Assembly (NCBI GenBank): GCA_015039365.1
Contig: WION01000118.1
Coordinates: forward strand, 82,399-146,398
DNA length: 64,000 nucleotides
Origin: Amanita rubescens
Taxonomy: Eukaryota; Basidiomycota; Agaricomycetes; Agaricales; Amanitaceae
Direction: 5' to 3'
The notes under the pieces were generated by a model that made no database searches, had not been told where the DNA came from, and saw only the letters and a list, made by a program, of their open reading frames with translations. Within the stretch, counting starts at the first letter, position 1; the number at the start of each line of letters is the position of its first letter. Shown in pieces: positions 1 through 64,000 of the stretch. The position numbers and the translations under genes are program-made.

Positions 1-419
1 AAGGGGCAACCAGTCACTCACGAATACACATCTGCGTCGCGAACGACGATTCTGATTCTTTTTTCCCCATTGTCCACCCCCCTATTCCTCATTAGTACGG
101 TTCGGCAATCATTATGCTTATCATATCCACCTCCATGGAAGAAAATGAACAAAGGCCAGCCTTTCGCTGGCGCCTCTCCCGGAGGCGTAAAAGTTCGGAA
201 ATTGGTATGAGTAAGATCGTAGTCTTGAATCTTCCCCACTTCAAGCGGTGGAGTGCTCCCAGGTACAGTTACTCCATTGCGAAACTCCGGATTCCACGGT
301 ACCGTGTGGTATATGGGTAAATACTGCAGATGTTTATTGTGGAACTCGACGTATTCTGGGTCGAGTTTTGAGATGACTGAAGGGTGGAGTGGTTGAATAG
401 GCATTTTTTCTTCAGGCAT
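1..419 (-). CDS. Alpha/beta-hydrolase fold-3 esterase/lipase, 5' part, cut by the window edge
   Basis: The first exon reads from an ATG at 419 (MPEEKMPIQPLHPS) leftward. It contains LDPEYVEFHNKHLQY, VPWNPEFRNG and the oxyanion-hole motif WPLFIFFHGGG, an arrangement typical of fungal alpha/beta-hydrolase fold-3 proteins (hormone-sensitive-lipase-like esterases). The HGGG motif supplies backbone amides that stabilise the tetrahedral intermediate. The frame breaks just after HGGG, at about 130, probably at an intron donor. The nucleophile (GxSxG), Asp and His lie beyond the window. The open frame extends upstream of 419 to about 581, but that part is not family-like, so I start at 419. Substrate unknown. 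The neighbouring MFS fragment is convergent with nothing and shares only the intergenic space. Confidence 0.7.
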
Positions 420-1114
420 GAGTGGAAGATCGGGGTTATCTCGCTGCAGGGCACCCAGGACGACTGACCGGCCCGCCGGTGGCCGTCGCCACGCGTTGTA
501 ATTACCGTTGCCGCGGTCGGCGCGGCCTGAAGCATGGGTGTCATTATCCGGTGACGCGTTTATTTTGGCATAAGATGTCAATCATTCAAACGTCTTCATG
601 TACGCAGGCCACTGATATCATAGATAGTGTGCACTGTGCAGGCACCGTTGACGATTGCGCGGTGCGGCGCGTCGCGTCACGCATCACGTGAATTAGCGCC
701 AAGAAAAATAACGCTTGCGATCCCACCGGTGACCCGACCCGATCCCGCAGCACAGCCTTTGCAATCTGACCATCTCAGCATCTTCTGGCACTAATTTTGG
801 CACGGCCACCTGGAAAGCATGAATGAAGTACCACCTGACAGACGCTATGCGAAGATTATTTTTGACACTGAATTGAATTTCGCTTATTTCGGAGCATCAT
901 CATCATGAAGACTTGCACGAGGAAAATTCCCGACCCCCACACAATTCCGTTCACCTCGCGTGGATATTCGCATGGCGGTCAGACACTCACCCCAACTCGA
1001 TATAATAATAGCATGTTATCTTAACTCGCTTTATAACCGGCTGACCAATACAAGCGAACAGTGTTTATTATAACTTGATGGCCTTTACTCTCTCTGTAAC
1101 TCCCAACGCTCTCC
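420..1114. other. Divergent intergenic region between hydrolase and MFS fragment
   Basis: This is about 700 bp between two divergent starts. No coding segment was recognised. It would hold the promoters of both genes. A short CAT-repeat run (catcatcatcatg) lies near 895. Confidence 0.5.
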
Positions 1115-1890
1115 ATGTCCAAAGAAAAGGAAGAGGACACAATAGTGGAAACCATCTCTGCTCCAGTCGATTTTGGAGGGGATTTGACGTTGCCACCACC
1201 TCCCGATCTAACACCTGAACAAGAACGAAAGTTATGGAGGAAAATTGACAGACGCTTAATTCCAATCTTATCACTGATGTATTTGATGTCGTTCTTGGAT
1301 AGAGGTATGGTCTGGTCTGAGGCTTTCAGCGACATCAAGTTCTGACGTATCGGACTTGCATATAGGGAATATCGGTGTGTTTTCTGGATCGTCGATCGTT
1401 CCTTCAACTGAGCAACGATAGGGAACGCTAAACTGGAAGGTCTAACCACACAACTTCATTTAACGGGCAACCGGTACAATATCGCTCTGGTGCGTACCTT
1501 GATCAGAAACAATTAATACTTATGAACACATTTTTTTTTTGACTTTAGACAATGTATTTCATCGCAAGTATCTGACAAAAAGAAATGGTTTCCATTGGCC
1601 GCTGACGTTCAGATAGCCATATTGCATCTTCGAATGCCCGGCAAAGTAGGGAAAACGTTTGTATCGAATTGCACCACCAAACTCACGCGTGTCGTATAGC
1701 CTTGTACTAAAGAAATTCCGACCATCGAGGTAAACCGGTTTATATCACCCGCTGATCATGGTCTGACTTCATTTTTAGATGGCTCCCAGGAATAACAGTA
1801 TGTTGTACTGTCCTTATCATTCTTCACTCAGCGTGATAGCATTCTCAAGATGGTCTGGGGACTTATCGTGTTAGTGAACTTTCCTGAACG
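1115..1890 (+). pseudogene. N-terminal fragment of an allantoate-permease-type (Dal5-like) MFS transporter
   Basis: Exon 1 (1115-1304) encodes an acidic N-terminus, LTPEQERKLWRKIDRRLIP and LMYLMSFLDR, the signature entry into TM1 of the anion:cation symporter/Dal5 family. A 9-bp micro-exon (1366-1374, GGAATATCG) and an exon from 1422 restore DRGNIGNAKLEG, then LTTQLHLTGNRYNIAL. Further short exons give TMYFI (GC-type donor), PYCIFECPA (about 1619-1645), LVLKKFRPSR and WLPGIT (about 1779-1800). Recognisable sequence stops after TM2, so about ten membrane segments are missing. A C-terminal piece of the same family and strand lies at 16908-17132. The splice sites are still well formed, which argues for a recent break. 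Confidence 0.75.
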
Positions 1891-3394
1891 ACGTTTACAT
1901 TGATCTAAAGTTTTGCGTAGAACACTTATGGGGCTAGTAAAAACGTAAGGATGGACTTCTTCTTCCACCTTAAGACGGTGCTATCACCGAATCTAACCTC
2001 TACGCCACATCCCGGAGCAAGGATGGGGGGATGAGGGGTGAGAGATGGGGACCGCAGAGTAAAGCGGTACGGGAGATAGGCGACGAGAGGCGAGTGAGGG
2101 GACGATGAACAGCGCGTCAAGCGCAACGCACATCCGACCGGCCAAGCAAACTTACGCCATGAACGTCAAATTGAACTCCTTATGCACCAGACGTGGGGCA
2201 TAGTTCTTAGCGGATGAAGAAGACAAAAGCATAAGGTAGCCTAAGTGAAGTACATTACGATCGACTATGCCCTACCATGCGCTGTAAGCGCCACGGGGCC
2301 TAAACAAGGTTTTAAAAAAAAAAAAAAAAAAAAAAAGACAATAGCTGGCAGAGCAGCCACCAGCCATGTCGTGCTGTCAACAGGCAGAATGAAGCGACAA
2401 ACATTCTATTCCCCATTGGTGGACCTGCGAAAGGGTACACAAAGTGGTTTTTTCCTGATGAACGAGGTGCCCAACAAAGGGTTGGACTTGGTTGTCCCCG
2501 ATAGTATCCTGTGTGTTCTGGTCCGCGGGGGTGAGGGATGCTGGCACGACGAGGAGAGATGCACCTGGCGAACACGGGCAGCGGCGGGCGTCACTTGGTT
2601 GCACCGCAACCGCCCCACATCCCTGCTCGCTCGCCCAGAAATCCATTCCGGCACCCGTCCAACCCACGGCTCTCCATCCACAGATATCCTCATGATCCCA
2701 CTCCACGCTGCCTTGACCTCCGTCTGCACGCACCCTTCAAAGTAGCCTTTATCAAAGTACCGGCCCGTGTCCAGATCCCACGAACCATCGTCTGTGTTCC
2801 CACTTCCATCCGGCTCTTATTCTCAGCGCACCTCCCCCGAGCATCAGCCTGACGCCTTGCTCGTTCGAATTAGTGCGGTTTGAGGCAGTGGGAGTGGGGA
2901 TGTAGACGCTGAAGGTGCTGGTGACGTTGATGCAGATGCGGATGGACAGGGAAGGGATAGCTAACGATGGAGTTGCAAGCGAAACAGTGGATGTTGATGG
3001 GTGTGACTGGAGGCGGTAAGGGAGATGGTGCGCAGAATTAGAGGAGGGAGAACCGATTGGGCGCGAGACTCGTTGTATCGCGTGGGACAGGTAGGATGAT
3101 CCGGTGCGAGTCCAATGCTTGTGGAGACCAAATAAGTTCTTTGTCGGGCTATGGCCAATTGTGAGAGGGTGAGCTCGAGATTAGGGTTGTATATCTCTCG
3201 CTTGTGGTATTGTGTTGTTTTATTCCTTTCCAAAGTTTTATGTTTTATTATAATACATTGGTTTGGGGGGTGAGCCGGGCCGTGTGCGCTCACGTGGCAT
3301 TTCCGTTTGGGGAAGGTCCAGATCGGGAAGTCGCGCCAAACTGGAAGGTTCGAAAGTGGTAGCGGCGCGATGGGGAAATGCCCGAACTTGCAGA
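1891..3394. other. Non-genic stretch between MFS fragment and left palindrome arm
   Basis: I see no convincing gene here. Several reading frames of 80-160 codons at 2245-3440 overlap each other on both strands and match nothing I recognise. The region holds a poly(A) tract (2314-2336). A purine-rich block near 2075-2160 (aggcgag, ggacgat) is loosely repeated near 49555-49595. Confidence 0.4.
2314..2336 (+). repeat. Poly(A) tract of 23 nt
   Basis: An uninterrupted run of 23 A follows acaaggttt. It could be a retroposon tail or simply a homopolymer. No retroposon body or target-site duplication was recognised around it. Confidence 0.9.
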
Positions 3395-3469
3395 CGAGCG
3401 CAGCGCTGAGCAGATGGCAATGCCCAAAGGATAGAGCACGCATAATGGTATTGACATAACTACGATATA

Positions 3470-6277
3470 TTATATACCAATCATTGCCCTGGCTCTGAAC
3501 ACTACGCCCTCTGTAGGTATACCTACGTTCTCCTTCGCCTTTTCCTTCGCCTTTTCCTTCGCCGCTTCCACGACCTTCAACTTCTTCTTCATTTCTTCCA
3601 AGCTCTTTTCGATCGCCTTGATGGACCCAAGATCTGCATTATTGCTTCGCATAGCCTCTAGGTTCAGCTCCAGCAGCCTGACGGATTTCTTAACTTGGCC
3701 GGCGAAGCTGCCAGATAGCGACAGCTTGGCGTATGATTCCGTCAACTGTCCGAGCGAGAATAGTACCTCTTTCAACTCCAAGTCAAGGTCTCGGACGACT
3801 TGGTCAAGATCGACAATCATGGTTTCGTGATTGTTCTTTTCCCTCTTGGCTTTGTTGTATTTCGCCTCAGCCTCGTGGTCAATCTTTTCCTGACTGTTGT
3901 CCTGCCGTTTCCACAACGAATTAAAGTGGCGATGGCTATTGTATGAATGGTTGCATTGTTTACATGAGTTGCCGCCGGCCATTGCGCTGCATTGCGAGAA
4001 TGTTTCGGGGTCCAGGGAGAAATCGAGGCCACACGGAACATGACAATTGGAATAACAATTGGGGTGTGCGCACAAGGTGTTATGCTTCGAAGTAGTTTCT
4101 TGTACCCAGATTTTGGACGTAATAACGCTCTTGTAGTCCTTGTACTGCTTCATTGTCTGAAAAATAATCAGAAACTCGATATTGTAAACGGTCGACGGAC
4201 GTACCAATTCATGGCCATCAACTGACTGTTTGAGTTCTGCGACTCTCTTTTTCTTGTCCGATATCTGCGTCGCGCGTGACATAGCATTCTGGATATCGTG
4301 ATCTATCTGCTGTGACTGTTTGTAAAGATTCAAGATGTCGTTCGTTGGTTGCGGCTTGAGATGGTCAAGCCAGTCGAATATACTGCTGATTTCCGCTAAT
4401 GCTCTTCGATGCCCGTCGTTAACGGCTTTCAGTAGATTCTTCTGGACTTTCTTCGAGGTGTCCGGCTGCGTTTTTTGTATCTCTAGATATTTGTTCCGCA
4501 TTGCAAGAGGATTGTCGAGCAACCACCGGTTGTCACGGCTTCGCAAAACGTCCGGGAGCGAATTCTGGTCAAAATTCCAAGAAAGGGGGCTCGAAACGTT
4601 CGTGAAAAGGATACCGATGTTGTCAGCAAGTGTGCGTGGAAAGATTGAAGATAAGGTCGATAGAGCGTAGTCCGTAGCAACGCCGAGGCGAGGAACTGTG
4701 CCATTAGCAAGGATGATAACTGCATTAACAACAGTTATCTTCTCTTTGATAGTCTTCGCAATACTGGCTTTGTGTAACTCATCCTGCGCAAGGCCACGTG
4801 TATCCGCAAGCCCCGGCGTATCGAGGATGGTGACTCTAACGCCGTTAAGGCTTGTAAATTCATAGACTTTGGCTTCATTCGTTTGACTGTGTTTTGATCC
4901 GCCGCCATCCTCAATGTTTTCATCGTTGAAATTGACGAATTGTTCTGGGTTACGACCGAGCACAATATTGGCGAGCAAAGACAACAAGCTCGTCTTGCCT
5001 GTCCCAGTCTCACCTGAGATAAAGAGTGTTCACGACGGTTACTTAAAAGGATTAGGTGCGCGTACCAACGAGCAAGATTGTGAACTGCTTCGACTTGTTC
5101 TTATCCGTCTTGATAATACCGCGACCAAGTTCCGCCGGAGTGCTGGGTTCGTTAATCACCATTTTACGACAGAGAATTCTACATACTTCAATTTTGGCCC
5201 TTCAGCATCCTCGTCCAAGTTCCCATCCGGATGACGGGGAGGCTGTTCGTTACGCTCGTCTCGGGGAAGAGGGGTATTACCGCGACCAAGATCCGACGGT
5301 GTGCTGGACTCGTTAATCATGATTTTACCCCCAAAGAATTGTGCATACCTCCATCCCTGCCATTGAGGCTGCTCATTGCGCCTATAGGGGTGATGACGGG
5401 CAATATCAAGATCCGGCGGTGTGCTGGACTCGTTAATCATCGTTTTAGGACAAAAAGAAATCTACATACTTCGGTCCCTGCCATTGAGGCTGCTCATTGT
5501 GCCTGTATGGGTGAGGACGGAAAATGTCACGACTAGGATCCGGCGGTGTGCTGGACTCGTTAATCATTGCTTTACCACAAAAAAAAGGCACATACTTCCG
5601 TCCCTGCCATTGAGGCTGTTCGTTTCGCTCGTCTGGGGGAAGAGGGGTATTACCGCGACCAAGCTCCGACGGTGTGCTGGATTCGTTATTAATAATTTTA
5701 CCCCCCAAAAATTGTACATACCTTCGTCCCTGCCATTGAGGCTGCTCGTTGCGCCCGTCCAGGGGAAGACGGGTATTACCGCGACCAAGATCCGGTGGTG
5801 TGCTAGACTCGTTAATCATCGTTTTACCCCCAAAAGAATTCTACATACTGCATTTCCTGCCATTGAGATTGTTTGTTGCCCTCGAATGGAGGAAAACGGG
5901 TATCACCACGACCAAGACCCGATGGTGTGCTGGACTCGTTAATCATCGGTTTACCCAAAAGAAAAATCTAAATACTTCAATCCCTGCCATTGAGGCTGTT
6001 TGCTGTGCTCCTCCGGGTGAAAACGGAGAACACCGCGACCAAGCTCCACGGGCGTGCTTGAACCATCTTGGTGAAGACGGATAATACCACGACCAACGTC
6101 CACTGGTGCGCTGGACTCGTTAATCATCGTTTTACAACCAAAATAATCTACATACGTCAATCCCTGCCATTGCAGTGCTTCGTTGCGCTCATCTGAATGA
6201 TGGGTCCTGAAAGGTGGGGTAAATATGATTCTTCGCAAACGCGGGAGCAAGACCTACCAATAGGTTTTGTCTCCCAT
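3470..6277 (-). CDS. AIG1-like P-loop GTPase with repeat-encoded N-terminus, left copy (G1)
   Basis: Transcribed leftward from an ATG at 6277 (MGDKTYW, spliced through an intron to a THHSDERNE-type exon). It passes through about eight tandem mini-exons (about 6230-5130) into the G domain. Walker A (GETGTGKTS) is split by an intron at about 5030-5080. G3 is DTPGLADTRG and a G4-like TNVSS follows ILF. After about residue 200 come helical segments, a Cys/His-rich patch (HPNCYSNCHVPCG, then SCKQCNHSYNSHRH), and two coiled-coil stretches ending in EMKKKLKVVEAAKEKAKEKAKEN. The 505 C-terminal codons are open from 4987 to 3470. Near-identity to G2 includes a 48-bp stop-free intron at about 4156-4203. 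The substrate is GTP by family; cellular role unknown. It differs from G2 in array length and in an extra AKEK near the end. Confidence 0.75.
5130..6230 (-). repeat. Exon-intron tandem array, left copy (about 8 units)
   Basis: Units of about 120-130 bp carry a conserved exon (encoding a TPPDLGRG ... NEQPQWQGR peptide) followed by an intron that starts GTATGT and ends with (C/T)TAACGAGTCCAG or similar. Unit cores are visible as the complement of tgccattgaggctg near 5365, 5482, 5608, 5735, 5860 and 5984, with a degenerate one near 6170. The copy nearest the G domain (about 5220) has lost the QPQWQ core. Confidence 0.75.
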
Positions 6278-6322
6278 GTTAATTCTCGGGCACTGAGTCG
6301 TGGCAACTGCAGTCATGGGCCT

Positions 6323-6331
6323 CCTTATATG
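6323..6331 (-). promoter_or_regulatory. TATA-box candidate of G1
   Basis: The complement reads CATATAAGG about 45 bp upstream of the G1 start codon. The same sequence stands at the same distance before G2 (13093-13101), and this flank is conserved between the arms. Confidence 0.55.
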
Positions 6332-6714
6332 CATTTCGGAAAGATCCACGAAAGTGGGCGAATGAAGATACCGTGCACCAAGAATGGAAGTTTGGGGTCA
6401 TGCGCCACGGCAATCGTCACACCTTGCCATCCAAGGCGCCTATCTTGTGACTGATATGACTATATAAATCACCTCGCCTATCCATCCCGAAGGTGCGATA
6501 TCTTTGCGATCATGACCATGGTTCGATCACTTTCAAATTCCTTATGTAGCCGTTAATAACGGTAAATCCCATGATGAGAAAGACCGAAAAAATACTGATG
6601 AAACATGTTTCAAGTTATATATGGCCCAGTGAATTCTTAACGTAGCGCAGAGGGCTGATTTCAATGCCAGGGGAAAGTGGTATTACTGTAAACGATGACT
6701 GGGAATCTCGAATT

Positions 6715-6910
6715 CATTTACTGTTTGAGGATATACGTTTATCGTTAGCCTTTTTCCGGCATGTGATGCAGTGACATAGACTTACATTTGTACGTCTAAC
6801 CGTCGCTTGGCCTCCCGTCCATGTAGTTGGCAAATTATGGGTGAACCATTTGCAGAAATCCAGCCCAGGTGCACGTCAGGATGGTAGAGTGATTGGAATT
6901 CCTACCCGAC
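6715..6910. repeat. Nested inverted repeat, left arm
   Basis: The reverse complement of this block matches 10275-10500. Shared landmarks are tgtttgaggatatacgttta, cgtctaaccgtcgcttggcc and gaaatccagcccaggtgcac. The arms lie inside the spacer of the larger palindrome. Confidence 0.8.
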
Positions 6911-9639
6911 GAAGATTGATCGGTGATCGACCGGTTGACTCCATATTTGGTACGGAAGCACTGTGAGGGCCGAAACCGCCTATTAAAGGCCATATTCGGC
7001 CTCCAGCCTCACTATTACCTTGCTAGGTTTATTCGTGGACTGGAACATATCCCCAACAGAACCAAACATATCAGCAATAGCTGGTCTTTGCCGTTCCTGC
7101 GGCTCCCCCCCCTCCCTCCCCGGCACGCTCTTCTCCTACCTCTTAGCCCCTCCTCCAGATGGAGTCGTGACCCCTCTGATAGAGTGCAGTCGACCGCAAG
7201 AGGTACTTATCGGGAGAGGTTGAACGGTGCGGTGAAGATAGACCTACTAATTGTGACTCCGAGTGCTAGAGACCGAGCGAGGCTGGATGGGATAGAGATG
7301 GGTAGATTAGGGGCCAGTGCAAAATTAATGTGTTCTTTGGGCCCGCCCCTGTCGATCCAGTTCCAACCAAGGTTTTTTCTAAGCAGACGGTGTTTCCAAC
7401 ACTGACACCCGTCTTGTCAAACGAAGCGTAACATCCCCTCATTTGCGTGCTAGTGAGGCGTAATTGAGAAGCAGAGGGAGGCAAATATGGTAGTTCTAAG
7501 CTAGCCGAGGTAGGAGGCGTTGCGTAGAATGTAGTCTATGCGTGAGACAGCGAAGTGGCTGTGTCAGGGTCTCCTTTCTCTTTCCCTGCCACGGTGCCAC
7601 CTCGCCATTAGAGCTGCTCGGTTGCGGTACAGCAGCATCCGGATCTTTTCGCGCCTGAGAACCATCATGGCATGCTCCATGAAACTCCTGCAGGAGACTG
7701 CCACCCTGGTCCTAATGCAAGATGCATAAGGAAAGAAAGGCTAGCAAGGCTCGGAGAAAGGAAGTGTGGGATGGTCCCGGACTCCATGTCAGGGAACTCA
7801 AGCCGTCCACACCCTACAACTCATCCGCACGTCTATCCTCGTGGGAGCCCATCTTATGGTCGCGACGTGCTTCCGCCGAGTTGCCCTTGACGCCGCAATC
7901 GTGTGGCGTCCAGCACTGCAATAGGGTGATCACCGAACGTCGGATCGCACCCCGTGCTCAATCAGGCCGGCGTGTCTATCTATACTAGGCGACATCTGCT
8001 CTTGGCCGCGCCCTCGACGCCGTAATCGCACGGTTGCCCTCCGTAAGCCAAATGGATGATCACCGAACATTGGATCGCATCCCGGGCTCAATTGAGGTAG
8101 TCACATGAGTGAGTCAGCATGGCTTGCAACGCCCCGTATCACAATGCGCCAATGGGTCCAGCTGCATCACCCATGACCGGGGCGCTTAACTCCCTGCATC
8201 GCGACACGGCTCCTCCTCCTCAACTTCGGTCACTAGCGGGCAGGTTATCCTGCCCTAGTATGCCTTATGCGACATCGTTGACCGCCAAGTCGGACTCAAA
8301 GAGGTCCCTCTCGGGTGCCCTTGAGTTGTTTTCTCGGGGAGGAGTGTACCTCCTTCCTAGGATGGGGGATCGACAAGCTCTCTGGACGCGTCGCTAACTC
8401 CTTCCTTCATTGGGGAACAGCTCGCCTTGCCGACCCCCAGCGTTTCGGGCCGGGAGTCCCTCCCGGGGGCTTCGCCCATCCGTTTTGACTCAAGGGTTCA
8501 CTCAACTTAAGTTCAGACAGACATCTGTACTGTCTCCTCTCATGAATACCCTCTTCCTCAAAAGCCATCTGAGTGTGAAACGCATAGATACGACAGCAGC
8601 TGAAGGAGCTGGAGACCCTCGTAGCATTGCAGAAGCACCGCCACATCAACCTGTAATGATTACGTAAATGACTCACCATCAACTTGTCATTCTTTTCATC
8701 ACAAGAGATCGTGGCTATTCCAGATCCCCAGCTCGTGCTCACTGGCCCAGAACATTAAAAATGTCAGCCTTTGACGGTGCCATGCAGCGCACGATGCGTA
8801 TGCACGATGGTCCTATCGGAGCGATCATCACCCTAGATCTGTAATCAACCCAAGGAGTAGGAAGTAAGGGATTCTTGTCACATGTGGGCCGTTTAAGTCC
8901 GCAAGGAGAATTCGAAGTGTGAGGGTATGAGGAACCCTGCAGAAGGCGCGTGGCCGTTCCAAGCACGCGTAGGCCCGCCTTATTCGGAGTATTGCGATCG
9001 AGTCGGCAAGGGGACCTGTACATACATCACGACACAGGATATATCCGAAGTGATTGGCTTCTTTCATACCCACGCGCTACGAGAAGTCATAACCGAGTCA
9101 TCACAGATGGAGCACATCTCCCTTTGACGAATACCGTGTTAATAGTGCCACGCATGCTGCCTCAGAATCACAATGAGATAGAAATGGTAATTTCCCCTGA
9201 ACCCGTTGATCTTTTCACGAACAATGGTGAAAACGAAAGCTTTCCAGACAATATCGTGTATCACTGCTTTTCCTCGCGAACGAATACTCGTTACGCATAC
9301 AACCCCTTCGCCTAGACAAAGCCGTGTTCCGGAGGGAGAGAGTTCAGCTGCGATTGGGCGCGTATGTGCACGTCTACCTCGCTATAAATATCAGTACCCG
9401 AGTTCTGATTCTATTGGATGCATGCGTAACTTTGTGTTGGTGGTACCCCAGCTATTGCCTTACAAGAAACTGAAAACATTGGGACGCCACGATCTGATAT
9501 CGTAATTCTTCCAGAATGCTCTCTTCACAGGAACCGGTCCCTGAGTCACCAACAACGTCCCATAGGCGCCGCACGTCAACTTCCAGCACAACAGATGGAA
9601 AACGCGTCACCGGACTTATTAAAAGGTTTCTCTCATCGA
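6911..9639. other. Palindrome spacer, no gene recognised
   Basis: Reading frames up to 160 codons occur (for example 6923-7405) but overlap each other and show no family signature. The region contains a direct tandem duplication (about 7861-8100) and, at its right end, a decayed third copy of the G1/G2 promoter region (about 9640-9845). Base composition is mixed, with C-rich stretches near 7100-7160 and 8200-8470. Confidence 0.4.
7861..8100. repeat. Imperfect direct tandem duplication of about 120 bp
   Basis: Two adjacent units share gcgac near the start, ccctygacgccg(c/t)aatcg in the middle and gatgatcaccgaac ... ggatcgca(c/t)cccg(t/g)gctcaat at the end (units about 7861-7975 and 7989-8100). 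Divergence is substantial, so the duplication is old. No coding potential was recognised. Confidence 0.65.
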
Positions 9640-9845
9640 GCGTCTTCAGTGACTTGACACATGTTAAATCAGCATTTCGTCGGCGTTTGCATGGGACTTA
9701 GAACGGACGATCCACATTGCGCCGGCCACATAGGGGGATTCGAAGGTGATCGAACCTTAGTCACTGCTGTGCGCTGCGAGTTGACGGTCATGATCGCAAT
9801 GATACAGTACTTTCGCTATAGATAAGCGAGGTGATAGAAATAGCC
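9640..9845 (+). repeat. Decayed third copy of the GTPase 5' flank
   Basis: Matches 12785-12960 in the same orientation: gcgtcttcagtgacttg-acacatgtt, then ggattcgaaggtgatcgaac, cttagtcactgctgtgcgct and ggtcatgatcgcaa. Similarity ends before the TATA box and start codon, so it is a promoter relic without a gene. Confidence 0.75.
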
Positions 9846-10274
9846 ATATTGGTGTAAACCCTTTGTGGACTCAAAGGGGAATCACTCGAGACGGAACAGG
9901 ACCAGAGCGTGTTAAGAGAGAACGAGTACCTAGGTACGATGATAAGGAGAAGGAAAAGAAAGAATATCGAAGTGTATGAACTATCCGAATATATGTATGT
10001 TGATTGATTGTAGTTGTTTGTTAGTAATCGTATGATTACAATTGGACATAGGATGGGCTATGCTGGCCGCGGTTCGAGGTTCGGCACAATTGGCAACTTA
10101 CCCGGACCTGCGGTCCGAACCTGAACTTCAAATTGAGTAGGGAGTGATCATGCGCAACGAGTGTGCTTTCATTGCCACGTTGCATACATGGGAGTGTGCA
10201 ACCATATTGCCCACCATTTTATTTTAATGTTTGCATCTGAGTTACAGCGCCTCAATCGCTCGATCACCGATCAA
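9846..10274. other. Spacer without recognised gene
   Basis: I see nothing coding. An AT-rich run with short tgtatgttgattgattgtagttg-like repeats lies near 9990-10030. Confidence 0.4.
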
Positions 10275-10500
10275 TCTTTGGAATTGCAATCACTCTACCC
10301 TCAGGGTCTGCACAGCACAATGCACCAACCATCCTGACGTGCACCTGGGCTGGATTTCTGCAATGGTTCACCCATAACTCGCCAACTAATGGATGGGAGG
10401 CCAAGCGACGGTTAGACGTACAAATGTAAGCCTATGTCTCTGCATCACAGGCCAGAAAAAGGCTAACGATAAACGTATATCCTCAAACAGGAGATTCCGA
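10275..10500. repeat. Nested inverted repeat, right arm
   Basis: The complementary partner of 6715-6910. Landmarks in this orientation are gtgcacctgggctggatttc, ggccaagcgacggttagacg and ggctaacgataaacgtatatcc. Confidence 0.8.
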
Positions 10501-12784
10501 GGCCAAAGGACTCGGTCTTCTCCCCGGATTTCTCGCACGGGATTTGCCAATACAAAGACATGTAAACAATTCCGCTGAAATCCGAGACATGCTAAGTGGG
10601 GCATTTGCCGAATAATGTCTCCTGGGGATACGCGAGACACTCGCAATCCATGCACGGACTTTTCCGGGACAACGAACCCTGTTCGCTAGCCGTCGTCTCG
10701 AATTGTCATCGAGCTCTAGTTTCTCTCCGTTTGTACCAGATGGCCAAGCGTTGAAGGTGACATACCCAATGCCTTCGATATGCCACGTCACTGGTCACTC
10801 ATCCTCTGCGCTGGCCTTTCGCCTTGTTTACTCTAGACCTCTGCAAATTGTTACCTGCAAGGGTCCGCCGGCGACCTTCATCGATCGCTTTCTTATCGTC
10901 GTCTCTAAACGGCTGCAGACTCCAAGTACGATCCGAAAACACCCAGCGCGACACGTAACATCTACCCTTGGCTAAGCGAGAAATCATGGTGTCCTACCAC
11001 GCAAAGGATCCTGGACTGTTTAGGCAATAGTGCAAAGGCAACGACGGAAGTAAACCAAAGGGTCTAGCACTTACAAACCCTAAAGCTCGACGGTATGCGT
11101 CTCTTCGATTCTTCGTGTCCAATCTAACCACTCCCCTAACAGTGACCGTCGTACCGCACGTCCATCACTGTTCTCCACATCGTACCGCATCTCAAGCCGC
11201 CCAGTTCAACGGGTGCGGCTCCGAAGCGGAAACGGAGAAGAGACAAGATGGATGTGGACGGCGAAACGAATAACGATACCGACTCGAGCGAGTCGAGTGA
11301 AGGGGAACAACAACAGAGCAAGATCCCCGCCGACGGCGCCAAGTCAAAGAAGAACTTAAGCGCTGGTCCGAGATGGTCGACAACTTACAAGCGCATCTCA
11401 ACCATATCAGTAGAAGACGCGCCATTTATCACTCTATGGCCGTCAGCGCTCGCAACTCGGCATTTTCAGTTGGCGCTATCCATCCACCTAGCATGGTTGC
11501 ATAATTAGTAAGTCGTTCACTCCTTTTACTGCGTATGATATCTAATCCACTACTTCAGTGACGCATACCGTATCATGCGCCTAGGCAGTCTCGTTGGAAT
11601 GAGAGGAACGAAGTAATGGACACGTCGAGAAGGAAGGGAGGACTAACGGGGGGTAGTCCTTGGTGTAGTGCTCATCAACGAGGTCCGTGTTCAATATGCG
11701 ACTATTTTGATACAGTACTGACATGTTTCAATAGTAGGCTCATATGCGCTTTATTTTTCAGCTCTAAATAGAATCACGATACCTCTCGCCCACAACTGCG
11801 TATACATAGCCGACGATTTGCACATCTATGCATACTGGCACGGACGATCGCTATCAGATCATCCACAGCTAGGCCCCTACTACCCCCTTCAATATTCCCC
11901 ATCCGTCATACATGCCCCATCGTCGCACTCCGACGACGATCATATGAATGCCGAGAACAGGATGGTGATCTCCGCATGAGGGATGGGGACACAAGGATAG
12001 ACATCACCAACGCAGGGGGTTCTTCCCCCACCTCGTTCAGAGAGTACATCCGCCTTGGCCCCAGAACGTCATTCTCAAACAACCGATCCACAGCAGCGGT
12101 GAAGGTTCGTCCATCTACGTATGTTGCTCACACTTCTTTCCAATGACCATCCTGACAGGGTAAAACAGCATGACCGGCTAGCGTGACAGGCCCGAAATGA
12201 GCGACGTTAGCGTAGAAGGCCATTCTCGTCCTCCCCCCGATCGTCATACAAGATCTACATGCTCTATTGTCCTACTCTGCCCAAGTCGGCCCGCCACATA
12301 GCTTTAGTGGTTTGGACATTTACATTAACAACACATAGGATTCTAGTTTACAACTTGTGTATTTATTTAAACTTTTCTGATACACTCAATATATATTATA
12401 AGTTGTCGAGAATCAAAGTTCTCTGGTCAAAGCTGAAAGAGGGCCAGAGAGCCTCCAGCAAAGCAATAAGAGGCCTGCCAAAGTGGAAAGAGCCCAAAGT
12501 GCTTCCTCCAAAGCAGGAAGAGGTCTGGAGAGCCTCTGCCAAAGCGATAAGCGGCCAAAGCAGAGGCTGGTGTTTTCCTGATGCTAGCCTGCCTGTGCTG
12601 CTATATATGAGGCTATATAATCCCGGCCTCACACCATGCCACGCACTGCGGTGGCCCACATCCCACAAGTGAATCCGAGATTCCGGAATTCATCGGCGAC
12701 GTCTCATAAATGACGCATGTCAATAGCACAAATCACGCTTTCGCTAACAGGAAAATAATTCACCAGACTAGCGGTTTTTCACAT
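10501..12784. other. Spacer with weak coding hints only
   Basis: At about 11190-11500 two overlapping plus frames look mildly protein-like. One is PKRKRRRDKMDVDGE followed by an acidic-serine run. The other is VKEELKRWSEMVDNLQAHL followed by SVGAIHPPSM. They could be a frameshifted gene fragment with a basic nuclear-localisation-like patch. Imperfect short repeats of a gcaaag/gagagcctc type lie at about 12420-12560. No other gene was recognised. Confidence 0.3.
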
Positions 12785-13092
12785 CAAGCGTCTTCTATAA
12801 CTTGAAACATGTTCCATCAGTATTACGGACCGTTATTAACGCCTACATAAGGGGAATTTGAAGGTAATCGAACCTTAGTCACTTCTGTGCGCTGCGAACT
12901 CAACGGTCATGATCGCAAAGATATCGCACCTTCGGGATGGATAGGCGAGGTGATTTATATAGTCATATCAGTCACAGGATAGGCGCCTTGGATGGCAAGG
13001 TGTGACGACTGCCGTGGTACATGACCCCAAACTTCCATTCTTGCAGTGCACGGTATCTTCATTCGCCCACTTTCGTGGATCTTTCCGAAATG

Positions 13093-13101
13093 CATATAAG
13101 G
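13093..13101 (+). promoter_or_regulatory. TATA-box candidate of G2
   Basis: CATATAAGG lies about 47 bp before the ATG at 13148 and is conserved at the same distance before G1. The decayed third flank copy at 9640-9845 stops short of it. Confidence 0.55.
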
Positions 13102-13147
13102 AGGCCCGTGACTGCGATTGCCACGACTCAGTGCCCGAGAACTAACA

Positions 13148-16100
13148 TGGGAGACAAAACCTATTGGTAGGTCTTGCTCCCGCGTTTGCGAAGAATCATA
13201 TTTACCCCACCATTCAGGACCCATCATTCAGATGAGCGCAACGAAGCACTGCAATGGCAGGGATTGACGTATGTAGATTTTTTTTGTGGTAAAATGATGA
13301 TTAATTAGTCCAGCACACCGTCGGGTTTTGGTCGTGGTGACACCCGTTTTCCTCCGTACGAACAGTATCAATGGCAGGAAATGCAGTATGTATAATTCCT
13401 TTGGGGGGGGTAAAACGATGATTAACGAGTCCAGCACACCGCCGGATCTTGGTCGTGGTATTTCCCGATACGAGCGCAATGAGCAGCCTCAATGGCAGAG
13501 ACGGAGGTATGTACAATTCTTTGGTGGTAAAGCAACGACTAACGAGTCCAGCACACCGCTGGATCTTGGTCGTGGTATTTCCCGATACGAGCGCAATGAG
13601 CAGCCTCAATGGCAGGGACGGAGGTATGTACAATTTTTTGGTGGTAAAGCGATGACTAACGAGTCCAGCACACCGCCGGATATTGGTCGCGGTAATACCG
13701 GTCTTCCCCCGGACGGGCGCAACGAGCAGCCTCAATGGCAAGGACGGAGGTATGTACAATTTTTGGGGGGGGGTAAAATTATTATTAACAAATCCAGCAC
13801 ATCGTCGGATATTGGTCGCGGTAATACCGGTCTTCCCCCGGACGGGCGCAACGAGCAGCCTCAATGGCAGGGACGGAGGTATGTACAATTTTTGGGAGGT
13901 AAAATTATTATTAACGAATCCAGCACACCATCGGATCTTGGTCACGGTAATACTCGTTTTCCCCAAGACGAGCGCAACGAGCAGCCTCGATGGCAGGGAC
14001 GGAGGTATGTACAATTTTTTGAGGGGTAAAATTATTGATAACGAATCCAGCACACCGTCGGAGCTTGGTCGCGGTAATACCCGTCTTCCCCAAGAGGAGC
14101 GTAACGAACAGCCTCAATGGCAGGGACGGAAGTATGTGCCTTTTTTTGTGGTAAAGCAATGATTAACGAGTCCAGCACACCGCCGGATCCTAGTCGTGAT
14201 ATTTCCCGTCTTCACCTATACGGGCACAACGAGCAGCCTCAATGGCAGGGACCGAAGTATGTAGATTTCTTTTCGTCGTAAAACGATGATTAACGAGTCC
14301 AGTACATCGCCGGATCTTGATATTTCCCGTCATCACCTCCTCTACAGGCGCAATGAACAGCCTCAATGGCAGGGACGGAGGTATGTACAATTATTTGGGG
14401 GTAAAATCATGATTAACGAGTCCAGCACACCGCCGGATCTTGGTCGTGATGTTTCCCGTCTTCACCTATACGAGCAGCCTCAATGGCAGGGATCGAAGTA
14501 TGTAGATTTCCGTTTGTCGTAAAACGACGATTAACAGGTCCAGCACACCGGCGGATCTTGGTCGTGATATTTCCCGTCTTCACCTCTACAGGCGCAATGA
14601 GCAGCCTCAATGGCAGAGACGGAGGTATGTCCAATTTTTCGGGGGTAAAATTATGATTAACGAATCCAGCACACCGCCGGATCTTGGTCATGGTAATACT
14701 CCTCTTCCCCGAGACGAGCCCAACGAACAGCCTCCCCCTCACCCGGACGAGGACGAGGACGAGGACGAGGAGGTTGAAGGGCCCAAATTGAAGTATGTAG
14801 AATTCTCTGTCGTAAAATGGTGATTAACGAATTCAGCATTCCGGCGGAACTTGGTCGCGGTATTATCAAGACGGATAAGAACAAGTCGAAGCAGTTCACA
14901 ATCTTGCTCGTTGGTACGCGCACCTAATCCTTTTAAGTAACCATCGTAAACGCTGCTTATCTCAGGTGAGACTGGGACAGGCAAGACGAGCTTGTTATCT
15001 TTGCTCGCCAATATTGTGCTCGGTCATAAACCAAAAGATTTCGTCAATTTCAATGATGGAAACATTGAGCATGGCGGCGGATCAAAACACAGTCAAACGA
15101 ATGAAGCCAAAGTCTACGAATTTACGAGCCTTAACGGCGTTAGAGTCACCATCCTCGATACGCCGGGGCTTGCGGATACACGTGGCCTTGCGCAGGATGA
15201 GTTACACAAAGCCAGTATTGCGAAGACTATCAAAGAGAAGATAACTGTTGTTAATGCAGTTATCATCCTTGCTAATGGCACAGTTCCTCGCCTCGGCGTT
15301 GCTACGGACTACGCTCTATCGACCTTATCTTCAATCTTTCCACGCACACTTGCTGACAACATCGGTATCCTTTTCACGAACGTTTCGAGCCCCCTTTCTT
15401 GGAATTTTGACCAGAATTCGCTCCCGGACGTTTTACGAAGCCGTGACAACCGGTGGTTGCTCGACAATCCTCTTGCAATGTGGAACAAATATCTAGAGAT
15501 ACAAGAAAAGCAGCCAAACACCTCAAAGAAACTTCAGAAGAAACTACTGGAAGCCGTTGAGGACGGGCATCAAAGAGCGTTAGCGGACATCAGCAGTATA
15601 TTCGACTGGCTTGACGATCTCAAGCCGCAACCAACGAACGACATCTTGAATCTCTACAAACAGTCACAGCAAATAGATCACGATATCCAGAATGCTATGT
15701 CACGCGCGACGCAGATATCAGACAAGAAAAAGAAAGTCGCGGAACTCAGACAGTTAGCCGATGGCCATGAATTGGTACGCCCGCCGACCGTTTACAATAT
15801 CGAGTTTCTGATTATTTTTCAGACAATGAAGCAGTACAAGGACTACAAGAGCGTTATTACGTCCAAAGTCTGGGTACAAGAAACTACTTCGAAGCATAAC
15901 ACCTTGTGCGCACACCCCAATTGTTATTCCAATTGTCATGTTCCGTGTGGCCTCGATTTCTCCCTGGACCCCGAAACATTCTCGCAATGCAGCGCAATGG
16001 CCGGCGGCAACTCATGTAAACAATGCAACCATTCATACAATAGCCATCGCCACTTTAATTCGTTGTGGAAACAGCAGGACAACAGTCAGGAAAAGATTGA

Positions 16101-16497
16101 CCACGAGGCTGAGGCGAAATACAACAAAGCCAAGAGGGAAAAGAACAATCACGAAACCATGATTGTCGATCTTGACCAAGTCGTCCGAGACCTTGACTTG
16201 GAGTTGAAAGAGGTACTATTCTCGCTCGGACAGTTGACGGAATCATACGCCAAGCTGTCGCTATCTGGCAGCTTCGCCGGCCAAGTTAAGAAATCCGTCA
16301 GCCTGCTGGAGACGAACCTGGAGGCTATGCGAAGCAATAATGCAGATCTTAAATCCGTCCAGGCGATCGAAAAGAGCTTGGAAGAAATGAAGAAGAAGTT
16401 GAAAGTCGTGGAAGCGGCGAAGGAAAAGGCGAAGGAGAACGTCGGTAGGCCTACAGAGGGCATATTGTCCATAGCTAGGGCAATGATTGGTATATAA
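13148..16497 (+). CDS. AIG1-like P-loop GTPase with repeat-encoded N-terminus, right copy (G2)
   Basis: Exon 1 is 13148-13167 (MGDKTY + TG). An intron ending at 13217 joins it to exon 2 (13218-13268, DERNEALQWQG). About twelve mini-exons follow. The last one (14837-14913) reads IPAELGRGIIKTDKNKSKQ, then FTILLV and the first base of the P-loop. After the intron 14914-14965 the main exon starts with GETGTGKTSLLSLLAN. G3 is DTPGLADTRG and a TNVSS motif stands at the G4 position. Then come helices, a Cys/His-rich patch (about residues 310-365 of the long open segment), and coiled coils to the stop at 16497. A 48-bp intron (15775-15822) splits GHEL from TMKQYKD but is stop-free and in frame. The protein should bind GTP; partner and role are unknown. 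This is the intact-looking partner of G1. Confidence 0.78.
13218..14870 (+). repeat. Exon-intron tandem array, right copy (about 13 units)
   Basis: Unit cores (cagcctcaatggcag or variants) stand near 13246, 13371, 13483, 13605, 13727, 13858, 13980, 14108, 14237, 14357, 14474, 14602 and, degenerate, 14725. Exons I counted are 72 bp (about 13437-13508) and 81 bp (for example those starting at about 13671, 13921 and 14176). All begin C|ACA CCG and end AG| or AA|. Introns are about 45-51 bp, GTATGT ... (C/T)TAACGAGTCCAG. Each exon adds 24 or 27 residues of a TPPDLGRG(NTRLPPD)ERNEQPQWQGR repeat without a frame change. The terminal unit has replaced QPQWQ by an Asp/Glu run (DEDEDEDE). Confidence 0.8.
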
Positions 16498-16575
16498 TAT
16501 GTCGTAGTTATGTCAATACCATTATGCGTCTTTGGGCACTGCCATTTGCTCAGCGCTGCGTTCGTCTGCATGGAG

Positions 16576-16907
16576 TTCCAGCGTTGCCGCGCGCGCCCGC
16601 GCTGATTAATGATTCCTCGCCAACCTGCCCTGCTGGCCTCGAAACCCCAACGCTGCCCTCACCACCGTGCTGTCACTCGTCCCCCTCATCTACCTTACCG
16701 ACGCCCTCCCGGACACCCCCATCGGGAAATTCGCTTTGTGGAACGTCAGGGGCGAAGGTGACCATTCAGCAGCCGCCAGCATCAAGTACTATACCCTCCG
16801 TCTCGCCACCATCCCCCCTATCCGCATCCTCCACGTCGACTGGACCCACGATTCCGCCTTGTACTTTAACAATCTAGGGGCCGGCTGCCCCCATCATCGA
16901 TCTCTCC
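16576..16907. other. Junction between right palindrome arm and MFS C-terminal fragment
   Basis: A plus frame from 16667 (LSLVPLIYLTDALPDTP ... ILHVDWTHDSALYF) is open but not recognised. It does not resemble the missing middle of the MFS transporter. Confidence 0.35.
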
Positions 16908-17132
16908 GTGCGCAGGGTTTTGTTAGTGGTATCACTGGTATGGGATAAGTGCAAATTTATGTTTGTCGGGATCGGGCTCATATGCGTTCCAATCGCCGTC
17001 GCCGCCTACATTAATATCAACAACAGGCGTGATAAGAAAATGCAAGAAGCGTTGGAACGCGGAGAGCAATTGTCTCCGGAGGAGATCAGAAGACTGGGCG
17101 ATAGATCGCCAGACTTCAGATATGTGCTCTGA
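16908..17132 (+). pseudogene. C-terminal fragment of an allantoate-permease-type MFS transporter
   Basis: The frame reads one hydrophobic segment (FMFVGIGLICVPIAVAAYI) followed by INNRRDKKMQEALERGEQ, an EEIRRLGDRSPDFRY stretch and VL-stop. A last TM helix, a basic NRRDK loop and a terminal GD(R/K)xPDFRYxL is the hallmark C-terminus of Dal5-type transporters. No upstream TM3-TM11 sequence was found. It lies on the same strand as, and 15 kb downstream of, the N-terminal piece, so the two may be halves of one broken gene. The alternative is a fragment of a second, unrelated family member. Confidence 0.7.
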
Positions 17133-17411
17133 GGACTTGCAAGCGAGCAGTTGGGTAATGTCTTTTATATTACGGAGTTTCATCGATATACTATTTGACG
17201 CCATGATATGTTTAGTCTCTTCCCGCCATTGCCCTATTCTGCTCGCTTTGAAAGTAGGGGAACCGAGAGACGAATATTCAGTCGCTACATTGTAAGAGAG
17301 TGGATAAGCGCTAGAATGGTTCAATGCGGGAGGTGGGCGCGTCTAAATGGCCGTTACCCCACAACTTGAGCTCATACCCGTCTATTGGGCTAATAAATGG
17401 AGCTACAACTA
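17133..17411. other. 3' flank of PEX3
   Basis: Convergent end region between the MFS fragment (plus) and PEX3 (minus). No gene was seen. Confidence 0.4.
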
Positions 17412-19720
17412 TCACAACACTTTCACTTTCTCTTCGAATTTCGAGAATACAATCGCGGACAGACACGGAACCTCGCGAAGCACCAATAGAGACTACAAAT
17501 AAAGTATTAAGGCACGCACGTTATCTCCGGATAAGATGAAATAACTCACGTCAACCAACTCGTTCGGTAACCCACGGAGCGCTAACCGGCTCCACTTTGC
17601 CAAACCGGGTAACAGTCCAGCTAATCGTATCCGCACTTCCTCCCCCGGCGCATCTTCACTCGCGACAAACACGCTCTTCTCGAGCCCTTCAAACAACACC
17701 GAAGTCGCAGAGTCCAAACACGCCTCCAGGACGTATTCGAAATCGGGTGACGTGATGACCGCTCGCGTCTCTTCTACCAGCGACACGAATGGAGGATCTT
17801 GGACGTGCTTCAGCATGGGATGTGGGTGTGTTTCAGGATGTGGTGGCAGATGGGAAATGGAAGCGCAATCTATGCATGCATCCGCGTCTTGGTCAACGCC
17901 GTTTCGGTGGTGCACGTGGTTATGTGCACCAGTTGGATTCACGAGTGGATTGTGAGAAAAAATGGGAGCAACGTTATGCGGATTGCGGGAGTTGTTAAAC
18001 ATGCCCGATAATCCGGTAGCCGGCGACGCGTCAAAGTCATGAGATAGTTCTGAGAATGATTGTGTTGTGGTATCGTGTGTTTGCGATGATTGATCATCCC
18101 GCGGCGTAGATGGGTCTGGTGAAGATTCAGAGAGGAATCCTCCTTGTGTTAGCACATGTTGGATCATCTCTGGTGTAGGAGGAAGTAAAGTCGATAGGAA
18201 GCTAAGGCTTAGTCAGTACTGCGCGAACGTAGTTCATTATGTGACTTACTTGATTCTTCGCCCATGCCCTTCAAAGGTGACCTCATGTTCTACGCGCCTC
18301 CGCACATCTCTGATTAAACGATGAAGATCAATCGCAGCAAGTTTGGTTTTGAGAGAGACACTGCAGCAGTATCAGCATATATCCATAAACGATGACAAAA
18401 AGCATAGCACACGAACCCTTCAAACACTTCCTCTACTCCTCTTCTCACCCTCTCCCCAACGTCCTTCCAGCCCACGTGCAATATCCACCAACTCAGGGTC
18501 AAGAACTTCCGCTCAACTTCCTCCGTAATCATATCCCCCTCTAACTCCCCCTCCTCCGCCTCATCTTCGAGCATCGACAAGTCCACGGATAGCAAATCTT
18601 GAACCATTTTTGTTGAATGACTTAGCAGGAGATTGGGTAAAGATAACTCTGACTCTAGTTGCTCTTGTAACCTTTCTTCGCGTTCCACGTCAAGGACGGA
18701 GTTGACATACTTGGACCGTGCGAGTACTGTTAGTTGGATCGTTGTAAGAAGACAGAGGAGTGTAATTGAGTATAGAGTTGTTAGCGTTCTCGTAAATGCT
18801 GTATTCAGGTCAGCAACGCTTTATCAGAGTGGTGATTGGGGGCGTACTGAGCATCTTCACTTCGTTCCAGAGTTCTACTTTCGTCCTGGAAGGTGCGGAA
18901 TCTGAAGCAGCCGACATGCTCGCCACGCTATCGGACTAGAAGAACCAACGGTGAACAGTGCACGGAGGGTGATTCATGAACGACTTGCCAGTCGAGATTC
19001 GTTGCCCACGCTACCTTCTGTCAGTACAGAGTCAGATAGCTGATGCTCGTTTGGTATGTGATACGATGAGCTATCCCCTGAGAGAGGCCGAGGGGAGCGC
19101 CCTGAGGTGGAAGCTTCCATCCAGCTGTTAATGCCAGAGCTTTCACCATCCCTCGACGAGGCATCCACAAAGGACGTCGAAGCCGTCGATCCAGCCTCTG
19201 ACCGGACCTCCAAGTCCACGTGAACCATGCTCGATCCCAAACTCCGCTGAGTCCCATCTCGTTCATGTTGCGTGGCAGCGTTAGGCTTGGAGTGGGAGTG
19301 ACCCTCATCAGGATTCGCCTCGTGCTGCTGTCGTATAGTCTGCTGCAACCCGGCCGTGGTACGCGCCTTCGACCTGGCTTGGAGTTCTTGCGTCAGAGAT
19401 TCGACGTCCATGCCTTCCATAATCTGTTCGGCTAGCGTGGGTAGCAGCGCGAGGACGGTGTACGACACGTCTTCTTGCGCGGTTTGGAATCGCCTTTTGA
19501 GCCTATAATATGATACGTTTAATAATTGCACAATAAAAGAGGGCTGTGAAGGGATACTGTACGCTTCGCGAGCGAGTTTCTCTTGATCCAATTTGACTTT
19601 AAGCTCTTCCAACCGGTCGGTGACATACCGCTGCACTAGATAAACGCCTCCAACAAATGCAGCGGTCTTTGCCAGCCCTTTTCTTCTCTCGTAGATGTAG
19701 GTCCTCATTGACTGAAGCAT
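17412..19720 (-). CDS. PEX3: Peroxin-3 (peroxisomal membrane biogenesis factor)
   Basis: PEX3 anchors in the peroxisomal membrane and docks the import receptor PEX19. Exon 1 starts at about 19720 with MLQSMRTYIYERRKGLAKT and a membrane segment TAAFVGGVYLVQRYV (residues about 17-33). Then come RLEELKVKLDQEKLAREA and, after a 66-bp intron (about 19503-19568, in frame and stop-free), LKRRFQTAQEDVSYTVLALLPTLAEQIMEGMDVESLTQELQ, split here by my own limit. Later exons give LSWWILHVGW, IRDVRRRVEHEVTFEGHGRR and a long Ser/His-rich linker (exon 17550 to about 18200). They end with LLPGLAKWSRLALRGLPNELVD. The last exon (17412-17492) gives LREVPCLSAIVFSKFEEK and the stop. All parts fit the family, so it is probably functional. 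It shares a divergent promoter with the gene at 19857. Confidence 0.92.
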
Positions 19721-19762
19721 GGCTGTTGTTGGCTGCTAACGCGGACCGGATGACGAGGGAGG

Positions 19763-19815
19763 TAGGGTTAGGTCTAGGGTTTACTATTTAGTCATATTGT
19801 GATCTAGGGTTAGGA
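19763..19815. promoter_or_regulatory. Telobox-like TAGGGTT motifs in the PEX3 divergent promoter
   Basis: Three TAGGGTT cores (TAGGGTTAGG at about 19763, CTAGGGTTTA at about 19774, CTAGGGTTAGG at about 19804) sit between the two divergent starts. The duplicated flank before the dead copy at 28358 keeps the last two (about 28287 and 28312). They could be transcription-factor sites of telobox type. The spacing is too irregular for an interstitial telomere tract. Confidence 0.5.
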
Positions 19816-19856
19816 GTCCGTCCCTTCCGACTACAACACCGCGAACGAAAATTGAC

Positions 19857-20301
19857 ATGGTGAGCGAGCTTTGGTGTTACTGGATGTCCGTGAAGCTGAT
19901 TTGGAGCATAGGGGGGAGGCGCAAGGTATCCGTATCCGACGTATGTGTGGTCTCCGGCAGGTAGCCTCTCATCTACGTCTCAACCTCAGCTGGTTGTGAA
20001 CAACTCTTCTTTAGGTGGCTGGTGGACTCGACCTCATAATTGGCTATCGAACACAGCTATTGCGTTTACTGGTATTATCGCGGCGACTGCTATGGTGTGG
20101 AGCATTAGTGCAAAGAACGAGGTTCGCAGGTTCACACATCGTCGTCGTGGTTGAGGTGCTCATAGGTGTACAGAGAAGAACCATCCAGCCTGATAGACCT
20201 ATACCGTCTATGCTTGTGCGTGTCACTTGTACCATGTGCTTCGGGCGATCATTGACTCCCCTCTGCAGTGGGCGAAGGAGTTCAGAGAGAAGAAGGAATA
20301 G
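19857..20301 (+). CDS. Small conserved single-pass membrane protein, probably mitochondrial (S1)
   Basis: I resolve five exons. The first contributes only ATG (19857-19859; donor gtgagc). The second reads GGGARYPYPTYVWSPAG. The third reads GWWTRPHNWLSNTAIAF plus TGIIAATAMVWSISAKNE (one membrane helix). The fourth reads RRTIQPDRPIPSML. The fifth reads WAKEFREKKE and ends in TAG at 20299-20301. The YPYPxxVWSPAGGWW(T/A)xPxNW motif and a PxRPIPSMxW tail recall a small fungal family I cannot name with certainty. A mitochondrial inner-membrane location is inferred from size and composition only. A decayed duplicate lies at 28358-28632. Confidence 0.6.
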
Positions 20302-20741
20302 ATTCCTTTCCAATTCCTTTAGATATCTAAAGCAAACTCACTTGGCATCTACGTCTGAGCGGCACCACGTAATGCGATTGTACCCTAACGGAGTAGTCCC
20401 CATGAACGAGGCGTGATCGTATTGGTCTTTCCTTAACCTATTTGTTCGGTAACTACCCTTTCCGTCGTAGATGGACATGCCAGCAGCAAACTGTGTGCCC
20501 CTCGAAATTCGTCGAGTTATCATGACTGCCAGTCTCTGCCAGGTCTTAAACTTCTAAGTTTCCTGAATTCGAGGCCCAATATGAACGTATTTATTTAGTT
20601 TGAGTGGACAGTGTCAGTTATTCACTACCCTTGAAAGTTGCCGATGTATGTATGCCTCTGCCTTTTTTGACCAATTCGGTCGGCGTTTATTTAAATTGCA
20701 GGACAATTTTGGGCGCTAAACTTCCTTTCCAGCAATCAATC
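20302..20741. other. Intergenic region S1 to gene A
   Basis: This holds the 5' flank of gene A. It includes the conserved block at 20711-20721. Its left part (to about 20640) is duplicated at about 28633-28930. Confidence 0.5.
20711..20721 (+). promoter_or_regulatory. Conserved upstream motif GGGCGCTAAAC of gene A
   Basis: The motif lies about 20 bp before the ATG at 20742 and is followed by a pyrimidine-rich stretch. It recurs before D (56111-56121, identical) and, slightly changed, before C (42825-42834, AGCGCTAAAC) and E (about 61969-61979, AGCGCTGAAC). It is probably a transcription-start or 5'UTR element. Confidence 0.55.
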
Positions 20742-23700
20742 ATGGATCCCCCTCAGGTATCGATGCCTTCTACCGTCCCCATCGAGCCAACCCTTGTACC
20801 CACGACAGACGAGATTGCGGAGGAATGTCCGAGGTAACGTAGTTGCAGTCACTGATGGATCCAACTGAACGCGATACAGATTCCGGATCCTTATCGTTGG
20901 TCGCGTAAGACTTGTTTACCGTCCCATCTGCATGTTCAGTTCATGGATCCCGTGATAGCCCGGCGTAGGGAAATCGTCGCTTATCAACGCTATATTCAAG
21001 ATCTCTCTAACGGTCTACCTTCTGTCACTGTTACCCATCAACAACTTAACGAGATATAGGATGTCCGACATTTTGAAGCAGGCACAGCCAAAATCAACGA
21101 AGGAATCACGTCGCCTCACAATAAACACCTCGTCATCCATAACTCTGAAGGTTATGAGCCAGGAGACGAAGAAAAGTTCCGCATTTTGGAGAAATTTATC
21201 ACAGAGCGGAGTCAGAAAAAGACCATTAGCAAGAGGCTTCATGCAATTTGGTGTGCTCATAGATGATATGAATCGGACATTCCAATTCATATTATTCGAC
21301 AGGTTATGCATTTCTGCACCTTACGATGGTGGCTCAATATTCCAATCAGTGGGACGAGAGGATTTTCAGGTTAAATCAGCGCAAAGGTGATCACTTGCGA
21401 TCCATATCCCGATTTTTGCTGATTATGATAACAGTGCCAATGATCGTCGTTTATACAAAGTTTGACCTTTTCATGGTGAACGACTGGCACCGGCGCGAAT
21501 GGAAGGGTGACGGTAGTCTGGAGTCCGCAGAGAAGTATTTCAATGAGAAGTATGGCCAGTTATTTACGAAGAACATCGAGGGTCAGATACCATACACTAT
21601 TGTCTCAAGTGTGTTCGTGTCTCCAGTTTCTTAGTATTTACTCACATCTCCATCCAGAATTTCAGCCCGAAACCTTGCTACGACTGGTCGAAACAACAAG
21701 GCAAAATATACGCGCCGAGTCTGCGAGCTTATTGCGCTGGCTCTCACCCGGTAGATGTCATTCCGCTAATGCAACTCTTTCAATAATCAGTTGGCAGGAT
21801 CAGTTGAAGACTTTCTGGATGCAACACGGATTGCTTTTACAACAGCGCAGCGTGTTGATACCTCGGATAAGATCGACGCGTCAATAAAGTAAGTATCTGT
21901 CTAGAATAGGATAGACCTGGTGTCTTATTATTATCGTAGAGTGGGGAAAAAGAGTAAATCGAAACCTCGGCTTTTTTCAATGTCCTCACTGCGATTCACA
22001 GAGTATTGGAGAGCAATAACATCTGGGAGACACTTCCAAAAATTTAGCCTGGAAAAGTGCTTAGACGTGATACACAAAGACCTTGTTGCCATTTGGAACA
22101 TCCGGGAAATGGAAGAGGTACGTGCAAGAGAATATCTCAAACGTGTCTTTGAATCCATCGTATCTTGATACTAGTTCTTCCTCAGTGATGTGTTTTCTCG
22201 CCAGATGTTGGTCTTTGTGGGTGAACTTTGTAATCAGGATCAGGGGAATGACAGCTCACTGTGAGCGGATATGATACATCAATGATAATTTAAATCAACG
22301 TGATTAACATTAACGACAAGGGCCATGATGGCGCCGGCGGGCCTAGCGAATTTGTGGGCCAGCGGTATCTACAAAAGATGGTAAGCACATGCGGCTCTTT
22401 ATCGTAACGTATATTCAACTTCTGACAGTCCCGAGCACGTCTGTTGTCTGATGGGTTACGTAGTGGATCTCACGCTCATCCTACAAGCCGTTTTCCTAGT
22501 TTCCCTTCAAGATCATTCCGAGGGCAAAGTTTTACTAGACCGCGTAAAGGAAGTCATTTACAAATTTTATTTCTCAGAAAAGAAAAAACGTATTCATAAT
22601 GCAATCCGGGACTTTCAGCCCTTGTTCACAAAGGGTGATGTGGTGGATAAGATCGAGTTTCTGTTAAAGGACAATGAGGTATGCAAATTATATTTTTGCC
22701 TAAACTCAGTACTGATCGTGCGCTTTCGATGATTCCGCTATAGATGACGAAGATCGACACACAGTTTGACCTAAATAGACCAGTCCTTCCATCATTGCTC
22801 AGAATACTTAGGTTCGAAGTGGGTACCGTACTTTTGAACCATCACCGCTCCGTCGCTAATGACTACCAGCTAAATGCTAATGGCCTGATAGTAAACCAGA
22901 TTATCCTTGAGCTCACGCGGAAGCTATTCGATTCGCTATCCGATTCTCCAAACTATGTCAGACCTGACTACGGCACCATCCTTGCGGAGTTAGATAATCC
23001 TTCGGACATCGAAGTATTACTTGATTTTATCTTCGACGTGCGCTTGTTTTTGTTTCGCCTGATTGACATTGTTATTTATTTCATTCAACAGCTACTCCTT
23101 TATGGTAACCTGTCGAAATTCGGTATTCCAGATGCGAACCGAATAGCTAAGCGTCTGATATTCAAACTTGCATCTACGACGAATGTCATTCCAAGGTCAC
23201 TATTTATTACCGACGTCAAAAGAGAGATGGATTCTGGCGTCGTTGGTAGCGGTGGCTTTGGAAGTGTTTTCAAAGGCGAATACGGAGGGCGGCTGGTCGC
23301 ATTGAAATTGCTGAACAAAGTTTGTCATCAAGTCAGTCGATCACCATTTTCAACTTCCCAATATTGATGTTTTGGCAAAGAGTTCGCTCCGAAAAGATTT
23401 CCTTAGAGAAGCTGTTGCCTGGAGATCACTTTCGCACCGCTTTATTCTTCCTTTGTTTGGAATATATGAAGAGAAATCTTGGACGTTCTTAGTATCACCA
23501 TTCATGATGAACGGAACTTTAAGTGGATGGAGAAAGAAGCAAACACTAACTGTAGTTGAAATACTTAGGCTGGTGAGACGATAGTGATTGGCTATTGAAA
23601 CAGTTAGACAATATAGCTAATGTCTATTATAGATGACAGAGGTAGCTGAGGGCATTCAGTATCTTCACTCGGATGGAATCATACATGGTGACTTACACGG

Positions 23701-25684
23701 AGTGAGTGCATTAACTCGGCTGTCGCACCTCCCTAATCTCTTCATTATCGGTGTCTACCAGAGAAACGTCCTGCTCGATTCTGATTTCCATTGCCAAATC
23801 ACCGATTTTGGACTAACGCGGCATTCTGACGCCACTGTTGCGTGGTCTACCAAAACATTCGTGCCAAATTTTGCCGCGCCGGAACTGTTTGGTATTTGCG
23901 CCAAGTGCCATCAGTCGAGTTGCAGCGGATGTTATGAGGGTCATAATAGGCAGCATAGGGAGAAAACAATGAAAACCGATGTGTATTCTTTTGGTTGCCT
24001 TTATTATGAGGTGGGCCCCTCAGCACATTGAATTCGCTTAATAATGATTAACGACTCGGCCAGATATACTTCGATACTTTACCTTATGAAGGAAAAGGCG
24101 CCTATGAAATCGTTTTGCTCGTCGCACGTGGAGAACTCCCAATCCGACTGGAAAGTCCAAGAATGGATGATCATACATGGGATCTCATCCGGAGCTGTTG
24201 GGAGTCCATTCCTCCTAAGCGTCCTACCATGGAACTAGTACTAAAGACGATGATTGATACCACACCTCTTCTGCCGACATTACTCCCCACTCTCAGAGTC
24301 GAGGTGTGAGCTTTCAAAGGATTGTAACACCAGTATTAATCATCAATGCCTTTCAGCTACCTGCGCATAATGCAGTCAATCCGATCACTCTCGATCTTAT
24401 GAGGAAACTGTTGAAGCCAGATAATTATCACACCATCGCTGATGAACTGACCGTGAATTCGGACATTGAGCTATTCTTTGATTTCATCGTCTTTGTGCGT
24501 CGTTGTACTCGAGCCATTAACCATGCTAATATCCTTTTCAACAAGCTACTCCACGACGGTAGCCTGGCTAATGACGACCTTCCAGATGCAACTCGAAGAG
24601 CGCGGAGACTAATGGGCAAGCTGTCCGAAAAGGATATCTTGCCCAAATCTCTATTTATTACCGATGTCACATTCATTGGCATGAGAGGCGTTGGAAATGT
24701 TTCTACGGCCTCACACGGAGGACAACTTGTTACGCTAAAAGTAATATACAGAACTTCTCATCAAGAAGTCAGTGAATTGCCATCGTCAACCTTTTGGTGC
24801 TAATTCCTTTGCAAAGAATTCACGCCTAATAAGAGTTATCTGTAGAGAAGCGCTTGCATGGCGAACGCTCTCACATAAGTTCATCCTCCCACTTCTAGGA
24901 ATATATAAAGAGAAAGCGTGGCTATTCCTTGTATCACCGCTTATGGCGAATGGAACATTGTCTGAATGGAGAAGGAATCAGGAATCGGACATAACCGAGA
25001 TACACAGGATGGTAAGATTCCATACGGTCTATCCGAGCTATAGGGCATTAATATCCACCAGATTCGAGAGGTGGCTGAGGGCGTTCAGTATATTCATTCG
25101 GAAGGAATTGTGCACGGCGACTTGCACGGAGTAAGTGTCTTGATATCATGTTGTCTGAGTGAAAGATTTATACCGTTGTGAACTAGAGGAATATCTTCCT
25201 CGATATGAATTTCCATTGCCAAATTGCTGGTTTTGGATTAACACGACATTGCGAAGCCACCGATGCGCTCGCCACTATGACACATCTGGCATATTTCGCT
25301 GCACCAGAACTGTTTGGTACATGTGCCAATTGTGGCCGAGCAGAGTGCGCGGGACGCTGTGAACGGCCCCATAGAAGTAAAACAATGAAAACGGACATAT
25401 ATGCATTTGGTTACCTTTATTATGCGGTGCGTTTGAGCGCTCCTCGACTTGTTCAGCGCATTGAGCATTAGTTCACACAGATATTCTTTGATACTGTTCC
25501 TTTTCAAGGAAAGACGGACTATCAAATCACACGACTAGTTACAGCCGGAATGCGGCCAGATCGATTAGAAAACCCGGAAATGGAAGGAGATACGTGGAAT
25601 CTCATCCAGAGCTGTTGGAAATCTCTTCCTCTTGAACGTCCGACAATGGAGCAGATCGTTCAGATGCTGCCTCAGCCAGAATAA
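20742..25684 (+). CDS. GTPase-tandem-kinase protein A (frameshift in G domain)
   Basis: Starts MDPPQVSMPSTVPIEPT. The G domain is in small exons: RILIVGR|PGVGKSSLINAIFK (P-loop split by an intron, 20959-20979 after it), HNSEGYEPGDEEKF (G3), VYTKFDLF (G4, about 21454). Then a helical region (ALANLWASGIYKR-like, LMGYVVDLTLILQAVFL). Kinase 1 (about 23080-24240) has GSGGFGSVFKG, VALK, IIHGDLHG, NVLLD, TDFGLTR and APELF, so it looks active. Kinase 2 (about 24590-25684) lost the Gly loop (GNVSTASHGG) and has GFG in place of DFG (25229-25237), so it is a pseudokinase. Each kinase is preceded by a helical linker of about 75 residues. One extra base near 21348-21353 (caatcagtggg against caagcatggg in B) breaks the frame between DGGSIFQ and WDERIFRLNQRK. 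The gene may be dead, or the base an assembly error. Confidence 0.7.
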
Positions 25685-25812
25685 GGTCAATGCTGTATTC
25701 CCTTATTGCGCAGCCGCACTCTCTGCACGGCATTTATTGCAAATAACCATGTATCGTCAAAGTCCATATTGTAGCAAATATTCCGGAGGGCTATGTAATT
25801 GTGTAGCCGATG

Positions 25813-27811
25813 TTAAGCAAGCGAATCAAGCTGTTTCACTAAATCACCAATGGGCGGTCTATCATTCGGCCACCTAGACCAACATCGGCAGAGAAGCTTC
25901 CACATATTGTCGTCCAACCCACGCTTGACGACACGGTCGTCTACGGGGCGGTTAGGCAGTTCACCCCGCCCCTTTTTGAAAATCAGCTGGTTATTCTTTT
26001 TAACATCCGAGTATGGCATTTCGTGTGTAAACAGCTAAACAAATTTCAGTATACCAATATCAAACGTAAATGAATATCTGGCCCGACCTCTAGAATGGTC
26101 ATGCCAAAGCTGTATATATCACCCTTGGCCGATACAGCAGCTTGCATTTCGAATACCTCCGGTGGAGACCATCTATAGCCGTCCGACTGACCACCGGTTT
26201 GGGTGATTAAATTACCCTCAAGCTATCGTAAGAATGCGATTGAGCTATAGATACGATGCGGATCGGATTGACGTACGTACCTTCGCAAGTGCAAAATCCG
26301 TGATTAGCGGTTGGACTTCATCTCCAATAAGTACATTTTCCTTATAAGTCGTCAGTATGTTCATACGCCAGTGTCATGAAAGGACACAAACGGCTCTCAA
26401 ATTTCCATGGACGATAAACATAGAGTGGAGGACGTCAATACCTTCTGCTATTCCGAGAATCTAAGACGATCAATATTTCGGCAGGAAAAGTGGATAAAGC
26501 AACGCACTAGCTTTTTGTAGTCGCTATCCGTGAAGTCATCGTGCTTCTTGACGTAACTCAGCGCGTTTCCATTTTCCATCCATGGGCTAACCAGAGCACT
26601 GATGTGAAGATGTTATAACAATGGGTACTGCATGACATCGTCGGGACTTACAGACGTAGACCATCAGGGGAGTAGAATCCGTAGAATGGTATGATATGCT
26701 TTCCCTGGTCCTTTTCATATATTTTCGCCCACACTTCGACCTGACGCCTGATCCTCTGAAGGTGTATTTGAGTCACGAAGGAAGATCCAATGCCAATGAG
26801 ACGTACCTTTACGTTGTTCTCATCCCCCATGTTGATGGAGCGGATGACCTTGATTCTGACATCTTGACTGTTGAGATATCTTCCTTTGTACATATCAATG
26901 TTGTTGCCGGACTCCATGCGTCTCTCTCCAGCCCATTCAACCACTTTAGAGCTTAGCTGGCATTCCGGTGGGATGCGGCCAGAGGATCGCAACAATTTGT
27001 AGAGGTTTTCTGCCATACGCTTGCGTTCCTCGTCTGACACAGTCCCTAAGTTCTAATTTCGAGTATTAAGTAACCGGCCTAGGCTTGGATGTACACAATC
27101 GACGCACCGTTTGCATCATCGTCTTGACCACCCTTTGATCATCTTCCGTAATTTCGCTGTTCTGTACCTCTTGCACGAAATCGGGGGAGGCAAACCTGCC
27201 CACCATATCCCCACGGTCGACATTGTGCATCTCTTCCAGTTTTCTTTTCCGTTCTTCCTCTTCCTGCTGGTGCGCCAGCCCTTCCACATGCACAGCCGTC
27301 TAAAAGGTCATCAAGAAGTATTCCCTCTAGATATAGAGCGCTTACAGTGAAGATAACTAGGCAGTCAGATATTTCTTTATCGCAGCCATCCAGGTCCGCC
27401 TTGAAATCAGCTTGGTGCTTTAGCATATAAAACCAGCCTTTCTCAGCCCATTTCGTCATCGTATCCTTGACCTTGTTGAGACATCTACAGGTTATCAGTA
27501 AAATGGATTGTGGAGGGACAAGCAACTGACTTGAACACATAATCTCGGTATTGGACTGTCCGCTTGCGGGAAGGCAGCTCTTCATACTGCCGGAGAGAAA
27601 TGCACAGGTCCTTACATCTCTGCCGAGCGAGGTAGCGCGCAGCGCTCCTGTCAACAAGTTAGAATACTTGATTGTACCGCGAGAAGTACGATACATACTT
27701 GTTTAGAGCGACTCCTTCACATAATTGGATAATGATGACGAGAACGTCTCCACCAACCACCACACTAGGAAACGGTGCGGAATTCCAAGCAGCAGCACCA
27801 CGACCAACCAT
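25813..27811 (-). CDS. MLKL-like protein M1: N-terminal helical bundle plus pseudokinase
   Basis: The start is taken at 27811 (MVGRGAAAWNSAPF). The bundle reads GGDVLVIIIQLCEGVALNK, then SAARYLARQRCKDLCISLRQYE, CLNKVKDTMTKWAEKGWFY and DLDGCDKEISDCL. This matches the pattern I know from fungal MLKL_NTD/HeLo-like domains. A Glu/Arg-rich brace follows. The kinase exon starts MSDEERKRMAENLYKLL. It keeps VRIKVI (beta-3 Lys) and PFYGFYSPDGLRL, but the catalytic loop is VHGNLRA (Asn codon 26401-26403) and the DFG site is DFA (26290-26298). It ends DRPPIGDLVKQLDSLA. It is catalytically dead by motif, like mammalian MLKL. It is the only cluster member on the minus strand and has no obvious frameshift. 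Confidence 0.72.
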
Positions 27812-28357
27812 GGTAGGGATAGAATACGAGGTTCGAACCAACACCAGCGCTAATATACATGAGATGCACGTAGACCCCCGGCCACTTGCTTGTCATATCA
27901 CGCAATCACAGGATCGCCCAGTTTGTCACTGCCTCACGCATCCTCCATTCCCTATTGGGTCCTCAGCCTAGTACGACGCGTTAGTTCTGACAAATTGCAA
28001 CCGAACGTAGTCTCACTATCAGGCGTTTGGTGCTTACGGTTAATGCAGGATGAAAAGATCAATACAATCCAATGACATCGTTCCGTGGTTGTGATAAGAA
28101 AAGACCAGATGAGTCGTCATAGCACGCGCATGCTAGTTGATGGAATGGCGGACCGGCGGACCGAGGGAAGGGAACGAACTGAGAAGCGAAGGATGGCGGA
28201 TGGGAAGGTAACGAAGGAATAGAGGATGAGGTGATAGACTTTCACCACCGTTTAACGCGACATGGCAACGATTCGGTCTAGTGTAGGGTTTATTATTTAG
28301 TCATGTTGTGGTCTAGGGTTAGGAGTCCCCTTCCGCCGTCCGGGAACGAAAATTGAC
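27812..28357. other. Intergenic region M1 to S2 relic
   Basis: Promoter side of M1. From about 28260 the sequence copies the PEX3-S1 divergent promoter (tttagtcatgttgtggtcta). No gene was seen. Confidence 0.45.
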
Positions 28358-28632
28358 ATGGCGAGCGGGATTTAGAGCATAGGCATAAGGTGCCAGGTAT
28401 CCGTAGGAGTCCGGGGTTTCCAGCGGGCGAGCTTATCAGCTACGTTTCAATCACGGCTGGCTGTGAACGACTTTTCTTCAGGTGGTGGACTCGACCTTAC
28501 AATTGGCTATCGAACACGGCTAACATTGCGTTTACTGGTACTATCGCGGTGACTTGTATGTGTTACTTGTGCTACATGATTCGGGCGATTGGCGATTGGC
28601 ATTGACTCTTCCGAATTCAGAGAGAAGGAACA
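28358..28632 (+). pseudogene. Decayed duplicate of the small membrane protein gene (S2)
   Basis: It aligns with S1 from the ATG (28358-28360) through GWWTRPYNWLSNTA (about 28482-28525) to FREK (about 28615). The first donor is changed from gtgagc to gcgagc. The YPYP exon is out of frame (gtatccgtaggagtccg). The membrane segment ends in an unrelated frame, and the stop codon TAG has become CAG. The upstream telobox motifs are retained. It marks the left end of the segmental duplication that produced gene B. Confidence 0.75.
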
Positions 28633-29266
28633 GATTCGTTTCCAATTCTATTTGAAGCAAATTCACGTCTGAGCGGCACCATAGGCTGGCACCTAATGTG
28701 ATTGTACCCTAATGAAGTAGTCTCCATGAACGAGGCGTACTCGTATTCGTTTTTCGCCAGCCTTTTCCGTGGTAGATGGACATGGCACCAAGCTATTACC
28801 CCTCGAGTTACACACTCCCTGCCAGGTTTTACGCTTCGTTCATCGCAGTTTCCTGAATTCGAGGCCGAATATGAATGTATTCTGTTTGCGCCGACAGTGT
28901 CAGTCATTGACTACCTTGCAAGTTGAAAGTTGACAACATACAGTATTCATGGGACGCCACGGACCGAGTCAGCCGGTGGTGAAAACTTGTCACCGCCTTC
29001 AAGGTGGGCGATCAGGCGGATAAAAGAGGGTGCTGCCTTTTGACTTTGAGAACATGGTGTAGGACAAATCGAGGGAGACTCGATGGAGGACGATGTCGAT
29101 TAAGGATTCCAAATCCCACGGAGCCTGGAGGGCGGTGATGGAGCGGAGTCAAGCCCGACTGGGCCTTTGTCGTCGATCACTAGGTGGTTGCGTGCTTTGT
29201 ACACCACCAGACTGGCCTTGATGAAATAGGTTGTGTGCCATTCCGTCAAACTGAAGACCATAGGCC
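28633..29266. other. Intergenic region before gene B, partly foreign to the duplication
   Basis: To about 28930 this matches the gene A upstream region (20300-20640). From about 28931 to 29340 it is unrelated to A, C, D or E and lacks the GGGCGCTAAAC motif. No gene was recognised in the unique part. Confidence 0.5.
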
Positions 29267-32200
29267 ATGATTTTTATGAAGAGTTTGCTCGGGCGCTCAA
29301 ACTCCTCCCCGCAACCAATCACGAATTCTCCTCAGACATCCATACCATCTACGGCTCCCATCGAGTCGATCCTTGTACCTACAACAGACGAGATTGCGGA
29401 GGAATGTCCAAGGTAATGTACTTGCAGTCACTGATTGATGGAGCCTGCTGAACGTGGTACAGATTCCGGATCCTTATCGTTGGTCGCGTAAGGCTTGTTT
29501 ACCGTTCCACCTGCATGTTCACTTCATGGATCCTCTGATAGTCCGGTGTGGGGAAATCGTCGCTTATCAACGCTATATTCAAGGCTTCTCTAGCGGTATA
29601 CCTTCTGTCACTGTTACCCATTGACACTGAACTTAACGAGATTTAGGATGTCCGACATTTCGAAGCAGGCACGGCTAATATCAACGCAGGAATCACGTCG
29701 CCTCACAACAAACATCTCGTCGTCCATGACTCTGAAGGTTACGAGCCAGGCGACGAAGAAAAGTTCCGTATTGTGGAGAAATTTATCATAGAGCGGAGTC
29801 AGAAAGAGACTATTGGCGAGAGGCTTCATGCAATTTGGTGTGTTCAAAGATGATGTGAATTGGTCATTCCAATTCATGTTACTCGACAGGTTATGCATTA
29901 CTGCACCTTACCTTGGTGGCCCAATATTCCAAGCATGGGACGAGAAGGTTTTCAGGTTGAATCAGCGCAAAGGTGATTACTTGCGATCCTTATCCCGATT
30001 TTTGCTGATTGTGATAACAGTGCCGATAATCGTCGTTTATACAAAGTTTGACCTTTTCATGGCGAACAGCCAGCGCAGGGGCAAACGTAACACGGGGAAG
30101 GGTGATCTGGAGTCCGCAGAGAAGCATTTCTATGATAAGTATGGCCAGTTATTCGTGAAATCTACGAAGAACATCGAGGGTCGGGTACCATACACTATTG
30201 CCTCAAGTGCGTTCGTGTTTCCAGCTGCTTAGTATTTACTCAAATCTCCATGCAGAATTTCAGCCCGATACCTTGCTACGACTCGTCGAAATGACAAGGG
30301 AAAATATACGCGCCGAGTCTACGACCTTATCGAGCGGGCTCGCGCCCGGTAGATGTCATTCCTTCGATGCAGTTCTTTCAATAATCAGTTGGCAGGGTCA
30401 GTTGAAGACTTTCTGGACGCAACACAGATTACCTTTGCGACGGCGCAGCGTGTCGATACGTCAGGTAAGATCGACGCGTCAATAAAGTAAGTATCTGTCT
30501 AGAATAGGATAGACTGGGTGTCTTATTATTATCATAGAGTAGGGAAAAAGAGTAAATCGAACCCTCAGCCTTTTTTCAATCCCCTCACTACGATCCACAG
30601 AGTATTGGAGAGCAATAGCATCTGGGATACACTTCCTCAATTTTAGCCTGAAAAAGTGCTTAGACGTGATACACAAAGACCTCGTTGCCATTTGGAATAT
30701 CCGGGATATGGAAGCGGTGCGTGCAAGAGAATACCTCGGATTCATTTTTGGATTCATCGCATCTTGATAGTTCTTTCTCAGTGATGCATTTTATCGCCAG
30801 ATGTTGATCTTTGTGGGTGATCAGGATCAGGGGAGTGACAGCCCACTGTAAGTGGATATGACACATCAACGACTAATTAAGATAATAATCAACGTAATTA
30901 ACGAAAAGGATTAGGATGGCGCCGGCGGGCCTAACAAATTTGTGGGCCAGCGGTGTTTACAAAAGATGGTAAACACGTGCGACTCTTTATCGCAACATAT
31001 GTTCAATTTCTGACAGGCCCGAGCACGTCCGTTGTCTGATGGGTTATGTGGTGTATCTCACGCTCATCCTACAAGCCGTTTTCATAGTTTCTCTTCAAGA
31101 TCATTCCGAGGGCAAAGTTTCACTAGACCGCGTAAAGGAAGTCATTTACGAGTTTTATTTCTCGGAAAAGAAAAAACGTATTCATAATGCAATCCGGGAT
31201 TTTCAGCCCTCGTTCACAAAGGGCGATGTGGTTGATAAGATCGAGTCTCTGTTAAAGGAAAATGAGGTATGCAAATTATATCTTTACCTGAACTCATTAC
31301 TGATCGCGCGCTTTCGACGATCCGCTATAGATGACGAAGATTGACACACAATTTGACCTAAATAATAGACTAGTCCTTCCATCACTGCTCAGAATACTTA
31401 GGTTCGAAGTGGGTACTTTTGAACTATCACTGCACCGTCGCTAATGACCCCCAGCTAAGCTCTAATGGCCTGATAGTAAACCAGATTATCCTCGAGCTTA
31501 CGCGCAGGCTATTTGAGTCACTATCCGATCCTCCAGACTATGTCAGGGTCGCCTCCGAAACAAGAGACCAATTCGACGCCGAGATGTTAATTGATTTCAA
31601 CCTCCTTGTACATATTACCTTTTTGCTCCCCCGTTTGACGTACTTATTCCCCTTAGTTGCTCCGCACTGACAGCCTGTCAAAATGTGGCATTCAAGATGG
31701 CAACCGCAAAGCGAGGACGCTGATGTTCAAACTGGTAACCGAGAGAAACATTACACCAACCTCTCTCTTTATTACAGACGTTAAGATCGATAACGAAGGT
31801 GCCATCAATATAGGAGGTTTTGGACGTGTATTCAAAGGCGAATACAAAGGAAAGGCGGTTGCGCTGAAATTGATGGACAAAGGCCTCAAAGACGTGAGGG
31901 TTATACTTTTCTTTTTTCACAATCCTGATTCATTTGTTAAGGGAAAGTTCAATCAAAACCAAGATTTTGTTCTGGAAGTCCTAGCGCGACAATCTCTTGC
32001 ACACCGTTTCGTTCTCCCTTTATCCGGAATATTTTTAGACAGAAACCAGCCATTTTTCGTGTCGCCATACATGGAAACATCATTAACTCAGTGGCGAAGG
32101 ACACAAACACGAGACGTTCCTGAGATAAACAAGCTGGTAAGGCCCAGCACTCCTTAGAACAATCAAAATGGAATCACTGACTTTCACTAGGTGCAGCAGG

Positions 32201-35200
32201 TGGCCGAGGGTGTTCGGTATATTCACTCAGAAGGAATTGTGCATGGCGATTTGCGCGGAGTGCGTATTTTGATACCATATCTTGGCCATTGTTTAAATCT
32301 TCACCCGCTAGGAAAATATCCTCCTCGACGCTAAGAACAACTGCCAAATTGCTGCTGATGTCGGCTTAGCCCAACATTCGAATGCCATTGTTACGCTATC
32401 CGCTGGAGCCTTTTTGTTCAATTACGCTGCCCCTGAACTGTTCGTCATGCAGTTCGAGAGCAATGAACGCAATGAGGATCATGAAGTTCGGCATGGAAGT
32501 AAGACTGTGCAAACGGACGTATATGCTTTTGGTTGCCTTTATTATGCAGTAAGTCCCATGTGTTCTTCGATATATAAAACACATTTAGCAACGAGCTGGG
32601 CAGATATTCTTTGATACCATTCCTTTTTTGGACAGAAATGAATATCAAATCATGCGACTTGTCACTGCTGGAGAGCGCCCAGATAGACTATCAAGCCCGA
32701 GGATGGAAGATGGCTTGTGGAACCTCATATATCGATGCTGGAGCGCCAAGCCTTTTGAACGTCCAACAATGAAAGAAATAACGGAGGAATTGCCAACTGC
32801 GCTTTGTTATTATGACCTATCATGGGACACCAAACCTTTTGAATCGCCGACAATGCAACAGATCGTCAAAGAAACGAAGGGATTTACGCACCGCAACATC
32901 TGCGAAGTATTCGAGCTAGGTGAAGTCGATATCTCTAGATTGACTACATCGGACGTCGGGTTGATGCTTGACTCTCTCCTCCGTGTCTGTGCCAGTTTTG
33001 CATAGCTCACTTGTTTATTTTTAATATCTTCTTTGTTCTAGCTGCTTCGCAATGGTAGCCTGTCGAACTCGAACATTCAGGATGCAAGCCAGAAAGCTAG
33101 GAAGCTGCTGTTTAAACTGATATCTGCGACAGATGCTCTGCCAAGTAATCTGTTTATTACCGGCGTCAGAACCAAGGCAGATCTTGCATTTACTAGTGCC
33201 AATAAAAGGGGAGATTCCGGACGAGTTTACAAAGGTGAACACAGGGGGCAACAGGTTGCGCTGACAGTGCTGCACAAAGGCCGAAAAGAAGTTAGTCCAT
33301 TCTTTTCTCCCAACAATACTGATTATGTTTTGTAAGGATTCGCTCAGGAAATGCTTCTGGCGGGAAGCTCTAGCATGGGCGTCACTAGTGCACCATTACA
33401 TTCTCCCACTACTGGGAGTATGTGAGGAAAAGTCGTGTCTATTTCTCGTTTTGCCGTACATGACAAATGGAACATTAAGACAATGGAGAAAGGTTGAATC
33501 ACCATTAATCTTGATCGAGATACACCGACTGGTAAGATTCCAGTAATTGTCGGAAAGGTTGAATGAAATCAATATTGTTTGTTAGATGCAGGAGGTGGCC
33601 AATGGTGTTCTATATATTCACTCGGAAGAAATCGTTCACGGGGATCTGCACGGAGTGTGTTCAATTACCTTGTTTTGTCAACCAATTCATTCTTTGTTTA
33701 CTAGGATAATATTTACCTTGATCCCCATTTTCACTGTCAGATTGCTGACTTCGGTTTGACATGGCATTCCGACCCTACCGACACAAGATCCAACATGCGC
33801 AAGCTGAATTTTGCTGCTCCAGAGTTATTCACTTCACGCGACGAATGTGGCCTGTATGGCTGCGATGGACGTTGTGAAGACTATGACCATGGGTTCCCAC
33901 AAGGAGAGAAAACAATGCAGACGGACGTATATGCCTTCGGCTGTCTTTATTATGCAGTAAGTTTGTCGTCATATTGACCGCGCCTGATGATGACTGGTAC
34001 AGATATTCTTCGATACCTCACCTTTTCCAGGAAAAAATCAACTTGTTCAATCCATAATAAGTGGGACACGTCCAGTCCGACTGAACAGTCCGGCAATGGA
34101 TGATAGCTTTTGGAGTCTCGTAGAGCATTGTTGGATGCCCAATCCCTTCGAACGTCCGACAATGCAGCAGATTGAAATGAGATTTAAGAACTTTTCTCTC
34201 CCCTCGATGTCGTTACCTGAAGCTCTGTCATTGTTACTTGCAATCCTTCACGAGGTATACGTTTTCGGGCTATTGATGTACCGCCGTCGACACTAAAAAC
34301 TACTAGTTTGTGCCTCTCGGCATCTCGATGGTACAGGAGGATGCCGTTTTCCACATGTCCAAGCTGCTGAACCTATATGACGCCCGTGCTATCGCCTCCA
34401 AACTGAGGAATAATTCAGATATCGAACTAATGCTTAATTTTGTTCTTGACGTATGTATATTTTCGCTCAGTCAGTTTAATGTCTTACGTCCTTTAGCTAC
34501 TCCTCAATGGCAGGCTGATAGATTTAGGGATTCGGGATGCAAATAGGAAAGCTAGGAGACTAATGTTCCACTTGATATCCAAATCAAATGCCATACCACG
34601 GTCTCTATTCATTACTGACGTCACGATTGAGACACATCTTGGCCCGATCGGCAGCGGAGGATTTGGACGTGTTTTCAAAGGCGAATACAAAGGGCAGCAG
34701 GTAGCAGTTAAAGTGGTGGACAAGGGCCGTAATGACGTTCGTGCAGTGCCATTTTTTCTCCCTTGTAATACTAATTGCTTTGGTAAGAATTCGCTCATCA
34801 AAGACTTCTGCCAGGAAGCCTTGACGTGGCGATCGCTTTCGCATCGCTTTATTCTTCCTTTATTGGGAATATATAAATATGAATCACAGTTATGCCTCGT
34901 ATCACCGTTCATGGCAAACGGAACATTAATTCAATGGAGAAAGGAACGTACGCCAGCCGTAGCTGAGGTTCGAAGGCTGGTGAGACTATAGTATTGTCAG
35001 AACGATGAAACCAATTCACCAACGTTGCTTAGATGCTAGAGGTAGCTGAGGGCATTCAACATCTTCACGCGGAAGGAATTGTTCATGGCGATTTACACGG
35101 AGTGCGTCTTTCGACAACGAATTTCCCCACTGCTCACGTCATTTCCCACTAGGGAAATGTCCTCCTTGATTCCGAATTTCAATCCAAAATCACTGACTTT

Positions 35201-35647
35201 GGATTAACGCGTCATTCTGATGCCACTGTCTTAGCGTCCACCACGGCGCTTTGTCTCAGGTTCGCTGCCCCGGAACTGTTTGGCATGTGCACCACATGTG
35301 GGTCCAGATGCAATGACGAACATGATGCACAACATAGAAGTAAAACAATGAAAACAGACGTCTACGCTTTCGGTTGCCTTTATTATGCAGTGCGTTTCAA
35401 ATGTCTTGATTTATGCAGGGTACGAGCCTTGAATGGACAGATATTCTTTGGTACTACCCCTTTTCATGACAAAACCCAGTTCGAAATCGTGGGACTTTTC
35501 GTGGATGGAAGACGTCCAGATCGGTTGGATAGTCCAGAGATGGCGGATGAAATATGGAATCTTATCCAGAGCTGTTGGAAATCCAAACCCTCCGAACGCC
35601 CAACAATGGATGAAATCCTTGAGACAATGAAGTTGTTTTCTTCATAG
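29267..35647 (+). CDS. GTPase-tandem-kinase protein B (three kinase modules)
   Basis: The start ATG at 29267 is the first in frame with PSTAPIESILVPTTDE. The G domain has GR|SGVGKSSLINAIFK, HDSEGYEPGDE, VYTKFDLF and no frameshift. The helical region is LMGYVVYLTLILQAVF. Kinase 1 (about 31660-32810) has GGFGRVFKG, VALK, VHGDLRG, but DFG is replaced by AADVGLA. Kinase 2 (about 33040-34250) has a destroyed Gly loop and VALT in place of VALK (Thr codon 33262-33264), with HGD and DFG kept. Kinase 3 (about 34490-35647) has GSGGFGRVFKG, VAVK, VHGDLHG, TDFGLTR and APELF, all intact, and ends MDEILETMKLFSS. So two degenerate modules are followed by one probably active one. Linkers of about 75 residues (FHMSKLLNLYDARAIASKL type) separate modules. 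This is the best-preserved long member. Confidence 0.78.
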
Positions 35648-35854
35648 GGTGAACTTCCGGATTTGTTAAGATATTGCTCGCTATTTGAAAGATTGCCGTG
35701 CGGCGTGCGCATTTACTAGTAGCAGAATTGAGGTTATAGTAGTAGTGAACAATGTTTATGCACTTATGACTCGTACACTGACGGTTTCGGAGGCTTTGAT
35801 TGCCAAACGTGTACAACGGCAATTCCGATTTTAATAATGGATCATGGCCCATAG

Positions 35855-36930
35855 ATGACGAAGAAAGACATACAATTTGACTTATCCACGAGGCTGACAG
35901 CCTGTCAAAATTTTGTATTCAAGATCGCAAACGCAAAGTGAGGACGCTGATGTTCAAACTGATAACCGAGAGTTTCGTGTATTCAAAGGCGAAAGGCGGT
36001 TGCGCTGAAATTGATGGACAAAGGCCTTAAAGATGTTACTGTTATGCTTTTCTTCTTTCACAATCCTGATTCATTCAACGTTAAGGGCAAGTTCAATCAA
36101 AACCAAGACTTTGTTTTGGAAATCCTAGCGCGGAGATACCGTTTCGTTCTCCCTTTATTCGGAATATTTGTAGATAGAATGCGGCCATTTTTCGTGTCAC
36201 CGTACATGAAAATGCCATTAACTCAGTGGCGAAGGGCACAAACGTGACGAGACGTTCTTGAGATACACAAGCTGGCTCGGCTCCGGCCCTCCTTAAAACA
36301 ATTAAAATGTGATCACTAACATTAACTAGGTGCAACTGGTGGCCGAGGGTGTTCGGTACATTCACTCAGAAGGAATTTTGCATGGCGATTTGCGCGGAGT
36401 GCATAGTTTGATATCATATCTTGGTCATTATTTAAATCTTGACTTGCCAGGAAAATGACCTCCTCAACGCTAAGAACTACTGCCGAATCCCCGCTGATGC
36501 CGGCTTAGCCCAGCATTCGAACTTGCCATTGTTACGCTATCCGCTGCAGTGTTTTCGTTCAATTACGCTGCGCCTGACCTGTTTGTCATGCAGTTCGAGA
36601 ACGATGAACGCCATCAAGTCGATCATGAAGTTTGGCACGGAAGTAAGACGATGCAAACGGACATGTATGCTTTTGGTTGCCTTTACTATTCAGTACGTCC
36701 CATGTGTTCCTCGATCATTTGACGATGACTTGGGCAAATATTCTTTAATACCATTCCTTTTGTGAAATGGATAGCAAATCATGCGGCTGGTCACGGCATG
36801 AGAACACCAAGGCCGAGGATGGGAAACGGTTTATGGAACCTCGTCCACCGATGCTAGAGTGCCAATCCTTTTGAGCGTCCCACAATGATGAATATAACCG
36901 AGAAATTGCCGACTGCGCTTGCTCACTGAG
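35855..36930 (+). pseudogene. Truncated duplicate of a kinase-1 module (B-prime)
   Basis: Matches gene B from the MTK-like exon and kinase 1 (32.8 kb side) in order: DSLSKFCIQD, then GKFNQNQDFVLEILARR, FVLPLFGIF, MPLTQWRRAQT, VAEGVRYIHSEGILHGDLRG, PADAGLAQ and VQTDVYAFG-like sequence. About 78 bp covering the SLFITDVK segment and Gly loop are deleted near 35970. Stop codons interrupt the end (aacgtgacgagacg; gtgaaatgg). The C-lobe reads ERPTMMNITEKLPTALAH before a stop. Non-functional. Confidence 0.75.
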
Positions 36931-37461
36931 ATGCGGCCGCCGCCTGGCCAATATTGATCTCTATGTTCAAGAGCGGTGTATAGACCCAATGCTAGCGTAT
37001 CGAATGATGGAAGAACCATGTATCACCATGAAAAATGTAGCAGTATGGAACAGATTAGGTTTCTTGTCAAATTCAGTAAGAATTTGAAGTAGCGACTACT
37101 TTCAGTGACATCATATGTCATGTATGCGCACCTTGTGCCACCACGCCAAACCTCGTAGAATTGTTAGGCGCTATGGACCTATGCCTCGCCGCATGTACAT
37201 GACCCACGACCAAGCATTGAAGACATTGCTGAAGCGTTTTCGTAACGCAGATTATCAAGGTCACAAAACTGTGACCGTGACACTGACGAATGAACTTCCC
37301 AACCATGCGGTTCGTACCAGTTCGTACCTGTGCAACTCTTGGCCAGCGCCTATCACAATCAGAATCGCGCAGCGTGAAAATGCAGAGCATTCTCAATATT
37401 TATAAACCTGCTGGCACGCGTTCCTCACGCTCTCACTCTGTCCTAGGATTCCACTCCTACA
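36931..37461. other. Intergenic region before M2
   Basis: No gene was recognised. The right part (about 37340-37440, agcgcctatcacaatcag...) is loosely similar to about 50600-50690 before M4, so it is probably a shared promoter region of the MLKL-like genes. Confidence 0.45.
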
Positions 37462-39511
37462 ATGCGTCATTCCACTTTCCCTGCCGTTCTCTGTCCGGTG
37501 GTTCAGATCGCAACAGCCGCATCGCTGGTTCCAGGCTTGAGTCCTGCCGTAGGAGATCTCCTCGGCATCATCTTCAAGCTATGCGAAAGTGTCCCACAGA
37601 ACAGGCACGTTCTACCTTTCTTCACGCAGTATTTCCTTTCTAACTCGTCTACAGGAACGCTGCCAAGCGACTGGCTGAGAGATGCGTGCAACTGTGCCAA
37701 CCGTTGAAGCAGTATGAACAGATGGATATCCCCCAGCGGATGGTTCGATACCGGGATAATGTGTACCAGTCAGTTGTCAAATCATCGGATAACGGATTCT
37801 GCTGATAATGTCTAGATGTCTTACACAGGTCAGAGATACAATGGAAAAATGGTCCCGGAAGAGCTGGTCCAATATGTTGGTTCATCACGGCGAATTTGAG
37901 GCTGAATTCAACTATTGCGACGAATGCATATCCAATTGCTTGACGATGTTCTCTGTAAGCGTCGATGGTTTAAAATGAGCGTATTTTGAACAATGATTAG
38001 GTTGGTGCCCAAATGGAAGGGTTGGTATACCAGAACGAAGGCGAAAAATGGAAGAGAAATTTTCAGGACGAAGACGAAAAGTGGAAGAGAAATCTCAAAG
38101 AGAGTTGGGACGCTGACCATGTAGACGTCATGAAACAGTTTTCGGCTGTAGACTTTAAGCAACGCGTCATGGATAGCAAGGTTACAGAATGCCATGATGA
38201 TATACGGGCCCTCCAAATGATGATGCAAAGAGTATGTTGGTTCCATAAGCAGAGGCATGGACTACTTGACAATTTGGAATTAGGGCTTAGCTGGACACAG
38301 AATCGTATCAGAAGAGGAGCAAAAGCGTATGGCGACGAATTTATACGATTTGCTCCAGTTATCGAATCAGCTTCCACCCGATTGCCAACTGGATGGAATG
38401 GTCGAGTTGTCGCGTGACGTGCCCATCTCAAGTGGCCACGCCGATATGTGCAAAGGGAGATATCTCTACAGCAAAGATGTCCGAATCAAGGTCATTCGCT
38501 CTGCCAATCCAAAGGATCCTGATACCATCAAGGTACGTCCCCTTGGTACCGGATACCTTCGCCGTAACTGATGTGCTTTTAGAGGATCAAGCGCGAGGTC
38601 GAGATATGGGCAAAATTGCAAGAAATAGATCAAGGAATGCATGTTATGCCGTTTTATGGATTCTATACCCCAGACGGCCTTCGTCTGTAAGTGACTTTGA
38701 CAATACTCAGGCACTGTCATTGATGTTATCATGCCAGTGCCCTAGTTAGCCCATGGATGGAAAATGGTGATGCACTGGCGTATGTCAAGAAGAACAAGTG
38801 TGTTGACTACAAACAGCTGGTGCGTCCCTTTGTCCCATCTTCGCGTGCAAATCTTAATGACGCTATTACAGATCGTTGGAATTTCTCAGGGGATAAAAGT
38901 CCTTCACTCTATGGACCCGCCTATTATTCACGGAAACTTGAGAGCTGTTCGTGTCCTCTTTTCCTAACGATCTTTCCGAGTACTAATCCGTTCATAAGGA
39001 AAATGTGCTTATTGGAGAGGAAGGTCAACCGCTGATCACAGACTTTGCGCTTGCCAAGGCACGTTACTTCAATTCTACAGTCATATCCATAGCTAAATCT
39101 TACTATTATAGCTCGAAGGGAACTTGATCACTCAAACTAGCGGCGTATCAGATAGCTGTCGATGGAGCGCACCAGAGATGTTTGAAGATCAAGCTACTGT
39201 GTCATCCAAGGGCGACATTTACAGCTTTGGGATGACGATTTTGCAGGTTGGTCCCAACTTGGTTTTGTGCGTGGAAGCGGGGGTGCTGATTGTTGTTTAT
39301 GTAGTTGTTTACGCAAGATAAACCGTATGCCAGTCGGAAAACTTTTCAGGTGTTCAGCAAAAAGGTAGCAGGTGCGCTTCCTGATCGTCCGCGAGATCCG
39401 GGTGTCATAAGGCGTGGGTTGGATGAAACGATGTGGAACTTTCTTTGTGCGTGCTGGTCTAGGGAGCCGGAGGATAGGCCTTCGATTGAGCAGATTATAA
39501 TGCAATTTTGA
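37462..39511 (+). CDS. MLKL-like protein M2: N-terminal helical bundle plus pseudokinase
   Basis: Starts MRHSTFPAVLCPVVQIATAA, then PAVGDLLGIIFKLCESVPQNR. A GC-type donor (AACAG|gcacgt, about 37604) leads to NAAKRLAERCVQLCQPLKQYE, CLTQVRDTMEKWSRKSW and EAEFNYCDECISNCL (helical bundle). A charged brace follows with the repeat EKWKRNFQDEDEKWKRNLKE. The kinase exon GLAGHRIVSEEEQKRMATNL keeps VRIKVI and FYGFYTPDGLRL, but has IIHGNLRA (Asn codon 38935-38937) and DFALAK (39041-39049). The C-lobe is APEMFEDQ, GDIYSFGMTIL and DRPSIEQIIMQF. By MLKL analogy the bundle would act on membranes and the pseudokinase would hold it in check (inference). All exons join in frame. Confidence 0.75.
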
Positions 39512-39597
39512 AAGGTATTTAGTATGCTGCTTATTTACGAGGAATCAGTTGAACTGGTACCTTTGATATTCACATGTAAACACAAATTGTCCAGAAT

Positions 39598-40922
39598 TTG
39601 GAGTGGCGACCATGTGTGGATTCATCGGTCCTCGTCACGGGCGCAAGGCTGAACACAGTTACGCTTGCGTGCCAGCACCACGCCACCTTGGTGAACATTT
39701 ATCTGCCCACCGACCGCGGACAAGTTCTAGCACTCTCCATCCCCTTCAGTGACATCGAGAGGCTCTCCGTCCGCCCTGTCAAATGGCTTCGATTTGTTAC
39801 ATTCGCCATTTGTGGAGTTCGTACCATTATATTCATGAGAGTAATATCTGTCGCTTATCGCTAATATTTTGGTTTACGCCCCTATAGGGGATTATCATCT
39901 CATCGACCACAAAGCAATGAACGATCAAATCACCTCCTCTGAGCAAACGACACGCTCTTCAAGTTTCCGCCGTGATGTCATGGCGCGCGATGGCCCTGTG
40001 TGCGTCTTCACAGGGTCTCATCCCGATGATTGCAATGCAGCACACCTACTCGCCAAAAGCAAGGGCGATGAGGTATGTATCCGTCGTCATTGTTCCGTGT
40101 TACCACCTTGCTAAACGCCCTTCTAGTACATTGCGGTTGTTCTCCAAGATCGTCTCAATTCATACGACTCCGCGGCTCTAGAACCTAATAATCTAGGCAT
40201 TAACTCGGTCGAGAACGGGATGTTTTTGGCCAAGAATCTGCATTCGTCGTTCGTGCACGGGAGAAGGGCTTCTATAAAGGTACGTAAAGTAGACATAAGT
40301 TCCGAAAATTACTGAATCTGGTGATCTCTAGACGCCCAACTTTGCTTTGGACCCCGCCGACATCCCTAGGGTTGAGGCAGGTCCAATGCTGGCCAGTCGC
40401 ATCACATTGCATAATTTGGCACCAGACACTAGCTTCCATCCGATTCTGCAAGGTGACGCGCGCATCACCGGTACGGGCACATCACTGCCATCTACTGTCA
40501 TCCTTGACTACATGTATGGTGTTGCTGCCTATCGGCGCTGGGGCAGTGGACAGGACATCGAGGAAGTGATGGAGCAACGTTTTTCCAAGCACTATAAATC
40601 TATACCTATGCCACCAGCCTCTCCGTACTCAAGTGACAGCGATAGTTTTTCAGAACCTGATGATCCCAACGACGGCAATAGACGACCGAGAAGGAGAAAT
40701 CATAGCGCGAAATTGTCAGATGGAATGCTTCGTGCGATGGACAAGGTCCTTGCGCTCTCCATGTTGCTCAAGGGAACCACTCCTGAAATGATGGCCGCAG
40801 AAAGACAGAGGCGAGAGGAGGCGGAAGAGTTGTGTGCGAAGGAGGCTAGTCGAGTGAAAGTGCAGCAGTGGATGCAAAGCTCTCCGTGCGTTCTCTCTTA
40901 CCTCCGGGCTATTTCCCACTAG
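39598..40922 (+). CDS. HNH_2-type endonuclease-domain protein
   Basis: Exon 1 (from about 39598, true start uncertain) reads TVTLACQHHATLVNIYLP and FSDIERLSVRPVKWLRFVTF. It joins DYHLIDHKAMNDQITSSEQ across an intron of about 60 bp. The HNH core is RRDVMARDGPVCVFTG, CNAAHLLAKSKGDE|YIAVVLQ, then INSVENGMFLAKNLHSSF and HGRRASIKTPNFALDP. This is the pattern of PF13391 proteins that are abundant in Agaricomycetes. The tail is Ser/Asp-rich, then basic (RRPRRRN) and helical. The region upstream of the first exon also reads IWSGDHVWIHRSSSR in another frame, which is typical of the family, so a 1-base shift near 39640 is possible. Function in fungi is unknown. It lies between M2 and the SEC63 fragment. 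Confidence 0.72.
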
Positions 40923-41045
40923 AAGCTGATCTTAGGTCAAACGGAGATAACGTACTCTAGTCAAACGCAGCTAGTGGGCTATTTCTACTTGAAGCTGATC
41001 TTAAGTCAAACGGAAATAACGCTAGTACGCAAAAACGCAGCTATT
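40909..41045 (+). repeat. Tandem duplication of about 66 bp
   Basis: Two adjacent units begin gggctattt(c/t)c and contain gaagctgatctta(g/a)gtcaaa, cgga(g/a)ataacg and aaacgcagcta. The first overlaps the 3' end of the HNH gene, so the stop codon lies inside the repeat. Confidence 0.85.
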
Positions 41046-41075
41046 AAGCATCACGAAAGTCTCCCACCCGAGAAG

Positions 41076-41549
41076 TTACCTATATACGTCCTCGTCATCG
41101 CTCTCTTCTTTATGCTTCTTTACGTTACCGCCACGCATGGCTGCCATCTGGCCGGCCAACGAATCTTCATCTGGGTCCGAGATCTCATCTTCCATCTCGT
41201 CGACGGCAGATACAGGTGCTTCTTCTAATTTCATCTTATGAATGTCGTTAAATAAAAAGTCAAGACTTAAGTAACGACTCGGGGGGCTTACGGTGATATC
41301 TCGCGTCACGTCCCCACCCACAAAGGTGTCGCTGATGACGTACATTTTCCATGTGATTATGCCTACGTTGGGAGGACTTTGGAACTGAATCTTATATGCT
41401 CTGTAATCGTTGGAAATATAATCCTTCTGAGCGTCCGATAACGTGAATTGCGTCACTTCGCCATCCTGGTTCGCTATGTAGTTTGCTTGATTCTTTGTGC
41501 ACCTCCAATTTAAAGTAACCTTATGTTCTACTTCTGCTTCCCTTAGCAC
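41076..41549 (-). pseudogene. 3' fragment of SEC63 (ER translocation subunit)
   Basis: Minus-strand reading gives AEVEHKVTLNWRCTKN, DYRAYKIQFQSPPNVGIITW, then MYVISDTFVGGDVTRDITV. A 66-bp intron (about 41225-41290) follows, then EAPVSAVDEMEDEISDPDED and SLAGQMAAMRGGNVKK with an acidic end. A Brl-domain C-terminus followed by DEISDPDEDxLAGQMAAMRGG is characteristic of fungal SEC63, a partner of the SEC61 channel. The J domain, membrane helices and most of the protein are missing upstream, so this is a stranded 3' piece. The acidic tail is short. Confidence 0.72.
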
Positions 41550-42853
41550 ACTTGCACTGTGTAGTACTTTATATACGATGCATGTATCGATATCTTACCC
41601 GGATCAAGCGGAATATTCTTTCTTCATAAGGAAGTGATAGGCGGCGATAGCACCCGGCATACGTCACGGTACACAGAAACCTCGCTACTGTGCCGTAGTG
41701 AACGGCCTTTCTTCCTTCTTCCTCCACCCCTCAAAAGTCTGGTTCAAATACCTCAGCGCCCAGTCAACTCCCTTTTCTTCTCACTCACCGCTATCCAAAC
41801 GGTATCGTTCTGCCATAGAGCCCCTGAACAAATTATGCGATCTCCCCCCTCCTCGGTCGACCTCACTGAACCCGTTGTCCACAACGTTGCTATCAAGCCT
41901 ACCACCCAGCCGCTCCACATGGTAATCCAGATGAAGTATTTTTGAACGGATATGCACAGACGGGCTGGTTTCCTCTGATGGCGTCACCGCGTCATCTAGA
42001 CCTGCTACGCCCAAGACCCCTCTTCCTGTACTTATTACCTAGATTCCGGTTGAGTTGCTAACCCCGCAACTCCGCATGGATGAGCTGAAGACCAGAGGAT
42101 TGGACTCCTTGAGTATAACACGAAGGTAAGTCTCGCGTCTACCAGATGGCGGCTCTATCGGCTCCTCGAAGCTCAAGTCGGCTTAGCCCCTCTGGACGTT
42201 ACTCCGGGATTTTGACCTAGTCCCAAACGATTGGCCTGCTAGACAACGATATCAGTCGTGTAGGTAATCCACGCTTTGTCTTGATCACTAACCGGAAGGG
42301 CGTCATTCTGAACCCACTACTTACGTAGCGGGAATCACCTCATCTCATCCCAACTACACACACCGCAAATCATGATGATGGAACGTTATTGCTCTGTTTA
42401 TCAATAATTTCGGATGTGGGAAGCTTGACGCCCTTAGTGAGTGTTCGCCGTATCTGACGTGTGACCCAGTCTCCTGCAGCTGGTTCAAGTGAACAATTAC
42501 TTGTAGATAGCAGGCAGATCATCTTGTCGTTTCGTTTCAAGATCCAGGAAAGTCTTGAGCCGGTTTTGATTCCTTTTTCAGTGAGGCCCGAAGGTAAATA
42601 AGGAAGAGTGCAGTTACTGAATGGAACTAAATATAAGCACGACTCACTCTGACCGACAGGACCGACGCGCACAAAGAGCGGAATTGTGCCTGACATAGCA
42701 GACACCGTGACACGATGCCTTGCCAAATTAGGCAGTTGGACCATATCATATTGTACTTCTCCTACTACAACTCCAGGCACTGACCTTCTTAGTTTATCAA
42801 TTTCATGATTACAAATGCAACGCGAGCGCTAAACTTCTTTCTCACCAACCAAC
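41550..42853. other. Intergenic region with unassigned frames before gene C
   Basis: At 42370-42780 a minus frame of 136 codons (for example VQLPNLARHRVTVSAMSGT) is not recognised. At about 42047-42130 a plus segment reads IPVELLTPQLRMDELKTRGL and ends in a good donor (gtaagt). It may be a gene fragment. The right end carries the conserved AGCGCTAAAC element of gene C (42825-42834). Confidence 0.35.
42825..42834 (+). promoter_or_regulatory. Conserved upstream motif of gene C
   Basis: AGCGCTAAAC lies 19 bp before the start codon, with the same spacing and a following pyrimidine-rich stretch as in A and D. Confidence 0.5.
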
Positions 42854-45800
42854 ATGCAATCTCCCTCAGGCAGGCCTGAGCCGCACCGCAGCGACCCGCT
42901 GCATATCCGCGATGCAAATTTTGTGCCTACTCCAGATCTAAATGCTAAGGAATGCCCAAGGTAATGTACATTGAGCGATCAATGAAATTTATCCCAAAAT
43001 TCATGTACTGTAGGTTCCGTATCCTTATCGTTGGTCGAGTAAGGCTTGTTGGCGTTTTCACTACCTGCTCCATTTACGGACTTTCTTCAACAGACTGGCA
43101 CAGGGAGATCGTCACTTATTCATGCCACGTTCAAAACTCCTCTGGCGGTATGCGCTGTTTTATGGTTGTTTTTCAGCCATTCATCGACATTTAGAATGCT
43201 GGTGTCGCAAATGTCAACGAAGAGATCAAGTCGGCAAACAACAAATACCTAATCCTTCATGATTCTCAGGGTTACGAGCCGGGGAACGTCGAGAAATTCC
43301 AAATCTTAGAGGAATTTATCACAGAGAGGTGTCAAAAGAAGGATATTGCGAAGAAGCTTCATGCTATCTGGTGTGTTCGCCGACCAAAGAGAAAAACCAA
43401 CTGATATTACCTCGCAGGTTGTGTATTGATGCGTCTTATGCTGGTGGTCAGATATTTGAAAAGGGCGACGAAAGAATTTTCGAGCTGAATCGAAACGAAG
43501 GTAACTACCAATTGCTATCCTTATTCTAAGCTGATCGTGACATCAGTGCCGATCATCGTCGTGTTTACAAAGTTTGACCTATTTTTAACGGCATTGCACA
43601 AGCGGGGGGAGGCCAAGGATCTGATTAGTCTGGAGTTCGCCGAGAAAATTTTCAAGAAGAAACATGGGCCAGTATTCGACAAGTTAACCAAGAACGTTGG
43701 AGGAGCAATACCATACGCTCTTGTGTCAAGTACGCTTGTACCCGGTGGCTCTTATTTCTGTATTAGTTAACATTAGCACGCAGTCCGGATGCCCGAAACT
43801 TTGAAACGACTGGTCAAAATCACGATGAAAAGTATACGTGCCAAGACACCGACTTTATTCAGTAGGATCGTGCGCATTAGAGGCGCTTTATTCAATAGGT
43901 CTATTAAACGAGTTCATGCAAGAAGAGAAAATCAAGATCTAGCAGAACTTGCTTTTGCAAGGGCACAACGTGTTGATACGGATGCCAGGATTGCCGCATC
44001 AATCGAGTAAGCTCCCATATCCGGAAATGAATAGACTTAACATTTGGGTTCTTATTACAGAGTAGCGAAAAAGGGTAAGTTGTATCTATAATCTGTTGTC
44101 GTCTATGTTGTGTATTCTTACATCAATCCAAGGACATTGGAGAACAATAGTAGCGGGCATACGCCTTCTCAATGTTAGCCTTCAAGAGTATCTATATACG
44201 ATACATAAAGGCATTATCAGGTCCTGGACTTCCAATGAGGTGTGTACAATGGTGTATCCTAGATATGCTGTTAAATCTATTCTATGACCATAGTTTTTTA
44301 TTACGGATTCAGCCCATCACCGGATGATGGTTCTCGTGGGCGATCTCAATCGTCAGAATATCAGTGCGACGTGCGTGGATAGGAAACGTTGACGAATAGC
44401 CGAGCTAATAGTAGTCACCACAGGCAGAGTAAGACAGCTATAGCTTTGGTAGGGGCGGCGCTAACGAAGCTATGGAGGAAAGGCGTTTACCAACAACGGT
44501 GAGTAGCGTCATTCATCATACCAGCAGAAGTGATAGATTTCTCAACAGACCTGAGCATATGCGCTGTCTCATGGGCTACGTAGTGGATCTTACGCTTATC
44601 CAGCAAGCCATATTTCCTGCTTCACTTCAGCATCTTATCGAAGAAAAAGACTTAAAAGACCGCGTAAATGAAATCATATATGAGTTTTGTTGCTCGGGAA
44701 AGAAGGATGATATACACACCGAAATTCGGGAATTTGTCGCTACTCAGGACTGGCACTCAGAGATTAACGTGGTAAACAAGATCGAGTCGCTGATAAAGGC
44801 AAATAAGGTGTGGCATTTGCATCTCGCTGTCATCTTATTGTTAAACGAGTGTCTCCCCTGCAGATTGACATCCGATTAGACCGAAAGAGGGATCCATTCG
44901 CATCATTGCTTATAATCCTGAGATTCGAGGTGCGAGATTCCAAGGCAACACGTTACACGATATCATTGTTCATGATTACCAGTTGATTGCGAAGGGTCTG
45001 ACGATAAATAAAACTATTCTTGACCTTGTTCGCGAACTGTTGAATTTACCAGACTGCGACGCTAGTATTGTTTCCAGCGTGAAGAATATTTCAGACGTCG
45101 AGCTGTTACTTGATTTCTTCCTCTTTGTAAGTACACCTTCGTGCTTGACATCATTGCTTACTCTTTCTAGTTACTACGCAATGATAACTTGTCAAATTCT
45201 GGCATTCAAAATGCCAAGCGAAAAACAAGAAGTCTGATGTTCAAGCTGTTGTGCAAGGCAGATGTCGGGCCAAGAACTTTGATGATTACTGGTATTAGTT
45301 ATACGGGTCCTAGTACTGGCACCGGAGACCCTAAACAAGTTTTCGAGGGCAAACACCAAGGACAGCAGATCACGCTGACGGCGCTGCGTAAAACTCGCCT
45401 TGAAGATGTAAGTGTATTTTCAGATTCGCTCCTCAAGACGTTGATTTGTCTGGTCAGGATATATTCGGAAAAAGATTCCATAAGCAGGCTCTAGAATGGA
45501 AATCGCTTGAGCATAGTTTTGTCCTCCCCCTGCTGGGAATATTTGAGCAGGATCCTTCACGCCTATTTTTTGTGTCGCCGTCGATGATAAACGGAACATT
45601 GACTCAATGGAGGAAAATGAAAAACCCTTGTGTAGCCGTGGTGCAGACGCGGGTAATGCATCAACATACTTATCAACATAACATTGCTGACATTCGCTAG
45701 ATACTGGAGGTAGCCAAAGGGATTCAGTACATCCACGCGGAAGGGATTGTTCATGGTGACTTGCGCGGGGTAAGTATTAATAAAACATTTCATCACTTAA

Positions 45801-47756
45801 CTCTTATCTTCATAAACCAGGAAAATGTCCTGCTCGACTCTGACTTCCACTGTCGAATCGCCAACTTTGGATTAGCGCAAGCTTCCGACTCCAACTTTCC
45901 ACCACAATCAACCACGACACTTGATTCAAGCGATCCGAGCCCCGAACAATCTGGCATAGTCGATGAAAGACCAAGAGATGTGCATGCGTTCGGTTGCCTT
46001 TACTATGAAGTAAGTGCCCTGAAATCTGCAGCGCACTTGACAGTGACTGTTCTAGGTATTTTTCGATGTTATGCCTTCCCAAGTGCAAAACGGATCCCAA
46101 AGTGGACGACTTGGCACAGGCGAGGAACATCTTGACCAGTCGGACACTCGGACAATGGACGACAAAATTTTGGAACTTATCAATAATTGTCGGATGAGCA
46201 ATCCTTCAGAGCGACCGACAATGGAGCACGTTGTGACGATGCATATGAGATTCACTCCTCTCCCGGCCTTGCTTGCGACGCTCTGTGAAGTATGTGTTCC
46301 GGGGTCACTCCAACTTGATGCCGCTAATAACTGCTAGTTAACGATGCTCGGGCGCTCGATCGTCAATGAGACTACCCTCCGTCTTATTGACGAAATTTTG
46401 AATCTAGCTGAACTAAATACTAAGGTTACCGAACTAAAAATTGAGTCAGACGTAGGGTTGTTGCTTGATTTTGTTCTCCGCGTCTGTATAATCTCTGTTC
46501 AGCGCACTTGCTCTATTGATCATTTATTCCATCTAGCTAATCCGCAATGGTAACCTGACAAACTTGGGCATCCAGGATGCAAATCGGATAGCCAGAAAGC
46601 TGCTGTTCAAGCTAGCATCTATGATAAATACAATACCAAAGTCTCTGTTTATTACGGACGTCAAAATGCATCATGAAACTATTGGTTCCGGCGGCTTTGG
46701 TCGTGTTTTCAGAGGCGAATACGAAGGATTGCAAGCAGCACTGAAAGTGGTGGACAGAGGTCGTTACGACGTGGGTGCATTGCTATTTCTCTCCGTACAA
46801 TAGATCTTGATTCATTTTGATAAGGATTCGCTCAAAAAAGACATCTGTCGGGAAGCCATAGCATGGCGATCGCTTACACACCGTTTTATACTCCCTCTTT
46901 GGGGAATATTCGAAGAGAAATCGCAGTTGTACCTCGTATCACCACTCATGACAAATGGGACTTTGAATCATTGGCAACAGAAGCAGAAGAGAGATGTAAC
47001 TGAGATACGCAGGCTGGTAATACTCCTGTCATTATCAAAGTGGTAGAACAAATTTGCTGATGTTGGTTAGATGCTAGAGGTAGCTGAGGGCGTTCGGCAT
47101 CTCCATTCGGAAGGAATTGTCCATGGTGATCTGCATGGAGTGAGTACCTTGCTACTGTGCACCCTCGTCGATTCATCCCGTTATCCATCAGCGGAATATT
47201 CTCCTCGATCCACAATTCCACTGCAAAATCACTGATTTTGGATCAACCCAACATCACGAGGTCACCGTTACACGTTCCACTGCAGCTCTTTCTATAGATT
47301 TCTCAGCGCCTGAACTATTTGGCGCATGCACTTTGTGTGGCGTGTCTGATAACAAGGACTGTCATGGCAATCAAGATGAAAAGACGATACGCAAAACTAA
47401 GGAAACTGACGTTTACGCATTTGGTTGCCTTTATTATGCCGTCAGTTTCTGATTTATTTCTTCTTACCTTATTTAGCACATTGAACAATGATCTGCAGAC
47501 ATTCTTTGATGCTCATTTGTTTCCTGGGAAAAGTGAATATCAAATTATGCGACTCGTTATAGAAGGAGGACGCCCTAAACGATTGGAAAAGCCAAAAATG
47601 GCAGACAACACATGGGAACTCATCCAAAGTTGTTGGCGACCTATTCCTTCTAAGCGTCCGAAGATGGAAGAAATAGTGACGGCATTGACTTTGTTTGCCG
47701 AGCTCACCACGAAGCAAAGAGTGCGTCAACTATATACACCAAGAATTGATTTATAA
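42854..47756 (+). CDS. GTPase-tandem-kinase protein C (P-loop Lys replaced by Arg)
   Basis: Starts MQSPSGRPEPHRSDPLHIRD. The G domain reads RILIVGR|TGTGRSSLIHATFK, so the invariant Walker-A lysine is Arg (codon 43106-43108). G3 HDSQGYEPGN and G4 VFTKFDLF are kept. The helical region is LMGYVVDLTLIQQAIF. Kinase 1 (about 45180-46270) is degenerate: STGTGDPKQVFEGK for the Gly loop, ITLTAL (Lys lost), IANFGLA for DFG and no APE motif. Kinase 2 (about 46550-47690) has GSGGFGRVFRG, AALKVV, VHGDLHG, TDFGST and APELFGACTLCG, so it is probably active. It is more diverged from A, B, D than they are from each other. The stop at 47756 may be bypassed by splicing into M3, which begins 14 bp later; the phases fit poorly. 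Confidence 0.72.
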
Positions 47757-47769
47757 CTAGTATTAGACC

Positions 47770-48989
47770 TCAGCGGGGCTCGTAATCGTGCCAGAAGAGA
47801 AACGCCAGCGTATGTCGAAGGATCTATATGATTTGTTGCCTAGTCGTCTCCCGCCCAAATACCAGCTAGATGGGAAAGTCCAGTGGCCGGGCGAAGTGCC
47901 TACGAGGCGCGGGAAGAATGTCGACTCGAATATGTACAAGGGAAGACTCCAGGGCCAAGATGTGAAAATTAAGATCATCTCCTTGGTCAATCCGAATGAT
48001 GAGAACGGAGTAATAGTACGTTCCTTGGCACTTTGGACCCGAAACTCTACAGTAACATGCATACCTTCAGAGGATTAAACGTGAAGTTGAGCTGTTAGCA
48101 AAGATAAATGAAATGGATCAGGGAAAGCATATTATACCATTTTGTGGTTATTACTCCCCCGACGGCCTTCGTCTGTAAGTGTGCTCAGCAACATCATCCA
48201 TTGTGCTTCTTGCCGATGTCATATCAGTGCCCTGGTTTTGCCATGGATGGAAAACGGAGATGCGTTGGCGTATGTCAAGAAGCACAAGTATATTGACTAT
48301 AAAAGCCTGGTTTGTTTCCTTTTTATTTTCGTGGTTGTCAATCGATTGTGTGGTCGTAGATCGTTGGAATTGCTCAAGGAATGAAAGTCCTCCACTCTAT
48401 GGATCCACCTATAATACATGGAAATTTCAGAGCAGTTCGTGTCTTATTGCTCAAGGACCCGAAGGAGAGCGCTAATCCTATCGTAAGGAAAAGGTATTTA
48501 TCGGAGATGAGGGTCAACCACTAATCTCGGACTTTGCGCTTGCCAAGGTACGTAACGTCAAGCTACGCTCGTTTTTATCTAAACCTCTTCATCATAGTTT
48601 GATGGGAACTTGATTACCCAAGTCATTCACGTGTCGGACAACTGTCGATGGAGTGCACCAGAGATGTTCGAAGAACAAGCTACTGTGTCGGCCAAGTGCG
48701 ATATCTATAGCTTTGGTATGACTATTCTGCAGGTTGGCTCGACTCCTTTGGACCCGAGACAAGGATACTGAATTTAGCCCAGTTGTTTACGCATGAGAAA
48801 CCTTACACCAACAAGAAAACTGCTCAGGTCTTTTCCGAGAAGCAGACGGGTGAGCTTCCCGACCGTCCGCAAGACGAGCGTGTCGTCAGCCGCGGATTGG
48901 ATGACAGAATATGGAAGCTTCTCTGCCAATGCTGGTCCAAGAATCCAACAGACAGACCTTCGATTGAGGAGCTTTTAGCAGAGTTTTGA
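47770..48989 (+). CDS. MLKL-like pseudokinase M3, lacking the N-terminal bundle
   Basis: The first exon starts after an acceptor (cctcag) with GLVIVPEEKRQRMSKDLYDLL, equivalent to the kinase exon of M2 and M4. The first ATG in frame is 47812. It keeps VKIKII, PFCGYYSPDGLRL and NGDALAYVKKHKY, and has IIHGNFRA (Asn codon 48423-48425), SDFALAK, APEMFEEQ, CDIYSFGMTIL and DRPSIEELLAEF. No helical-bundle exons occur between the end of gene C and this exon. Either M3 is an orphaned 3' part, or it is spliced to gene C as a third, dead kinase. Catalytically inactive by motif. Confidence 0.62.
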
Positions 48990-50696
48990 CATTTATTGAC
49001 ATGGCTAGTCAGGATACCAGAGTTCTACTTGTACGATTGAGAATGCGTAATCAACGTGGATGTGTTCTATAGTTCTGTTAAGACAACCGAGTGCAGCCGG
49101 GAGCTAATACCTTCTCGGTCGGAAAAGGGAGTGACGATTCCTATATGCGTCCGTTCTCGTCGATCAGTTTCTACCGAAGACCTCATGAAGGAAGATGCCA
49201 AACTTCGTAATCGTTCAGCCCTCGCATTCACGGTTCCCTCCCAAACAGACGGAGATTTGGGTCAAACAACCCAACTGACCCTACTTTGGCAAACCAGGTA
49301 AGCCCTTCGGAGAGTTACGGCGCTCGAGCGTCCAACAAGAACTGCAACGAGAGGTCGAGCGAGGCATGAATTGCTAGCAGTGGATGCGCTCGCCGGAAAA
49401 TCAGGGAGTTTTACGTGGACATTAAAACGAGCCAGAGGTCAGGAGCAGGTAACATGTAGGTGACGAATGTCACGGAGGAAGATCAGGAGAGCGGAGTCTA
49501 GAATGGAGGAGAGGGACTTCAGAATTCACGAGGGTGGAATTTTTCGCTGATGAGAGGCGAGGTGAGAGGACGATAAACGGCGCTTGGCGAACGCACACGC
49601 TCCTTTTCCGACAAAACAGTCCTGTTGATCCCCCAGTCGTATAGTTAACGCACTGTTTGCATTATCATAAGATCACCGTTTCATGTATACAAAGTCTTTT
49701 CACACGCGAGGTGGTCTGGAGGATCATCAGTGATACATCCTTTTGGAACCTAGGTACTCACAGTGAATAGCGTGAGCAGTGGCGGAGAAAGTAGAAGCCT
49801 GAGGCGCGGACGTGGTATGGCGGATGAGTCATAGAATCATAGAACAGAAATTGAACGTTGTTTACTACTATTATCGGCACACCGAAGTAATGAAAATGAC
49901 GAGGGGACGACTTTCCAAAGGCGGGTAGCATCTTGGTCAATGACGAGAAGCTCTAGGGTGTTATGCTGTTACTACATTAGTATTACAGTAATAGGGTTAG
50001 ACTCAACACAATGACGCAATCGTCCGAGTCGAATGATGCCTGACAACCGACTCTAGGGTAAGGGTTAAGGCTTGCAGCGGCATCCAGGCAACGACAATTG
50101 ACCTGAACATGTCCCGATGGTGACTCGCCGCCCGCTCAGGACCTCGAAAGCTTCTGCTACTTAAAGATTTGCACATTTGTCCACAAGTCTCTCGATCAGG
50201 CTAAGAGTCATAGCGTTCCTGTAGACAAACAGACATGTGAGGATAAATACGGGGAAGTTCACAATGAGGAATGATACGAACTTGTTTTGAGGACACTACT
50301 GTCACATAAGATGATGACCCGGGTGCAGGGGGAAGGCGGGACCCAGGCCTGGGATCAGTGATGGCGGTTGTAGCGACCTGGATCGACCATAGAAGGCCTG
50401 ACACGTGGCGGGTTTAGAATCATAACACAAAACGTGAACGTTGTTTATTATTGGCACAGAAACAGGCAACGAAGATGCATATGACGAGCGTCGACTTTCA
50501 AAAGGGATTTACGATAGTGGAGCCGAAATAGCAACCGAGCGCATTGCCGGATTAGGAAATGATGAACATGTATACTCATACCAATCGAAGCTGGGCCGGC
50601 GCCTATCGATCACAAGCTAAACCAGCACCACGCAGCGCAAACGTGGGGTATTCTCAGGATCATATTCGCATTTTGCCTTAGGTTTCTTGGTCGGCT
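48990..50696. other. Intergenic region with a repeated block before M4
   Basis: No gene was recognised. A block at about 49800-49930 (agaatcatagaacagaaatt, gaacgttgtttactact, ggcacaccgaag) recurs at about 50412-50520 (agaatcataacacaaaacgt, gaacgttgtttattatt). A purine-rich stretch near 49555-49595 resembles 2075-2160. Confidence 0.5.
49800..50520 (+). repeat. Direct repeat of about 120 bp, two copies
   Basis: Copies at about 49810-49930 and 50412-50520 share atagaatcata-acacaaa, gaacgttgttta(c/t)ta and cgactttc(c/a)aaaggc-type stretches. Both are non-coding and lie before M4. Confidence 0.65.
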
Positions 50697-53600
50697 ATGC
50701 CATTAGGCTCTTGTTTCTCGGCTATTTTCAGATGGGGGCCGACGCGCAAGGTCAAGTTTGCTTCACCCGTCATGTCAAGCGTAGGGCCTGCCTCAGCTCT
50801 TCTGGCTGCCATCGTCGACCTATCTGAGAAGGTACCTCAAAATAGGTCTGTACAATCTCGCACAGTGCAAATTTACTCGAGTCTCACACTCTTTGCAGGA
50901 ATGCTGCTCGCCGGCTGTCTGATAGGTGTCAATACCTGCACAATACCCTAAATCAATATGAAAAGAAACACCTTTCTGCTGATCATACGGGTCGATTTCA
51001 GGATACGGTGTCCAAGTTGGTCATTGGTTCTTCAATGATGAATTAACTGACCTACTGCTGCGTGTAGATGTCTTAACCAGGTCAAGGATGCGATGCAAAA
51101 ATGGTCAGAAAAAAGCTGGATTGAGATGTTGGTGCATCGAGGCGAATTTCAGGCCGAATTCAATGATTGTGATACTGCGATCGCCAATTGTCTTACGATC
51201 TTCTATGTCAGTGCGCTCAGATTGTTCGTGACATAACGGGAATTTATCTCCAACAATTTATCAGACTATTTCACGGATGGTTGCGTCGGCAATCTGGAAA
51301 GAAAACGAAAAATGGACAAGGGATCTAAAAGAGAGCCTGGATGCCGACCACAAGGCTATTATGGAACAGCTCGCCGCTGCTGATTTCATACAACGAGTGA
51401 CAGAGAGCAAGGTCTTGGAGGGCCAGAATGACATAAAGGGGATTTTGGTGATGATGCAAAAGGTACGTGAACTGTACACGTGGAGGCTTGGATTGCTTAA
51501 TATACGCGATTAGGGCCTAGCGGAACACAAGGTCGTGTCTGATGAGGGACGCAAGCGTATAGCCAAGAATCTATATAGGTTGCTTCAGTTGTCGAATCTG
51601 GTCCCACCCGAATGTCAGCTGGACTCCGGAGAGATTGAGTGGTCTGGAGAAGTTCCCATTGATGGCGGCAACAAAAACGTTGATATGTACAAGGGTCTAT
51701 ATCTCCAAAGCGAGGACGTGAGGATCAAGGTCATCCGCTCTGTCAATATGAAGGACGAGAATACGGTCAAGGTATACCTTCCTAACGCTGAGACCTACCT
51801 CGCTTGTGACTCAAAATGCTTTCAGAGGATAAGACGCGAGGTCGAACTGTGGTCAGAGATTTACGCAGTGGACAAGGGAAAACACGTTATACCATTCCAT
51901 GGTTTTTACAGCCCCGATGGCATTCGTCTGTGAGCGTTCTTGGGAATGTTATACAACGCCCCTTATGCTAATGTTTCTGCCAGTGCGTTGGTTAGCCCAT
52001 GGGTTGATAACGGAAATGCTTTAGCATATGTCATGAAAAACGACAACGTTCTCGATTATAAAAAGCTGGTACATTGCCTTGCCTACTTTTCACGCCGAGT
52101 CTAATTGCATCAGTAGATTGTCGGCATTGCAGCAGGGATCAAAGTCCTGCACTCTGTGAAACCTCCCATTATCCACGGAAATTTGAGAGCAGTCCGTGTC
52201 GTTGTTCATCAGTGACATAATAAATCATTGATCTCTTCGCCAGGAAAAGGTACTTATCAGCGATCAGGGCCAACCACTAATCACGGACTTTGCGCTTGCC
52301 AAGGCATGTTTTCGCGATCTGTTTTCATACGTATTGCTAATCTTATTGTTGAAGATTGAAGGGAATCTGATCACCCAAACCACTGGTGAATCCGAAAGTT
52401 GTAGGTGGTGTGCACCAGAGATGCTTGAAGAAAAGGCCATTGTGTCAACCAAGGGTGATGTCTACAGCTTTGGCATGACAATTCTCCAGGTTAGGCTCAG
52501 TTCCTTCTACTTTTTGTCTAAGATGCTCAACTCTTCTCAGTTGCATACACATGAGATGCCATACGTTAATATCAACAAAGCCTTTCACGTGTATTCTAAG
52601 AAGCGGGAGGGTGACGGGCTACCCGATCGCCCGCAGGATGAGCGTGTCGTCAAGCGTGGGTTGGATGAAGGAATGTGGGGGCTTCTTTGCCTCTGCTGGT
52701 CCAGGGACGCGGAGCACAGACCTTCAATTAATGAGTTGGAGATGAAACTGTTGAAACCGGCTGAGCAGTTGCCTCATGAATCTTTAACCGGGAAAGGGCT
52801 GGTCGTGGAGGATGATGCAAAACTGTTGAAATCCGCGGAACAGCCGCTTCAGGAACCGATCACAGTTTTGGTAGGGAACACGCTGGGAGTTGAGGACAAT
52901 TTCGGCGGTGAGAATCACAGAAATGGCGCTGATGAACTGACGGCGAAGCTTTCGGAAGGCCACGTTACTATACATGGATCCATCAAGTCGTCGTTTGCAG
53001 CAAATAGCGAGATAGATACAAGCAAGTCATCGAATAAGGTTGGAGTTCATATCTTAATGTCAAGTCAATCGCTGATCGTATATCTCCCGCACTGCGTTAG
53101 ATGGAGACGATCAATGATATCCAACTTAACCAAAAGAAACTTCTGACGTTTACTTGCATCTCATTATTACTTGCAACCCTAAGCGAGGTGTGCACTGGCA
53201 CATCTGAGGCGCTAACACCCCCCACTGATATGGGCAATGACTAGTTAAAGGCGCTCGGTAAATCTCCAGTTACTGAGGTCACCCTACATCATGCACGCGA
53301 ACTATTGGATCTACCAGATTTTTCTGCTATTCAAATTCCATCCGAAACATGGAGTAGTTCAAATGTCAAGCTATTACTTGATTTCATCCTTTATGTACGC
53401 TGTTTCATTTGAATTTTTGTCTGTCTTGACCTTCCGCCATGTAGTTGTTCCATGAAGATAGGTTAATGAATTTCGGTATTCAAGACGCAACTCAAAGGGC
53501 CAGACAGCTGATGCTCAAGCTGACATTGACGGAAGTCATGCCTGAGTCCTTATTTATTACTGGCATTAAGAAGGATGCTAAGCTGTTCGCTGTGGGGGGC

Positions 53601-54612
53601 TTTGGACGTGTTTTTAGAGGCGATTACAAGGGGAAGCAAGTAGCGCTCAAGATGGTGGACAAAGGCCGTAAAGATGTTACCCCATAATCATTCTTTTTCT
53701 TGCCAAGTGCTGATTAGTTTGGTAAGGGCTCACTCAGACAAGACTTCTGTCGCGAAGCATTAGTGTGGAGATCACTCTCCCACCGTTTTATCCTCCCTCT
53801 ACTAGGGATATTTGAAGATGAATCAGAGTTATACCTCGTGTCACCGTTTATGACAAACGAAACATTAAGACAATGGAGAAACAAGCAAACTCCCACAACA
53901 GCTGATCTACATAAGATGGTAAGGTTACCGTAACAGTGGTTATCAGAACTGTCAAACGATATCGATAATACTCTTTAGATGCTAGAGGTGGCTGAGGGTG
54001 TTCAGTACATTCATTCCGAAGGGATCGTGCACGGCGACTTACATGGAGTAAGAGTTTTGACATCCGATGCTCCCCAATCAGTTCATCTCATCCTCGACCA
54101 GGGAAATGTCCTTCTTGACTCCAATCTTAGCTGCAAAATCACTGATTTTGGTTCAAGTCGACATTTTGAAACAGTCATTTCGCGATCCACAAGAGCGCTG
54201 GTTATAAATTTTGCTGCACCTGAGCTATTGGGTTTGTGCATCAAGTGTGGCCAGTCCCAGTGCAGCAGATGCTATGAAGGTGACGAGAAGGAGCCTACGG
54301 GCAAAACGATGGAAACCGACGTTTACGCATTCGGCTGTCTTTATTATGAGGTGCGTTTCAGGTTCTCCCTCGCTTATGCAGCACATTGAGCGACTGGTGA
54401 CACAGATATTCTTTAATACCGTTCCCTTTCATAAGTCTAACTACGTTCAAGTCATACAACTTGTCGCAAGGGGAGAACGCGCAAGTCAGTTACAAAGCCC
54501 AAAAATGGGAGATAACACGTGGAATCTCATTCAGAGCTGTTGGAAATCCGTTCCTTCTAAACGTCCGAAGATGAAAGAAATAGTAGAGGTGCTGCCAACT
54601 CTACTTGCATAG
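50697..54612 (+). CDS. Fusion protein M4: MLKL-like bundle, pseudokinase, then intact kinase
   Basis: The start is 50697, or 50772 (MSSVGPASALLAAIVDLSEK). The bundle continues NAARRLSDRCQYLHNTLNQYE-like, CLNQVKDAMQKWSEKSW and NDCDTAIANCLTIF. The brace and kinase exon GLAEHKVVSDEGRKRIAKNL lead to a pseudokinase with IIHGNLRA (Asn codon 52180-52182) and DFALAKIEG (DFA 52286-52294), ending RPSINELEMKLL. A linker of about 100 residues repeats KLLKPAEQLP/KLLKSAEQPL. Exons at 53101 (METINDIQLNQKKLL) and 53246 (LKALGKSPVTEV) give the same linker that separates modules in A-E. The second kinase (about 53460-54612) has VGGFGRVFRG, VALK, VHGDLHG, TDFGSSR, APELLG and a Cys-rich insert. It ends MKEIVEVLPTLLA. 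All joins stay in frame. Confidence 0.72.
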
Positions 54613-54929
54613 AGCGTGTCTATGATGTGTTGTGTGACATTGCAGGTCGTCATTGCTGCAATTGTAAAGTAGTACACATGTACGCTAGTCTGATATCCCC
54701 AACTATGAAGTGTAGCATTTTACAGGAAAGTATAATCGCCGTGCTGCTGGAGTCAATGGTTGATAGTGATATCGTCGCTTCCATATCCGTACCATAACGC
54801 CGAAAGAGACTCGAGTCACAACAGACCGCTTTTCTCGGGACAATACCCCTTCACGTTCCGGTTCCATAACGGAGGCCTAGATCAATTCATCTACTTCCGC
54901 CCGTTCAACTGATGAAAAGATGCACCCCT
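54613..54929. other. Intergenic region after M4
   Basis: I see no gene or repeat. Confidence 0.4.
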
Positions 54930-55620
54930 GATTGTAGACAGTCCGACGTACTAGTCTGGCAGTGGGAGGTGGGTCCGGCGTGATCATTTGGTTATAGATA
55001 GGAAGCAGAAGCAGAATCCACGCATATATCCATTTCTTGGTAGAGACTACTCGCTTGATGTACAAGATCATGTGCACCAGTTGAATTCACAAGTCGAGTT
55101 TGAGAAAAAAGGGAGCTGCGACGCACGAGCTCCAAGAGTTGTTGAACAGACCAGTCGAATTTATAAGAAAGGAACGTTCAAAAATTGAGAGCGTTGTTTT
55201 TTTATACTCGATGGAGGAGGATGTCTTGCATCAGCGCACGTTGAATAACTTTCTAGTGTGAGCGGGTCGATAAGAAGCTATTGAAGGAATAGTCAACACA
55301 AATGGCAACCTGGCTTTGGTAGGACCCACTGGACTCTTCGTCCGCGCTTACCCGAAAGCAACTTCATAATCTGCCCGAGTGCGCGCCCTGGACGATGCAG
55401 GTCGGTCGTAGAAAGCTTGGTTGTGAGAGGCGAGCTACAACGGTATCAGTATGTCTACCATCTGGTACCAACATTGAAGGAAAACTTACAACACATGAAC
55501 GTAGCTTCACGGTGCTTCAAACGCTTTCCCGAGTCTCGACTCTCGCTTACCCTCTCCCCGCCTACCTGTCACATGTAAACCCATCCCTGGTCTTCAAGCA
55601 CCGATGCCACATCTGCAGAC
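54930..55620 (-). pseudogene. Relic of PEX3, 3' half, before gene D
   Basis: On the plus strand, 55020-55170 aligns with 17860-18010 inside PEX3 (atgtgcaccagttg-attcac, gttgttraaca), and 55390-55540 aligns with 18330-18460 (ttggttgtgagagg, cagtatgtctacc against cagcatatatcc, cttcaaac then ccctctcccc). Order and orientation match PEX3 on the minus strand. Every reading frame is broken. It marks PEX3-side DNA carried along when the gene A locus was duplicated. Confidence 0.65.
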
Positions 55621-56140
55621 CCGGAAATTTCATGTTGAATTGCCGTACGAGGATATCTGTAACTTAGAAATTGCTGGCGTTCTCTCCGTGCGGCACTGGC
55701 CAATTTGGAGGTCAGGCGGAGTATGAATGGGTGAGTCCCGAGCTCGTGACTTGGACGCGTAAATTTTTGAAATGGGACGCGCTACGTCATAAATAGCCAC
55801 CGAACTACCTCTTTTCTTGCCATCCAACGCGATCAGTTTCCTCTACTCGAGTCATTGCAGAAACACAATGTACACACCAGAATTATTACCGCGTACTCAA
55901 ACATTATCGAGTGCGCATATTCCATGTCAGATGCTCATGCATCGTGGTTTCGCCTAAATCTGAATAGGAAGAATTCGGTATGCCTTGTCTGTTACTTGTG
56001 TAATGCCTAAACATCATCCGACGTCCTTGTCGATGCGCACCTTGACTTGGAAGTTGGTCGGTCATAATCAATTCGTTCGCCTGGCGTTTATCCAACTGCG
56101 GCATGACTTTGGGCGCTAAACCTTCTTCTCACCGCCTGTC
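55621..56140. other. Upstream region of gene D
   Basis: No gene was seen. It carries the GGGCGCTAAAC motif at its right end. Confidence 0.45.
56111..56121 (+). promoter_or_regulatory. Conserved upstream motif GGGCGCTAAAC of gene D
   Basis: Identical to the element before gene A and at the same distance from the start codon (about 20 bp). Confidence 0.55.
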
Positions 56141-59100
56141 ATGGATGCCCCTCAGGCATCCATGTCCTCTCCCTCTGCCATCGAGAGAACCCTTATACCT
56201 ACGACGGATGAGATTGCGGAGGAATGTCCAAGGTCACGTCAATCAAGCCACAGATGATATCCAGCTGAATATAAATACAGGTCTCGGATCCTTATCGTTG
56301 GACGTGTAAGTCTTGTTGCCGTTCCGCCTGCGTGTTTAATTCATGGACCTCTACCCTTTCGTAGTCAGGTGTCGGGAAGTCGTCGCTTATCAAAGCTATA
56401 TTCAAGGTTGATCTGGCGGTATACTGGAATCTGTCACGATTGCTCTTCAGCAGCTCAATGGCACTTACTAGGATGGCCGACATTTTGGGGCTGGCTCGGC
56501 CAATATTAGCGAAGGAATTACGTCGCCTCACAACAAACACCTCATCATACACGACTCAGAATGTTATGAGCCAGGAGACGAACAAAAATTCCGTATTTTG
56601 GAGGAATTTATCGCGGAGCGAAGTCTGAAGGAATCCATTGCCGAGAGACTCCATGCAATTTGGTGGGCTCATGATAATGCGAATCAATCAATCAATTCAT
56701 ATTATTCGACAGGTTGTGCATTGCTGCGCCTTGCGTTGGTGACCCAATATTCCAAACATGGGATGAGAGGATTTTTAGTTCAAATCAACGCAAAGGCAAC
56801 TCTCCGAGATTCCTATACACACTAGCTTTGGCTGATCGTGATAACAGTACCGATAATCGTCGTGTACACAAAATTTGACATTTTCATACAGAACAACTTG
56901 CTCGAAGGAGGGGACAGCACAACGAGGTCTAATTGTAGTTTGGATTCTGCCGAGAGGCGTTTCAGTGAGAAATACGACGAATTGTTCCGGGAATCCACGA
57001 GGAACATTGGGGGTGAGATACCATACACTGTTGTGACAAGTAGGTTCGCAATTTAGGTTGCTTCGCCCGCTTTGATGTGTGCATGTAGGTTCAATGCAAC
57101 GAACCTTGCAGCGACTGGTCGAATTGACGATGAAAAACATTGCCAAGTCTCCGAGCATCTCGAGTGGTCTTGCGCTCGGTATGAAGCATTACTTTAATGG
57201 AAATCCTGATTAATCAGTTGACAGGGCAAGTGGAAGATTCCTTGGATGCAACACAAATTACCTTTGCTACGGCGCAGCGTATTGATACGTCAGGTAAGAT
57301 TGATGCATCAATAAAGTAAGTTTCTATCAGGAAGTGGGATAGGACTGGCGTCTTACTATTTTTATAGAGTCGGGAAAAAGAGTAAATTGAGCCCGTAGTT
57401 TGTTTTCAACCCCCTCACTTTGATTTCCAGAGTATTGGAGAGCGATAGCATCTGGGATACACTTTCTCAATTTTAGCCTTAAAAAGTGCTTAGATGTGAT
57501 ACACAAAGACCTTGTTTCTATATGGAATATCCGGGACATGGACGAGGTGCGCGCAAAGGAGTGTCTTGAATATGCTATTCATCACGACTTGATAGTTCCT
57601 TCTCGGTGATGCATTCTCTCGCCAGATGCTGGTTTTCGCGGGTGATCTCATTCATCAGGACCAGGGGAATGACAGCGCACTGTAAGTGAATATAGCACGT
57701 TGGTAGGCATTTACACAATTGACGACTGTTGCAAGGCAAGGCAAGGCAACGATGGCAGCGGCAGCAGGGGGACCAACTTCGAATCTGTGGGCCAGCGGTA
57801 TTTTCAAGAGATGGTGAGCATATACCGGCTCTTTATCACAGCACATGTTAACATCTGAACAGGCCCGAACACGTCCGTTGTATGATGGGCTATGTAGTGG
57901 ACCTCACGCTTATCCTACAAGCCGTGTTCCTAGTTTCTCTTCAAGATTATTCCAAAGGCAAAGTTACACCGGATCTCATAAACGAAGTCATCTACGAGTT
58001 TCATTTGTCGGACAAGAAAAAACGCATTCATGACGCAATACGGGATTTTCCGAAGCCCTCGCTTTCCAAGGGTGATGTAGTGGATAAAATCGAGTCATTA
58101 ATAAAGGAAAACGAGGTGTGAAATTTCTATTTCCGCCTGAGCTCGTGACTAATCGTGTCTTCGACAATAAAACATTACAGATGACGAAGAATGACACAAA
58201 ATTTGACCAAAATAGATCTACACTTCCATCATTGCTTAGAATACTTAAGTTCGAGGTGGGGACTGCTGAAGTATCGCCGCGCCGTCACTGACAACTACTA
58301 GCAAAGCGCTAATGGCCTGATAGTAAATCAGATGATCCTTGATCTTACGTGCAAACTGTTCAATTCACCGGACTACGACACGATTGTCGCTGAAATGAGG
58401 GATCCTTTTGATGGCGAGTTATTGATTGATTTCAACCTTCTTGTACGTATCACCTTTATCCCTTGTTTTACCTCCTTACCTATTCCATAGTTACTCCAAA
58501 CCAACAGCCTATTAGATTCTGGCAATGAAGATGGCAACCGTAAAGCCAGGACGTTGATGCTCAATCTGCTAAAGAAGGCAAACGTTATACCCAAATCTCT
58601 TTTTATCGCGGACATCAAGATTGATATAGAACAAGGCATGATCAATATCGGAGGTTTTGGGCGTGTATTCCTAGGCAAATACAAAGGAGAGTTAGTCGCA
58701 CTAAAGTTACTGGGAAAAGGCCTTAAAGACGTTAGTATTGCGCTTTTCCCTCCTCACCATACTGATTCTTTGTAAGGGCAAGTTCAGTCAAGAACTCGTT
58801 CTGGAAGTCCTAGCGCGGCGATCGCTCTCACACCCTTTTGTTCTCCCCTTACTCGGAATATTCATAGATAGGTCCCTGCCATATTTTGTGTCGCCGCACA
58901 TGAAAATTTCATTAACTGAATGGCGAAAGACACATACACCAACCGTACCTGAGATAAATAGGCTGGTGAGACTTCAGCGATTGCCACGAGAGTTTGATGG
59001 TTCTATCATTGATCAGGTACAGGAGGTGGCCGCGGGCGTTCGGTACTTTCACGAAGAAGGAATTGTGCATGGAGATTTGCGCGGAGTGCGTATTTTAATA

Positions 59101-61062
59101 TTGTATCTCAACCATAAATTCATGTATTGGCCCACTAGGAAAATGTCCTCCTCGATGCTGAACACCACTGCCGAATTGCCGCTGATGTTGGTTTATCCCA
59201 ACAAGATAACGCCATTGTTACGCTATCCGCCGAAGCTGTTTTGTTCAATTTTGCAGCGCCAGAACTGTTTGTCAACCTCGAAAATCGTGAAGCTCGGGTT
59301 GGAAGTAAGACGACGCAGACGGACGTGTATGCTTTTGGTTGTCTTTACTATTCAGTGTGTTCCATGCGTTCCTCGACATATTAATCCACTTAAAATCGAT
59401 TTGCGCAGATATTCTTTAATACCGTTCCTTTTGAGGGGGAAAATGAATATCAGATCATGCAGCTTGTTTCGGCTGGAAAACGGCCGGATCGATTACAAAA
59501 CCCGAAGATCGCAGAAGGTCCATGGAATCTCATCTTGAAATGCTGGAAAGCCCATCCTTCTGAACGTCCGTCAATGGAACGAATCGTAATGATACTGCTA
59601 AAATTTACTCCCCTTCTATCATTACTTGCGATCCTCAAAGAGGTATACATTCCTAGGGTGTTGATGTACCGTTACTGACAACTACTAGTCAACGCCATTC
59701 GGCGGCGCGATGGTTAACAAGGGTACTCTTCGTCTCATGTGCGAATTATTCGAGCCATGCGAAGCTAAAATTACTGGGCCCGGACTGAAGAAATCTGAAG
59801 ACGTTGAGCTGATACTTGACTCTCTTCTCCATGTATGTACAACTTTGCATGGCTCGTTCCTTTATCCTCAGTATTTTCTTTCCCCTAGCTGCTTCGCAAC
59901 CGTAGCCCTGACGAACCTGGGCATCCGAGATGCTAACCGGAAAGCCAGGAGGCTGATGTTCAAAATAATATCCGAAACACATGTCGTACCAAAATCTCTA
60001 TTTATCAATAACGTCAGAACTTTGACACATCTTGGCACGATCGGTGCGGTGGCTTTGGTCGTGTTTTCAGAGGCGAACACGAAGGACGGCAGGTAGCAGT
60101 GAAAGTGGTGGATAAGGGTCATAAGGATGTTCGTGCATTGCCAATTGTTTTCTCTCAGAAATACTAATCAATCTGGTAAGAATACGCTCATTAAAGCCAT
60201 CCGCCGGGAAGCCTTGACATGGCGATCGCTCTCTCACCGCTTTATTCTTCCCCTGCTGGGAATATACGAGGAGAAATTACAGCTATCCCTGGTTTCACCA
60301 CTCATGGAAAATGGAACATTAGCCAAGTGGAGAGAACAGTGTACGCCAGACATAGCCAAGGTCCATAGGGCGGTAAGATGACAGGAATGGTCACAGCAAT
60401 AAAACAGATGCACTAACACCTCTCAGATGCTGGAGGTAGCTGAAGGTGTTCAGCACCTTCACTCGGAAGGCGTTGTTCACGGTGATTTACACGGAGTGCG
60501 TACTTGAATATCGAACTTTCCTATTGAGTTCACGCTATTGCCTACAAGGGAAATGTTCTCCTCGATTCCGAATTTCACTGCAAAATTACTGATTTTTGGA
60601 TTAACACGACATGCTGAAGCCGCTTTTTCACGATCTACCAAAACGTTTTGGCCAATTTTGCTGCGCCTGAATTATTTGGTTTGTGCATCAAGTGTAGTAA
60701 TCCTGATTGCGGTGGTTACCATGAGGGCCACGGGGAGCATCATATAGGAAAAACAACGGAGACGGATGTCTATGCGTTCGGTTGCCTCTATTATGCTGTA
60801 CGTTTGATGTGCTCCCGAATAGCTCGCTGGAGTTTACTGAGCAGCTACCTGCGCAGATATTCTTTAATACTGTACCGTTTCTTGACAAGAGCGATTTGCA
60901 GATTCTGGGCCTTGTCACGAAAGGAGCACGTCCAGAGCGATTAAACGGTCCAGAATCGACGACAAAACGTGGAATCTTATCACAAGTTGTTGGATAGGCA
61001 ATCCTTCTGAACGCCTAACAATGGATGTAATCGTAAAGAAAATGAAGTTGTTGTTCTCATAG
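56141..61062 (+). pseudogene. GTPase-tandem-kinase gene D, last kinase destroyed by frameshifts
   Basis: Starts MDAPQASMSSPSAIERT. The P-loop is intact (GR|SGVGKSSLIKAIFK), but G3 reads HDSECYEPGDE, with Gly replaced by Cys (codon 56562-56564). G4 is VYTKFDIF. One G-domain intron has a GC donor (56796). The helical region is LMGYVVDLTLILQAVFL. Kinase 1 (about 58500-59640) has GGFGRVFLG, VALK, VHGDLRG and AADVGLSQ in place of DFG. Kinase 2 (about 59890-61062) keeps all motifs by homology, but single-base indels near 59906, 60045, 60595, 60646 and 60954 shift the frame repeatedly. Two of these are in homopolymers, so some could be sequencing errors. As written, the C-terminal kinase cannot be made. 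Confidence 0.72.
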
Positions 61063-61329
61063 GATACCCAGCGACTTGACATCTCCTATGGACTTGTAGG
61101 GAATGTAGCGGATCATGCATCATGTGTATTATATATATATTCATTCTTCTAATTATGCAGATTGGTGCGGTCGTTCAACTGCTCCCAACCATCAATATCC
61201 AGGTTTATCGTTTATCTCAAGCGCTAACCTTATTCTCATCTCACAGCGCTGGTTTCCCTCAAGCCTCGAAGCCATCTATTGAGTCGTTCCTCGACACCGT
61301 AACATTTTCATCGATTAAGGGTGGTCGAC
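61063..61329. other. Intergenic region after gene D
   Basis: AT-rich (gtgtattatatatatattc near 61120). No gene was seen. Confidence 0.4.
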
Positions 61330-61860
61330 GCCTACTTGCTGCCAGCCGTAATTACTGTGATCGTCAAGTCCACGCCTTCGGGTAACGCAACTACTTTCCC
61401 TTCGTGAGCGCCAGCGCGGGACGTGGATGCCATTGAGCTCGTGTATGAGATACGGAAGCAGAATACACCTATATATGCATTTCATCTTCGAAACCATTCG
61501 CTCGGTACATATGATCAGGTACACCTGTTGGATTTACAAGCCGAATTTGAGGAGGAGGGGGGGCAGAACCTGGATTCGGGTACTAAGATTCACTCGGCTT
61601 TTCGCCTGCGCTCACTCAAAAGCAATCAGATATTGACGAGGCAGATGGGTCGTTAAAAGCATGGCTTTGAGAGGCAAGCTGTGTCGATGTCAGCATGTCT
61701 AGTATCATCTGATATCAAGAGGAAAAGCTTACCGACATTGATTTAGCGACTGCTTCCAACGTCTTTCCGACGCACACGTAAGCGAATCCTGCCTGGTCTT
61801 CAAGCAGATGCATCAACCGACGTGACAGATCCGCGTCGAGGGCAGTCAGCCATCTTTTGT
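61330..61860 (-). pseudogene. Relic of PEX3, 3' half, before gene E
   Basis: Aligns with the relic at 54930-55620 and with PEX3. 61445-61560 (gaagcagaatacacctatat, acacctgttggatttacaag, ttgaggagga) matches 55005-55110. 61655-61700 (ggctttgagaggcaagctgt, tcagcatgtcta) matches 55415-55460 and PEX3 18340-18385. Reading frames are broken. Confidence 0.6.
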
Positions 61861-62004
61861 TTGTTGAGGTTGACGGCATGCCAAATGATCACGGGAAACG
61901 ATGTGCCTGTGTCCTGGGCCCTGTGTTTGGAACGGCCGGGAGCTTGGTTCGAGTCCGCCTACTGACCGTAGCGCTGAACGATCTTCACTGTCTCTCACTT
62001 CATC
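61861..62004 (+). promoter_or_regulatory. 5' flank of gene E
   Basis: Contains a diverged copy of the upstream motif, AGCGCTGAAC (about 61969-61979), about 25 bp before the start codon, followed by a pyrimidine-rich stretch. Confidence 0.4.
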
Positions 62005-64000
62005 ATGGCCCCCCCTATGTCACCTGTCTGTACCGTTGAGCAATCCCTAGACCGCATTGCCGAAGAATCTCCAAGGTGGCGTTAGTTAGAGCTATCGATA
62101 ACATCCACCTGACTATCATGTAATTCCAGGTTTCGAATCCTTATCGTTGGTCGGGTACGACTAGCTGCTATTTCAATTACATGCAGTGTTCATCGTCGTT
62201 CTATAACAGTCTGGAATGGGGAAATCGTCTCTGATCAATGCAAGACTTCTCTGGCGGTATAATCTCTTTATCGGGTATCTTTCCTCTGCTCACCGGAATC
62301 TAGGATGTCCAACACGACCGAGCCGGTTCTGCTAACATCGACGAAGGAATTGCCTCACCTCACAACAAACATCTAATCCTTCATGATTCTCAAGGTTATG
62401 AGCCGGGGGACATAGGAAAGTTTGGTATCTTGGAGAGATTCATCACAGAACGAAGTCAGAAGGAGCCCATTGCTGAGAGGCTCCATGCAATTTGGTGTGT
62501 TCAATGATATTAATCAATCTTTTCAACTCAAGTCGTCAAATAGGTTGTGCATTACTGCCCCTTTCTCTAGAGGTCGAATATTTGAAACAAGAGAAGAAAA
62601 GATTTTCAAGCTGAATCGCAACAAAGGTAATAAACATCCTCAATCCCTGCCTAATGCCACGCTTACCGTGACAACAGTGCCCATAATCGTCGTTTTCACA
62701 AAGTTTGACCTTTTCATAGCGTGCTTAAGCAGGCGGAATAGGGGGAAGGAAAATATTAGTATGGATTTAGCTGAAAAAAAGTTTAGAGATGAACATGGCG
62801 TGGCTTTCGAGAAGGCGACACAAAACATCTCTGGCAAGATCCCATACACAACTGTGGCGAGTACGTTTACATCTGGGGGTGTTTCGTTCGTATTGATATC
62901 CTCACATAGTTTCGATGCCTAATACTTTGCATTGGCTTGTCGAAATTACGATGCAAAGCATAGCCGAGAGTCCCGGTCCATCGAGTATGTTCGCGTATGA
63001 GGTCACGCCATCTGCTCTGACAGTGTGTAGGATCGACACGTAAAACCTTACAGCGTCTAGTGACGATGAACAGAGAAACCCCGATTTCATCGCTCACGCG
63101 CATTAAGAGCTTATTCGGCAGGTCTACGTGGCCGACGAGAGCAGATGGCGCTTCTTCCGCCCAAATTGCTCTCGCGCTGGCGCAACGTGTTGATATTGCG
63201 ACCTGGATTGCTGCATCAATAAAGTAAGCACCCTTATCCGACTTAGAATAGATTTGACAGTTTGTTGTTGCCGCAGATTCGGAGAAAAGAGCAAGTTAAA
63301 CTGATATTATGCTGTCAACATTCTGCGTCCTTACCTCGAATCACAGGATATTTGGGTACAGTAGTATCTGGTATGCGCTATCTCAGCGTCAACATTCGAG
63401 AGTATCTATTTGCGATACATAAGGACATTGTCATGTTTTGGAATATGGATGAGGTATGTGCAAGAAAGCGTCTTGGATGTATTGTTGTACTTATCGTACT
63501 CTGATAGTTATTTCTCAGTGATGCGTTCTGTCATAAAATGATGGTCATCGTGGATGATCTCATCCAGCAGAATTCCAGTGTTATGTGAGTTAATATGAAA
63601 CGTTGAAAATCGGCACAGCTGATGTTCATTACAAGGCAAAGAAAGGGAGTGTTGACGACGGTAGCGGCGCGTTTATCTGTCTACCAACGACGGTAAGCAG
63701 CGTCCCTCGTCATGTATCCAAGTGTGCTGGACTTCTGAATAGGCTCGAGTATACCCGTTGTCTCATGGGTTACGTGGTTGATCTTACGCTTATCTTACAA
63801 GCCGTAGCCCAGCTTTTTTCTCCGTCCCGAGTTTGGTTCACGGAAAAGGCTCAGGATCGCGTAAATGAGATCATCTACGTGTTTTGTTGCTCGGAAAAAA
63901 GGAACCGTATCCATAAAGAAATCGTGGACTTTGTCAGCTTTCAGCGCCCATTTGGAAAGCGTAGGGTGTTGGATAAAATCGCGTCCCTGATACGTGAAAA
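62005..64000 (+). pseudogene. GTPase-tandem-kinase gene E, 5' part, cut by the window edge
   Basis: Starts MAPPMSPVCTVEQSLDRIAE. The P-loop GR|SGMGKSSLINA is intact, but 7 bp are missing directly after it (atcaatgc-aagacttct against atcaacgctatattcaaggcttct in B, near 62241), which shifts the frame. The rest of the G domain is preserved: HDSQGYEPGD, LHAIWLCIT-type exon, VFTKFDLF and IPYTTVA. A short segment after it is doubled (NTLHWLVEITMQSIAES, then KTLQRLVTMNRE). The helical region LMGYVVDLTLILQAVAQLF starts at about 63765. The kinases lie beyond the window. A shifted splice site could rescue the frame, so status is uncertain. Confidence 0.6.

Follow-up and report, generated by a model that had tools for sequence, protein, structure and literature searches.

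Animals split the MLKL-like executioner and its activating kinase between two proteins. The M4 locus of Amanita rubescens raises the question whether the two functions can be joined in one gene. The initial annotation of this DNA had proposed that M4 fuses a helix bundle, a pseudokinase and an active-looking kinase. This proposal is borne out by an open frame of 18 exons that recurs in four distinct copies, and the presence of all three parts in one gene is well supported at the DNA level. We consider it highly probable that M4 is one fused gene. The function of its predicted product is a separate matter that is discussed below.

Gene model and genomic neighbourhood

The window, i.e. the whole stretch of DNA analysed here, comprises 64,000 nucleotides (C22:82399-146398) of the 75.7 Mb genome. 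The spliced model of M4 has 18 exons (50697-54612) with a coding sequence of 3012 bp that ends in a stop at 54612 and encodes 1003 amino acids. Splice sites were picked by the open frame and by agreement among the copies. The 17 introns of the C22 copy are 42-62 bp long, 16 being of the GT..AG type and one of the GC..AG type (donor 52304). This GC donor is GT in C6, and the donor of exon 7 is GC in both C74 and C6.

The order of the domains is an MLKL-type bundle, a pseudokinase (HGN, DFA), a linker and a second kinase (VALK, HGD, DFG), and all of these elements were found where the initial annotation had placed them. When the whole protein was compared with Pfam, two kinase stretches were recovered; among the 11 families matched at E<=1 there was no MMR_HSR1 GTPase, FERM or SH2 domain.

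When the window was searched in translation with parts of M4, bundle-pseudokinase genes were found at ~27.5-25.8 kb on the minus strand (M1) and at ~37.8-39.5 kb (M2), as well as M4 itself at 50.7-53.0 kb. M3 (~47.8-49.0 kb) is a pseudokinase gene to which no bundle match was found in this search, and it shows a joint of the reverse order. Kinase units were located near 23.1, 24.5, 31.7, 33.0, 34.5 and 36.0 kb, and further ones near 45.5, 46.6, 53.4, 58.5 and 59.9 kb, so that kinase units and bundle-pseudokinase genes are interleaved across the window.

The helix bundle and the pseudokinase

The first half of M4 consists of the following features:

50697..51462, + strand: exons 1-4, MLKL_N-type helix bundle and brace, residues 1-201 (Pfam MLKL_N, splice model)
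51514..52750, + strand: exons 5-11 (part), pseudokinase, residues 202-510, with HGN and DFA and no glycine loop (PF07714, E 2.5e-27)
52751..53038, + strand: tail to the end of exon 11, residues 511-606, 96 residues (alignment of copies)

The similarity of the bundle to MLKL_N lies close to the Pfam cut-off of 27 bits. A chance similarity was considered and rejected, since with exon 1 included the bundle alone (176 residues) scores 30.6 bits and the whole protein 27.0 bits (E 3.7e-6, just at the cut-off); the score without exon 1 is 20.1 bits, i.e. under the cut-off. MLKL_N was matched at E<=1 by 9 out of 11 bundle sequences scanned. A profile built from 11 bundles had a single match at E<=10 among 177,635 PDB sequences, namely mouse MLKL (4btf, E 0.054), which would be weak on its own. 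The bundle-pseudokinase profile gave 2096 PDB matches; no MLKL is among the best 60, which match via the kinase part (e.g. EGFR, TNNI3K, RAF and RIPK4 chains).

In terms of the usual kinase motifs (HRD, DFG, glycine loop, beta-3 Lys), the pseudokinase has HGN in place of HRD and DFA in place of DFG, no glycine loop is seen, and the beta-3 Lys is kept. HGN and DFA are present in all four copies of M4. About 200 bp of the tail (52751..53038) are missing from the other fused copies in the alignment. The initial annotation had given the linker as about 100 residues. This holds for the tail only, and not for the distance from the end of the pseudokinase to the glycine loop of the second kinase, which is ~220 residues in the C22 copy and ~155 in the other copies.

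The joint, the linker and the second kinase

The features on the other side of the joint are:

53039..53100, + strand: joint intron, 62 bp, donor GTTGGA, acceptor TTAG, CTGAT branch-like motif (alignment of copies)
53101..53187, + strand: joint exon 12, METINDIQ...ATLSE (alignment, splice models of copies)
53245..53394, + strand: linker exon 13, LKALGKSPV..., common to A-E type kinases (linker profile, E 3.7e-29)
53445..54612, + strand: exons 14-18, kinase with GGFGRVF, VALK, HGDLHGGN and DFG (PF07714, E 1.6e-43)

The GT donor, the TTAG acceptor and the CTGAT motif of the joint intron are aligned in all four copies. The donor at 53039 is weak, reading GTTGGA, GTTCAA or GTTGAA among the copies; a comparable donor, GTTACC, is used by exon 14 in 4 out of 4 copies. 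The joint intron is 62, 62, 62 and 53 bp long in the four copies (differences from C22: 0, -9, 0), and these lengths by themselves do not discriminate between an intron and an exon.

The joining exons had been described as the same as those between the modules of A-E. A profile built from nine linkers preceding A-E type kinases, tested on 20 proteins (E-values are for 20 targets), agrees with this: it matched all four M4 copies (E 4e-30 to 3.7e-29) and, in the same set, none of the 14 unfused proteins. It also matched P0005 (E 1.6e-26) and P0135 (E 3.6e-4, partial).

The motifs VALK, HGDLHGGN and DFG are present in the kinase of all four copies. In the window search this kinase matched the neighbouring A-E kinases with E-values down to 5e-95 vs 7e-7 at best for the pseudokinases. 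The acceptor AG of exon 15 in C22 is missing in C74, C6 and C129; these three copies have an AG in frame 9 bp downstream.

Copies of M4 and selection

Four distinct copies of M4 were found (C22, C74, C6 and C129). C1 is identical to the window over 49717-56112 and 54650-58400, and C1 and C22 were counted as one. The kinase half (52942-54612) is 86-88% identical in C74, C6 and C129 and 100% in C1. In C74, C6 and C129 it immediately follows a pseudokinase whose similarity to that of M4 is only ~70%.

The exons run through the joint in frame in all four copies. C22, C6 and C129 have an uninterrupted frame up to the stop; C74 has a frameshift caused by the loss of 1 bp in exon 18. Since the architecture recurs in four distinct copies and is open to the stop in three of them, it is above chance. 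The exons and introns differ in length in distinct ways: 12 out of 51 exon comparisons with C22 showed a length difference, one of which was not a multiple of three, as against 34 out of 48 intron comparisons, 30 of which were not multiples of three (exons 1-3 of C6 were read in a separate stretch and left out of these counts).

dN/dS was calculated by the Nei-Gojobori method for six pairs. The values were 0.28-0.40 for the bundle (represented in C6 by exon 4 only, 66 codons), 0.23-0.43 for pseudokinase exons 5-10 and 0.16-0.30 for kinase exons 14-17; the dS of the kinase was 0.24-0.27 in 5 out of 6 pairs. Around the joint the values were 0.32-0.87 for exon 11, 0.26-0.87 for exon 12 and 0.15-0.66 for exons 12 and 13 together. 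In the 32 codons that immediately precede the joint dN was 0.09-0.28 and dS 0.10-0.28, with dN exceeding dS in 3 out of 6 pairs. Because of these 32 codons and of exon 11, coding directly beside the joint is supported by the frame and not by selection.

Sequence exchange and a second fusion

The relation of M4 to its relatives changes along the gene. Identity was scanned in 150-bp windows against the fused copies C74 and C129 and three copies of the unfused M5, and one feature emerged:

51300..52940, + strand: tract closer to unfused M5 than to two other fused copies, probable gene conversion (150-bp identity scan)

Before ~51.3 kb M4 is nearest to the fused copies (C74 85-91%, C129 74-90%, M5 56-72%). 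From ~51.3 to 52.94 kb it is nearest to M5 (86-98%, the last window 76%) and shares 56-84% with the fused copies. Beyond ~52.94 kb the fused copies are again nearest, with 85-96% vs 35-54% for M5. M5 terminates in a stop (...VQAIAC*) in 5 out of 5 copies, of which those on C334 and C74 look alike. In other words, ~1.6 kb comprising the brace and the pseudokinase were probably swapped in from an unfused M5-like relative, the frame into the kinase being kept and the M5 stop dropped. The conversion reading is drawn from the identity values and not from a formal recombination test. Given that M5 has a stop at its end, and that M4 is nearest to M5 within the tract but to the fused copies on both sides of it, the fused gene probably predates the exchange. 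As for the origin of M4 itself, a bundle-pseudokinase part was most likely placed before a linker-kinase part, replacing the GTPase part.

Another locus shows a related arrangement. P0005 of A. rubescens, deposited as one protein of 783 residues, joins an MLKL-type pseudokinase to the A-E linker, and its locus is present on four contigs (C1, C334, C74 and C6). In the three of these four loci that were read, the DNA behind it encodes another kinase-like stretch, in which HGN is seen and an N-lobe is not clearly recognisable. Judged from their DNA, fusions of a dead kinase with a following kinase thus appear at at least two loci, M4 and that of P0005, and of the two only M4 has complete catalytic motifs. 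As the C-terminal kinase of the P0005 locus reads HGN and lacks a clear N-lobe, an active kinase would not be a general feature of such fusions.

One gene or two

The joint might also be the boundary between two adjacent genes; the first, encoding bundle and pseudokinase, would then end near 53146 and the second, encoding the kinase, would start near 53101. A deposited partial protein from C22, P0122, reads through 53039 and ends exactly at 53146; we found no other deposited model that covers the M4 joint. The frame beyond 53038 is open to the 53146 stop in all four copies, exon 12 starts with ATG in C22, unfused relatives (M5 and M1) exist, and the lengths of the joint intron are compatible with either reading. 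The end near 53146, which the initial annotation had named as speaking against a fusion, therefore does occur in a deposited protein. However, P0122 also translates two introns that lie within the kinase fold (52304-52354 and 52490-52540). In 13 aligned relatives these inserts are absent, except that P0129 has 3 additional residues at the first position, and P0122 is in our view a poor automatic gene model. Moreover, when the joint intron is read as coding, each pair differs by 0-1 synonymous and 3-8 non-synonymous changes, a pattern that shows no purifying selection. A separate kinase gene from about 53100 is likewise disfavoured: the ATG at 53101 is a Thr codon in C74, C6 and C129 (ACG, ACG and ACA), these copies are without any in-frame ATG in exons 12-13, and the codon directly upstream of exon 12 is an in-frame stop in 4 out of 4 copies. 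Just ~140-160 bp separate the pseudokinase from exon 12 in the same three copies. In P0240 (A. rubescens, MTIKDTQFDQ...) and P0241 (A. brunnescens, ITIDDTQFDQ...) the homologue of exon 12 follows the GTPase-helical part, and exon 12 is therefore an internal exon in the GTPase-kinase family. Taken together, two adjacent genes are improbable.

The fusion might instead have arisen by unequal exchange within a rapidly changing tandem array and, whether or not it is transcribed, have no function of its own. The conversion mosaic in M4, the reverse-order joint of M3, the degenerate last kinase of the second fusion, the frameshift in C74 and the fact that selection is not visible right at the joint are all in line with such an origin. 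On the other hand, dN/dS is below 0.45 in the bundle and in pseudokinase exons 5-10 and lower still in the kinase, the kinase dS is nearly uniform among the pairs, and three of the four copies are intact. We regard a functionless fusion as very improbable. The preferred reading is that of one fused gene, in which a conserved frame joins two halves that both retain their domains and motifs and are both under selection.

A possible single-chain switch

If M4 is one fused gene, its protein is reasonably likely to be a self-activating death switch; for the explanation as a whole, i.e. one gene and one protein acting as a single-chain cell-death switch, we would put the chances somewhat above even. 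In mammals it is established that RIPK3 phosphorylates the MLKL pseudokinase and thereby frees the bundle, as described in the portions available of PMC12881547. In M4 the pseudokinase and the brace would restrain the bundle, the attached kinase would phosphorylate the pseudokinase or the brace, in cis or between the chains of an oligomer, and the released bundle would then damage the plasma membrane. In this scheme the production of the spliced transcript, the activity of the kinase, its action on the pseudokinase of M4 itself and the killing by the bundle are all inferred.

The same fused gene could work differently: the bundle would act as a sensor or as a scaffold and the output would come from the kinase, as in plant tandem-kinase resistance proteins and without direct membrane killing. 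For Pm13, in which an MLKL_NTD is joined to a predicted active kinase, the available text of its authors allows for either a killing or a sensing role (PMC10951266). Related proteins carry a GTPase in the position of the bundle and pseudokinase, and the pseudokinase cassette looks swapped, as would be expected of a recognition part. Against this, the bundle reaches or exceeds the MLKL_N cut-off and its dN/dS indicates purifying selection, and we consider this reading unlikely. An extension of the death switch goes further: M4 might be a self-contained necroptosis machine, with a RIPK3-like activator and an MLKL-like executioner on one chain, whose pseudokinase cassettes are exchanged in a multi-allelic cluster, and a mismatch between alleles or with GTPase-kinase partners would lead to cell death as at fungal incompatibility loci. 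This is a tentative idea, and a doubtful one.

Returning to the single-chain switch, the fusion links the two families physically, as had been claimed, with a bundle-pseudokinase and an A-E linker-kinase in one frame. By inference, the bundle-pseudokinase and GTPase-kinase families may share a pathway, and the neighbouring GTPase-kinases might likewise act in trans on M1, M2 and M5. In A. brunnescens the GTPase-kinase-kinase AX14_000496 and the bundle-pseudokinase AX14_000497 have consecutive tags and lie on contigs of equal length (39,608), which would fit phosphorylation in trans. If the M4 protein is made, both halves of a necroptosis-like pathway, the activating kinase and the MLKL-like executioner, can share one chain, and there is a direct reason to ask whether neighbouring GTPase-kinases activate neighbouring MLKL-like proteins in mushrooms. 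The fusion points to a candidate family of activating kinases for fungal MLKL-like pseudokinases that is testable in a single construct.

Searches for the same fusion

The initial annotation had also raised the possibility of the same fusion in related fungi. Among the protein-database matches listed (the best 120 of 132 for whole M4, the best 120 of 124 for the bundle-pseudokinase and 6 for the C129 joint) 28 sequences were examined, and none of them combines a bundle, a pseudokinase and a complete kinase; the searches with whole M4 and with the bundle-pseudokinase scored the 8000 candidates sharing most words, and this result is no proof of absence. The nearest cases among the 28 are P0005, with a pseudokinase and the linker, and P0135, with a pseudokinase and a partial linker. 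None of the titles and opening lines of abstracts listed from the literature outside subscription papers describes a bundle-pseudokinase-kinase protein, and no such three-part protein appears in the portions available of PMC12881547, PMC10197012, PMC10951266, PMC11476962 and PMC8778642.

Comparison with known systems

M4 shares with vertebrate MLKL and with the MLKL-like proteins of fungi and plants an N-terminal MLKL_N bundle, brace-like helices and a pseudokinase that lacks the HRD Asp and the DFG Gly. In MLKL the pseudokinase is the last domain and the switching kinase, RIPK3, is a separate protein, whereas M4 adds a second, complete kinase of another subfamily. M4 is thus MLKL-like in its first half and not an MLKL, since the linker and the kinase follow in frame in every copy. 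The second half has its counterpart in the GTPase(MMR_HSR1)-linker-kinase proteins of the A-E type in Amanita (P0240, P0241 and P0001), which have the linker, the kinase and the joint exon in common with M4. These proteins have an MMR_HSR1 GTPase and a helical part where M4 has the bundle and the pseudokinase.

In JAK the JH2 pseudokinase precedes the JH1 kinase, and FERM and SH2 domains stand before both. The likeness to JH2-JH1 that had been suggested for M4 holds for the domain order of pseudokinase before kinase. It does not go further: unlike JAK, M4 has no FERM or SH2 match, it has a separate linker domain, and its pseudokinase and kinase match different subfamilies. A JAK-like origin beyond the domain order was rejected because of the missing FERM and SH2 matches and the two different subfamilies; in addition, the pseudokinase accompanies the bundle, as it does in MLKL.

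In plants, Pm13 of wild wheat, according to the available text, combines an MLKL_NTD with a kinase in which all key residues are present (PMC10951266), i.e. it has a bundle and an active-looking kinase on one chain, as M4 does. The wheat tandem kinases (WTK) share with M4 the tandem of kinase and pseudokinase. Unlike M4, neither Pm13 nor WTK, as described in the parts available, has bundle, pseudokinase and kinase together. Compared by architecture only, M4 belongs with the tandem kinase and kinase fusion proteins, which have a kinase and a pseudokinase on one chain. The HeLo/HELL proteins of fungi are joined to kinase or pseudokinase domains, and the text available on them names no pseudokinase-kinase pair behind the bundle. 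Proteins with a bundle and a kinase or a bundle and a pseudokinase are known in animals, in plants and, according to the available part of a review, in fungi. As far as these sources go, such pairs are known already, and what is new in M4 is that all three parts are on one chain.

Divergence of the copies

The copies of M4 (50697-54612), the proposed fusion of an MLKL-like bundle, a pseudokinase, a linker and a complete kinase, differ in the kinase by a synonymous divergence (dS) of 0.24-0.27, with the C74-C6 pair at 0.085. A dS of 0.24-0.27 is high for alleles of a single species, and the copies may be either balanced alleles of long standing or old paralogues. The similarity also changes along the region: the window contig, C22, is 99% alike with C74 at 39.8-44.2 kb and 100% alike with C1 at 49.7-58.4 kb, and the stretches of C74 compared with C22 within the latter interval are 88-93% alike. 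Judged from these alignments, the copies of 39600-58400 (C22 against contigs C1, C74, C129 and C6) are mosaic, which reflects either true recombination among deep haplotypes or assembly switching between haplotypes. At about 39822-41012, adjoining the neighbouring gene M2, there is a dispersed repeat, probably a mobile element, with more than 10 further genomic sites at 78-95%.

The M4 intron 52304-52354 is GC-AG in C22, C74 and C129 and GT-AG in C6; the deposited partial model, P0122, leaves it in and reads through.

Domain order and related loci

M3 (46555-48974), in which a bundle match is absent, can be read from its sequence as kinase followed by pseudokinase, i.e. in the opposite order to M4. 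The joint would be a 46-bp intron (47721-47766, GTGCGT..TTAG), alignable in all four copies; splicing would keep the frame from kinase to pseudokinase, and without it a stop within the intron terminates the kinase.

A second fusion is seen at four loci (L059-L062, on C1, C334, C74 and C6), on C1 as follows:

about 338.0-340.8 kb, minus strand, pseudokinase-linker-kinase

Its front corresponds to the deposited protein P0005, and its C-terminal kinase, as read at three of the four loci, carries HGN and shows no distinct N-lobe.

In a second species, Amanita brunnescens, the GTPase-kinase and bundle-pseudokinase families look adjacent: AX14_000496 (GTPase-kinase-kinase) and AX14_000497 (bundle-pseudokinase) have consecutive tags.
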